A stretch of DNA of 49,945 bases from assembly GCA_029287615.1 (NCBI GenBank), contig JARFQV010000148.1, positions 1 through 49,945 on the forward strand, in the 5' to 3' direction. The DNA comes from Pseudomonadota bacterium. Its GTDB lineage: Bacteria; Pseudomonadota; Gammaproteobacteria; UBA9214. Under the pieces are notes generated by a model. The model did not search any database. It saw only the letters and a program-made list of their open reading frames with translations, and was not told the origin of the DNA. Below, in pieces: positions 1-49,945 of the stretch. The translations under genes and the position numbers were made by a program. Positions within the stretch are counted from its first letter, which is position 1, and each line of letters starts with the position of its first letter.

Positions 1-2718
1 ATGCAACTCGGCAATCTCCCCGGGAAAGATCGCGTAATCGGTCTCTTGTATGAAGTCCTCCTGGGACAGGCCGACCAGTTCCTCGAAAGCCCGGTTGCAA
101 CCCAGATAAACACTTTCCTGGTTTTTGAAAAAAACCACATCCGGTAATGAATTCACCAGTGAAGAAAGCAGCGATTTTTCCCGTACCAGGCCCAGCTCGG
201 CTTCCTTTCTTGCCGTGATATCGGACACGGTGCCGCTGGTGCGATAGGCGCGTCCGGACGCATCTCTGAGGGATCTGGCACGGGCGCGAAACCAGCGGTA
301 TCGTCCCGTTCGGGTACGCATGCGGTATTCGATGTCATAAGGGACATCGCTTTCCAGATGAGCATTGAATGCGCCAACCGCGGCCTCGACATCCTCAGGA
401 TGGACGTGTTTACTCCAGGTATCCAGGGTGTTGGGTAATTCTCCCGGTGAATAGTCGAGTAACTCTACGAAGCGGGGTGAAAACCAGTTTTCCCGGGAAC
501 GCGCATCATATTCCCACAAGGCATCGCCACTGCCGCGTACCGCCAGTTCAAAGCGCTCCTGGCTCTCCTGCAGGGCAGCGAGGGCCTGCTTGCGCTCGGT
601 GATGTCGGTGTGTGTGCCAGCCAGGCGGATCACATTGCCGCTTGCATCCTTTACCGTGGTTCCCTTGCTCAGAATCCAGCGCCAGCTGCCGTCCTTGTGC
701 CGCATGCGAAACTCGGTTTCGTAGCTGTTTTTTTCTCCCTTCAGGCAGGGAGTCACCTCGGTTTCCACAGCACCGGCAAGGTCGTCGGGATGGATCCTTT
801 TTGACCACTCCTCAAGCCGATCGGGGAATTCATCCGGCCGGTAACCGAGCATCTCCTTGTAACGTGGCGAGTAATAGACCTCGCCCGTGGCCGGATCCCA
901 GTCCCAGATTCCCTCATCGGCCGCTCGTATTACCAGCGCATAACGTTCCTCGCTTTTGCGCAGTGCCTCTTCGGCCTTGATACGATCCGTGATATCAAAG
1001 ATCGTACCATCCAGATACTGGGGCTCACCGTCCTCCCTGTAGACGGCCTGTCCCTTTGCGTAGACACTGCGGATTTCTCCGGCCGAATTGATAATACGAT
1101 ACTCATTGCTGTAGGAACGTCTTTCAGCAATCGCTTCGGCGGTATTACCGGAGATCCGCTCGATGTCTTCGGAATACATGAAATCGCCAAATCTTCTCAC
1201 CGGATTCTCGCCCAGAAAATCGCTGGCGGGGTATCCGCTCAGGGTCTCGATCTCGTCACTGATAAATATCATGGTCCATGGGTGCGATGGCAGACACCGA
1301 TAGACGGTGCCGGGTATATTGGCGACGAGTGTGCGGAACTGTTCCTCGCTTTTGTGCAGCGCCTGTCCGGCTTTCTGCCGCTCGGTCAGATCATGCCAGA
1401 CCACCAGTAATACGGTTTTTCCATCCAGTTCGATTGGTGTCAGGGTAACCTCCACCGGAAACTCCTCACCGCCCTTCCTGTGATGGACCCAATCGAAACG
1501 GTGACTGCCCCGGGTAAGGGCGATAGCGATCATGGACTCCGCCTTGTCCCGCGAGGGTTCACCATCCGGCTGATACTCCGGAGAAAGCTCACCGGGGTGT
1601 CTGGCCAGCAGGTCTTCCTTGTCGCTGTAGCCGAGCAGATTGACCGCCGCCTGGTTGCAGTCTGCAAAGCGGTCGCCATCCAGGATCAGATAGGGATCGG
1701 CGGATGCATCAAAGAGTACACTGAATCGGTCCACACTTGCCTTGAGGGCCGCGGTGCTCTCGCGTACCCGCCTGGCAATGGTACGGTTTCGATTCAGAAG
1801 GAAGGCGATAAACAGCGTGACAAAACCGGTTGCGCCGATACCGGACCAGAGGCTGTAGTCGGCAAGCTCAACATCGGGTCCGTCCGCGAAATCCCGACTG
1901 AAGTCCCAGGTCAGGGAGAGGTCTGCCCCGGCACTCACGGTACGGGTGGACGAGGAATACAATGCGTCGCGGGCAACCTCGCCGAATACAGGTATCTCCG
2001 GTCCGGGTCCCTCGCTCGTGGGGAAACGCCCGTTGATTCTGAGGCTGACTCCCCGTGGCCTGTGGATCTCGAACAACCCGCCAACCAGGGCATCGTAGTT
2101 CATCAAACCCACGATCATCAGCTCACCCTGCCTGTCCGAGATGGCCAGGGTTACGGGGGAATAGCGCACCCCGGAATCCATGCTGAGGGGACGGCCCAGA
2201 ACGGTCTGTCCCGGCTGGTCCGCTGCAACCTCGAGGGCCTCGATGATTGCCGGAAATGCGAATAGCGACACACCGGGGGAAAGTATACCCAGGGTATTGG
2301 TAGAAAACTCAACATCCCACCGCTCCCCCGCATCATCCTTGACCGGCCTCACGATCGCCATCGTATCGATGAACAGGGCAGTAGCGCGAGCCTCCAGTGA
2401 GTCGATTGCATCGAGGAATTCGTTTTCGGTGACGATTATCGAGTTTTCGAACAGGATTGCTATGCCTGACAGTGGTGCGTAGCTCTCTTCCAGCCAGGAG
2501 AGAACCGTACCGGAGAGCCACTGCTCGGACTGTGAGGCCTCTGCTTTCCAGACCTCGTACGCATCGGTCCGGAATCTCTCGCTCAGGGTGTATGAGCCGC
2601 CGGCACCCAGGATTGCGATTACCAGGAGCAGGAGCCATCCCCACCCCAGGTCTCTTCGCAGAAGGTTTGCCGCACGGTGGTCTGGATGAGCGGCTTTCCC
2701 GGCTTCGTCGTTCACCAT
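1..2718 (-). CDS. Membrane-bound multi-PAS sensor protein (partial, C-terminus outside window)
   Basis: The reading frame is open from an ATG at 2718 to base 1 (906 codons) without a stop, so the C-terminal output domain (GGDEF, EAL or histidine kinase) is not visible. A hydrophobic helix lies near residues 25-45 and a second near 289-310. The roughly 240-residue segment between them would be periplasmic and vaguely resembles a CHASE sensory domain. The cytoplasmic part carries five consecutive PAS/PAC units, starting near residues 333, 456, 588, 718 and 846. Units 2-4 open with SEEQF, SEERY and SQERF, and PAC ends such as GTIFDITDR, GTHTDITERK and GTVSDITARK close them. The start codon overlaps the stop of the upstream TorT-like gene (ATGGTGA), so the two are translationally coupled. 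I infer a ligand-sensing pair in which the binding protein informs this receptor. The family is certain to PAS sensor level; the output is unknown. Confidence 0.85.
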   Translation of the reverse strand, partial: MVNDEAGKAAHPDHRAANLLRRDLGWGWLLLLVIAILGAGGSYTLSERFRTDAYEVWKAEASQSEQWLSGTVLSWLEESYAPLSGIAILFENSIIVTENEFLDAIDSLEARATALFIDTMAIVRPVKDDAGERWDVEFSTNTLGILSPGVSLFAFPAIIEALEVAADQPGQTVLGRPLSMDSGVRYSPVTLAISDRQGELMIVGLMNYDALVGGLFEIHRPRGVSLRINGRFPTSEGPGPEIPVFGEVARDALYSSSTRTVSAGADLSLTWDFSRDFADGPDVELADYSLWSGIGATGFVTLFIAFLLNRNRTIARRVRESTAALKASVDRFSVLFDASADPYLILDGDRFADCNQAAVNLLGYSDKEDLLARHPGELSPEYQPDGEPSRDKAESMIAIALTRGSHRFDWVHHRKGGEEFPVEVTLTPIELDGKTVLLVVWHDLTERQKAGQALHKSEEQFRTLVANIPGTVYRCLPSHPWTMIFISDEIETLSGYPASDFLGENPVRRFGDFMYSEDIERISGNTAEAIAERRSYSNEYRIINSAGEIRSVYAKGQAVYREDGEPQYLDGTIFDITDRIKAEEALRKSEERYALVIRAADEGIWDWDPATGEVYYSPRYKEMLGYRPDEFPDRLEEWSKRIHPDDLAGAVETEVTPCLKGEKNSYETEFRMRHKDGSWRWILSKGTTVKDASGNVIRLAGTHTDITERKQALAALQESQERFELAVRGSGDALWEYDARSRENWFSPRFVELLDYSPGELPNTLDTWSKHVHPEDVEAAVGAFNAHLESDVPYDIEYRMRTRTGRYRWFRARARSLRDASGRAYRTSGTVSDITARKEAELGLVREKSLLSSLVNSLPDVVFFKNQESVYLGCNRAFEELVGLSQEDFIQETDYAIFPGEIAELH

Positions 2719-3782
2719 TTATTCACGCTGAAAATCGGGCGGAATCCACGTGGCGGGAGTGATGTGGAGACGTCGAATTCCCGGATATTGCCGTGGTCGA
2801 TCACAACCGGACTGGGCGCTACGTGCCTAGGGAAGGGTTTCCCCTCCAGGGCATGAACGATCTGATCCATAGCGATGCGGGCAAGGATCGCCTGACGATC
2901 GGTAGGCGCCGCCACGATCTGCCCACGGCCGATACCGCGGTGCACCCCGGGGCTGTAGTAGTAAGCCACCACGCTGACCTGTTCCGTCAGGCCATGTCTG
3001 CGCAGAATGGGTACCGCTGCCTCTGCGGTGACCGCCGTGCCGACGATATAGTCCAGATCCGGATGCGCATCGATCGCCTGTTCCACCAGCCTGCCCTGGG
3101 CGGCGAGGCCGGTATCGCCCTCGGCTGCGGTAACGATCCGGATGGAACTGTTCTCGATACCTGCGCGAAAACCCGTATCTCCTGCCGATACCCAGGCTGC
3201 ACCGGACGGACCCGGGAACCAGGCTACCCGCACCATCCCGGTCTCGCCCTTGTGCAGCTCACGAAGGTAGTGTGCCGTCTGGTTGCCCATGTCCCAGAAG
3301 TCAGCTGCCGCCCGTGCGGTAATGCCAGGCGCGGAGAGGCCATTGATCAGGTCGATGACGGGTTTGCCTTGATTCGTGTAACGCTCGACCAGGTCGTTAA
3401 GACCGTCGGCCGAGATGGCACTGACGACAAGCCCGTCGGCATCCCGGTCCATGCATTCCGTGATCTGTTTGCGCTGGTTTTGCAGATTGGAATAGCCACC
3501 CGCCTCATAAAGATTCATACCCACACCCAGCCGCCTGGCCTCGTCGAATAGCCCGTAATTGACTGCGATCCAGTAGTCATCCTTCAGATGGGGAATCGAT
3601 ACGCAGATACGCCAGGGCCTGGAAGCACTGTCCAGTGCATCATAGATGCCGGTACGGCGCATCCGGTCACTGTTGAAGGGCGGATCCCATACCTCTACCT
3701 CGATCGGATGCCATGACTTGCCGGCATGGACTGACAGGGCGAACAGCAGGATAAAAGGGCTTAGAAGGAGGGATAATCTCAT
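2712..3782 (-). CDS. TorT-like periplasmic substrate-binding protein
   Basis: 356 residues from the ATG at 3782, which directly gives a signal peptide (MRLSLLLSPFILLFALSVHA) with likely cleavage after residue 20. Upstream in-frame codons add 45 non-signal-like residues, so I reject them. The body is a type 1 periplasmic binding fold resembling TorT, the periplasmic partner of the TorS sensor in trimethylamine-N-oxide signalling; the length is close to TorT (about 340). Visible family-like stretches are PWRICVSIPHLKDDYW near the start of the mature protein and an ADGLVVSAIS segment typical of the PBP1 sugar-binding fold. The downstream gene is a multi-PAS membrane sensor overlapping it by three bases, not a recognisable TorS, so the ligand should not be assumed to be TMAO. 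It lies 49 bases downstream of truD on the same strand and may be read from the truD promoter. Confidence 0.8.
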   Translation of the reverse strand: MRLSLLLSPFILLFALSVHAGKSWHPIEVEVWDPPFNSDRMRRTGIYDALDSASRPWRICVSIPHLKDDYWIAVNYGLFDEARRLGVGMNLYEAGGYSNLQNQRKQITECMDRDADGLVVSAISADGLNDLVERYTNQGKPVIDLINGLSAPGITARAAADFWDMGNQTAHYLRELHKGETGMVRVAWFPGPSGAAWVSAGDTGFRAGIENSSIRIVTAAEGDTGLAAQGRLVEQAIDAHPDLDYIVGTAVTAEAAVPILRRHGLTEQVSVVAYYYSPGVHRGIGRGQIVAAPTDRQAILARIAMDQIVHALEGKPFPRHVAPSPVVIDHGNIREFDVSTSLPPRGFRPIFSVNKW

Positions 3783-3831
3783 GATGGAATGTATCACTTT
3801 ACACAGGTCGACCGGATTCCGAAAGGGATAC

Positions 3832-4866
3832 CTACTCGATGATTTCCCGTAACACGGCCGTTGCATAGGCGCCGGGCGGCAATTCGAATGCGAGCTCAAG
3901 GCTCCCGGTACCTTCAAGGGACCACTCCAGGTCGCGCACCCGGACTCTCAGGGCGCGGCGGTCCTGTTTGAGTCCCGCCTGTTCCAGCCCTTTTCGCCAC
4001 TGATCGTAAGGCGCCAGCTCCCGGGTCTCAAGCCGGAGGCAATCTCCGCTGACCGGCGGTGCGCCCTTCCCCCACAGCGGACCGGTTGCATGGACATCCA
4101 TCATCTGCATCCGCTCCCCGAGTTCAGGCCCGTTATCCGTGACCGCAAACCAGCTGCGGCTGCCGTCGAGTTGCAGGACATCGCCATCTATCACCCGGTC
4201 CCAGCTGCCATCGGCTACCCGCCGGTTGAGGACCTGATTGAACAGCCTGGAACGGGCCGCGGACAGGTAAAGCCCGCGCTGGTGTCTGCTGATACGACCG
4301 GCTTCCTTTCGGAACATCGCACCGGCTGCAACCAGATTGCTCCCGTTATGTCCGAATCGCTGCGGACCATAGTAATTCGGTATCCCCCGCAATCGCAGGG
4401 TGTCAAACAACGCTGGCAACTGATCCATATTCCCGTCCAGGTTGCGGATACGTATCTTGAATCGGTTTCCCCTCAGGCCACCGCGCCGCAGTTTCCGGCT
4501 GTGGCGACGAACCTGCAGGATGGTGAACTCCCCGCCTTCAATCGCCTGCCAGTCAGGCCCGGCGCGACCGGGAAGATGTACCGAAAACCACTGTTCGGTG
4601 ATGGCCTGGCGATCCTTCAGTCCCGCATAGCCAACCTGCCGGGGTGAGACACCGGCATGACGTGCAAGCTGGCGGGCCAGCCATTCCGTGTTGGCATTGC
4701 GTTTGCGGATATGCAACCAGACATGCTCGCCTTCTCCACCGGGGCTGCATACCGGGATCTCGCAGACCTGGAAATCTTCCGGCTGTGTCCGTATCTTGCC
4801 GCAGCATAGCGGACCACCGTGGGCATGGGCCAGAGTATCGGTTGCGGATTCGGATAGCGGTTTCAC
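3832..4866 (-). CDS. truD: tRNA pseudouridine(13) synthase TruD
   Basis: 344 residues from a GTG start. TruD converts U13 of tRNA-Glu to pseudouridine. The catalytic motif GYAGLKDRQA places the nucleophilic aspartate at residue 85, and the second family signature NYYGPQRFGHNGSNL is present. The N-terminus aligns with the E. coli protein from its HGKPQGTG...PEDF segment (here HGGPLCCGKIRTQPEDF), which supports the GTG at 4866. No Shine-Dalgarno sequence precedes it; instead a TATAAT box ends 8 bases upstream. In most gammaproteobacteria truD directly follows ispF; here it is separated from ispF by about 4.6 kb of sugar-related genes, some in the opposite direction, so it needs its own promoter. 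Confidence 0.95.
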   Translation of the reverse strand: MKPLSESATDTLAHAHGGPLCCGKIRTQPEDFQVCEIPVCSPGGEGEHVWLHIRKRNANTEWLARQLARHAGVSPRQVGYAGLKDRQAITEQWFSVHLPGRAGPDWQAIEGGEFTILQVRRHSRKLRRGGLRGNRFKIRIRNLDGNMDQLPALFDTLRLRGIPNYYGPQRFGHNGSNLVAAGAMFRKEAGRISRHQRGLYLSAARSRLFNQVLNRRVADGSWDRVIDGDVLQLDGSRSWFAVTDNGPELGERMQMMDVHATGPLWGKGAPPVSGDCLRLETRELAPYDQWRKGLEQAGLKQDRRALRVRVRDLEWSLEGTGSLELAFELPPGAYATAVLREIIE

Positions 4867-4874
4867 GACCGTGT

Positions 4875-4880
4875 ATTATA
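4875..4880 (-). promoter_or_regulatory. Candidate -10 box of truD (possible leaderless start)
   Basis: A perfect TATAAT on the minus strand, with 8 bases between its last T and the GTG of truD. Transcription would start 0-2 bases before the start codon. There is no good -35 hexamer at 16-18 bases spacing, so it may not be a real promoter. Confidence 0.4.
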
Positions 4881-5056
4881 CCCGTCGGGGAATGAAACGA
4901 GGATGCAACCAGACACCACAGGATGCCCGAGTTTCGCGATGCCCGAAGAAAGGGTGCTGGCGACCCGTTTCAGGTCCCGGGTGAATAGCGGTTCCGGAAC
5001 CCGGTTCTTTCTGGTACGGATCCGGATTATGATGAATGACTGATAATCGGGTATTC

Positions 5057-5062
5057 TATAAT
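5057..5062 (+). promoter_or_regulatory. Candidate -10 box of the glk promoter
   Basis: TATAAT on the plus strand, 48 bases upstream of the glk start. A partial -35 match (ATGACT, four of six) lies 15 bases before it. The palindrome at 5061-5088 overlaps its end, so the promoter may be controlled. Confidence 0.5.
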
Positions 5063-5088
5063 GACATGTAAGGGACGAAGCATGTCAT
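5061..5088. repeat. Perfect inverted repeat at the glk promoter/leader
   Basis: ATGACATG at 5061-5068 and CATGTCAT at 5081-5088 are exact reverse complements with a 12-base centre. The left arm overlaps the -10 box and the pair covers the predicted transcription start. It could be a repressor operator or a 5' leader hairpin. The ribosome-binding site (AGGAAG) lies downstream and is not enclosed. Confidence 0.6.
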
Positions 5089-5109
5089 TTACAGGCAAAG
5101 GAAGATTTC

Positions 5110-6105
5110 GTGAAGATTCTCGCCGGTGATATCGGTGGTACCAAGACTTCCCTGGCCGTCTTCGAAGCGGACGGTACCCATCTGGAAACCCTGGACAGTG
5201 AAAAATTCTCCAGCCAGGAGCATGGATCACTGGATGATATTGTCCGGCAGTACCTGAACGGGCTGTCTTTCGACTGTGAGACCGCCTGCTTCGGGATTGC
5301 CGGACCGGTCCGGTCCGGGAAGGCACGGACCACTAACCTGCCCTGGGAAGTCGACGCACAGCACATGACAGAGAATCTCGGGTTCAGGCAGGTATTCCTC
5401 ATCAATGACCTGGAGGCAAATGCATGGGGTATCAGTGCGCTGGATGAGAGTGACTTAAGCATACTGAATGAAGGGAAACCCTCCAGCGGCGGTAACGCCT
5501 GTATCATCTCGGCAGGTACCGGTCTGGGAGAGGCCGGTATGTACCGCGATGGCAGCCTCTTCCGACCCTTTGCATCGGAAGGCGGACATTCCGATTTCTC
5601 ACCCGGGAGCGAGCTGGAAATCGAGTTACTGCGTTTTCTGCGCCGGCGTTTCGACGGGCATGTCAGCTGGGAACGCACGGTTTCGGGGCCCGGGCTGGTC
5701 AACCTTCATGATTTCCTGTGCGAGTTCAGGAAAACCGATCCACCCGGGTGGCTGGTGAAGCAGATGCGGCAGGGAGACCCGGCGGCTTCCATCTCTGTTG
5801 CGGGACAGTCGGGTCGCTGTCCGGTATGCCTCGAGGCACTGGAACTGTTTATCCACCTCTATGGTGCGGAGGCCGGAAACCTGGCGCTCAAGATCATGGC
5901 CACCGGTGGTGTCTATATCGGCGGCGGCATCGCCCCGAAGGTATTGTCGAAACTCAAGGAACCCGCGTTCATGCAGGCCTTCAGCGACAAGGGCCGCATG
6001 GCGCATCTGATGCGGGACATACCCGTCCGGGTAATCCTGAATGACCGCACCGCACTCTACGGCCCGGCGCTGTATGCGCTAAAGCGTACGGTTGCCGGCG
6101 GGTAG
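5110..6105 (+). CDS. glk: Glucokinase
   Basis: 331 residues from a GTG start with AGGAAG about 6 bases upstream. It phosphorylates glucose to glucose-6-phosphate with ATP in the cytoplasm. The N-terminal ATP-binding phosphate-1 loop LAGDIGGTKTSLAV, the FGIAGPV segment, the catalytic-site segment LINDLEANAWG, the SAGTGLGEAG loop and the ASEGGHSDF substrate motif are all in order, as in the Glk/bacterial glucokinase family (E. coli Glk is 321 residues). The following gene, in the same direction 90 bases downstream, is a CMD-Rieske protein, and the facing gene is a glucosidase that would release glucose. Together they suggest an intracellular glucan or glucoside use module. Confidence 0.93.
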   Translation: MKILAGDIGGTKTSLAVFEADGTHLETLDSEKFSSQEHGSLDDIVRQYLNGLSFDCETACFGIAGPVRSGKARTTNLPWEVDAQHMTENLGFRQVFLINDLEANAWGISALDESDLSILNEGKPSSGGNACIISAGTGLGEAGMYRDGSLFRPFASEGGHSDFSPGSELEIELLRFLRRRFDGHVSWERTVSGPGLVNLHDFLCEFRKTDPPGWLVKQMRQGDPAASISVAGQSGRCPVCLEALELFIHLYGAEAGNLALKIMATGGVYIGGGIAPKVLSKLKEPAFMQAFSDKGRMAHLMRDIPVRVILNDRTALYGPALYALKRTVAGG

Positions 6106-6195
6106 TTCTCTATTAATACCTAGTTTATCCCTGTTTTTTCATACCGGTTTTCCGGGTAGTATTATCCGTTCATTTGAACACAACGAGAGGTCTAC

Positions 6196-6822
6196 ATGAG
6201 TGATGCACTGAATTATCTGGTTGCCGCGCGCCCTGAAGCCATCAAACCCTATTTCACCTTCCTGAAAGAGGCTGGCACGCACCTGGATGAACGTACCCGG
6301 GACCTGATTTCGGTGATTACCAAGGTTGATTCCCAGACCGAAGCCGGGTTTCGGCAGTATCTCACCAGGGCGCTGAGAAACGGCGCAAGCGCCAACGAGG
6401 TGCTGGACGCCCTGCTGATGGCTTTTCCTACATTGGGTCTGGCGAAAATCGTCTGGGCAGTCGATATCCTGCTGGACATGGATATCCCGGATTTTCGTCC
6501 GGAGAACCTGTTTGCGGAACCGGTCTGGCACAAGGTGGGACCGGTCGATGATCTGCCCTCCGGCGAGATCAGCTACCGGGATTGTGACGGACGCAGTCTT
6601 TTCATCTACCGGGAAGAGGATACCCTGCGCGTCTATGACAGCCGTTGTCCGCACCAGGTAACGAATATCCCGCACCTTGCGCTGGAGGGTACCCGTCTGA
6701 CCTGTCCCAAGCACCATTGGGCCTTCGACGTATCCACCGGTGAATGCGTGGAGACCGGCAACCGGCCACTGAACGCGTTCGAACACAAGGTCGAGGACGG
6801 TTCATTGCTGGTGTACTGGTAG
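6196..6822 (+). CDS. Carboxymuconolactone decarboxylase-like / Rieske [2Fe-2S] two-domain protein
   Basis: 208 residues, ATG preceded by GAGAGGT. Residues 1 to about 95 form an all-helical AhpD/CMD-like domain. It contains no cysteine at all, so the CxxC redox pair of AhpD-type peroxidase partners is absent. Residues about 110-208 form a Rieske-type ferredoxin domain with cluster ligands C151-P-H153 and C170-P-K-H173 (CxH...CxxH) and a C-terminal beta segment (FDVSTGECVETGNRPL) typical of Rieske ferredoxins in oxygenase systems. The substrate is unknown; the fusion suggests that electrons are delivered to, or sensed by, the CMD domain. It lies downstream of glk and converges on the glucosidase with 12 bases between stops, leaving no room for a hairpin terminator. 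Confidence 0.75.
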   Translation: MSDALNYLVAARPEAIKPYFTFLKEAGTHLDERTRDLISVITKVDSQTEAGFRQYLTRALRNGASANEVLDALLMAFPTLGLAKIVWAVDILLDMDIPDFRPENLFAEPVWHKVGPVDDLPSGEISYRDCDGRSLFIYREEDTLRVYDSRCPHQVTNIPHLALEGTRLTCPKHHWAFDVSTGECVETGNRPLNAFEHKVEDGSLLVYW

Positions 6823-6834
6823 CGGGCTGCAGTC

Positions 6835-9504
6835 CTAGATCAGTTCATCACCGCCATGGTCCGCCTGCATCTGTAACAGCAGTACGATCAGACCGGTCCA
6901 ACCGGTCTGATGCGATGCCCCCAGTCCCTGTCCGCTGTCGCCATGGAAATATTCATGAAACAGCAGATGATCCCGGAAGTGCGGGTCCGCCTGGAATTTT
7001 GTGCAATCGCTGAATATCGGTCGCCGTCCCTCCCCGTTGCGCAGGAACAGCCGGCACAGCCGGCGGGCCAGTTCGATGCTGATCTGCTGCAGGCTGTATA
7101 ACCGCCCGGACCCCGTCGGGTACTCGACCTGGAAACGGTCGCCATAGTACTCGTAAAACCGCTGTAGCGATTCGATCAGCAGGTAATTGAGCGGCATCCA
7201 GATCGGTCCCCGCCAGTTCGAGTTCCCTCCGAAGGCATCCGTAGTGGACTCCCCGGGTTCATAGGCCAGGCTTTCGTAGTGATCGCCCAGTTCAAATACA
7301 TAGGGTTGATCCCGGTGCATGCGGGACAGGGAACGTATGCCGTAGTCGGACAGAAACCGCGTTTCGTCCAGTAGTCGTGTCAGCAGGCACTTCATGCGGT
7401 GACCGCGCAACAGGGACAGCAGCATGCGCCGGTTCTGGCCGGGTTCATACCAGTGAGAGACCAGGTTGGCCAGGTCAGGACGGTATTGCAGAAACCACTG
7501 CAAACGCGCAGCGAAGTCGGGCAGTTCCTCCCTGTAGCGGGCATCGAGTACCTCGACGGCAAACAGCGGGATCAGTCCAACCATGGAATGTATCTTCAGG
7601 GGGATGCGGTTTCCGTCCGGCAGACTGAGGACATCGTAATAAAAGCCCTCCTTTTCACTCCACAGGCCCGCCTCCCCGATCCGCTTCTCCATGGCCTCTG
7701 CGACATGCAGAAAGTGTTCGAAAAACTTCGTTGCAATGTCTTCGTAAACCCGGTTGTGACGCAACGCCAGTGTCAGTGCGATATGCATCATGTTCAGGCA
7801 GTACATCGCCATCCAGGCGGTACCATCCGCCTGGTCGATAAAACCACCGGTTGGCAGTGGCTTGCTGCGATCGAAGACCCCGATATTGTCCAGACCCAGG
7901 AAACCGCCCTGGAAGATGTTTCGGTCATCTGCGTCCTTGCGATTCACCCACCAGGTAAAGTTGATCAACAGCTTGTGGAAGACCCGCTCCAGGAACTGCA
8001 GATCCCCCTGGTCACCGCGCTGTGCGCGATCGATCTGGAAGACACGCAATACCGCCCAGGCATGTACCGGCGGGTTGACGTCCCCGAAGTCCCATTCATA
8101 GGCCGGTAACTGGCCATTGGGATGCATATACCACTCGCGTGTCAGGCGAACGAGCTGGTCCTTGGCAAACTCGGCATCCATGCGGGCAAGCGGCAGGCAG
8201 TGAAAGGCCAGGTCCCAGGCGGCATACCAGGGATACTCCCAGGTATCGGGCATGGATAGTACATCGGCATTGTTGAGGTGTTCCCAGTCCCGGTTGCGAC
8301 CGTTGAGCCGCTGCCGCGGCGGTGGCGGCTGGGTTGGATCACCCTGCAACCATTGCGGTATATCCAGGTAATAGAACTGCTTGCACCATATCATCCCCGC
8401 GAGCGCCTGGCGCTGGATGCGAATGGCATCCTCATCGTCCAGCTTTCCCTGCAGGCTGGCGTGGTATTCATCGGCCTCCGCAACCCGGGTTGCAAAGATC
8501 TCGTCGAAATCATGGAACGGGCCGGTTGTCCGGAGACTGGAACTTGCCAGCCGCACCCGGATCACGTGTGAGCCACCGGCGGGTATCTCTACCCGATGAT
8601 GAACGGCTGCCTTGGTGCCGGTGCGCATGGGATTGATTGCGCGGGACTGTGCACCGACCAGATAGTCATGAATACCATCCTTGAAATAACCGGTCTTCGC
8701 AGGTTCATAGCCAAGCTTCCGGTTGTTGGTCTCGTTGTCGCAGAATAGCAGCTCGTTCGCGGTATCTGCGTATAAATACCATCTGCCAAGTACGTGGTGA
8801 TCTGCAATGATCGCCGATTCACCGTCGGCACGCAGTACAGGTTTGGGCCCGGTGGTGGTCCACGACCAGGTATTGCGGAACCAGAGCTGTGGCAGTACGT
8901 GTATGGTTGCTGCATCCGGACCCCGGTTGTGCAGGGTGAGACGCATCAGTATGTCCTGCGGATCTGCCTTCGCATATTCCACGAAAACGTCAAAATAGCG
9001 GTCCTCGTCGAAGATCCCGGTATCGATCAGTTCGAATTCGGAATCCTGTTTGCCGCGATGCGCATTTTCCTCCACCAGTTGATCATATGGAAACCTCGAC
9101 TGCGGATATTTGTAGAGCATTCTGAGGTAGGAATGAGTGGGTGTGGCATCGAGGTAGTAGTAGATCTCCTTCACATCCTCTCCGTGATTGCCCTGACCGT
9201 TGGTGAGGCCGAAAAGGCGTTCCTTGAGGATTGGATCCCTGCCGTTCCACAGCGCCAGGGCGAGGCAAAGTTGCTGTTTGTCATCGCACAGACCGCCAAT
9301 ACCGTCCTCTCCCCAGCGATAGCTACGGCTGCATGCCATTCGGTGTGTGAAGTAGTCCCAGGCATCTCCGTTCGCGCTGTAATCTTCCCGTACCGTACCC
9401 CACTGTCGTTCACTGAGATACGGCCCCCAGCTTCTCCAGGGCTTCTCCCGGGTTTTATCCTCTGCGAGACGCTGGTGCTCTGCGGTCCTGGGCTGGTCTG
9501 ACAT
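6835..9504 (-). CDS. GH63/MGH-type glucosidase, cytoplasmic
   Basis: 889 residues, no signal peptide. The sequence matches the bacterial family usually called glucosidase or MGH1-like (alpha/alpha)6-barrel hydrolase, related to GH63 mannosyl-oligosaccharide glucosidases. The N-terminal part (LSERQWGTVREDYS...WRWGEDG-like region, here SYRWGEDGIGG) is a beta-domain typical of the family. The catalytic barrel carries WEYPWYAAWDLAFHCLPLA, YEWDFGDVNPPVHAWA, and the C-terminal GGNSNWRGPIWMPLNYLLIESL and HQTGWTGLI motifs, which contain the conserved acidic and aromatic residues of the active site. The start lies only 14 bases after the ispF stop, so it is probably read with ispD-ispF although unrelated to isoprenoid synthesis. 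The likely product, glucose, would be used by the neighbouring glucokinase. The natural substrate (for example mannosyl- or glucosylglycerate, or an oligosaccharide) is not determinable. Confidence 0.82.
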   Translation of the reverse strand: MSDQPRTAEHQRLAEDKTREKPWRSWGPYLSERQWGTVREDYSANGDAWDYFTHRMACSRSYRWGEDGIGGLCDDKQQLCLALALWNGRDPILKERLFGLTNGQGNHGEDVKEIYYYLDATPTHSYLRMLYKYPQSRFPYDQLVEENAHRGKQDSEFELIDTGIFDEDRYFDVFVEYAKADPQDILMRLTLHNRGPDAATIHVLPQLWFRNTWSWTTTGPKPVLRADGESAIIADHHVLGRWYLYADTANELLFCDNETNNRKLGYEPAKTGYFKDGIHDYLVGAQSRAINPMRTGTKAAVHHRVEIPAGGSHVIRVRLASSSLRTTGPFHDFDEIFATRVAEADEYHASLQGKLDDEDAIRIQRQALAGMIWCKQFYYLDIPQWLQGDPTQPPPPRQRLNGRNRDWEHLNNADVLSMPDTWEYPWYAAWDLAFHCLPLARMDAEFAKDQLVRLTREWYMHPNGQLPAYEWDFGDVNPPVHAWAVLRVFQIDRAQRGDQGDLQFLERVFHKLLINFTWWVNRKDADDRNIFQGGFLGLDNIGVFDRSKPLPTGGFIDQADGTAWMAMYCLNMMHIALTLALRHNRVYEDIATKFFEHFLHVAEAMEKRIGEAGLWSEKEGFYYDVLSLPDGNRIPLKIHSMVGLIPLFAVEVLDARYREELPDFAARLQWFLQYRPDLANLVSHWYEPGQNRRMLLSLLRGHRMKCLLTRLLDETRFLSDYGIRSLSRMHRDQPYVFELGDHYESLAYEPGESTTDAFGGNSNWRGPIWMPLNYLLIESLQRFYEYYGDRFQVEYPTGSGRLYSLQQISIELARRLCRLFLRNGEGRRPIFSDCTKFQADPHFRDHLLFHEYFHGDSGQGLGASHQTGWTGLIVLLLQMQADHGGDELI

Positions 9505-9518
9505 GGCAGGCAGCGGTA

Positions 9519-10001
9519 CTAGCCGTCTTCCGGTTCTGCAAGCAGTATCACCGCGAAGGCGGCGATGCCCTCGCCTCGCCCCGTGAAGCCCATGTGCTCC
9601 GTGGTGGTTGCCTTGATGTTGATGCGATCCGTCTGCAGCATCAGATCCATTGCGATCTTCGCGGTCATGTCATCGATATAGGGTGCAAGGCGTGGCTTCT
9701 GGGCCACGATGGTGAGATCGGCATTGCTGACCGAGAGATCCCGCCCGGACACCAGGTCCATGACATTGCGCAGGAGCAGGCGGCTGTCGACACCGGCGAG
9801 TGCGGGATCGGTATCCGGGAAGTGTCTGCCGATATCGCCCAGACCCGCGGCACCCAGAAGGGCATCACAAAGGGCATGGACGACCACATCACCGTCCGAG
9901 TGCGCTGCCAGGCTGTGTGAATGAGGGATATTCACACCACCCAGAATCAGGCTGCCGCCTTCCTGAAAGGCGTGGGCGTCAAATCCGTGTCCGATTCTCA
10001 T
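9519..10001 (-). CDS. ispF: 2-C-methyl-D-erythritol 2,4-cyclodiphosphate synthase
   Basis: 160 residues from the ATG at 10001, matching the usual [10 protein letters not shown] start and length (E. coli 159); a GTG at 10010 would add three residues. IspF makes the cyclic diphosphate of the MEP isoprenoid pathway as a trimer with zinc. The zinc ligands lie in GHGFDAH and in [18 protein letters not shown]; the [10 protein letters not shown] loop and the C-terminal [17 protein letters not shown] signature are intact. It follows ispD by about 110 bases on the same strand and precedes the glucosidase by 14 bases. Confidence 0.96.
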
Positions 10002-10111
10002 TCGCGGCACTACTGTGGTGATTCAAGCCGGGCGTGAACGCCCAATGAAAAGGGGATGATCTGTTTCATGTGTCTTACCCTTACCTGGCATCCGCATAGT
10101 GTTAACAGGCC

Positions 10112-10843
10112 CTAGTCAAGCCGACCCTGCCTGCGCAGGATATATTCCGCAAGTGCAAGGTCATCCGGATAGGTAATCTTGATATTGTCCCCGTGTCCCT
10201 CGACCAGCCTCGGCCGGTAGCCGGCATGTTCCACCGCCGAGGCCTCGTCGGTAACGGGTTCTTTCCGTTCACAGCCCGCCTGCATCGCCGTCCTGAGTAT
10301 GTCCAGCCGGAACATCTGTGGTGTCAGCGCGTGCCAGAGTCCTTCGCGGTTTACCGTCTCGCGCACACCACGGTCCGGGTCCGCGCGTTTCATGGTGTCG
10401 CGCACCGGTACAGCCAGCAGACCACCGACCGGGTCATGGGCCAGCTGATCCAGCAGGCGGTCGATGTCTTCCTGTCGCAGGCAGGGCCGGGCCGCGTCAT
10501 GAACCAGGATCCAGTCATCCGGTGATGACTCGCCCGGCAGACTGGCAAGACCGTTCAGCACGGAGTCACAGCGTTCCCTGCCACCCTGTGCACGAAACAG
10601 GTTCTTGCCCTGGTAGCGGTCCTGAAGGACCGGCCAATGCGCGTCATCCGTCGCCAGCACCAGTACCACCGCGCCGATACGGGGATGGGATAACAGGGTA
10701 TCCAGGGTGTGTTCCAGTACCATTCGCCCCCCAAGATCCAGGTACTGTTTGGGTGTCTCGCTGCCCATTCGCTGACCACGGCCGGCCGCGGGGACAATGG
10801 CCCAGTATGCCGGCGAGCGGGGAGATCCGGAATGTGTTTGCAT
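10112..10843 (-). CDS. ispD: 2-C-methyl-D-erythritol 4-phosphate cytidylyltransferase
   Basis: 243 residues. IspD transfers CMP from CTP to methylerythritol phosphate in the MEP pathway. The nucleotide-binding motif [18 protein letters not shown] is at residues 17-34, with R22 and K32 in the expected positions. [18 protein letters not shown], the VTDEASAVE metal-site segment and the [18 protein letters not shown] terminus are all present. It lies 73 bases downstream of ftsB, the usual order ftsB-ispD-ispF. Confidence 0.96.
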
Positions 10844-10916
10844 GGTCGGCAGGAAAAGGCAGGATTCGTGTCCCGGCTGGCAGTAGTGCGCTGAGGGTCT
10901 GGGATTCGATCCCGGC

Positions 10917-11189
10917 TTATTCCTCCACTACCTGATAAAAGGTCTCGCCTTTTCTGACCATGCCCAGCTCCTCGCGGGCCCGCTCCTCGATGCTGTCCAG
11001 CCCCTGCTTGAGATCAAGTACCTCGGCATCCAGCGCCATGTTGCGTTCGCGGAGGCCTTCATTCTGCGCCCGCTGCTCCTCTACTGCCTGGTGCAGGCGC
11101 CAGACCTCGGCCAGGCTGCCGTCCCCGACCCAGAGACGGTACTGCAGCCACACCAGCAGTAATATCAGAATGATGATCAGGATCTTCAA
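10917..11189 (-). CDS. ftsB: Cell division protein FtsB
   Basis: 90 residues. A single N-terminal membrane helix ([20 protein letters not shown]) is followed by a coiled coil (about residues 27-70) and the conserved ending [15 protein letters not shown]. FtsB forms the FtsQLB divisome complex in the inner membrane. The start codon is TTG at 11187-11189, immediately after the eno stop codon with no gap, so translation probably depends on ribosomes finishing eno; I see no Shine-Dalgarno sequence. The VWLQY motif aligns at the same distance from the start as in E. coli FtsB. Confidence 0.93.
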
Positions 11190-12488
<1,299 letters not shown>

Positions 12489-12580
12489 TTATTGATTGAT
12501 GTCTGGGTAAGCGAAGAATTTCCGGGCTCGCATCGGGTGCTGCACTACCGGGTCCGGACTATCCCCCCTGATCCGGCCAT

Positions 12581-13423
12581 TCAGCCTCCCAGCAGGCTGT
12601 TTTCCGCAAAAGGCCTGGCTTTCACCGTCCGGTCGATCTCTTTCAGGATCTCCAGCAGCTCGGTCATTTGCGGTAGCGGCCAGGCGTTGGGGCCATCACT
12701 CAGTGCCTTTTCCGGTTCCGGATGTGTCTCCATGAACAGGCCCGAGATACCGGCCGCGACGGCTGCACGTGCCAGGACGGGCACGAATTCACGCTGCCCC
12801 CCGGAGCTGTCGCCCTGACCGCCCGGGAGCTGGACCGAATGAGTGGCATCGAATACGACCGGTACCCCGCATTCCCGCATGACCGCCAGGCCGCGCATGT
12901 CGGATATGAGGTTGTTATAGCCAAACGATGCGCCACGTTCACAGACCATTACCTGCTTGTTGCCGGTGGCCTGTGCCTTGTCGACGACATTTTTCATATC
13001 CCAGGGTGCCAGGAACTGACCCTTCTTGATGTTCACCGGCTTGCCCTGTTTCGCGACGTTCTGGATAAAGTTGGTCTGGCGGCACAGGAATGCGGGAGTC
13101 TGCAACACATCCACCACCGCGGCAACTTCCTCCATGGGGGTATCCTCGTGCACATCCGTCAGCACCGGCACACCGATTTCATCCCTGACCTTCTGCAATA
13201 TACGCAGTCCTTCCTCCAGTCCGGGCCCCCGGAAACTCTGGTAGGAAGAACGGTTGGCCTTGTCAAAGGAGGACTTGTAGATAAACGGTATCTGCAAGCG
13301 CTGTGTGATTTCCTTCAGGTCTCCGGCACTCTGCAAGGCCAGTTCCTCGCTTTCAATCGCGCACGGACCGGCGATCAGGAAAAATGGCCTGTCGATGCCT
13401 ACTTCAAAACCGCAAAGTTCCAT
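12581..13423 (-). CDS. kdsA: 3-deoxy-8-phosphooctulonate synthase (KDO-8-P synthase), Cys-type
   Basis: 280 residues. KdsA condenses phosphoenolpyruvate and arabinose-5-phosphate to KDO-8-phosphate for the lipopolysaccharide core. Motifs seen are [47 protein letters not shown] and [13 protein letters not shown]. The first substrate motif reads AGPCAIES with C21, where the E. coli and Pseudomonas enzymes have Asn (GGMNVLES). From what is known of the family (Cys-type enzymes such as that of Aquifex need a divalent metal held by Cys, His, Glu and Asp), this enzyme is predicted to be metal-dependent. The His (DATHS), Glu (METHP) and Asp (ALSD) ligands are also present. It sits between pyrG and eno, a common arrangement. 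Confidence 0.95.
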
Positions 13424-13456
13424 ATCTAGATTCCTGGAGTTGATCAGCGTTGGAAA

Positions 13457-15139
<1,683 letters not shown>

Positions 15140-15199
15140 TTACTGGTGTGGCCCGGTGGCCACAGGACGGGAGCAAACACTACCAGATCAGGGCGTTGA

Positions 15200-16558
15200 T
15201 CACAATCGCCCGCGCGGGAAAAGGGCCGGTATCTCCGGCTGCCAGTCGATCTCCATACCCGCCTCGCCAGCCCGCGCCTGAAACGGCTCACAGATCCACA
15301 ATCCGGCAACCGCGGCGAGTTTCCGGTCCACGTAGATCAGCGGAATGCGCTCGCGCTCCCAGGGTGGAATCCCCCTTTCCTGGTAGAGTTTCTTCAGCGC
15401 ATGATGGTGGTTACGCCCGCTGGGGCGGCATATTTCGCCTCCCTGGCGATACCGGACCTGTACCGAGGCGCTGGCCTTCAGCCCGGTCCCGATGCCGGGT
15501 CGGGCCGTCAATATTCCACCGGCGGCCGGCAGCCGCAGTGGTTTGTCCAGCGACCAATCCATCCGATACCCGGGATCAGGCACGGGCAACACGGGCAGCA
15601 GGTGTAACAGATCACGGTAACGGCGGATCTCGACACCGCCCCAGACGACCCTGGGCGAGGCATCGGTCCTGCTCTTGAGAACCTCCCGCTCGACTCGTTC
15701 CAGCACCCGGTGCGAAGGTGGCCTCACACCCTGCCGGCGAAGCCAGAATCGCAGAAGATTGCGCTGACGTACCACCGGGAGGGCCCGCAGCGCAGGTATC
15801 GGCAGGGTTCGTGCCGGTGTTTCGGGAAAACCCAGCAAGTCATCAGCAGCCAGCATATCCATCAGGGCGGAGGACTCGGCGCAGAGACCGGTGCAGCGCG
15901 TAATCGAGGCGGACGCCGAGGGCCAGCGTTGCCGTAGCACGGGCAATATCAGGTGGCGGAGAAAATTGCGATCGATACCCGTATCGGTATTACTGGGGTC
16001 CTCGATCCACTGCAGCCCCTGGCTTTGCGCATAGTCCAGCAGAACGGAACGGGTAACGGACAGCAGGGGTCGCAGGAGGCTTCCCCTTCCCAGGGGAACG
16101 CGGATCGGCATGGAGGCGAGACCACGCGGACCACTGCCACGCATCAGTTGCAGCAGCAGGGTCTCTGCCTGGTCATCCTGGTGATGGGCAGACAGGAGTA
16201 CATCACCGGGGGGTAGCCATTCGGCGATGACCCTGTACCTGGCATCCCTGGCCGCCGCTTCGGGGCTGGTGCCCGGCGCTGCCCTTGCATCGACAGGCAG
16301 CAGCTGGAATGGAATCATCAGGTTTGCGCATACCGAACGACAATGATCCGACCAGTTTCCTGAATCCGGGTGCAGGGTATGATCGACATGCACGGCACCC
16401 AGCTTGCCAGGCAGGGACTCCCTGACTGCGGACAATGCATGCAACAGGACATGGGAATCCACGCCACCACTGTAGGCTACCCAGAAGCAGCCGCTTTCCG
16501 GAAACTGCCGGATAAGGGTCAGGATTTCATCGATCGGTAAGCGAGCCGACACGCGCAT
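15200..16558 (-). CDS. tilS: tRNA(Ile)-lysidine synthase
   Basis: 452 residues from the ATG at 16558; an in-frame start 69 bases upstream would add a non-conserved arginine-rich leader and is less likely. TilS attaches lysine to C34 of tRNA-Ile(CAU) using ATP, changing it to read AUA. The PP-loop pyrophosphatase motif AYSGGVDSHVL is at residues 28-38. SAHHQDDQAETLLLQLMRGSG and the specificity segment (WIEDPSNTDTGIDRNFLR) follow, and the C-terminal TilS domain ends with REGGxICRPSGRNHH-like and GIPPWERERIPLIY segments. The usual position between accA and pyrG is kept. Confidence 0.95.
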   Translation of the reverse strand: MRVSARLPIDEILTLIRQFPESGCFWVAYSGGVDSHVLLHALSAVRESLPGKLGAVHVDHTLHPDSGNWSDHCRSVCANLMIPFQLLPVDARAAPGTSPEAAARDARYRVIAEWLPPGDVLLSAHHQDDQAETLLLQLMRGSGPRGLASMPIRVPLGRGSLLRPLLSVTRSVLLDYAQSQGLQWIEDPSNTDTGIDRNFLRHLILPVLRQRWPSASASITRCTGLCAESSALMDMLAADDLLGFPETPARTLPIPALRALPVVRQRNLLRFWLRRQGVRPPSHRVLERVEREVLKSRTDASPRVVWGGVEIRRYRDLLHLLPVLPVPDPGYRMDWSLDKPLRLPAAGGILTARPGIGTGLKASASVQVRYRQGGEICRPSGRNHHHALKKLYQERGIPPWERERIPLIYVDRKLAAVAGLWICEPFQARAGEAGMEIDWQPEIPALFPRGRL

Positions 16559-16894
16559 GATGAAAAAAAGGCTCTCCCCTAATCGGGCGGGTAAACCAGC
16601 GTCATTGCGTCTCTCGCAGAGGCGCAAAGTGCGCCAAGGATGAATGATATTCGCCAGCTAACCAATCGGTTAGGCATGCAATATACAAGCCCCTCTTTGC
16701 GTGCCTGGCGACCTGGCGAGAGCCATATCGCGCTTCAATCATAAGCAAAACCTACCCAATTTGGTGAAGCCCCCAAAATAATACCTGCGGGAGCGCCGGA
16801 CACCCTCGTGACAACAAGCCCTGTACCGGGCTTCTTTTGACTGCTGCTTGGACTGGCCCGGAGACCGGGTGACGGCAAGTGTATGGGGAATCGG
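16559..16894. other. tilS-accA intergenic region (336 bases)
   Basis: No convincing gene. It holds a degenerate palindromic repeat (16611-16722) and a small hairpin after accA (AAGCCC/GGGCTT near 16817-16834) that could be a weak terminator for accA, although no strong T-run follows on the minus strand. Confidence 0.6.
16611..16722. repeat. Degenerate palindromic repeat element between tilS and accA
   Basis: The left part (16611-16640, starting CTCTCGCAGAGGCGCAAAG) and the right part (16693-16722, CTCTTTGCGTGCCTGGCGAC... ending GGCGAGAG) are imperfect reverse complements about 30 bases long. A perfect small hairpin CTAACC-AATC-GGTTAG at 16658-16673 sits between them. Both arms contain tandem GGCGC/CGCAAAG-type units. 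Such CTCTCGC...GGCGCAAAG palindromes occur as dispersed intergenic repeats in many environmental Proteobacteria. Function is unknown; it could be a non-autonomous element or a stem-loop in the accA-tilS transcript. Confidence 0.6.
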
Positions 16895-17854
16895 TTACTT
16901 CTCGCTGAATTTCCCGTAGGACATGAATCGTTCATATCGCTTTTCGAGCAGCTCATCAACCGGTATCTCATCGAGTGCGGCCAGTTCTTCCTTGAGTGTC
17001 AGCCGGATCCGGTCGGCCATCAGGTCCACGTCGCGGTGCGCGCCACCCAGCGGTTCTGACACGATCACATCGATCAGACCCAGTTCCTTGAGCCGGTTGG
17101 AGGTAATACCGAGTGCCTCCGCGGCATCTGCCGCTTTTTCGGCGCTCTTCCAAAGGATGGAGGCGCAGCCTTCCGGGGAAATCACGGAATAGGTGCTGTA
17201 CTGCAGCATCAGGGTACGGTCGCCAAGTCCGATCGCGAGTGCACCACCCGAGCCCCCCTCTCCCACCACGGTACAGATAATCGGGGTGCGAAGCCCCGCC
17301 ATCTCGAACAGGTTGCGGGCAATAGCCTCGCTCTGACCGCGTTCCTCGGCATCTATACCGGGATAGGCGCCGGGAGTATCGATCAATGTCAGGATCGGCA
17401 GCTTGAAACGTTCCGCCATCTTCATCAGCCGCAGGGCCTTGCGATAACCCTCCGGCCTGGGCATGCCGAAATTTCTGTGCAGTTTCTCGCGGGTGTCGCG
17501 CCCCTTCTGGTGGCCAATGACCATTACCGGCCGGTCATCCAGACGCGCCAGTCCGGCGAGGATAGCGGGATCGTCGGCAAAACTGCGGTCACCATGCAAT
17601 TCCTGAAAATCGGTGAATGTGCGAACCAGATAATCGAGTGTATAGGGCCGCTGCGGATGCCTGGCGACCTGCGCGACCTGCCAGGGAGTCAGGTTGGAGA
17701 ATATCGCCTCCGTCAGTGCCTTGCTCTTCGCCTGCAGACGGGTAATCTCCTCCTCGATGTTGATCTCCGCGTCATCACCCACGTAGCGGAGTTCATCGAT
17801 TTTTGCCTCGAGTTCCGCAATGGGTTGTTCAAAATCAAGGAAGTTGAGATTCAT
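16895..17854 (-). CDS. accA: Acetyl-CoA carboxylase carboxyltransferase subunit alpha
   Basis: 319 residues, the same length as E. coli AccA. With AccD it transfers carboxyl from carboxybiotin to acetyl-CoA, the first step of fatty-acid synthesis. The N-terminal [18 protein letters not shown] helix, [11 protein letters not shown], the [32 protein letters not shown] block, [26 protein letters not shown] and [15 protein letters not shown] (oxyanion glycine loops) are intact. It lies 41 bases downstream of dnaE, as is usual. Confidence 0.98.
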
Positions 17855-17895
17855 TTCAGGCCGGGTATCTGCTGTGAAAAAACTTGACGTGGTCT

Positions 17896-20800
17896 CTATT
17901 TATACACGATTTCCACCCGCCCTTCACCTGCCAGTTCACGAAGACGGTGAATCAGTTCATCGGTCGGATGGACGCGCCAGTCCTTGCCAAGTGCAACCTG
18001 GGCTTGTGCCGTGGCGCCGGTGTAATCAATCCACACCGGACACACACCCTCGCGATACGGGGTCAGTACATCGGCAAGCATGCGGGTAAAACCGTTTGCC
18101 GCAGCACCCGAATCGATGCCGACTACCAGCCGTCTTGCGTAGGTTTCCCGGGCCTGGTTGATATCGTAGATAACCTGTGCAGTCACCTGGTACCCTCCGG
18201 AATAGTCATCGATGCCCAGGCCACCCTCGATGACCAGTATCTTGTCTTTTGCAAGCGATGCCTGAAAGCGCTCATAGGTTTCCGTGAATACCCGGACCTC
18301 CATTCGTGCGCTGCCATCATCCAGGGTGAGAAAGGCCATCTTGCCGCCGCGCTGGGTATTCCTGATACGCAGGGCGATGACCAGTCCGGCCAGGACGACT
18401 GGTTTGTCGTTATTCCCCCTGCGGCCGTTATCAGGCTTGCGCACCCTTTCGGGCATACCGCTGGCCAGTTTGCCGATCCGTCCGCTGGTGATGCTGGCGA
18501 GTTCAGGAAGGTACCGGTTAATCGGGTGACCGGTCAGATAAAGACCGAGTGTTTCCTTTTCACCCGCGAGACGCTGTTCCTCATCCCACTCGGGCAGACA
18601 GGGTTCCCTGGCTGGCTTGACCACGCTCTGGCTGGAACTGCCAAAAAGATCCACCTGGCCGGTGGCATGATCACGTGACTGCTGCTCCGCAAATTTGATT
18701 GCAGTTGGCAGCCGGGCCATCTCGGAGGCACGGTTATCGCCTACCGAATCAAGGACACCGGCACGGATCATCGCCTCGAGTACGCGCCGATTGAATTTAC
18801 GCAGATCCACCCGCCGGCAGAGCTGATAGATATCCTCGAACGGACCATCCTTGTCCCGTTCCTCGAGCATACCTTCAATGGCGGCCAGGCCTACCCCCTT
18901 GATGGCGCCCAATCCGTACACTACCGTATCGTCACCACGGACGGTGAACGGGAAAAGCGATATGTTGATATCGGGCGGAACCAGCTTGAGGCCGATATCC
19001 CGGCATTCATCGATCAGGCGGACGATCTTGTCGGTATTGTCCATATCCGCGGACAGAACCGCGGCCATGAAGGCCGCCGGGTAATGTGCCTTCAGCCAGG
19101 CGGTCTGGTAGGAGAGCAAGGCATAGGCGGCCGAATGGGATTTGTTGAATCCATAGCCCGCAAATTTTTCCATCAGATCGAAGATATAGGTCGCAGTGTC
19201 TTCCTCTACGCCCTGTTTAGCGGTGCCTTCCATGAAGATGGTGCGCTGCTTGGCCATTTCCTCCGGTTTTTTCTTGCCCATGGCGCGGCGCAGCAGGTCG
19301 GCACCTCCCAGGGTATAGCCGGCCAGTACCTGGGCAATCTGCATGACCTGTTCCTGGTAGAGGATGACACCATAGGTCGGTTTGAGAATGGGCTCCAGTG
19401 CCGGATGGGGATACTCTACCCTGGCCTGGCCATGCTTGCGCAGGATAAAGTCATCGACCATTCCCGATTGCAGCGGTCCGGGCCGGAACAGTGCGACCAG
19501 GGCGACAATATCTTCGAAACTGTCCGGTTGCAGGCGCCGGATCAGATCCTTCATTCCGGAGGACTCCAGCTGGAAGACAGCGGTCGTGGTGCAGGCCTTG
19601 AGCAGGTCAAAGGTTTTCGGGTCACCCAGCGGGATCGAATCAATGCAAACCGGTTCCTTACCCGCCTCCGCTTTTTGCGCATTGACCGTTTTCACCGCCC
19701 GGTCGATGATCGTGAGGGTGCGCAGGCCCAGAAAATCGAATTTCACCAGGCCAACTGCCTCGACGTCGTCCTTGTCGAACTGGCTGACGATACTGGTGGA
19801 TCCCTGCTCGCAATAGAGCGGGGTGAAATCGGTGAGTCTGGACGGTGCGATTACCACGCCACCGGCATGCTTGCCGGCATTGCGGGCCAGACCTTCCAGG
19901 TTTCTGGCAAGGTCGATAACGGCGTGCACCTCCTCATCCTGTTCATAGAGTTCCCGCAGCGGCGGTTCCTGTTCAAGCGCCTTGTCCAGCGTAATACCGA
20001 TCTCGAACGGGATCAGTTTGGCGATGCGATCCACGAATCCGTAGGGATGACCCAGTACCCTGCCGACATCGCGCACCACCGCCTTCGCAGCCATGGAACC
20101 ATAGGTGATGATCTGTGAAACCTTTTCCCGCCCGTAGCGCTCCGCCACATACTCGATGACACGGTCTCTTCCATCCATGCAAAAGTCGATATCGAAATCC
20201 GGCATGGATACCCGCTCGGGATTCAGGAATCGCTCGAAAAGCAATTCATACCGTATGGGATCGAGGTCCGTTATCATCAATGCATAGGCCACCAGTGAGC
20301 CCGCACCGGATCCGCGCCCGGGACCCACCGGTATATCGTTTTCCTTTGCCCATTTGATGAAATCGGAGACGATGAGAAAGTAACCGGGAAATCCCATCGA
20401 GATAATGACATCCAGCTCTGTTTCCAGTCGCTCCTCATAGACCGGCCGCCGGGAGGGATCCTCGATCACATAAGGCAGGGATTCGAGCCGCCGCTCCAGC
20501 CCCTCTCGGGAAACCTTGCGCAGATATTCCTCTATGCTGATCTTGTCGGGTAGCGGAAAGTCCGGCAGGTAATTACTGCCGAGTGACAGTTCCAGATTAC
20601 AGCGCCTGGCGATCTCGACGGTATTCTCGAGTGCCTCCGGGATATCACTGAACAGGGCCTGCATCTCTTCCGGTGTGCGCAGGTACTGCTGGTCGGTATA
20701 TCGCCTCGGACGCCGCGGATCATCCAGGGTGCGGCCCTCGTTGATGCATACGCGTGCCTCATGGGCATCGAAGCCGTCTGGGGTGAGGAAATGTACCGCA

Positions 20801-21396
20801 TTGGTTGCCACTACCGGCACATCACAGGACAGTGCAAGATCGACAGCCGCATGCAGGTATTCTTCTTCGCCGGCCTGTCCTGTGCGCTGCAGTTCCAGGT
20901 AGAAGCTGTCCGGGAACAGCGCACACCATGTCTCCAGCCGTTTGCGGGCCGCGTCGGTCTTTCCTGCCAGCAGCAGCTGTCCGATGTCACCTGACTTGCC
21001 ACCCGAAAGGGCAATCAGACCGTTCGTCATACCCTCCAGCCACTCGAAATCCAGCATGGGAATCCCGCGATGTTGACCATGGGTATAGGTACGCGAAACC
21101 AGACGGGTCAGGTTAAGGTAGCCTTGATGGTCCTTGCAAAGAAGCACAAGACGACCGGCCTGTTTTTCATCATCGTGGTTACGGATCCAGAGATCGACGC
21201 CAATGACGGGTTTCAGGCCCCTGGCCATCGCGGCACGGTAGAACTTCACCATGGCAAAGAGGTTGCTCTGGTCCGTCACTGCGACAGCCGGCATGCCCAG
21301 CTCTGCGACTGCATCCACCAGCGGCTTGATACGGACGGTACCGTCAACCAGCGAATACTCGGTGTGCAGGTGCAGATGGATGAAGCCGGGATTCAT
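17896..21396 (-). CDS. dnaE: DNA polymerase III subunit alpha
   Basis: 1166 residues from the ATG at 21396 (E. coli 1160), preceded by GGAAA 8 bases upstream; a GTG at 21423 would add nine residues without homology. It is the replicative polymerase catalytic subunit. The N-terminal PHP domain begins [15 protein letters not shown]. The palm carries [16 protein letters not shown] and the catalytic [19 protein letters not shown] near residue 400. The fingers region includes [29 protein letters not shown] (here [15 protein letters not shown]). Helix-hairpin-helix and OB-fold ([34 protein letters not shown]-type) segments follow near residues 830-1060. An AT-rich stretch at 21455-21502 probably carries its promoter. 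In most relatives rnhB directly precedes dnaE; here a diguanylate cyclase gene lies between them. Confidence 0.98.
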
Positions 21397-21915
21397 GCCT
21401 AAAGTTTCCGCATTTGTCTGCACGGATTCAAGTCCGCGAGTGGACAGAGAAAATACATTAGTTATTATTTATATATCATTGTTATTAATATATATTTTAA
21501 TTACCACAGCCCGATCCAGTCGGTCTTTCCCTGAACAGCCTGTCCATGGTCCGGCCTTTTCATCGACAGAGTACGTTGACGGTGGCGGATAGATCGCTTC
21601 CTGTCTCCAACACCGGCAAACGCGAGAGGCACAAGCGGTTCAAGCCAGACCGGGCCGCCGCCGATGATATTCCATGAATTCTGTCATGGACAGTGATAGC
21701 AGGCCAGCAACGTACCTGTGAACTCTTGACGACAGGTAACCGGAACAGTCGCCCTATCACGCAGAATTGCCCTTGTTCGTTGACAGAAAGTGAAATACTT
21801 CCCGGGCCAACGGTAGTAGCCGAGACTTCATACTTTCGAAAAAACACTTGAAACCAGTGCCCAGTACCATTCCTGTAGAGACATGGTAATGGTCCGTGCT
21901 GGAGATGAATAAGAA
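21397..21915. other. Divergent dnaE / diguanylate cyclase control region (519 bases)
   Basis: No gene seen on either strand. A strongly AT-rich patch at 21455-21502 upstream of dnaE suggests its promoter. Nearer the plus-strand gene there is a perfect inverted repeat TCCATGA-ATTCTG-TCATGGA (21671-21690) that could be an operator. Several TTGAC-type hexamers occur (21726, 21780) but none has a good -10 partner at proper spacing. Confidence 0.5.
21671..21690. repeat. Perfect inverted repeat upstream of the diguanylate cyclase gene
   Basis: TCCATGA and TCATGGA, 7-base arms with a 6-base centre, about 225 bases before the gene start. A second small palindrome CTGTC-ATG-GACAG (21681-21693) overlaps it. 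Possible operator; unproven. Confidence 0.4.
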
Positions 21916-23022
21916 ATGGAAATAGATGATCGACTGCTGGACAAAAACAGCATTCAGCAGGACGAGCTCAGAGGCTTTTCACGCAGTATGGCTGAACTGG
22001 AATGGCTGTTACTGATTCTGGTGCTAATGTATTTCATGATTCCGGGCAATACGGTCACGGAAAATCTCGGCACGATCATTGCCATTACCACCTATGCTGT
22101 GTTTATCCTTGCCTTCCGTTATCTGAATTTCTACAGAAAGGAAAGCCGCTGGAAACTGGCGGTACAGACCTGGGTGATGATCATCTTCATTACCTATGTT
22201 CTCTGGAATACCGGGAAGATCGACAGTCCCCTGCTCAACCTCTATTTACTGGTGATTATTGCCTCTGCACTGACACTGGGCAAGATGATGACCATACTCG
22301 AGGTCCTCCTGATCACCAGTTGCTATCTGTATATGGGCTATCTCGAACACTCCGACCATATCTTTTCCTTTCAGACATTCAGTATTGTCATGAGCAGTTT
22401 TGTACCCTTTTTACTCGTGGCCTACATCACTACCATGCTTGCCGCAGACATGCACTTTTCACGGGCAAGGATTACCCGCCTGTCCTTGACAGACGATCTG
22501 ACCGGCCTGCTTAATATGCGTGCCTTCAACGATATTCTCAACAGGGAAATCAACAAGACTACAAGATATGCCAGTTCCTTCTCCGTGATGATGATCGATG
22601 TAGACGGTCTCAAGTCTGTCAACGACCGTTTCGGTCACACGACGGGAAGCCGCCTCGTCAAGACGGTTGGTGATACCATCAGCAGCTGCCTGAGATCTAC
22701 GGATGTACTGGCCCGCTATGGTGGTGACGAATTCATTGCATTGCTGTCTGAAATCGATATGGCCGGCTCCTATGAGGTCGCCGAACGGATCAGGTCAGCG
22801 ATACAGAACACCTCGTTTGATATGCAGGGTCAATCAGTTTCCACGACGGCCAGTATCGGTGTTGCCTGCTATCCGTACGGAGACATGAATGCCCGCAATA
22901 TTCTGGAAAATTCGGATGCGGCACTCTACCAGAGTAAAAACAGCGGGAAAAACCGGATTACCTTTCATGGCTACAAGGACGAGTATCCCCCGGGCGTCTA
23001 TCCGCAAAAGATTCCTGCCTGA
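21916..23022 (+). CDS. Membrane diguanylate cyclase (GGDEF)
   Basis: 368 residues. The N-terminal half (about residues 28-178) contains five or six hydrophobic helices, forming a membrane sensor of unassigned type. The C-terminal GGDEF domain begins at LTDDLTGLLNMRAF (191-204). The catalytic motif is an intact RYGGDEF with GGDEF at 269-273, metal ligand region MIDVDGLKSVND (D228/D230) and the product-inhibition I-site R260-S-T-D263 five residues before GGDEF. It is therefore predicted to make cyclic di-GMP and to be feedback-inhibited. GGAG lies 11 bases before the ATG. It converges on rnhB with a 12-base gap and interrupts the usual rnhB-dnaE adjacency. The input signal is unknown. Confidence 0.92.
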   Translation: MEIDDRLLDKNSIQQDELRGFSRSMAELEWLLLILVLMYFMIPGNTVTENLGTIIAITTYAVFILAFRYLNFYRKESRWKLAVQTWVMIIFITYVLWNTGKIDSPLLNLYLLVIIASALTLGKMMTILEVLLITSCYLYMGYLEHSDHIFSFQTFSIVMSSFVPFLLVAYITTMLAADMHFSRARITRLSLTDDLTGLLNMRAFNDILNREINKTTRYASSFSVMMIDVDGLKSVNDRFGHTTGSRLVKTVGDTISSCLRSTDVLARYGGDEFIALLSEIDMAGSYEVAERIRSAIQNTSFDMQGQSVSTTASIGVACYPYGDMNARNILENSDAALYQSKNSGKNRITFHGYKDEYPPGVYPQKIPA

Positions 23023-23034
23023 TCCCGCCTCTGG

Positions 23035-23628
23035 TTATTCCAGCAGTTTCCTGACCGGTGCATAGGATCGCCGGTGTATTGGCGTAACGCCCAGCCTCTG
23101 CAAGGCCTCCCGGTGTTCCTTGCTGGGATAACCCTTGTGCCTGGCGAGACCGTATCCCGGATAAACCGCTTCCATTTCGATCATTTCCCGGTCCCTTGTC
23201 ACCTTGGCGAGTATGGATGCAGCGCTGATGGCCGGAATCCTGCTGTCCCCCTTTACAATGGCTTCGGCTGTACAGGGCAGTTCCGGACAACGATTGCCAT
23301 CCACGAGTACATGCCTTGCCGCCGGTCTCAGGGCGATAACCGCTCGCTGCATGGCCAGCATGCTTGCCTGGAGGATATTGAACCTGTCGATTTCCTCAAC
23401 TTCTGCCCGACCTACCGCAAAGGCAAGCGCATTCATCCGGATCAGATCCGCAAGTTCTTCCCGGCGCCTTTCGGTGAGCACCTTGGAGTCCGCCAGTCCT
23501 TCTACCGGACGAGCTGGATCTAGGATAACTGCAGCGGCAATCACCGGTCCGGCTAATGGACCACGTCCAACCTCATCCACACCGGCAATCATATCTGCAG
23601 GGTCTTCCCCGCTCCCGTTTCGATTCAT
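23035..23628 (-). CDS. rnhB: Ribonuclease HII
   Basis: 197 residues; removes ribonucleotides from RNA-DNA hybrids. The catalytic acidic motif [16 protein letters not shown] gives the first Asp-Glu pair. [15 protein letters not shown], the VLVDGNRC aspartate and the [24 protein letters not shown] segment with the fourth acidic residue follow. The C-terminal [19 protein letters not shown] motif is intact. Its ATG overlaps the lpxB stop by four bases (ATGA), so the two genes are translationally coupled, as in most relatives. Confidence 0.97.
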
Positions 23629-24797
23629 CTTCCTGCCATCTCCAGTATGATGTCTGCTGCGGTTGTATGGGCATTGCGACGCAATGACCGGTGGATGTCG
23701 GAGAAGATACTCTCCAGTTTCTTGTTATGTGCCGGATTCTCCAGCACCTCGAGCAGTGCCTGTCCCAGCGATTCTGCGGTCGCTTCATTCTGGATCAATT
23801 CGGGTACCACGGATCTGCCGGCAAGCAGGTTCGGCAGGGAATAATACGGTACTCTCGCCAGGCGGCTGATGATTGCATGGCTGAGCGATGACATCCGGTA
23901 TGCGACGACCATGGGTCGCCTGAGCAGCAAGGCCTCCAGTGTTGCCGTCCCCGAGGCGGTCAGCACGGCATCGGCTGCGGCCATGGCTTCCAGCGGTCGA
24001 CCGCTAAGCACCTTGACCTGAAGATAGGGCGCCTCGCGACCCAGGGCTTCGGTGAATATTTTCCTGCATGCTTCATTTGCCATCGGGGCGACAAACTTGA
24101 GACTGGAATTGCGCTTATGGCACCAGTCGGCAGCGGCAGTAAAACAGCCGGAAAGCCTTTTCACCTCGCTGATCCGGCTACCCGGCAGCAGTGCCACAAT
24201 CGGGTCGTCTTCGCAATATCCCAGCAGTCTGCGCACACTTTTTCTGTCGATGGTGTCGCTGATGGCATCTGCAAACGGATGGCCAATGTATTCCACCGGC
24301 ACATTGTGTTTGCGGTAGAACTTCCGCTCGAAGGGAAACAGCACCAGCATCCTGTCGACGCTTTGCCCGATACGGCGCACACGCCACTGGCGCCAGGCCC
24401 AGACGGACGGGCTGACATAATGAACCGTCCTGATACCCCGTCGTTTCAGTTTCTTCTCCAGACCGAGATTGAAATCCGGAGCATCGACACCGATGAAGAT
24501 ATCCGGGGGATTGGCAGAGAAGTGATGGTACAGTTCGCGACGTATCCTTAGCAGGGATGGAAGACGGTTGAGCACCTCGGTGAGGCCCATTACGGAAAGT
24601 TGTTCCATGGGGTACAGGGAATAGCACCCGGCTCTCTCCATTTTCGGACCACCAATACCCTCGATTAGCGCATCGGGTATTTGTGAACGGATTGCCCCGA
24701 GCAATCCGGCCGCCAGCCTGTCCCCGGAAGGTTCTCCTGCAACAATTCCGATATGAAGCGGGTGGGTACCGGTATCGCTCACCGGATCTTGCTCCAC
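23625..24797 (-). CDS. lpxB: Lipid-A-disaccharide synthase
   Basis: 390 residues from a GTG at 24797. LpxB (glycosyltransferase family 19) joins UDP-2,3-diacylglucosamine and lipid X to make the lipid A disaccharide at the inner membrane. [16 protein letters not shown] at the N-terminus, [11 protein letters not shown], the [38 protein letters not shown] block, [23 protein letters not shown] and the C-terminal [23 protein letters not shown] donor-site region are intact. lpxA normally precedes it directly; here about 4.3 kb of accessory genes intervene, and no strong Shine-Dalgarno sequence is seen before the GTG, so its expression signals may be unusual. Confidence 0.96.
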
Positions 24798-24823
24798 TTA
24801 ATAAAAACATCCATTTATTTGCT

Positions 24824-25057
24824 TTATTTTCCTGGTGATCCAAAATTTGCATCCGCCGGAACCCGTGCACACACGATGGTTATCCAGCCTGAATTGTATC
24901 GGCAAATCAGCGATACACCTGCCACCACCACGAAGGCATGAAGATGAAGCCAACCGCGAAACAGTAATAATCCGCTGACCCAGGCAAGGAACAACAAAGG
25001 CTGCCGGACATAGGCCAGGTGTTTCAGAATTACAAGCCACCACTCCTGTACAAGCAC
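24824..25057 (-). CDS. Small hydrophobic protein, unrecognised (tentative)
   Basis: A 77-residue frame from a GTG that begins two bases after the stop of the serine hydrolase. Residues about 20-52 (FLAWVSGLLLFRGWLHLHAF and a following VVVAGVSL segment) could form two membrane helices; the start is rich in Trp and Leu. I do not recognise a family. The spacing suggests coupling to the hydrolase, but no Shine-Dalgarno sequence is clear and an alternative overlapping frame exists, so this may be non-coding sequence between the hydrolase and lpxB. Confidence 0.3.
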   Translation of the reverse strand: MLVQEWWLVILKHLAYVRQPLLFLAWVSGLLLFRGWLHLHAFVVVAGVSLICRYNSGWITIVCARVPADANFGSPGK

Positions 25058-25070
25058 TTTCAGAAAGTGC
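25054..25070. repeat. Near-perfect palindrome at the stop of the serine hydrolase gene
   Basis: GCACTTTC-A-GAAAGTGC, 8-base arms around one base. It overlaps the hydrolase stop codon and the possible start of the small ORF that follows. It could be a protein-binding site or part of a transcript hairpin; there is no T-run for a terminator. Confidence 0.5.
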
Positions 25071-26331
25071 GACCGCGTAGTAACCGCGGATCCTCCCTCA
25101 CGCGCAGAACCCTGATGATGCGCAGCGCACGATCACGGGTGTCAAAGAACTTGTCCAGTTCAGCATTCACCGCCCAGTCCTGCAGGAACACCACCGAGGC
25201 ACCCGTTTTCATATCACTGTATCCAAGCTGACCGAAGGAACCACTGGAGTAAAGGATGTCTTCCTCCTTTCCCATGTAGTAGGTCTGTGAACCATAGGTA
25301 ATGCCCTTACCCAGGAGAGCCCCGATTTCATTCTCGCTGAACTTGGTCTTGCCTGTGTCCGTGGCCGAGGCATAGAAGCTCCCGGGCGCCTTGCCCTCGG
25401 CGATCCACTGATGGAACAGGGCGTAGTCCCGTGCCGAAATGCTGATACCATAGCTGGGCGAAGTGGTGCCATCACTGGTCAGCGCTATAGAGCCATCGTA
25501 ATTGGCACCAAAGGCATCAAACAATTCGGACAATAATTGCGGATATTTCTTTCCCGTCACCTGCTCCGCCAGCAGGGCCAGGGTGTCAGTATTCTTGTCG
25601 GTATAATTATAGACCTCACCGGGTTCTGCCACTGCAGGCGTGTTTTTGATTGCCGCGCGATGTCCCTTGGTTTTGCCTGATTGCAGACCAATCTCGACCT
25701 CCCAGAGCTGCCCCGGAGCGCCGGGTGTATGCAGATCCAGCAGCGTCGGCAGACCACTGGTCATATCCAGTACTTGCTGCACGGTCGCGGCGCCGATGTC
25801 CGTGCCCTTGAAGTCCTCAAGATAGGTTTCTACGGTAACATTGGGGTCCAGCAGGCCCTGGTCAACCAGCTGATTGGTAATGACACCGGCAAAGGTCTTG
25901 GAGGCGGACTGGAGGAGATTGGTATCTTCCACATTGAAACCATTGTCGTAGAACTCGGCCAGAATCTTGTTGTCTTTCATCACCACAAAGCCCTTGACCT
26001 GGGTAGCCTGCAGGGATTCGATGAAACTCTGACCATCCTTGAATTCTGCGTTCAGATCAAAAGGTTCACCCGCTTCAAGAATGGCGGGTTTGCTGGAACG
26101 CCTGATCTGTGCGGTGCCATGCAGGCCATAGTCGTCCCAGTGGGCGCTGACATACTTGCCATAGGGCCAGAACTGCATGTTCCCGGGTGTGATCTCATCC
26201 AGCGTGAACGGCTTGTAAAAATCCTGCACATCGAAACCGGATCCGAATGCCGATGGCGTGTCGGCAAGAACCGGCCGGCTGACAAAAAGGCATGCCGTGA
26301 TTGCGACAATCCCTGATAAGCGGTTTTTCAT
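25060..26331 (-). CDS. Exported serine hydrolase, class C beta-lactamase / NylB-like fold
   Basis: 423 residues from the ATG at 26331, which has GGTGA upstream and gives a signal peptide (cleavage likely after VLA, residue 23); upstream in-frame starts would bury the signal. The SxxK motif is S142-A-S-K145 (QSASKTF), giving nucleophile and general base of the beta-lactamase/penicillin-binding/esterase superfamily. The second motif, expected as YxN, reads Y243-T-D245 within YNYTDKN, so the Asn is replaced by Asp. The DMTSGLPTLLDL and FGQLGYSDMKTGASVVFLQD segments fit 6-aminohexanoate-dimer hydrolase-like or esterase-like members rather than true beta-lactamases. The substrate is unknown. It is downstream of sodC on the same strand with about 140 bases between. 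Confidence 0.8.
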   Translation of the reverse strand: MKNRLSGIVAITACLFVSRPVLADTPSAFGSGFDVQDFYKPFTLDEITPGNMQFWPYGKYVSAHWDDYGLHGTAQIRRSSKPAILEAGEPFDLNAEFKDGQSFIESLQATQVKGFVVMKDNKILAEFYDNGFNVEDTNLLQSASKTFAGVITNQLVDQGLLDPNVTVETYLEDFKGTDIGAATVQQVLDMTSGLPTLLDLHTPGAPGQLWEVEIGLQSGKTKGHRAAIKNTPAVAEPGEVYNYTDKNTDTLALLAEQVTGKKYPQLLSELFDAFGANYDGSIALTSDGTTSPSYGISISARDYALFHQWIAEGKAPGSFYASATDTGKTKFSENEIGALLGKGITYGSQTYYMGKEEDILYSSGSFGQLGYSDMKTGASVVFLQDWAVNAELDKFFDTRDRALRIIRVLRVREDPRLLRGRTF

Positions 26332-26473
26332 TATTTCACCATTTGCATTCGTAATTGATCGGAATGGCATGATACAGATTCTGTTGTTCCTGTCTGTCCA
26401 GTGCAACCCCTGGAAGCCGAGATACACAACGGCGACCCGGAGGCCGCCGCTGATCGTAGTCCCAATTGGTCGG

Positions 26474-27037
26474 TTACTTTGTTCGCAATATGCCACAGGC
26501 GGCTCTTGATCCACCAGCACACCCGGCCTCTACACCATCCGGACAATAGGTATCGGGGAAATCATGAATAATGATCGAGCTTCCATCAGCGTCGAACAGG
26601 CTGAGTGGTCCGGGCGATAAGGTGATACGGGTTGTAGTGGTATGCAATGCGCCATTACCACCTGCATTGACTTCAATGTTAACAAGATCTCCTGAATGAA
26701 AGGGATGATTCCCATCTGGACTAGGATTTGAATCTGGCCCGGGATCGAAATGCCCGCCTGCTGCACCACATGGTTCGCATGCTCCCGTCTCATGAATATG
26801 AACAGCATGCTTTCCTGGGCTCAATCCCCTCACATTGATGGTTATATCAACCATCTTTACCCCTTCATCCGAGAAACGCTCTTTTAGTTTCGCAGTGCCC
26901 TGAACATTCACGTCAGAGCAGCCCTGTATATCAGCAATTGCCCGAACAGGACCCGCAGTTGCGCTATTCACCCACAGGATCGGGGCCATGCTGCCCAGAA
27001 ACAGTTTGATTACAAATGTATGAATCTTGTTCCGCAT
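26474..27037 (-). CDS. sodC: Periplasmic Cu/Zn superoxide dismutase
   Basis: 187 residues, ATG with an excellent AGGAG 8 bases upstream. The signal peptide (MRNKIHTFVIKLFLGSMAPILWVNSATA, cleavage near residue 28) exports it. It dismutates superoxide in the periplasm. Copper ligands are H80, H82 and H158, the bridging histidine is H96 (GGHFDP), and further zinc ligands lie in HPFHSGDL (H111/H114, D117). The conserved disulfide cysteines are C87 and C181, and the terminus GGSRAACGIL matches the GG-R-ACG family signature with the active-site arginine. Three extra cysteines (C90, C165, C173) may form a second disulfide. It belongs to the block separating lpxA from lpxB. Confidence 0.94.
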   Translation of the reverse strand: MRNKIHTFVIKLFLGSMAPILWVNSATAGPVRAIADIQGCSDVNVQGTAKLKERFSDEGVKMVDITINVRGLSPGKHAVHIHETGACEPCGAAGGHFDPGPDSNPSPDGNHPFHSGDLVNIEVNAGGNGALHTTTTRITLSPGPLSLFDADGSSIIIHDFPDTYCPDGVEAGCAGGSRAACGILRTK

Positions 27038-27388
27038 CAGTTTTCTCCTCTCAGAGCAGACCGGCTGGGTCGTACTTCAAGTGTAGAAGAAATGGAAAAT
27101 AATGCTGGAAATTTGACGAAATTTGCTGCGAGCAAGATGAGGCCAAGGAATCCCGTCCCGAATTCAGCCAGGGAACGGCCGTTTCCAATAGTTACAAGAA
27201 TGAAAAAAGGCACATTTTATGGACGGTTACTATTCGGAAGCGGGCATCCAGGCGAATCACCCGGTGATTCGCCATTGAATAGCACACCCGCAGACATACC
27301 GTTCACGGACGCCTCGCGAAGGGCAAAGTTGCAGTCTGTCCCGGATTTCAGTTTTGCAGCCATTGCTCATTTTCGAGAGTCCGATTAT
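27038..27388. other. sodC-antiporter intergenic region (351 bases)
   Basis: I see no credible gene. It contains the purine-rich ribosome-binding site of sodC, a moderately AT-rich stretch upstream that probably carries the sodC promoter, and a perfect hairpin (27251-27273) but no T-run, so no clear terminator for the antiporter gene. Confidence 0.5.
27251..27273. repeat. Perfect hairpin between antiporter and sodC genes
   Basis: GGCGAATCA-CCCGG-TGATTCGCC: 9-base arms, 5-base loop. It lies about 115 bases after the antiporter stop and over 200 bases before sodC on the minus strand. It is not followed by T residues on either strand, so it is a stem-loop or binding site rather than a classical terminator. 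Confidence 0.55.
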
Positions 27389-28600
27389 TCAGGCCCTGTC
27401 TGTTTTTGTACCCTCTTTCTTTCCCAGTAAGTTGGCAAGCGGGTTCGCGGAAATACCATGTGCGACGAGGCTGAGAATCACCGTCACCGCCACTACCGTC
27501 GCAATAAACTTGCTTCCGGCCACATCCTTTTCCAGGACAATGATTGCAAAGACGATGCTCGCCAGCCCCCGAGGCCCGAACCAGCCAAGAAACAATTTGG
27601 ACGAGGTGCTCACACCGGTACCCGTCAGCGACACGAAAACCGGGAGCATACGGATCACCGTTAGGCTCAGAAGAGCATATACCAGCATTTCCCAGGTAAA
27701 GAACTCGAGGTATCGACCAATCACGACGGTCCCGAATATAAACCAGGTCAACAGAGCCAGTGTTTCCCCGACTCCCTCGGATGCCAGCACCAGCCTGTGG
27801 GTCGCTTTCCTTGCCTTGAAGCCGAACACCAGGCCGCCGGCGAATGCCGCGATGTAACCACTTCCGTGCAGGCTTTGTGCCACTGCGAAGCAGGCAATGG
27901 CAAGCGCCACGACGGTGATCTGTTCCCACATCTCGGTCAGCCAACCCTGATCCCGACACCATCTCATCGCACGGGCACCCACGGCGGCCAGTCCCAGGCC
28001 AACGAGAAGGCCGATCCCCAGTTCTTCGAAAACCAGTTCGACGGCAAGCAGGGTGCCGCCACCTTCGCTGCCCTCACCAATCGCCAGGGCAATGAAAACG
28101 AGCAGGATGGGGACGCATAAACCATCATTCAGCCCGCTCTCGAAATTCAAAGCCTCGCGGATCTGCGTTGGTACCGATTGATTGGTGATAACTGCCTTGC
28201 CAAGTGCCGCATCGGTTGCAGCCAGCATGGTGCCCAGGATCGCCGCCTCGTACAGGGACAGGTTATCGAATAAGACCACGGCGGTTAACGTGCCGAGTAC
28301 GATGACACCCGGCAGTCCAAGGAGCAACATGCGCGAAGGTATACGGAACTGCCGTTTGAGAACAGCAAGATCGGCATTTGCCGCATCGACAAAAAGGATG
28401 ACGGCGAGCGTGAGATCCACCAGTATCCGCAGTTCGGTGCGGGAGACACTCCCGTCGAACCAGCCAAGCACCAGGGGACCCATGAGAAAACCGGAAGCGA
28501 CAAACACGATCGGAGCGGATACCGGTGCACGTTCCAGTCTCCCGGCAACGAGCGTATAGCAGAAGACCAACAGTGCTAAAATGGCGAACTCGATATACAT
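27389..28600 (-). CDS. CPA1-family cation/proton antiporter (NhaP-like)
   Basis: 403 residues with about twelve hydrophobic helices and a short charged tail. The first helices contain GFLMGPLVLGW, and the ion-binding core shows AATDAALGKAVI (unwound helix motif) and FESGLNDGLCVPILL with the Asn-Asp pair typical of electroneutral CPA1 Na+/H+ exchangers. A WFGPRGLASIVFA segment near the C-terminus is also characteristic of NhaP-type proteins. It would exchange Na+ or K+ for protons across the inner membrane. AGGA 7 bases before the ATG serves as ribosome-binding site. A small membrane ORF ends 18 bases upstream on the same strand and may belong with it. Confidence 0.9.
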   Translation of the reverse strand: MYIEFAILALLVFCYTLVAGRLERAPVSAPIVFVASGFLMGPLVLGWFDGSVSRTELRILVDLTLAVILFVDAANADLAVLKRQFRIPSRMLLLGLPGVIVLGTLTAVVLFDNLSLYEAAILGTMLAATDAALGKAVITNQSVPTQIREALNFESGLNDGLCVPILLVFIALAIGEGSEGGGTLLAVELVFEELGIGLLVGLGLAAVGARAMRWCRDQGWLTEMWEQITVVALAIACFAVAQSLHGSGYIAAFAGGLVFGFKARKATHRLVLASEGVGETLALLTWFIFGTVVIGRYLEFFTWEMLVYALLSLTVIRMLPVFVSLTGTGVSTSSKLFLGWFGPRGLASIVFAIIVLEKDVAGSKFIATVVAVTVILSLVAHGISANPLANLLGKKEGTKTDRA

Positions 28601-28618
28601 GCCGTTTTCCTGTGCTAC

Positions 28619-28797
28619 TTATTCGGATACCGTTCTTTCCAGCTTCCTGATGAGCGATGCAATGATTTCCTGGTTGATCTGTATCGCCCCTTCCAGGGAT
28701 CGATCAAACTCGATAATGATCAGTATCAGCGCCGCCAGGAAGCATATCACCTGGATGACGGCAAACAGCCAGAGCGGTATTTCAGGTATAAAAACAT
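28619..28797 (-). pseudogene. Small single-helix membrane protein frame without an intact start
   Basis: A clearly protein-like frame reads IPEIPLWLFAVIQVICFLAAL, then three isoleucines, EFDRSLEGAIQINQEIIAS and LIRKLERTVSE to a TAA at 28619-28621, 18 bases before the antiporter. It has one membrane helix and an amphipathic tail, about 55-60 residues. No ATG, GTG or TTG opens this frame after the preceding stop. An ATG at 28795-28797 is one base out of frame and followed by a run of five T; six T would join it to the frame as MFFIPEIPLW. Alternatives are a start at the in-frame ATA, which lies 9 bases after GGGGAG, or a true frameshift mutation. Function is unknown; proximity suggests an antiporter accessory peptide. 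Confidence 0.45.
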
Positions 28798-28846
28798 ACT
28801 CCCCTTCTGTTCAATCCCGGTTTCACAAGGGATGAATCGGTAGGCA

Positions 28847-28875
28847 GGCTGAAGTTGTCCTGAAAGCCTTCAGCC
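28847..28875. repeat. Hairpin upstream of the small membrane ORF
   Basis: GGCTGAAG (28847-28854) and CTTCAGCC (28868-28875) are perfect complements with a 13-base loop. It lies about 50 bases before the small ORF on the minus strand; no T-run follows on either strand. Confidence 0.45.
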
Positions 28876-28979
28876 CGTCTGCCCTTACCAATCCAATACA
28901 ACATGTGCACACGGATTCTGTACAGATAGTTGTACCACTGGACAATATACGGACTGCACGGGATTCAGTAGATTATCTA

Positions 28980-29057
28980 ATCAGTGGCAGAGAATAACTC
29001 CACCAAAGCCACTCTTTAGCGCCTCGTGGGTTCCCTCCCGCTCGGGGCGCTTTTTTA
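28980..29057 (+). ncRNA. Putative small RNA ending in a rho-independent terminator
   Basis: On the plus strand a stem AGTGGC (28983-28988)/GCCACT (29008-29013) is followed by a strong terminator hairpin and six T. No plus-strand gene lies upstream within the block (every neighbour is on minus), so the terminator must serve an untranslated transcript. The 5' end is uncertain; possible promoter elements upstream (TGTAC repeats at 28920-28935, an AT-rich TAGATTATCTA palindrome at 28969-28979) are not at consensus spacing. It faces the 3' end of lpxA. I do not recognise an RNA family. Confidence 0.4.
29018..29056 (+). terminator. Rho-independent terminator (plus strand)
   Basis: AGCGCCTCG pairs with CGGGGCGCT (9 base pairs with one G-U), loop about 15 bases, followed directly by TTTTTT. 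The orientation is plus only; on the minus strand the hairpin after lpxA lacks T residues. Confidence 0.75.
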
Positions 29058-29084
29058 TGCAGGGTACGTGCTTATGGGTACTAT

Positions 29085-29855
29085 TCACCTGATAATCCCG
29101 CGCGTCTGTTGCTGCAGGAAGTCGAGCAGGATGTCCACTTCCCTGCATTCAGCAGAAAGTTCCCGTAATTTCACGATCGCTTTCCCGAGCGGCAGACCTT
29201 CCCGGTAGATATACCGGTAGGCCTTCTGCAGATCCTGCTGCGCCTTGTTGCTGAAACCGTGCCTGCGCAGTCCTTCCTTGTTCAGACCATGCGGATGGGC
29301 CGGGCTACCCGAGACCAGAACATAGGGCGGTATGTCCTTGTGGATTCCGCTGCCATAGGCACTAAAGGCATACGATCCGATCAAACAGCGCTGGTGAACC
29401 AGTGTGAAGCCACCGAGCGTTGCGTAATCGTCCACCCGTACATGCCCACCCAGCGTTGCACCGTTGGCAAATACAGTATGGTTACCCACTCGGCAATCAT
29501 GCGCGATGTGCGCATAGGCCATGATCCAGTTGTCATCACCCACGCGTGTTATGCCTTCGTCCTGAACGGTGCCCCGGTTGATGGTGACATATTCGCGAAT
29601 GACGTTGCGATTACCAATCACGAGCAGGGTCGGTTCATTGGAATACTTCTTGTCCTGCGGGGTATCACCGATGGAGGCAAACTGGTAGATGGTGTTATCG
29701 GCTCCGATCCTGGCTGGACCGTTGATGACGACGTGTGGCCCTACCCGGCTGCCGGAACCGATTTCTACATCAGCTCCAATGACTGCATAAGGACCAATCC
29801 TGACGTTTTCGGCTATCCTGGCAGCCGGGTCAATGACTGAGCGCGGGTCTATCAA
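29085..29855 (-). CDS. lpxA: Acyl-ACP--UDP-N-acetylglucosamine O-acyltransferase
   Basis: 256 residues from a TTG at 29855, whose TTGA overlaps the fabZ stop; the start [14 protein letters not shown] aligns exactly with E. coli MIDKSAFVHPTAIV. A GTG at 29879 would add eight residues inside fabZ. LpxA adds 3-hydroxyacyl chains to UDP-GlcNAc, the first lipid A step. The left-handed beta-helix hexapeptide repeats fill the N-terminal two thirds, and the catalytic histidine sits in [19 protein letters not shown]. The C-terminal helical domain ([20 protein letters not shown]) is intact. Unusually lpxB does not follow; the transcript runs into the accessory block or stops. Confidence 0.95.
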
Positions 29856-30292
29856 AGGTCGATTTTTTGTTCCGTGCACATAATGTCAGCGCTCGCCACA
29901 AGCCTGTCATCGACATATGCCGCACAATCAAAGAGCCAGATACCCCGTTTTTCCCGCAGCAACTTTGCATTGAGTATGAGCTGGTCTCCAGGCTCGACCG
30001 GTCGCTTGAAACGCGCCTTGTCTATCCCGACCAGGTAATACAGCGATTCACGCTCGGCATGCTGTTCCATGGTACGAAATGCCAGCAAACCGGTTGCCTG
30101 CGCCAGTGCTTCCAGTATCAGCACACCCGGCATCACGGGGCGCTGCGGAAAGTGACCGAGAAAGAAAGGTTCGTTGTAGGTGACGTTTTTCAGACCGACA
30201 AGGGACTCCGCGGGCACGTATTCCGTAACCCGATCGATCAGCAAAAAAGGATAACGGTGTGGCAAATGATTCAGTATGTCATTGATATTCAT
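29852..30292 (-). CDS. fabZ: 3-hydroxyacyl-ACP dehydratase FabZ
   Basis: 146 residues. It dehydrates 3-hydroxyacyl-ACP in fatty-acid elongation and competes with LpxA/LpxD for hydroxyacyl-ACP. The HxxG-type N-terminal [13 protein letters not shown] and the hot-dog active-site block [28 protein letters not shown], with catalytic His and Glu, are present. It overlaps lpxA by four bases and follows lpxD by 67 bases. Confidence 0.97.
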
Positions 30293-30359
30293 TATCTTCA
30301 GTTATCCCGTCGGGTATGTTGTTGAATCACGGGGCATGCGAAAGTCGCATCCTGCCGGT

Positions 30360-31382
30360 TCAGCCCCGGTTTCTCGATTGTGCATCCAGCATCTTCAGGC
30401 GGCGCGCCAGCCTGTCCAGGGAACGCAGATGAGCACAGTTCCGGTTCCAGCGCGCATTTCCCTGTACCGGTACGCCTGAAGAGTATACTCCGGGACTGCT
30501 TATCGATCTTGTAACCAGGGACATCCCTGTCAGCACGACATGATCGGTTATCCTGAGGTGCCCTACTATTCCGACTCCACCACCGATTTTACAATGTCTG
30601 CCGATGAGTGTACTACCGGAAATTCCCGTGCAGCCTGCAATGGCGGTGTGTGCACCGATCCTGACATTATGAGCGACCTGTACGAGGTTATCGATCTTGA
30701 CACCATCTTCCACCACGGTGTCATCCAGCGTTCCCCTGTCGATGGTGGTATTTGCACCGATCTCGACATCATCACCGATACACACACCGCCCAGTTGCGG
30801 CACCTTGATCCAGCGACCATTCTCGGAGGCCATGCCGAATCCGTCGCTGCCTATCACTGCGCCTGGCTGGATTACCGCGCGTTGTCCGATCCGGACCTCA
30901 TCGCAGATCGTAACCCGGGAGCAAAGGTGGCTGTCAGCACCGATTACAACGCCACTACCGATGGCACAGGCCGAATCCAGCCGTACACCTGCCGCGATGA
31001 CAGCGCCATCTCCCAGGACACAACCGGGACCGATGCTGGCACTCTCATCCACGCACGTACCGGACCCGAGGATGGTACTGGGATGGACGCCTGGTTGCGG
31101 AAGCTTGGCCGGATGCAGGTAACTGGCTATCCGTGCATAGGCTGCATACGGATTATCGGTCACCAGGGCTGCAACCGGACACTGCCCGAGCAATTCGTCC
31201 TGCAGTATCACGGCCGAGGCCCTGGTGCTCTTCAGGTATTTGGTTAGTCTCCTGTCGGCAAGGAAGGTAATGGTCCCTTTGCTCGCATTCGCCAGGGCAG
31301 CGACGCCCTCTATCAGACAATCCGGGTCACCGTGCAGGGTGGCATTGATCCTGCTGGCAAGATCACCCAGCGTGTGGCTCAT
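30360..31382 (-). CDS. lpxD: UDP-3-O-(3-hydroxyacyl)glucosamine N-acyltransferase
   Basis: 340 residues (E. coli 341). LpxD adds the N-linked hydroxyacyl chain in lipid A synthesis. The N-terminal uridine-binding domain includes GTITFLADRRLTKYLKSTRASAVIL. The hexapeptide beta-helix carries FGMASENGRWIKVPQLGGVCIGDDVEIGANTTIDRG, the catalytic histidine in VQVAHNVRIGAHTAIAG, and GISGSTLIGRHCKIGGGVGIVGH. A C-terminal helix with the LRSLDRLARRLK motif ends the protein. It is 17 bases downstream of skp. Confidence 0.97.
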   Translation of the reverse strand: MSHTLGDLASRINATLHGDPDCLIEGVAALANASKGTITFLADRRLTKYLKSTRASAVILQDELLGQCPVAALVTDNPYAAYARIASYLHPAKLPQPGVHPSTILGSGTCVDESASIGPGCVLGDGAVIAAGVRLDSACAIGSGVVIGADSHLCSRVTICDEVRIGQRAVIQPGAVIGSDGFGMASENGRWIKVPQLGGVCIGDDVEIGANTTIDRGTLDDTVVEDGVKIDNLVQVAHNVRIGAHTAIAGCTGISGSTLIGRHCKIGGGVGIVGHLRITDHVVLTGMSLVTRSISSPGVYSSGVPVQGNARWNRNCAHLRSLDRLARRLKMLDAQSRNRG

Positions 31383-31399
31383 CAGGACTAACCTGATTC

Positions 31400-31906
31400 C
31401 TACTTGAGCTGCTTGAGTACCTGGTCGGTGATATCGACTTTCTTGCTGGCATAGGCGACACCCTGATACAGGATGAGGTCATACTTGTTCTTCTTTGCAA
31501 AGTCGTTGATGGCATCGCGCAGGCGGGACTGCAGCTTGCTGAGTATCTCGTTCTGGCGGATATTCAGGTCTTCTCGAAATTCTTCCTGTATTCTTTTCAG
31601 CTCGCGTCGCTTGGTGACGAGCTTGCGTTCCGACTTCAAAAGCGCATCTTCGCTCATCACGGCGGCGTCTTTCTGCATTTTTTCTTCCATCTTGTGGATC
31701 TCCTTCTGCAAGGCGACCACTTCCTTTTCACGCGGGGCAAACTCGGCCTCCATCTTGACCTGGGCAGACTTCAGTTGTGGTGATGATTCCAGAAGTTTGG
31801 CGGTATCCACGAAACCAACCTTCATCTCCGCGACCGCATTCCCCCCGGTCAGGATAATTGTCAGAAAAGCCAGTATCTTGCAATATTGTATCTTGTGTGT
31901 TTTCAA
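31400..31906 (-). CDS. skp: Periplasmic chaperone Skp / OmpH family
   Basis: 168 residues. The start is a TTG at 31904-31906 with GGAG 8 bases upstream, giving a signal peptide (cleavage likely after NAVA, near residue 26). The mature protein begins MKVGFVDTAKLLESSPQ, continues as two long charged coiled-coil helices (about residues 50-135) and ends with KYDLILYQGVAYASKKVDITDQVLKQL, the OmpH signature. Skp holds unfolded outer-membrane proteins in the periplasm for BamA, whose gene lies immediately upstream. Confidence 0.94.
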   Translation of the reverse strand: MKTHKIQYCKILAFLTIILTGGNAVAEMKVGFVDTAKLLESSPQLKSAQVKMEAEFAPREKEVVALQKEIHKMEEKMQKDAAVMSEDALLKSERKLVTKRRELKRIQEEFREDLNIRQNEILSKLQSRLRDAINDFAKKNKYDLILYQGVAYASKKVDITDQVLKQLK

Positions 31907-32059
31907 GGTATTTCTCCGATCTTTAGGGTTAAGCGAACAAGGAAACAGTCCTGTATCCTATGACTTCATCTGCCTGTTGCATCGTCTTTGATTACATCCA
32001 TATCGTCTAATAGTATGAGACTGAATACCAGTCATTCAAGAATGGTCGTTGCCAGGACA

Positions 32060-34366
32060 CTAGAACCCGGCTCCCAGCGTAAACTGGAAGAACTGGGTAT
32101 CATCATCGCTCTCCGAGTTGATCGGGTAGGCAACACTGATCGCAAGCGGTCCGAATGGCGATAGCCAGTAGGCTCCCATGCCAACCGAGTATCGCAAATC
32201 ACTGCCCTTCCAATCGTTGTAATCCTTGAAGACGTTGCCGACATCAAAGAATGTGCTGAGGCGGAAAGAACTGCTGTCCTCGATAAAGGGAACGGGAAAG
32301 AAGATTTCCGCACCACCGACGGTGCGAAATGCCCCGCCCAGCGGATCACCATCGGAATCACGAGGTCCCAGCGTGTTGTCCTCGAATCCGCGAACTGATT
32401 TTACGCCTCCGGCAAAGTAATTCTCGAAAAACGGCAGATCATTGAAATCATCATAACCGTCTCCATACCCGATATCCGCCTTGAGCTGCAGGGTGAACTG
32501 GCGGGTCAGGGGAAGATAGGCCTGCTGGCGATAGTCAATTTTATAGAATTTCAGGTCCGAGCCCGGAATTGTGCTCTCTACCGTAAATCGGTGCAAGAGT
32601 CCGCGATCCGGGAAGATGGCGGCGTTTCGACTGTCGTGCGACCAGCTTCCCGCAAGCTTCAGATTCTTGAAGGAATCACCGTGATCCACGATGAAATCGG
32701 TGATTTCAAAGGATGGATCACTACCGGTTTTGAGTTCCAGGGATTCAATTTCAGTGTTTAACCGGACGGAATCATATTCGTTGATAGGCAGCCCGAAGCT
32801 TATATTTGCGCCGTAGGCGTCCGTGGTGTAATCGGAAATATTTGCCTCACCCGCATCCGTTTCGCGATAGTAGGCTCCAAATCCGCGACTTACGCCATGG
32901 ATGGTCCAGTAGGGATTATTGTAGCCAAAACTGTATACCGTATTGACCTTGCTGTTGTTGAAAGTAAGGGCAACCCGGTTGCCGCTTCCGAGAAAATTGT
33001 TTTGCGTGATGCTGGCATTCAACAGAAGTCCGTTGGTCTGCGAAAAACCGGCACCGGCTGATAAATTCCCTGACGGTTGTTCGGTGACGGAATAGTTTAC
33101 GTCAACCTGGTCCGTACTACCCGGAACCGTCGGGGTCTCTACGTTGACATCCGTGAAAAAGCCCAGTTTTTGCAGGCGATCCCGCGAGCGCTCGACCTTT
33201 TCCGCAGAGAACCATCCCCCCTCCATTTGCCGCATTTCGCGCCGCAGCACCTCGTCCTTCGTGGATACATTACCGGAAAAATTGATCCTCCGGACATAGA
33301 CACGCTTGCCGGGATCGACGAAAAACGTGATGCTCACTTCACGGGTCTCGTCATTGGTATCCGGAATGGTGTTTACATTGGCAAAGGCATACCCTTCGTC
33401 TCCAAGGCGATCACTGATAGCGGTTACGGACTCTGTAATCCTTTTGCGGGAAAAAGTATCACCGGTATTGATATCCACCAATGGAAACAGCTCTTCCTCG
33501 TCCACCACCAGATCTCCGGACAGCCTGACCTCCTTGATGAGATACTTTTCGCCCTCGGATATGTTGATAGTGACGTAGATATCCTTCTTGTCGGGTGTGA
33601 TCGATACCTGTGTGGAAATGATATTGAAATTGATATAACCATTATCCAGATAGAATGAACGCAGGGTTTCGATGTCACCGGACAGTTTCTGTTTGGAATA
33701 CTGGTCGTTTTTCGTATAGAAGGAGAGAAAGCCGCTGGTACCCAGCTGGAATTTCTTCAACAGTTTCTTGTCGGAATAGACATGATTGCCGACAATGTTG
33801 ATCTGCTTGATCTTGGCAACCTGCCCTTCCGAGATATCAATCTGCAGGCCGATCCGGTTTCTTTCCAGTGGTGTCACGGTCGTATTGATCTTGACGGCAT
33901 ATTTCCCGCGGCTGAAGTACTGTCTCTGCAGTTCCTGTTCCACCTTGTCAAGCAGGGAGCGGTCAAATACCTGCCCCTCCGCCAGACCGATCTGATTGAG
34001 GCCATCCAGTAACTGTTCGGTCTCGACGTCCTTGTTGCCTTCAATGACGATGCTGCTGATCGCCGGTCTTTCCTGAACGTTGACGACCAGGATGTCACCG
34101 CTGCGTGCCAGGCTGACATTATTGAAAAAACCGGTCTTGAACAGAACACGGATGGCGTTGGCAGTGTCGGCTTCCGTAATCGTGTCCCCAACCTTTACCG
34201 GCATATAATTGAAGACCGTACCCGCTGATATTCTCTCCAGCCCCTCGACACGGATGTCGCTGATGGTGAACGGTTCAAAGGCGCCAGCCAGACTACCCTG
34301 AAGTGCCAGCAGGACAAGGCAGGCAGCCTTCATCCATAGCCATTTTGCCGGTTTTCGCCTATTCAT
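32060..34366 (-). CDS. bamA: Outer membrane protein assembly factor BamA
   Basis: 768 residues with a signal peptide (cleavage near LAGA, residue 28-29). Five POTRA domains (about residues 30-430; the first begins FTISDIRVEGLERISAGTVF) precede a 16-strand beta-barrel with the conserved lid motif VRGFEDNTLGPRD and a C-terminal Phe (FTLGAGF). BamA inserts beta-barrel proteins into the outer membrane. The start is five bases after the rseP stop and skp follows about 150 bases downstream; rseP-bamA-skp is the usual group controlled by envelope stress in relatives. Confidence 0.97.
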   Translation of the reverse strand: MNRRKPAKWLWMKAACLVLLALQGSLAGAFEPFTISDIRVEGLERISAGTVFNYMPVKVGDTITEADTANAIRVLFKTGFFNNVSLARSGDILVVNVQERPAISSIVIEGNKDVETEQLLDGLNQIGLAEGQVFDRSLLDKVEQELQRQYFSRGKYAVKINTTVTPLERNRIGLQIDISEGQVAKIKQINIVGNHVYSDKKLLKKFQLGTSGFLSFYTKNDQYSKQKLSGDIETLRSFYLDNGYINFNIISTQVSITPDKKDIYVTINISEGEKYLIKEVRLSGDLVVDEEELFPLVDINTGDTFSRKRITESVTAISDRLGDEGYAFANVNTIPDTNDETREVSITFFVDPGKRVYVRRINFSGNVSTKDEVLRREMRQMEGGWFSAEKVERSRDRLQKLGFFTDVNVETPTVPGSTDQVDVNYSVTEQPSGNLSAGAGFSQTNGLLLNASITQNNFLGSGNRVALTFNNSKVNTVYSFGYNNPYWTIHGVSRGFGAYYRETDAGEANISDYTTDAYGANISFGLPINEYDSVRLNTEIESLELKTGSDPSFEITDFIVDHGDSFKNLKLAGSWSHDSRNAAIFPDRGLLHRFTVESTIPGSDLKFYKIDYRQQAYLPLTRQFTLQLKADIGYGDGYDDFNDLPFFENYFAGGVKSVRGFEDNTLGPRDSDGDPLGGAFRTVGGAEIFFPVPFIEDSSSFRLSTFFDVGNVFKDYNDWKGSDLRYSVGMGAYWLSPFGPLAISVAYPINSESDDDTQFFQFTLGAGF

Positions 34367-34371
34367 CGGAA

Positions 34372-35736
34372 TCAGCCAAACAGCCGTGCCAGGTCGTTGT
34401 AGAATGCCAGCATCATCAGTCCGACCAGCATGGCGATCCCGATTCGCTGACCGGCGAGTTGTGCGGCTTCGGAAAGAGGACTTCCCTTGAATAATTCGAT
34501 ACCGTAATACAGCAGGTGACCGCCATCCAGAATGGGGATGGGTAACAGATTCAGTACCCCCAGGCTGACGCTGACCACTGCCAGGAATCCCAGAAAAGTT
34601 GCAAGGCCGATGGTGGCTGAATACCCGGCATACTGGGCAATGCTGATCGGACCACTGAGATTCTCGATCGATGCCTGGCCCAGCAGCATTTTCCAGAGCG
34701 TCCTCAGTGTGAGTGAAGTAATCTCCCAGGTCTTTGACAGCGCTGCCCCAATGGCCTCGAATGCACCGTACCGCACCACCACGCGCATATCATTATCGCT
34801 GTTGTCCGGGCGCCTGACATAGGCACCGATCCGGCCTACTGCCTTGCCGTCATCCATGACCTGATCCGGCGTCAACTGCAGCAGTATCCTCCTGCCGTCC
34901 CGCTCGACCTCCAGGGAAATGGTTGTTTCCGGACGTTCGCGGACATAGTCAACCCAATGGTTCCAGTCCTCGATTGCCGTTCCATCCGAGCTGATGATCC
35001 GGTCATTCGCCTGCAGCCCCGCGCGTTCACCTGCCCCGTTTTTCACCAGCCGCTCTATGATGGCGGGAACCGAAGGGCGCCAGGGTGTCAGGCCCGCATT
35101 ACTCAGCACACTGCCCTTTTCCAGGATATCCTGCGCACTGCTGAAATCGATCCATAAGCGGCGCTCGGCACCCTGTTCGTCGGTTACCACTACCTCGGCC
35201 TGGCCCTGCCCCAGTGCAACATCCAGCAGGCTCATCGCGGCGCTTTCCCAGGTCGGCGTGTTCTCGCCACCTACTGAAATTATTTCGTCTCCCGGCCTGA
35301 AACCGGCTTGCATGGCATAGGAGGAAGGCTCGACTTCGCCGACCAGGGGTCGGATACCAGGAACGCCGCTCATGTACATGGTCCAGTAGGCCAGGATGGC
35401 AAACAGGAAATTAAATATCGGCCCTGCAGCCACGATAGCGAACCGGGTAGAAAGCGGCTGGCGATTGAATGCGCGGTGCAGTTCCTCCTTCGCCACCTCT
35501 CCTTCATGCTCGTCGAGCATCTTGACGTAACCACCCAGGGGGATTGTCGCCAGGCTTAACTCGGTTCCGTCTTTTCCAAATCGTTTCATCCACAACGGCT
35601 TGCCAAAACCGATGGAAAATCTCAGCACCTTGACACCAAGCCGGCGAGCAACCCAGTAGTGTCCGAATTCATGAATGGTAACGAGTACCCCGATTGCAAT
35701 GAGGAATGCGCCGACAGAAACCAGGATACCGTTCAT
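34372..35736 (-). CDS. rseP: Regulator of sigma-E protease RseP
   Basis: 454 residues. Intramembrane site-2 metalloprotease that cleaves anti-sigma factor RseA. The zinc motif IHEFGH (H22, E23, H26) is in the first membrane helix. Two PDZ domains occupy about residues 110-300 ([16 protein letters not shown] and [14 protein letters not shown]). The third ligand helix carries [18 protein letters not shown]. The ATG overlaps the dxr stop as ATGA. Confidence 0.97.
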
Positions 35737-36941
35737 CTGACCGCCCGTGATGGAGAATTTGTCATGTAGCGCCCTGCGGTCGATCGTGCCTTCCGGTCAT
35801 CCTCCAGGATGGTGTCCAGGGAGTCCGCCTGGTTGACCGGGCAGGTATTCAGCACTTCTTCGATGAGATCGGGAATCCCGCTGAATGGCAGGATGCCGTC
35901 CAGAAAGGACTGTACCGCAATTTCATTGGCAGCGTTGAGTATGGCCGGTGCCGTACCCCCGCTACGCATTGCCTCCCTGGCAAGTTCCAGGCAGGGGAAA
36001 CGCACCACATCGGGTTCCTGAAAGTCCAGGTGCTGTACGGCAAGCAGATCCAGGCTCTCGGCCCCCGAATGGACCCGTCTCTCCGGCCAGGCAAGGGCAT
36101 GGGCAATCGGTATGCGCATATCCGGGGCCCCCATTTGCGCCAGAACCGATCCGTCATCATATTCGACCATGGAATGAATGATACTCTGTGGATGCAAAAT
36201 GACACTGATTTTATCCAGCGGTAATCCGAACAGCCAGCCAGCCTCGATGATTTCAAGCCCCTTGTTCATCATAGTGGCCGAGTCTACGGAAATCTTTCTG
36301 CCCATTACCCAGTTGGGATGTGCACAGGCCTGTTCAGGGGTAACCCTGGCCAGTTCTTCGGTCGGTGTGTTGCGAAAGGGTCCGCCTGAAGCCGTCAGCA
36401 TGATCCTGCGCACTCCTGCCGGCATGGTCCCGGTGGAATAGCGGGCGGGCATGCACTGGAGAACGGCATTATGCTCGCTGTCGATTGGCAGAAGAACGGC
36501 GTTGTTTTCCTCGACCGTCTGCATGAACAGGGAGCCCGACATAACGAGGGCTTCCTTGTTGGCCAGAAGGACACGCTTGCCACTGCGCGCTGCCTCCAGG
36601 GTTGGCATCAATCCCGCGGCACCCACGATCGCCGCCATGACGTAATCAACCTCGGACAGACTGGCGACCTCACACAGCCCCTGGACCCCGGAAAGCACCC
36701 TGATATCCGCCCCTGTGCCCAGCTTCTGCTCCAGACGCACAGCCGCTGCAGCGTCGGCCATCACGGCATACTGCGGACGATGTTCAAGACACAAGCTGTA
36801 GAGCCGATCGACATCGCTGTTCGCCGTCAGGGCAATTACCCTGTATCGATCAGGGTGACGGGACAGGACATCGAGGGTGTTGTTTCCGATGGTCCCGGTT
36901 GCGCCCAGGATAGTGATACCGGTTATGGTCTCACTCGTCAT
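35733..36941 (-). CDS. dxr: 1-deoxy-D-xylulose 5-phosphate reductoisomerase
   Basis: 402 residues from the ATG at 36941 (E. coli 398), preceded by GGGAGAG; an ATG 45 bases upstream lacks homology. Dxr catalyses the first committed MEP step. The NADPH motif [18 protein letters not shown] is at the N-terminus. The metal and substrate residues are in [33 protein letters not shown] and [27 protein letters not shown]. With ispD and ispF in this window it accounts for three MEP enzymes. Confidence 0.97.
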
Positions 36942-36989
36942 GGATCTCTCCCGCCATTGCGGACGGACCGGTCTCATGGAGTGCACCGG

Positions 36990-37811
36990 TCATAATCTCA
37001 TCCACTCCAGTCCCAGGAGAAACACCGGCCCGGCTGCGATCAGACTGTCGATCCGGTCGAGGATACCGCCATGACCGGGTATCAGGCTACCGCTGTCCTT
37101 GATTCCGACCTGCCTTTTCAGAAGGCTCTCCTGAAGATCACCGACGATGGAAAACAGGATGGTCACGATACAGACGGCAACGAAGGCAGTGATCCTTGCG
37201 CCGGTCGTATGCAGCAGAAATGCGCTTGCAACCGCAAAGACCGAACAGGCAATCAGTGCACCATAGACACCCTCCCAGGTCTTGCCCGGGCTGACTGCGG
37301 GTGCGAGTTTGCGCGTTCCCCATTTCCGACCGGCGAAGTAGGCTCCGCTGTCTGCAACCCAGATCAGGATCATGAGAAACAGCACGAGTTGCGGCCCCGT
37401 CTCGGGTCGTGCATGCAGTCTCAAAAGCGCGGACCAGGCGGATACCAGTAACAGGACACCCAGCAGGGCCTTGAATATACGGCCTGACAGCAAATGCCCC
37501 GACCCCAGACCGGGTCTGGAGATCCACAACATGGCACAAACCCACCAGGCAAGCGCAACCCACAACAGGATGCTGACCGCGGTTGCCTGTATCCCGGCAA
37601 GCCAGACCTGCACAAGCGCGGCGGCAGTAATGACCAGGTAGGCCACGCGCATGTTATTTCCTTCCAGCGGAATCAGCGCACTCCATTCCCAGGCCGCGCC
37701 CATGATGATCATTCCTAGCACGAAGGCAAACCATTCTGCCGGCAGATACAGGACACCGGCGACAACCAGGGGAATCAGGATCGCGGCCGAGATCAGGCGT
37801 TCCCTAAGCAC
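36990..37811 (-). CDS. cdsA: Phosphatidate cytidylyltransferase
   Basis: 273 residues from a GTG that overlaps the uppS stop by eight bases. It makes CDP-diacylglycerol for phospholipids. About seven to eight membrane helices are visible, and the family signature near the C-terminus is intact (SLLKRQVGIKDSGSLIPGHGGILDRIDS), preceded by the WVADSGAYFAGRKWG and SPGKTWEGVYGAL motifs. The last residues of the domain place the active site on the cytoplasmic side. dxr follows 48 bases downstream. Confidence 0.96.
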   Translation of the reverse strand: MLRERLISAAILIPLVVAGVLYLPAEWFAFVLGMIIMGAAWEWSALIPLEGNNMRVAYLVITAAALVQVWLAGIQATAVSILLWVALAWWVCAMLWISRPGLGSGHLLSGRIFKALLGVLLLVSAWSALLRLHARPETGPQLVLFLMILIWVADSGAYFAGRKWGTRKLAPAVSPGKTWEGVYGALIACSVFAVASAFLLHTTGARITAFVAVCIVTILFSIVGDLQESLLKRQVGIKDSGSLIPGHGGILDRIDSLIAAGPVFLLGLEWMRL

Positions 37812-38553
37812 CCTTCAGCTGCTCCACTTGTTCTCCCGTTTGCCCGAAACGGCGCTGGCGCTTCCTGAACGACTGAATGGCCGCATCCAGCGCCTGCTCG
37901 TTAAAGTCCGGCCAGAGGGTATCGGTAAAATACAGTTCCGTGTAGGCAAGCTGCCACAAGAGGAAATTACTGACCCGTTGCTCCCCGCCTGTACGGATAA
38001 ACAGATCCGGAGAGGGCAGATCAGCCAGACTGATTTCACCGGAGATCAGCTCCTGGGATATCTCTTCCGGTTGCAGGGATCCTTCCTTGACACGGTGCGC
38101 CAGCTTGCGCATGGTCTGGGTAATGTCCCAGTGTCCGCCATAGTTGGCGGCGATAACCAGTACCAGTTCGGTGTTTTCCCGCGTGTACACCTCGGCCATA
38201 TCAATCAGTTCACGCAGTTTCTTGTTGAAGGCGCTTCGATCCCCGATAAAGCGAAGCTGAACGCCATTGCGCTTGAGCGTCTCCACTTCCTTTTTCAGCG
38301 TCCTCACGAAGAGGTCCATGAGCAAACCGACTTCATCGCCAGGGCGGCGCCAGTTTTCACTACTGAATGCAAACAGGGTCAATACCTCGATTCCCCTGTC
38401 CTTGCAGGACTCCACCACACGGCGCACTGCCTTTACACCCGCCCTGTGCCCCATATAACGCGGCAAGAGGTGTTGGTGCGCCCAGCGGCCATTGCCATCC
38501 ATGATGATGGCCACGTGAGCGGGAAGATCATTGTATTCCTTACGGCTTGTCAT
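37804..38553 (-). CDS. uppS: Undecaprenyl diphosphate synthase
   Basis: 249 residues. It condenses isopentenyl units onto farnesyl diphosphate in the cis configuration to make the carrier lipid for peptidoglycan and O-antigen. The catalytic aspartate is in VAIIMDGNGRWA. GHRAGVKAVRRVV, TLFAFSSENWRRP, the VIAANYGGHWDI block and the C-terminal SPDLFIRTGGEQRVSNFLLWQLAYTELYF are intact. It overlaps cdsA by eight bases. Confidence 0.97.
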   Translation of the reverse strand: MTSRKEYNDLPAHVAIIMDGNGRWAHQHLLPRYMGHRAGVKAVRRVVESCKDRGIEVLTLFAFSSENWRRPGDEVGLLMDLFVRTLKKEVETLKRNGVQLRFIGDRSAFNKKLRELIDMAEVYTRENTELVLVIAANYGGHWDITQTMRKLAHRVKEGSLQPEEISQELISGEISLADLPSPDLFIRTGGEQRVSNFLLWQLAYTELYFTDTLWPDFNEQALDAAIQSFRKRQRRFGQTGEQVEQLKGA

Positions 38554-38574
38554 CAGTTACCGGATCGTGTGCGC

Positions 38575-38603
38575 AGATCGGAAGACCGGGGTCTTCCTGA
38601 TCC
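38575..38603. repeat. Hairpin between frr and uppS
   Basis: GATC-G-GAAGAC-CGGG-GTCTTC-CT-GATC forms a near-perfect stem in the 205-base gap between frr and uppS. It is not followed by T residues on the minus strand, so it is not a clear terminator. A second small palindrome, ATGATC-TT-GATCAT, lies near 38687-38700. Part of a uppS leader is possible. Confidence 0.4.
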
Positions 38604-38758
38604 AGGATGTCTTTGCTGCAGTTTGGTGAGAACGGCATGAATATCTCTGAAATCCCGCTTCCTGGTCCCGCTATGTGCATCATGATCTTGATCATCAGCT
38701 CTTGTTTGCTACCGGCTTCAATGCATTGCGTTACCTGGTGACCGATTCATACGGGTCA

Positions 38759-39316
38759 TCAGACTTCCATTAATTCCGCTTCCTTGGCCTCCATCATCTT
38801 GTCTACCTTGAGGATGTGCGCATCAGTGATCTGCTGAATATCTTCCTGCGCCTTGTGTTCCTCGTCTTCGGACACTTCCTTTTCCTTCAGCAGGGTTTTC
38901 AGATCATGATTCGCATCCCTGCGAATATTACGGATCGCGACCTTTGCCGCCTCGCCATCCTGGTGAACCACACGGATCAGGTCCTTGCGCCGCTCTTCTG
39001 TCAGCGGTGGCAGCGGTATGTGGATTACAGTGCCTGCGGTTGCCGGATTGAGGCCAAGATCAGATGAAATGATGGCCTTTTCGATGATTGACACCATGGT
39101 TTTCTCCCAGGGCGTGACAGTCAGGGTCCTGGAATCCTCAATGGCGATGTTGGCAACCTGCGAGAGCGGTACTTCACTGCCATAGTACTCCACAGTCAGG
39201 TGATCCAGCAGACCTGGATGTGCGCGTCCCGTTCGCAGCTTCGCAAGTGTCTGTTTCAGCGACACGAGGCTTTTGTCCATGCGTAGCTCTGCATCCTGTT
39301 TTATGTCATCAATCAT
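38759..39316 (-). CDS. frr: Ribosome recycling factor
   Basis: 185 residues from the ATG at 39316, exactly the E. coli length; the frame upstream to 39409 lies inside pyrH and is non-homologous. Frr with EF-G splits post-termination ribosomes. The features [57 protein letters not shown] and [18 protein letters not shown] are typical. The start overlaps the pyrH stop as ATGA. Confidence 0.98.
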
Positions 39317-40050
39317 TCCCTGTGCTCCCTCTCTACCAGTGTGCCCACGGCCTGACCCTCCACGACCCGGGTCAGGTTTCCAGGCTCGAATATATTGAAG
39401 ACCCGGCAAGGCAGGTCATGATCACGGCAAAGTACCAGCGCCGTCGTGTCCATGACCATGAGTTTTTCCCGAATGGCCTGATCGTAAGTCAGCCATTCAT
39501 AGCGGCGGGCATCCGGATTGCCGACCGGGTCTGCAGAATATACACCATCGACCTTTGTTGCCTTGAGCATGATTTCCGCTCCGGTCTCTATCGCGCGCAG
39601 GCTGGCTGCCGAATCGGTGGTAAAAAAGGGATTCCCGGTGCCCGCAGCAAAGATCGTTACGAAGCCCTCCCTGAGAAGCTGAACGGCAGTGCGTCGATCA
39701 TAGTGTTCGCATACCTGCCGTATTTCAAGTGCCGACAGGACCCGGCAGGAGGCGCCTGCCTGGATGAGCGCATCCTGCATGGCAAGAGCGTTCATCACGG
39801 TCGCCAGCATGCCCATATGATCAGCAGTGACCCTGTCCATTCCCCCGGCGGCCATACCCGCACCCCGCAGAATATTTCCACCCCCGATAACCAGACCAAT
39901 TTCCGTACCACACATGGACAGGTCATGGATCTCGCTGGCCAACCGCTGGATGACATCCGGGTCCATGCCGTACTGCGCCGATCCCATAAGGGCCTCGCCA
40001 CTCAGCTTGAGCATAATACGCTTGTAGTGGAGATTCATTGATTTATTCAT
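39313..40050 (-). CDS. pyrH: UMP kinase
   Basis: 245 residues from the ATG at 40050 (a second ATG at 40038 is four codons in). It phosphorylates UMP with ATP; hexameric amino-acid-kinase fold. The motifs [68 protein letters not shown] and [14 protein letters not shown] are intact. No Shine-Dalgarno sequence precedes either start. The terminator after tsf and the AT-rich stretch at about 40055-40130 indicate a separate promoter for pyrH-frr. Confidence 0.98.
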
Positions 40051-40147
40051 TATTTTGCAATAAGTAACATATCATATCTAATGTCATATATTAATATCTG
40101 CTCTCTGACTGATTGGTATTGTCTTATTTTTTCCCGGTAAACACCAC

Positions 40148-40186
40148 GTAAAAAAATGGGGCCGTTTAACGGCCCCATTTGTTTGT
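40148..40186 (-). terminator. Rho-independent terminator after tsf
   Basis: AAATGGGGCCG (40154-40164) pairs perfectly with CGGCCCCATTT (40170-40180), loop five bases. On the minus strand it is followed by seven T, ending the rpsB-tsf transcript. On the plus strand a weaker T-rich tail follows. Confidence 0.9.
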
Positions 40187-40265
40187 TTACCATACTGCTG
40201 CCTTACCTGTAAGGATTATACGGGTAGCCGGCTATTCGTAAGGTGATAACCGGTTTGCTTGATTG

Positions 40266-41153
40266 TCACGAACCCTGTACCTGTGCCATGACTTCATCAG
40301 CAAAGTTCTCGCTCTTCTTTTCTATGCCCTCACCCAGTTCCATTCGTTGATAGCTAAGGACCCTTGCCCCGGACTTGTCGAGGAGCTTGCCGACCGTCAA
40401 ATCCGGGTCCTTGACGAAGGGCTGACCCACGAGGGTGATCTCGGAAAGAAACTTGCGGATACGGCCCTGCACCATCTTGTCCACAATATCGGCCGGCTTC
40501 CCGCTCTGGGCTGCCTGTGCGGACAGGATTTCCCTTTCCTTGTCCAGCAACTCGGCCGGTACATCCTTTTCGCTGATGCTGGTGGGTTTACTGGCGGCGA
40601 TATGCATGGCGATATCCTTGCCGAGCGCCTCATCGCCCCCCTGCACCTCGACCAGCACACCGATCCTTGCTCCATGCAGATAGGAGGCCAGCAGACCATC
40701 CGCCGCCTCCATGCGCACGAAACGGCGAACTTCGATCTTTTCACCAATCTTGGCGACCAGCGACTTACAGACATCGCCAATGCTGGCCGGATCATCATCC
40801 GTTAGCGGCATTGCGAGAAGTGCATCGATATCTGCCGGATCATCATTCAGCACCCTCAGGGCGATCTGGCGGGCAAACTGCCGAAAATCGTCTTTTTTGG
40901 CTACAAAGTCGGTTTCGCAATTAACCTCGACAGCGGCCGCTGTGCCGCCATCGCTGCCTACCTCGATCATAATCAGGCCTTCAGCAGCCACACGGCCCGC
41001 CTTTTTGTCCGCCTTGGCAAGTCCGGTCTTGCGCAATTCCTCAATTGCCGCCTCCATATCGCCACCGGTTTCCACAAGCGCTTTCTTGCACTCCATCATG
41101 CCTGAGCCGGTCCGCTCACGCAGTTCTTTCACCTGCGCAGCCGTAATTGCCAT
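40266..41153 (-). CDS. tsf: Translation elongation factor Ts
   Basis: 295 residues; nucleotide exchange factor for EF-Tu. The N-terminal UBA-like domain ([24 protein letters not shown]), the core [16 protein letters not shown] with the Asp-Phe pair that acts on EF-Tu, [17 protein letters not shown] and [15 protein letters not shown] are intact. AGAGGA lies 9 bases before the ATG. It follows rpsB by 31 bases, the usual pair. Confidence 0.98.
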
Positions 41154-41184
41154 GCCAGTGTCCTCTCTCTTGATCTTCAGTAAG

Positions 41185-42141
41185 TCAGTTCAGTTGACCG
41201 GAGTCAGGGGTTGCCTGGCCGGCCGCGTCGGTATCAGACACCGGATTGGCGGCATCCGCCTTTTCCGCAGGTACATCCCCTGCGGCTTCCGCCGGTTTCT
41301 CCGCTGTACCCGCGCCATCATCCTGCGATGCGGCTTTTGGCTTCGGGTTGGCCGGCTTCTTTTTCGTACCGGCACGCGGTGCGTTGCGGCTCTTGCCGGC
41401 TGCATCAGCGTCATCGAGCTCGATGAATTCGTCTTCCGACTCACCGGGTAGCTGGGCCAGGTGAGTGCGTCCAAGCCTGACCGCGTCGGCGGCGCTGTGT
41501 ACGTACAGCTGTATGGCGCGGATGGAGTCGTCATTACCCGGAATGACATAATCGATACCCTGGATGGAATTGTTGGTATCCACAACCCCGACCACGGGTA
41601 CACCCAGCTTTACGGCCTCCTTGACTGCAATCTCCTCATGCCCGACATCGATGACGAACATCGCGTCCGGCAAGGTTTGCATATCCTTGATTCCTCCAAG
41701 GCTGCGTTCCAGCTTGGCCATTTCCCGGCTCATCATCAGGCCTTCCTTTTTGCTGATTTTGCCAAAGGTACCGTCACTGGACATGGTCTCCAGATCCTTC
41801 AGACGCTTGATGGACTGCTGGACTGTCTTGAAGTTCGTCAGCATACCACCCAGCCAGCGATGATTGACGTAGGGCATGCCGCACCGGATCGCCTCGTCCC
41901 GGATTACGTTCTGCGCGGCTCGCTTGGTGCCCACAAACATGATCCGGCCCCGGTTGGCGACCAGGCTTGCAATGAAATTCATTGCGTCATTGAACAGTGG
42001 AAGGGTTGCTTCCAGATTTACGATATGAATCTTGCCGCGCTCGCCGAATATGTACGGCGACATTTTTGGATTCCAGAAGCGGGTCTGGTGTCCGAAGTGC
42101 ACGCCAGCCTCTAGCATCTGGCGCATGGTAACATTTGCCAT
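41185..42141 (-). CDS. rpsB: Ribosomal protein S2 with long C-terminal extension
   Basis: 318 residues from the ATG at 42141, preceded by AAGGAG with good spacing; the frame upstream is leader sequence. Residues 1 to about 230 are standard S2 ([92 protein letters not shown]). E. coli S2 has 241 residues; here about 80 extra residues follow, first acidic ([11 protein letters not shown]), then lysine/proline-rich ([13 protein letters not shown]), then alanine/glutamate/aspartate-rich. The tail is low in complexity and probably disordered. The leader carries a promoter and hairpin that suggest S2 autoregulation. Confidence 0.97.
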
Positions 42142-42157
42142 CAGTAGTCTCCTTAAA

Positions 42158-42193
42158 CGGGTTGAGCCTCCACGTACCCCATGCGACAACCCG
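42158..42193 (-). promoter_or_regulatory. rpsB 5' leader hairpin (candidate S2 autoregulatory element)
   Basis: On the minus strand CGGGTTG and CAACCCG (7 perfect pairs) enclose a 22-base loop containing GTGGAGGCT, and the Shine-Dalgarno sequence AAGGAG follows three or four bases later. Gammaproteobacterial rpsB leaders are known to carry a conserved structured element that binds S2; the position and GTGGAGGC-like loop fit, but I could not run a covariance model. Confidence 0.55.
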
Positions 42194-42290
42194 ACCTCAT
42201 GGTTCAGTCAGGCACCCGGCCGCATGTGCCGGTACATGTGAGAATTTTAGGCGGCGCCACAATCTCGATGCGCCTCTTAACAAGCCCGCC

Positions 42291-42319
42291 TTTATACCAT
42301 ACACTTGCCACAACAGCAA
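42291..42319 (-). promoter_or_regulatory. Candidate rpsB promoter
   Basis: TATAAA (42291-42296, minus strand) with TTGCTG (42314-42319) at 17 bases spacing. This gives a start near 42284 and a leader of about 140 bases, long enough for the hairpin before the gene. Confidence 0.55.
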
Positions 42320-42665
42320 TCTGGTTGAAAATCGCGTTGGGCGGCCTGGCCCTGATTTCTGACCACGGGTCGGGTTGATCGCGCAGCTTGGTGATTGTCC
42401 GCACAGGCACTTCGGACCAGCCCATGCGGAACCACCCTGCGGGGGTTCTGAATTGATCCCGGCCATTGGTCTCGGCGGATTTTGTGCAGCAGCGCTGTAA
42501 CGGTTTGCATCGACGATGCGCTAGAGTACGGTTGTACCGGAGTCACGGGTGGCGGGATGCCGTGCGCAAGCATGAGGAAAATCCGTTATGGTTTCAGGGA
42601 CCAGGCATTGGCCTGTTACCGTTTCCGTAAAACAGGGCTAGCAGATGCGACAGGAAGAGCGGGAT

Positions 42666-43433
42666 ATGGCGGTCACCATCAAGACAGCAGATGAAATTGC
42701 GAAAATGCGTGTTGCCGGCCGGCTTGCTGCAGATGTCCTGCATATGATAAGGCCGTTTGTTCAACCCGGAATAACGACCGGCGAACTCGACCGGATCTGC
42801 CATGACTACATCGTGAACGAGCAGCATGCCATTCCGGCACCGTTGAACTACCGGGGTTTTCCGAAATCCATCTGTACCTCCGTCAACCATGTTGTCTGCC
42901 ATGGAATACCCGGTGAAAAGATACTGCGCAAGGGTGATATGCTCAACATTGATATAACCGTGATCAAGGATGAATTTCACGGCGATACCAGCAAGATGTT
43001 CTTCGTGGGGGAACCATCCATTCCGGCAAAACGTATCGCCCGCCTCAGCCATGAATGTATGTGCATCGGTATCGATATGGTGAAACCCGGATCGCGCCTC
43101 GGTGATATCGGGCACGCAATCCAGCATCATGCCGAGTCGCAGAACTGCTCGATCGTGCGTGAATATTGCGGCCACGGTATCGGACGGGTCTTTCGCGAAG
43201 AGCCACAGGTCCTGCATTACGGATCACCGGGTACGGGACTGATGCTGGAGCCCGGCATGACCTTTACCATCGAACCAATGGTGAATGTAGGCAAGCGACA
43301 CACCAAACTGCTACCCGACGGCTGGACGGTTGTCACCAAGGATCACAGCCTGTCAGCACAGTGGGAGCACACCATACTGGTTACCGAAACCGGTCACGAG
43401 GTCCTCACCTGTCTTCCGGGCGATGAGATCTAG
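42666..43433 (+). CDS. map: Type I methionine aminopeptidase
   Basis: 255 residues from the ATG at 42666 (MAVTIKTADEIAKMRVAGRLAA, aligning with the E. coli start); an ATG 21 bases upstream is less likely. It removes the initiator methionine. Metal ligands are visible in NIDITVIKDEFHGDTSKMF (two Asp), CGHGIGRVFREEPQVLHY (His), MTFTIEPM (Glu) and SAQWEHTILVTE (Glu); the substrate His lies in VVCHGIPG. It is divergent from rpsB, the usual arrangement, and is followed by glnD 63 bases downstream. Confidence 0.97.
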   Translation: MAVTIKTADEIAKMRVAGRLAADVLHMIRPFVQPGITTGELDRICHDYIVNEQHAIPAPLNYRGFPKSICTSVNHVVCHGIPGEKILRKGDMLNIDITVIKDEFHGDTSKMFFVGEPSIPAKRIARLSHECMCIGIDMVKPGSRLGDIGHAIQHHAESQNCSIVREYCGHGIGRVFREEPQVLHYGSPGTGLMLEPGMTFTIEPMVNVGKRHTKLLPDGWTVVTKDHSLSAQWEHTILVTETGHEVLTCLPGDEI

Positions 43434-43496
43434 CCACCCGGTCATGATGACGATCCCTCGCTTGCTCCTTATCCCTATCCCTGCGGAATCCGCTTC

Positions 43497-46184
43497 ATGA
43501 GCTTCCGGCAGACCGCATCGGGTGACCCGAATACCGGATTTGCCGGCTGGTTCGACCTGCAACGACTGGATCAGGTACAGATACCCGGTAATGATGCACT
43601 GCGCCTGTTTCGCGAAACCCTGAAATCCGTTGATGCGACACTGGAGGAGCATTTTGGGGCAGGAGTCAGCGCCGATCAGCTGGTGTACGGCCGTTCCTGG
43701 GCCATTGACCAGATCCTTGTCAGGGCATGGTCACTGCATGTAGAAAAAACCGATCTCCTGGCACTGGTTGCGGTTGGCGGATACGGCCGTGGTGAGCTGT
43801 TACCCCGCTCCGATATTGATCTGTTGATACTGCTGCCTGACGGCGACAAGGGAGAACAGCATGGAGAGATCGAGATTTTCCTGGCGTTTCTCTGGGACAT
43901 TGGACTGGAGGTCGGTCACAGCGTTCGAACGATAACAGACTGCGTGGAGCAGTCCCGTGAGGACATCACTGTCGTTACCAACCTTATGGAAGCGCGCCTG
44001 ATAGACGGTTCACATTCCCTGTTCAACAGCATGCGCACGGGCGTGGCTCCGGACAGGATCTGGCCTTGCCGGGACTTCTTTGCAGCAAAGCTCGACGAGC
44101 AGAGAAGGCGTTATCGGAAGTACGATAACACAGCCTACAAGCTGGAACCCAATGTCAAGGAAGGCCCGGGGGGGTTACGGGATATACAGATGATTGGCTG
44201 GGTAGCAAAACGCTACTTTGGAGCAGGCACACTGCAGGGACTGGTCGGACATGATTTCCTGACCAGTGCCGAGTACGAATCCCTGATCAACGGTCAGACA
44301 GCACTGTGGCGCATCCGGTTCGCACTCCATGTGATGACCGGCAGGGGCGAAGACCGGATCCTGTTTGATTACCAGCGCAGTCTTGCCGATTCCTTTGGAT
44401 ACCATGACCAGGATAACCGGCTGGCGGTCGAGTCCTTCATGAAAGACTACTTTCGCAACGTCATGGAACTCAACCGCCTCAATGAAATGCTGCTGCAACT
44501 GTTCCAGGAGGCCATTCTCTACGCTGATGATTCGGGTGACCCCGTTCCTATCAACCGGCGATTCCAGTCCAGGAAGGGATTCATCGAGATCAGCGATGAA
44601 TCCGTATTCAGCAAGTACCCCTTCTCCTTGCTGGAAATTTTCCTGTTGCTCGCGCAAAGAACCGAACTCAAGGGAGTCCGCGCCTCCACGATTCGTTCCA
44701 TACGCGATCACCGGCATCTCATCGATGAAAATTTCCGCAGGGACATTCGCTCCCGAAGCCTGTTCATGGAGATTATCCGTCAGCCCAAAGGCCTGACCCA
44801 TGAATTGCGCAGGATGAATGGTTACGGAGTCCTGGCGGCCTATCTGCCCGCCTTCTCGAAGATCGTCGGCCAGATGCAATATGACCTGTTTCATGTGTAC
44901 ACGGTGGATGAGCATACCCTGTTTGTTGTCCGGAATCTGCGCCGCTTCACCGTACCCGAATTCACCGACGAATTACCGCAATGCAGCCGTATCATGGGAA
45001 CGATACCGAAACCCGAACTCCTGTATCTGGCCGGACTGTTTCATGATATCGCCAAGGGGCGTGGTGGTGATCATTCCGAACTTGGCTGTCATGATGCAGA
45101 GGATTTCTGCCGCAGTCACGGGTTGAGTGAATACGATACCGAACTGGTCTCGTGGCTGGTCCTCAACCATCTGATCATGTCGACTACCGCGCAACGTCAG
45201 GATATCAGTGACCCGCTGGTCATCAATGAATTTGCCCGTCTGGTATCGAATCCGGTACGCCTGGATTATCTCTACCTGCTGACAGTTGCAGATATCCGCG
45301 GGACCAATCCTTCTCTATGGAATACCTGGAAGGACTCGCTGCTCAAACAACTCTACAGTGCAACCCGTCAGGCGCTTCGGCGCGGTCTCGACAATCCCCT
45401 GGAGCGCAACGAGCACATACAGCAGGTGCGAGCCTGTGCGCAGAACATTCTGGAAAAGCAGGGGCTCATGGCAGAAAGGATCGGTATGGTATGGGACATT
45501 ATCGGTGATGATTATTTCCTGCGTCATACTCCCGAACAGATCGCAAGACATACCGTGCTGATCAGTCAGCATGAAGGCATGAGTGCACCACTGATCGACA
45601 TACACCAGGACAGAAAACTGGGTGGCACGGAAATATTCATCCATCTGCCGGTCCGGGATGATCACTTTACCAAGATCACCACCGTGCTGGATCGGCTCGG
45701 ACTGACGGTTGTTGATGCAAAGGTGATGTCATCGGTGAATGGCTATTCCATGGACTCCTACCTGATTCTCGACGAGTCCGGTAAACCGGTGGATGATAAC
45801 TACCGAATCGGGGAGATCAGGAGCACCCTGATCAATGAACTGGAGGATCACGACTGGATTCCAGCGGATATATCACGCAGACCGCCCAGGGAATTTCGAC
45901 ATTTCCCCATCCAGACCCGTATCGATTTCAAGACCGATCTTGATAATCAGCGCACGGTACTGGAGCTGATCACGGCGGACCGACCGGGCCTGCTGTCGAT
46001 TATCGGCCGGGCATTCATGAAGTGCGGGGTGCGCATTCACAATGCGAGAATCGCTACGTTCGGTACCCGCGCCGAGGACGTATTCTACATAACGGACAAG
46101 GATGATCAGGTGCTTGGAGACGAGGCCCAGATCGAGTGCCTGCGTACTACTCTGCTGGATTCACTCAATGAGGATACGATATGA
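43497..46184 (+). CDS. glnD: PII uridylyltransferase / uridylyl-removing enzyme
   Basis: 895 residues (E. coli 890). It uridylylates and deuridylylates PII proteins in response to glutamine, controlling nitrogen assimilation. The nucleotidyltransferase motif AVGGYGRGELLPRSDIDLLIL has GG at 94-95 and catalytic aspartates D106/D108. NVKEGPGGLRDIQ is the second conserved block. The HD hydrolase domain is near residue 515 (LAGLFHDIAKGRGGDHSELG). Two ACT domains for glutamine sensing follow (about 710-790 and 815-890; ELITADRPGLLSIIGRAFMKCGVRIHNARI). All parts are intact, so both activities are expected. Confidence 0.97.
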   Translation: MSFRQTASGDPNTGFAGWFDLQRLDQVQIPGNDALRLFRETLKSVDATLEEHFGAGVSADQLVYGRSWAIDQILVRAWSLHVEKTDLLALVAVGGYGRGELLPRSDIDLLILLPDGDKGEQHGEIEIFLAFLWDIGLEVGHSVRTITDCVEQSREDITVVTNLMEARLIDGSHSLFNSMRTGVAPDRIWPCRDFFAAKLDEQRRRYRKYDNTAYKLEPNVKEGPGGLRDIQMIGWVAKRYFGAGTLQGLVGHDFLTSAEYESLINGQTALWRIRFALHVMTGRGEDRILFDYQRSLADSFGYHDQDNRLAVESFMKDYFRNVMELNRLNEMLLQLFQEAILYADDSGDPVPINRRFQSRKGFIEISDESVFSKYPFSLLEIFLLLAQRTELKGVRASTIRSIRDHRHLIDENFRRDIRSRSLFMEIIRQPKGLTHELRRMNGYGVLAAYLPAFSKIVGQMQYDLFHVYTVDEHTLFVVRNLRRFTVPEFTDELPQCSRIMGTIPKPELLYLAGLFHDIAKGRGGDHSELGCHDAEDFCRSHGLSEYDTELVSWLVLNHLIMSTTAQRQDISDPLVINEFARLVSNPVRLDYLYLLTVADIRGTNPSLWNTWKDSLLKQLYSATRQALRRGLDNPLERNEHIQQVRACAQNILEKQGLMAERIGMVWDIIGDDYFLRHTPEQIARHTVLISQHEGMSAPLIDIHQDRKLGGTEIFIHLPVRDDHFTKITTVLDRLGLTVVDAKVMSSVNGYSMDSYLILDESGKPVDDNYRIGEIRSTLINELEDHDWIPADISRRPPREFRHFPIQTRIDFKTDLDNQRTVLELITADRPGLLSIIGRAFMKCGVRIHNARIATFGTRAEDVFYITDKDDQVLGDEAQIECLRTTLLDSLNEDTI

Positions 46185-46220
46185 AGCCAGCGAGATTTCG
46201 GGCCGATCAGGAGTAGTGCG

Positions 46221-47417
46221 ATGAATCCGGACCTGGATCGCCTGCAGCCCTACCCCTTCGAACGCCTGCGCAGGCTCATGGAAGGGGCAAGCCCTCCCGG
46301 GGAACTCGCCCCCATTTCCCTGTCCATCGGTGAGCCACGGCACGAGGCACCGGGCTTTATCGGCGAGACCCTCCAGAAACGCCTGCCGGACCTGAACCGG
46401 TATCCACTGACCAGAGGGACAGAAGCCCTGCGCAATGCAATTGCCGGCTGGCTGGGCAGGCGGTATTCCCTCCCGGGCGGCAGTATCGATCCAGAGCGGC
46501 ATATCCTGCCGGTCAATGGCACCCGTGAGGCCCTGTTTGCCTTCGCGCAATGCATGGTAGACCGTACCAGGCATCCACTCGTACTGATGCCCAATCCGTT
46601 CTATCAGATTTACGAGGGCGCTGCCCTGCTGGCCGGTGCCGAACCCTGGTTTCTGAATACCACGGCAGACACTGCTTACCAGCCGGATTTCGGCGCCGTG
46701 CCCGATCATGTGTGGGGACGATGTCAGCTGGTCTATATCTGTACCCCCGGCAACCCGGCGGGCGCGGTCATGGATATCACCGCTCTCCAGGGTCTGATCG
46801 AACAGGCGGATAAGCATGACTTTGTCATCGCCTCGGACGAGTGTTACTCGGAAATCTATCCGGACGAAGCCGCCCCGCCCTGCGGTTTACTCGAGGCCGC
46901 GGCCACCATGGGACGTAGCGACTATAGCCGGTGCATGGTATTCCATAGCCTTTCCAAACGCTCCAACCTCCCTGGTCTGCGCTCAGGATTCGTGGCGGGC
47001 GATGCCGCGCTGATCAGTGGTTTCCTGCGATACCGCACCTACCATGGCTGCGCCATGTCGCCACCTTCCCAGGCAGCCAGTATCGCGGCGTGGGAAGATG
47101 AGGCGCATGTAATGAAAAACCGCGCACTGTACCGGGACAAGTTCCATGCTGTGCTGGACATCCTGGCCGCGCATCTCGATGTGGAAATGCCCGATGCCGG
47201 TTTTTATCTGTGGCCTCGCACGCCGCACAGTGACGAGGACTTCACGCGGGGCCTGTTTGAACAGCAGAATGTGGGGGTGTTACCCGGCAGTTATCTCTCG
47301 CGGGAGGCCCATGGAGTGAATCCCGGACGAGACCATGTGCGCATGGCGCTGGTAACACCGCTTCGGGACTGTATTGATGCCGCGGAACGCATACGCAACT
47401 ATATCAGGACACTATGA
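46221..47417 (+). CDS. dapC: Succinyldiaminopimelate transaminase
   Basis: 398 residues. PLP-dependent class I/II aminotransferase of the DapC family, making N-succinyl-diaminopimelate in lysine and peptidoglycan synthesis. Motifs: [46 protein letters not shown], the [13 protein letters not shown]-site Asn, the DECYSEIY aspartate and tyrosine, and the Schiff-base lysine in [16 protein letters not shown]. The context between glnD and dapD-dapE supports DapC rather than another aminotransferase. The stop lies 16 bases before dapD. Confidence 0.92.
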
Positions 47418-47433
47418 ACGGAGATTTGAAATC

Positions 47434-48255
47434 ATGAATGATATCCAGGCTACGATCGAGGAGGCTTTCGAGAGGCGTTCGGAGCTCAGCCCGCGCAATG
47501 TCGAAACCCACGTCAGGGAAGCCACGCTGGAGGCAATCAACCTGCTCGATGCCGGCAAGGCGCGGGTTGCGGAGAAAAAGGACGGTGAATGGGTTGTCAA
47601 TGACTGGCTGAAGAAGGCGGTACTCCTGTCATTCTGCATTCAGGACAATTCATTCATGAAGGGTGGTTTCACCAACTATTACGACAAGGTGCCTTCGAAA
47701 TACGCGGATACGAATTCACGGGATTTCCGGGAAGATGGTGTCCGTGTCGTACCGCCGGCAACGGCAAGGAAGGGGGCGTATATTGCACCCGGAACCGTTC
47801 TGATGCCTTCCTACGTCAATATCGGCGCCTATGTAGACAGCGGGACGATGGTGGATACCTGGGCCACGGTAGGTTCCTGTGCGCAGATCGGAAAGAATGT
47901 ACACCTGTCCGGAGGCGTCGGTATCGGCGGGGTCCTGGAGCCGGTCCAGGCCAGTCCCACCATCATCGAGGATAACTGTTTCATCGGCGCCCGCTCCGAG
48001 GTGGTGGAAGGCGTCATTGTGGAGGAAGGTTCGGTTATCTCCATGGGTGTCTACATTGGGCAGAGCACCCGTATCTACGATCGCTCCAACGGAGAAATCC
48101 GGTATGGACGCATACCTGCCGGCTCGGTCGTGGTATCCGGATCGCTTCCCTCCAAAGACGGCGCATACAGTCTCTACTGCGCGGTTATCGTCAAGCGGGT
48201 GGACGAGAAGACACGTTCCAAGGTAGGCATCAACGAGCTGTTGCGGGATATCTGA
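47434..48255 (+). CDS. dapD: 2,3,4,5-tetrahydropyridine-2,6-dicarboxylate N-succinyltransferase
   Basis: 273 residues from the ATG at 47434 (E. coli 274), with GGAG about 11 bases upstream; an in-frame ATG at 47374 lies inside dapC. DapD transfers succinyl from CoA to tetrahydrodipicolinate. An N-terminal helical domain ([19 protein letters not shown]) precedes left-handed beta-helix hexapeptide repeats with [66 protein letters not shown], a highly conserved block. It is followed by an ArsC-like gene after six bases. Confidence 0.97.
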
Positions 48256-48260
48256 CTGCC

Positions 48261-48605
48261 ATGGTCACGCTGTATGGTATCCGCAACTGCGATACCGTTC
48301 GCAAGGCAAGACGCTGGCTGGATGATCACGGTGTCGAATACAGGTTTCACGACTTTCGCAAGGACGGGCTGGATGACGAACACCTTCATGACTGGATGCA
48401 GAGACTGGGCTGGGAGAGGCTTCTGAATCGCCGCGGAACCAGCTGGAGAAGCCTCCCGGAAACGGTTCGCGAGGGGATTGATGAACAGGCCGCAATCGCA
48501 ATCATGAAGGCGAACCCCGCCGTCATCAAGCGCCCGCTGCTGGATACCGGCAGGCAACTGCAGCTTGGTTTTTCGGCGGAGGATTACCGGGATCTGCTTT
48601 GTTGA
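48261..48605 (+). CDS. ArsC/Spx-family thioredoxin-fold protein (YffB-like)
   Basis: 114 residues. The N-terminus [25 protein letters not shown] carries a single cysteine with a basic residue after the CxxxxR-type spacing, as in ArsC/Spx/YffB proteins. The C-terminus has the conserved [20 protein letters not shown] segment. The family position between dapD and dapE is shared with many gammaproteobacteria (E. coli yffB is beside dapE). The biochemical role is not established; a glutathione-dependent reductase has been proposed for YffB. It is probably not an arsenate reductase in the ars-operon sense. Confidence 0.85.
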
Positions 48606-48646
48606 GGTACGGAGGAACACAGGATGGCAGAGGTAGACAAAACAGG

Positions 48647-49774
48647 ATGTCCAGAACAATCGAATTGACCAGGGAACTGGTCAGCCTCCCTTCGGTCACA
48701 CCGGACGATGCCGGCTGCCAGGAAGTGATCGCCGGACGTCTGGCGGCCATCGGCTTTCGGATCGAGCGGTTGCGGTTCGGGGAAGTAGACAATCTCTGGG
48801 CAAGAAGGGGGACGGATGCGCCCCTGCTTGTCTTCGCCGGGCATACCGATGTGGTACCGGAGGGGCCAGCCGATCAGTGGTCGAGCCCGCCCTTCTCGCC
48901 CGAGATCCGTGACGGTTACCTCTACGGCCGGGGTACAGCGGATATGAAAGGTGGCCTCGCCGCCATGGTGACTGCCTGTGAGCAGTTTGTCGAGCGTAAT
49001 CCGGATCATGCCGGTTCCATTGCCTTTCTGATCACCAGCGACGAGGAAGGACCTGCCACCGACGGCACCATCAAGGTTGTCGAACACCTGCAGGGACGCG
49101 GTGAGCGTATTGACTATTGCCTGGTCGGCGAACCGTCCAGCACCAGTCGCCTGGGAGACACCATCAAGAACGGTCGCCGCGGCTCACTGGGCGGTCGGCT
49201 GAGCATACAGGGACAACAGGGTCACGTGGCCTATCCACACCTGGCGGAGAATCCCGTACATCGGGCCATGCCGGCACTGACAGAGCTGGTATCGATCGAA
49301 TGGGACCAGGGCAACGAATATTTCCCCCCGACCACCTTCCAGATCTCCAATATTCACGCCGGTACCGGCGCAGACAACGTGATCCCCGGTATTCTCGAGG
49401 TATGGTTCAACCTGAGATACTCCACCGAACTGGACGTGCAGGCGATCAAGGCCCGGGTGGAGCCCGTTTTGTCCGGGCATGATCTGCGCTACGATATCGC
49501 ATGGAAACACTCGGGCAGGCCATTTCTGACGGGTACGGGTAAACTCGTGGAAGCGGCAAGGAGCGCAGTCACCGAAATCCAGGGCATCGTACCCGAACTT
49601 TCCACGGGAGGAGGCACATCGGATGGCCGATTTATAGCGCCGACCGGCGCCGAGGTCATTGAACTCGGCCTGGTCAATGCCACGATTCACAAGGCGAATG
49701 AATGCGCGAACATCGGGGAACTGGACCGCCTGGCCTTGCTCTATGAGCGAACAATTGAGAAACTGCTAAGCTGA
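48647..49774 (+). CDS. dapE: Succinyl-diaminopimelate desuccinylase
   Basis: 375 residues from the ATG at 48647, exactly the E. coli length; an in-frame ATG-like start at 48599 overlaps the preceding gene. DapE is an M20 zinc peptidase that releases diaminopimelate. The first zinc His and the metal Asp are in [15 protein letters not shown], the bridging Asp in [15 protein letters not shown], the general base Glu in [14 protein letters not shown], and further ligands in the VGEPSS and [16 protein letters not shown] segments. The dimerisation lid domain with [28 protein letters not shown] is intact. Confidence 0.97.
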
Positions 49775-49835
49775 TTTCCACCCTGTAATGCCGCAAGTGA
49801 CGTGCGCTGGCAATACGGCAGGTGGCCATCGGGTA

Positions 49836-49945
49836 AATAATATCAATAACCAATTGTTATAAAATAATAAATTAACAATCCTTGCGTTCCGGCGCATGTT
49901 TTCGCCTGCCGAGTGGCCGGACCAGTACAGCAACAAACCGAGGAG
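49836..49945 (+). promoter_or_regulatory. Promoter/operator-like region and ribosome-binding site of a gene beyond the right edge
   Basis: An AT-rich stretch contains the inverted repeat ATTGTTA / TAACAAT (about 49853-49880, 13-base centre) with a TATAAAAT -10-like element inside it. The last six bases, GAGGAG, are a strong Shine-Dalgarno sequence, so a plus-strand gene probably starts a few bases outside the window. Between dapE and this stretch I see no gene. Confidence 0.5.

What the first reader, a model, noticed from the sequence alone, without database searches (positions are those of the whole stretch)
6196..6822. CMD domain fused to a Rieske ferredoxin domain, with no redox cysteines in the CMD part
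The N-terminal AhpD/carboxymuconolactone-type domain lacks the CxxC pair, while the C-terminal domain has a complete CxH...CxxH [2Fe-2S] site. This combination is unusual and its reaction cannot be deduced. Linkage to glk and a glucosidase gives no obvious need for a Rieske cluster.
Basis: partly seen in the sequence, partly recalled or inferred. Interest (0 to 1): 0.5.

Follow-up and report, generated by a model that had tools for sequence, protein, structure and literature searches.

The report
Rieske–CMD fusion in sulfur-oxidizing bacteria
This gene makes a conserved two-part redox protein, an iron-sulfur electron carrier joined to a cysteine-free enzyme-like domain, and the branch of the family it belongs to is found almost only in bacteria that oxidize sulfur with a reverse-running sulfite reductase.

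Summary
Window 6196-6822 (+) encodes 208 aa with an N-terminal CMD domain (PF02627, over its cut-off) and a C-terminal Rieske domain (PF00355) with an intact CxH...CxxH site. It is a fixed architecture: 73 of 73 aligned relatives carry both domains. The thiols and histidine of AhpD-type CMD proteins are replaced by near-invariant T48, G51, Y55. The CMD half is better conserved than the Rieske half, so it is under constraint, not decayed.
The glk and glycosidase neighbours are accidental (0 of 116 relatives' loci). In the window's subfamily the gene goes with reverse dissimilatory sulfite reductase: dsrA in 10 of 10 such genomes of a class sample, against 50 of 167 without the gene. In 13 of 116 loci it lies in or beside the dsr locus, in 10 beside soxB. 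A basal branch (8 genomes) has no dsrA, soxB or DrsE_2, so the core activity is not strictly sulfur-dependent.
Best reading: a soluble Rieske ferredoxin on a thiol-less CMD scaffold or pocket, recruited as accessory electron carrier of rDsr sulfur oxidation. Partner and reaction are unproven. Ten searches of an open-access library found no description.
Side finding: a TauD-like oxygenase gene divergent from dsrA in 45 of 56 genomes.

The parts
6196..6822 (+). whole gene: 208-aa CMD-Rieske fusion protein
   Evidence: GAGAGG at 6185-6190 seen
6196..6507 (+). CMD-fold half, residues 1-104, six helices (Pfam CMD stretch is residues 26-92)
6337..6360 (+). T48..G51..Y55, the place of CxxC...H in AhpD-type CMD proteins; G51, Q54 and Y55 invariant
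   Evidence: alignment to 1vke/2af7; conservation
6526..6756 (+). Rieske [2Fe-2S] domain (Pfam match, residues 111-187)
6646..6654 (+). C151-P-H153, first ligand pair
   Evidence: sequence; invariant in 73 rows
6703..6714 (+). C170-P-K-H173, second ligand pair; followed by invariant W175 and F177
   Evidence: sequence; aligned with CRAHLWTF of T4moC
6745..6747 (+). C184, an extra invariant cysteine of the Rieske half, role unknown
   Evidence: invariant in 73 rows

Best explanation
A soluble protein without a visible signal sequence, in which a Rieske [2Fe-2S] ferredoxin domain of the oxygenase-ferredoxin type (closest to the T4moC group) is held on a thiol-less CMD-fold domain that acts as oligomer scaffold, docking surface or ligand pocket. 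It carries single electrons; it is not an AhpD peroxidase and not a terminal Rieske oxygenase. In the window's subfamily it serves as an accessory electron carrier (or a small redox enzyme) of reverse dissimilatory sulfite reductase (rDsr) sulfur oxidation. Shown: the domain architecture, the predicted fold, the intact ligand set, strong constraint on the CMD half, co-occurrence with dsrA, and location in dsr/apr and sox loci of some lineages. Inferred: cluster binding, oligomerization, electron transfer, the sulfur role, and its partner (unknown).
For: Fold and domains. Ligands and new CMD set invariant. CMD half more alike than Rieske half in all five group comparisons, e.g. 0.75 v 0.61 within the subfamily, 0.50 v 0.29 to clade 2. 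Co-occurrence: dsrA (TIGR02064 over cut-off) in 45 of 50 genomes of the named collection and in all 17 clade-2 genomes examined; phylum sample: 40 of 43 carriers v 12 of 256 non-carriers; class sample, subfamily rows: 10 of 10 v 50 of 167. Linkage: dsrA within the fetched locus in 13 of 116, soxB in 10. Operons read: L070 dsrE-dsrB-dsrA / TauD-like-small ORFs-cysG-gene-...-dsrE2-tusA-qmoC-like-aprB-aprA; L052 dsrB-dsrA / small-Cas6like-tusA-dsrC-ORF-TauD-like-gene. The window's own genome has dsrA.
Against: Eight gamma genomes of the class sample carry the gene without dsrA, soxB or DrsE_2; they are the basal rows of clade 1, so rDsr cannot be the only context. Over all 18 carriers of the class sample the dsrA link is weak (10 of 18 v 50 of 167, p 0.035); the split into subfamily and basal rows was made after seeing it, and the branch (87/85) is not strongly supported. 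Most dsrA genomes of that sample (50 of 60) lack the gene, so it is not needed for rDsr. The own copy was not found near dsrA: dsrA lies on a 3,296-base contig. Phylum-sample counts are not corrected for descent. One subfamily genome of the 50 (G304) has no dsrA match of note.
Confidence: 0.42

Rival explanations
1. A general redox or repair protein whose job has nothing to do with sulfur; sulfur oxidizers and their relatives simply inherited or exchanged it, and its place near dsr and sox is incidental.
For: Eight carriers without dsrA, soxB or DrsE_2, with another context: a 159-aa membrane protein directly upstream in 6 loci (5 genomes) and a Kef-type antiporter nearby. Neighbours differ widely between lineages; many carriers in dsr genomes have no sulfur gene beside them.
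Against: 0 of 8 basal v 10 of 10 subfamily genomes with dsrA; placement in the dsr locus in gamma and beta lineages.
Confidence: 0.33
2. A true enzyme: the CMD half is a thiol-free active site (K43, T48, E49, Q54, Y55, R35, D71) that works on a small sulfur or organic acid ligand and uses the Rieske cluster as its built-in electron source or sink.
For: Near-invariance of this polar set in 73 rows and greater constraint on the CMD half; in CMD proteins this region is the active site (recalled).
Against: No ligand, no precedent found; invariance may serve packing or docking; no catalytic mechanism can be derived.
Confidence: 0.18
3. Electron donor to the TauD-like Fe(II) oxygenase encoded directly upstream in several dsr loci.
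For: TauD-like ORF upstream, same strand, 37-112 bases away, in eight loci.
Against: The TauD-like gene follows dsrA, not this gene: present in 20 of 20 dsrA genomes without it and in 0 of 8 carriers without dsrA. Such oxygenases take electrons from 2-oxoglutarate and need no ferredoxin (recalled).
Confidence: 0.05

Closest known systems
T4moC, Rieske ferredoxin of toluene 4-monooxygenase (1vm9, 4p1c)
   Same: best sequence match of the Rieske half (53.8 bits with the family profile; VIA Z 13.4, rmsd 2.9, 99 aligned); same CxxHxWxF at the second loop
   Different: T4moC has no CMD domain and sits in an aromatic monooxygenase operon (recalled); here there is an N-terminal CMD domain and no such operon was recognized
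Other oxygenase-type Rieske ferredoxins (naphthalene dioxygenase 2qpz, CarAc, BphA3)
   Same: fold, ligand set; 2qpz VIA Z 14.0, rmsd 3.4, 101 aligned
   Different: single-domain proteins; about 20-30% identity
CMD-family proteins 2af7, 1vke, 3d7i, 7y4r (RclX), 5dik
   Same: CMD fold: 2af7_E Z 11.0, rmsd 4.5, 96 aligned; sequence profile hits
   Different: no Rieske domain; 1vke has CxxC and His, here T48, G51, Y55
Known rDsr accessory redox protein DsrL
   Same: accessory electron carrier of rDsrAB in sulfur oxidizers (abstract and passages of PMC7596348)
   Different: DsrL is a flavoprotein with [4Fe-4S] ferredoxin domains; that paper's main text has no occurrence of 'Rieske' or 'carboxymuconolactone'

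Membership tests
Rieske ferredoxin (PF00355) | CxH ... CxxH ligand set | tested here: met
   C151 H153 C170 H173, invariant in 73 rows
Rieske ferredoxin (PF00355) | profile score over the curated cut-off and Rieske fold | tested here: met
   53.6 bits v 20.3; model v Rieske ferredoxins Z 12-14
Rieske ferredoxin (PF00355) | bound [2Fe-2S] cluster | not testable with these tools
   needs purified protein
CMD family (PF02627) | profile score over the curated cut-off | tested here: met
   25.6 bits v 23; 73 of 73 members at E <= 0.001
AhpD-type thiol peroxidase | CxxC pair plus His and Glu in the CMD domain (recalled) | tested here: not met
   T48, G51, Y55 at the CxxC and His places, position 36 variable
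gamma-carboxymuconolactone decarboxylase (PcaC) | conserved His of the active site (recalled) | tested here: not met
   Tyr in all 73 rows
gamma-carboxymuconolactone decarboxylase (PcaC) | place among protocatechuate pathway genes | tested here: inconclusive
   no pca gene was recognized among the recurrent neighbour clusters, but pca models were not searched
Rieske non-heme iron oxygenase | C-terminal catalytic iron domain after the Rieske domain | tested here: not met
   protein ends at residue 208, right after the Rieske fold
rDsr sulfur oxidation component | occurs in genomes with dsrA | tested here: met
   window subfamily: 10 of 10 in the class sample, own genome included; not so for the basal branch, 0 of 8
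rDsr sulfur oxidation component | encoded in the dsr locus | tested here: inconclusive
   13 of 116 loci; not seen near dsrA for the window copy
rDsr sulfur oxidation component | required for sulfur oxidation | not testable with these tools
   needs a mutant; 50 of 60 dsrA genomes of the class sample lack the gene, so not universal

The most novel reading that the evidence does not exclude
An overlooked redox component of the reverse Dsr pathway: a CMD domain that lost its thiols and histidine, gained a new invariant pocket, and works with a covalently attached Rieske cluster on a sulfur intermediate or as electron outlet of rDsr, in gamma-, beta- and some alphaproteobacterial sulfur oxidizers.
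Probability: 0.27. Interest if true: 0.72.

Novelty: new variant of a known kind. Interest (0 to 1): 0.5.

Why it matters
Electron routes around rDsr are not fully worked out, and the genes that surround dsrAB in uncultured sediment sulfur oxidizers are mostly judged by the known Dsr set. If this protein carries electrons in that pathway, it adds a new type of carrier and a marker for a branch of sulfur oxidizers. It also shows a CMD domain kept under strong constraint after losing its catalytic thiols, which makes a clear biochemical question. If not, it is still a defined, widespread and unnamed Rieske family.

Tried and rejected
Autotrophy: phosphoribulokinase lies beside the gene in two arrangements, but RuBisCO (PF00016) is in 38 of 70 carriers, 0 of 17 clade-2 carriers and not in the own genome, against 90 of 185 in the class sample. 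Rejected.

SoxB as the common factor: among carriers without dsrA 2 of 13 have SoxB over the cut-off, among chosen non-carriers without dsrA 15 of 57. DrsE_2 in the same sets: 4 of 13 (none of the 8 basal gamma genomes) v 18 of 57. The 57 controls were picked from those printed, not at random. Rejected as general link.

glk/GH63-like linkage: 0 of 116 loci. Ferric-reductase-like neighbour: 2 clade-2 loci only. GMP synthase: 3 clade-2 loci. Plasmid-borne copy: 29 of 72,556 records match, none with one place covering 80% of the protein; the 20 listed rows lie on the Rieske half, two or three beginning somewhat before it. PcaC or AhpD function: see Membership tests. Early neighbour tables contained antisense ORFs and were replaced.

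Not shown by the structure searches: no full-length two-domain match appeared among the printed rows; this does not prove that none exists. Distances inside the models (cluster to CMD pocket, C184 to cluster) could not be measured. Occurrence outside the phylum was not tested beyond (80 best of 139 kept).

Papers: ten searches of one open-access library; listings only, except term look-ups in PMC11406059 (0 hits), PMC7596348 (abstract and passages) and PMC3397948 (0 hits). No description of this protein was found there; subscription papers were not searched.

Full report
WHAT IS THERE. The ORF at 6196-6822 (+) starts with ATG after GAGAGG and encodes 208 residues. Pfam finds CMD (25.6 bits, cut-off 23, residues 26-92) and Rieske (53.6 bits, cut-off 20.3, residues 111-187). 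No NCBIfam model reaches its cut-off for this protein. The search of the own genome places both domains in the same open frame. AlphaFold2 with 73 sequences gives pLDDT 92.4, pTM 0.78: six helices, then a Rieske beta fold. VIA rows for the Rieske half: 2qpz Z 14.0, rmsd 3.4, 101 aligned; 1vm9 Z 13.4, rmsd 2.9, 99 aligned. The CMD half predicted alone (pLDDT 93.9) matches CMD-family chains first: 2af7_E Z 11.0, rmsd 4.5, 96 aligned; 3d7i_A Z 10.6, rmsd 3.7, 94 aligned; 1p8c_B Z 10.4, rmsd 3.9, 99 aligned; the first row of another kind has Z 7.5. Foldseek alone gave E 5e-3 at best for that half, and helical domains score high easily, so the CMD assignment rests mainly on sequence.

THE FAMILY. 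One scan of genome contigs gave 139 relatives, the best 80 kept, 62-85% identical. A phylum sample of 299 genomes added a second clade at about 36-43% identity in another class or classes of the phylum. All 73 rows of a thinned alignment match both domain models. Invariant in all 73, among others: R12, D31, R35, K43, G51, Q54, Y55, E68, D71, P78, G81 in the CMD half; C151, H153, C170, H173, W175, F177, C184 in the Rieske half. The CMD half is the more conserved half in every comparison: 0.75 v 0.61 within the window's subfamily, 0.65 v 0.45 within the basal rows, 0.82 v 0.54 within clade 2, 0.65 v 0.50 and 0.50 v 0.29 between groups.

THE CMD SITE. HMMER aligns T48 and G51 to the cysteines and Y55 to the histidine of 1vke; the Glu position (36) is variable. 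2af7 also has no CxxC at that place, so missing thiols alone are not remarkable; a fixed Thr/Gly/Tyr/Lys/Gln set in their stead is. The Rieske half aligns best with T4moC, sharing CxxHxWxF.

NEIGHBOURS. glk, the GH63-like protein, TruD and the TorT-like protein occur in none of 116 relatives' loci (the 116 appear to include two genomes twice, L064/L128 and L038/L130, judged by equal contig lengths). Recurrent neighbours: (a) the dsr locus, dsrA found in 13 of 116 loci. L070 (Woeseiaceae): dsrE, dsrB, dsrA on one strand; TauD-like, small ORFs, cysG and the gene on the other; then dsrE2, tusA, a qmoC-like gene, aprB, aprA. L052: dsrB, dsrA; then small ORF, Cas6/Cmx6-like, TusA, DsrC, a 203-aa ORF, TauD-like and the gene. 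L131: dsrA and the gene about 4.6 kb apart. (b) soxA-soxB-phosphoribulokinase-HD-GYP-gene in Acidiferrobacterales and relatives (soxB in 10 loci). (c) response regulator-gene-phosphoribulokinase in four beta-type loci. (d) in genomes without dsrA, a 159-aa membrane protein directly upstream (6 loci, 5 genomes). Many loci show none of these.

CO-OCCURRENCE. dsrA (TIGR02064 over the cut-off): 65 of 70 carrier genomes, namely 45 of 50 from the named collection, 17 of 17 clade-2 genomes, 3 of 3 others including the window's own. Of the five below the cut-off, G299 has a partial match (252.8 bits) and G347 a contig-edge fragment plus a dsrB-like match; G304, G316 and G333 have no dsrA, the last two belonging to the basal rows (L038, L064). 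Class sample of 185: 60 with dsrA, 18 carriers, overlap 10; p 0.035. Phylum sample of 299: 43 carriers, 52 with dsrA at E <= 1e-60, overlap 40; p 2.6e-35, uncorrected for descent and driven by clade 2.

THE SPLIT. In the family tree the 8 gamma rows from dsrA-free genomes are the basal rows of clade 1, and the other 53 rows, with the window, form one group (support 87/85; with L038 92/91; not starred). In the class sample this group is 10 of 10 with dsrA, the basal rows 0 of 8, non-carriers 50 of 167; 10/10 v 50/167 gives p 1.2e-5, a comparison made after seeing the data. One of the ten, G414, is a half-length hit (query 1-105) and is not a row of the tree; I counted it in the subfamily by its 65% identity. 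Fewest changes of dsrA state on the tree: 5, for 48 positive and 11 negative rows, 14 rows unlabelled. The basal genomes also lack SoxB and DrsE_2.

MECHANISM. Shown: two domains, ligand set, fold prediction, constraint. From family knowledge (recalled): CMD proteins form trimers or hexamers with the active site at subunit borders, and Rieske ferredoxins carry one electron between a reductase and an oxygenase. Inferred: an oligomer with Rieske domains displayed around a thiol-free CMD core, passing electrons to or from a cytoplasmic partner, in the window's subfamily one connected with rDsr. No partner is proven; DsrL, AprBA and the TauD-like protein are candidates, the last weak because it follows dsrA and not this gene.

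KNOWN OR NEW. The domains are known; no NCBIfam model reaches its cut-off for the fusion and no paper on it surfaced in ten searches of a library that lacks most subscription journals. I rate it a new variant of a known kind.

SIDE FINDING. The TauD-like ORF is present in 36 of 36 clade-1 carriers with dsrA, 20 of 20 non-carriers with dsrA, 4 of 6 clade-2 carriers, 0 of 8 carriers without dsrA and 1 of 9 non-carriers without dsrA; where it lies within 6 kb of dsrA in the first two groups (31 and 14 genomes) it is always divergent.

Noticed in passing
G000:C193:1626-2492 (+) beside dsrA C193:21-1100 (-); L052:5074-5964; many genomes: A TauD/gamma-butyrobetaine-dioxygenase-like ORF tracks dsrA: present in 56 of 56 examined genomes with dsrA outside clade 2, in 1 of 17 without, and divergent from dsrA in 45 of 56. 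Its role in sulfur oxidation is unknown; one paper search found nothing.
   Followed up: partly
L052:2879-3469 (+), L143:2769-3293 (+, own genome), also L072, L074, L075, L077, L145, L146: A protein family whose L052 member is over the cut-off of TIGR02807 (Cas6/Cmx6, CRISPR type I-MYXAN) sits in the operon divergent from dsrA, in L052 between a small ORF, TusA and DsrC; no other cas gene was recognized there. The model name is probably misleading.
   Followed up: partly
L070:4332-4577 and 12 more loci; L143:2535-2726 and 7 more: Two families of small proteins (about 65-82 aa) recur in the operon divergent from dsrA; no NCBIfam match for the first, the second was not searched.
   Followed up: no
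L128:8514-8990, L124, L125, L126, L127: A 159-aa protein with an N-terminal hydrophobic stretch lies directly upstream of the fusion gene in carriers without dsrA (6 loci, 5 genomes); no NCBIfam match.
   Followed up: partly
G306, G308, G309, G310, G326, G034, G065 and others: Several genomes hold two different dsrA genes over the cut-off.
   Followed up: no
G000: The window's genome (91.66% complete) has dsrA but no RuBisCO large subunit match, hinting at a non-autotrophic sulfur oxidizer or a missing piece.
   Followed up: no
window 2712-3917 (-): TorT-like periplasmic binding protein (NF008185, 357.9 bits over cut-off 200); TorS and a TMAO reductase were not looked for.
   Followed up: no
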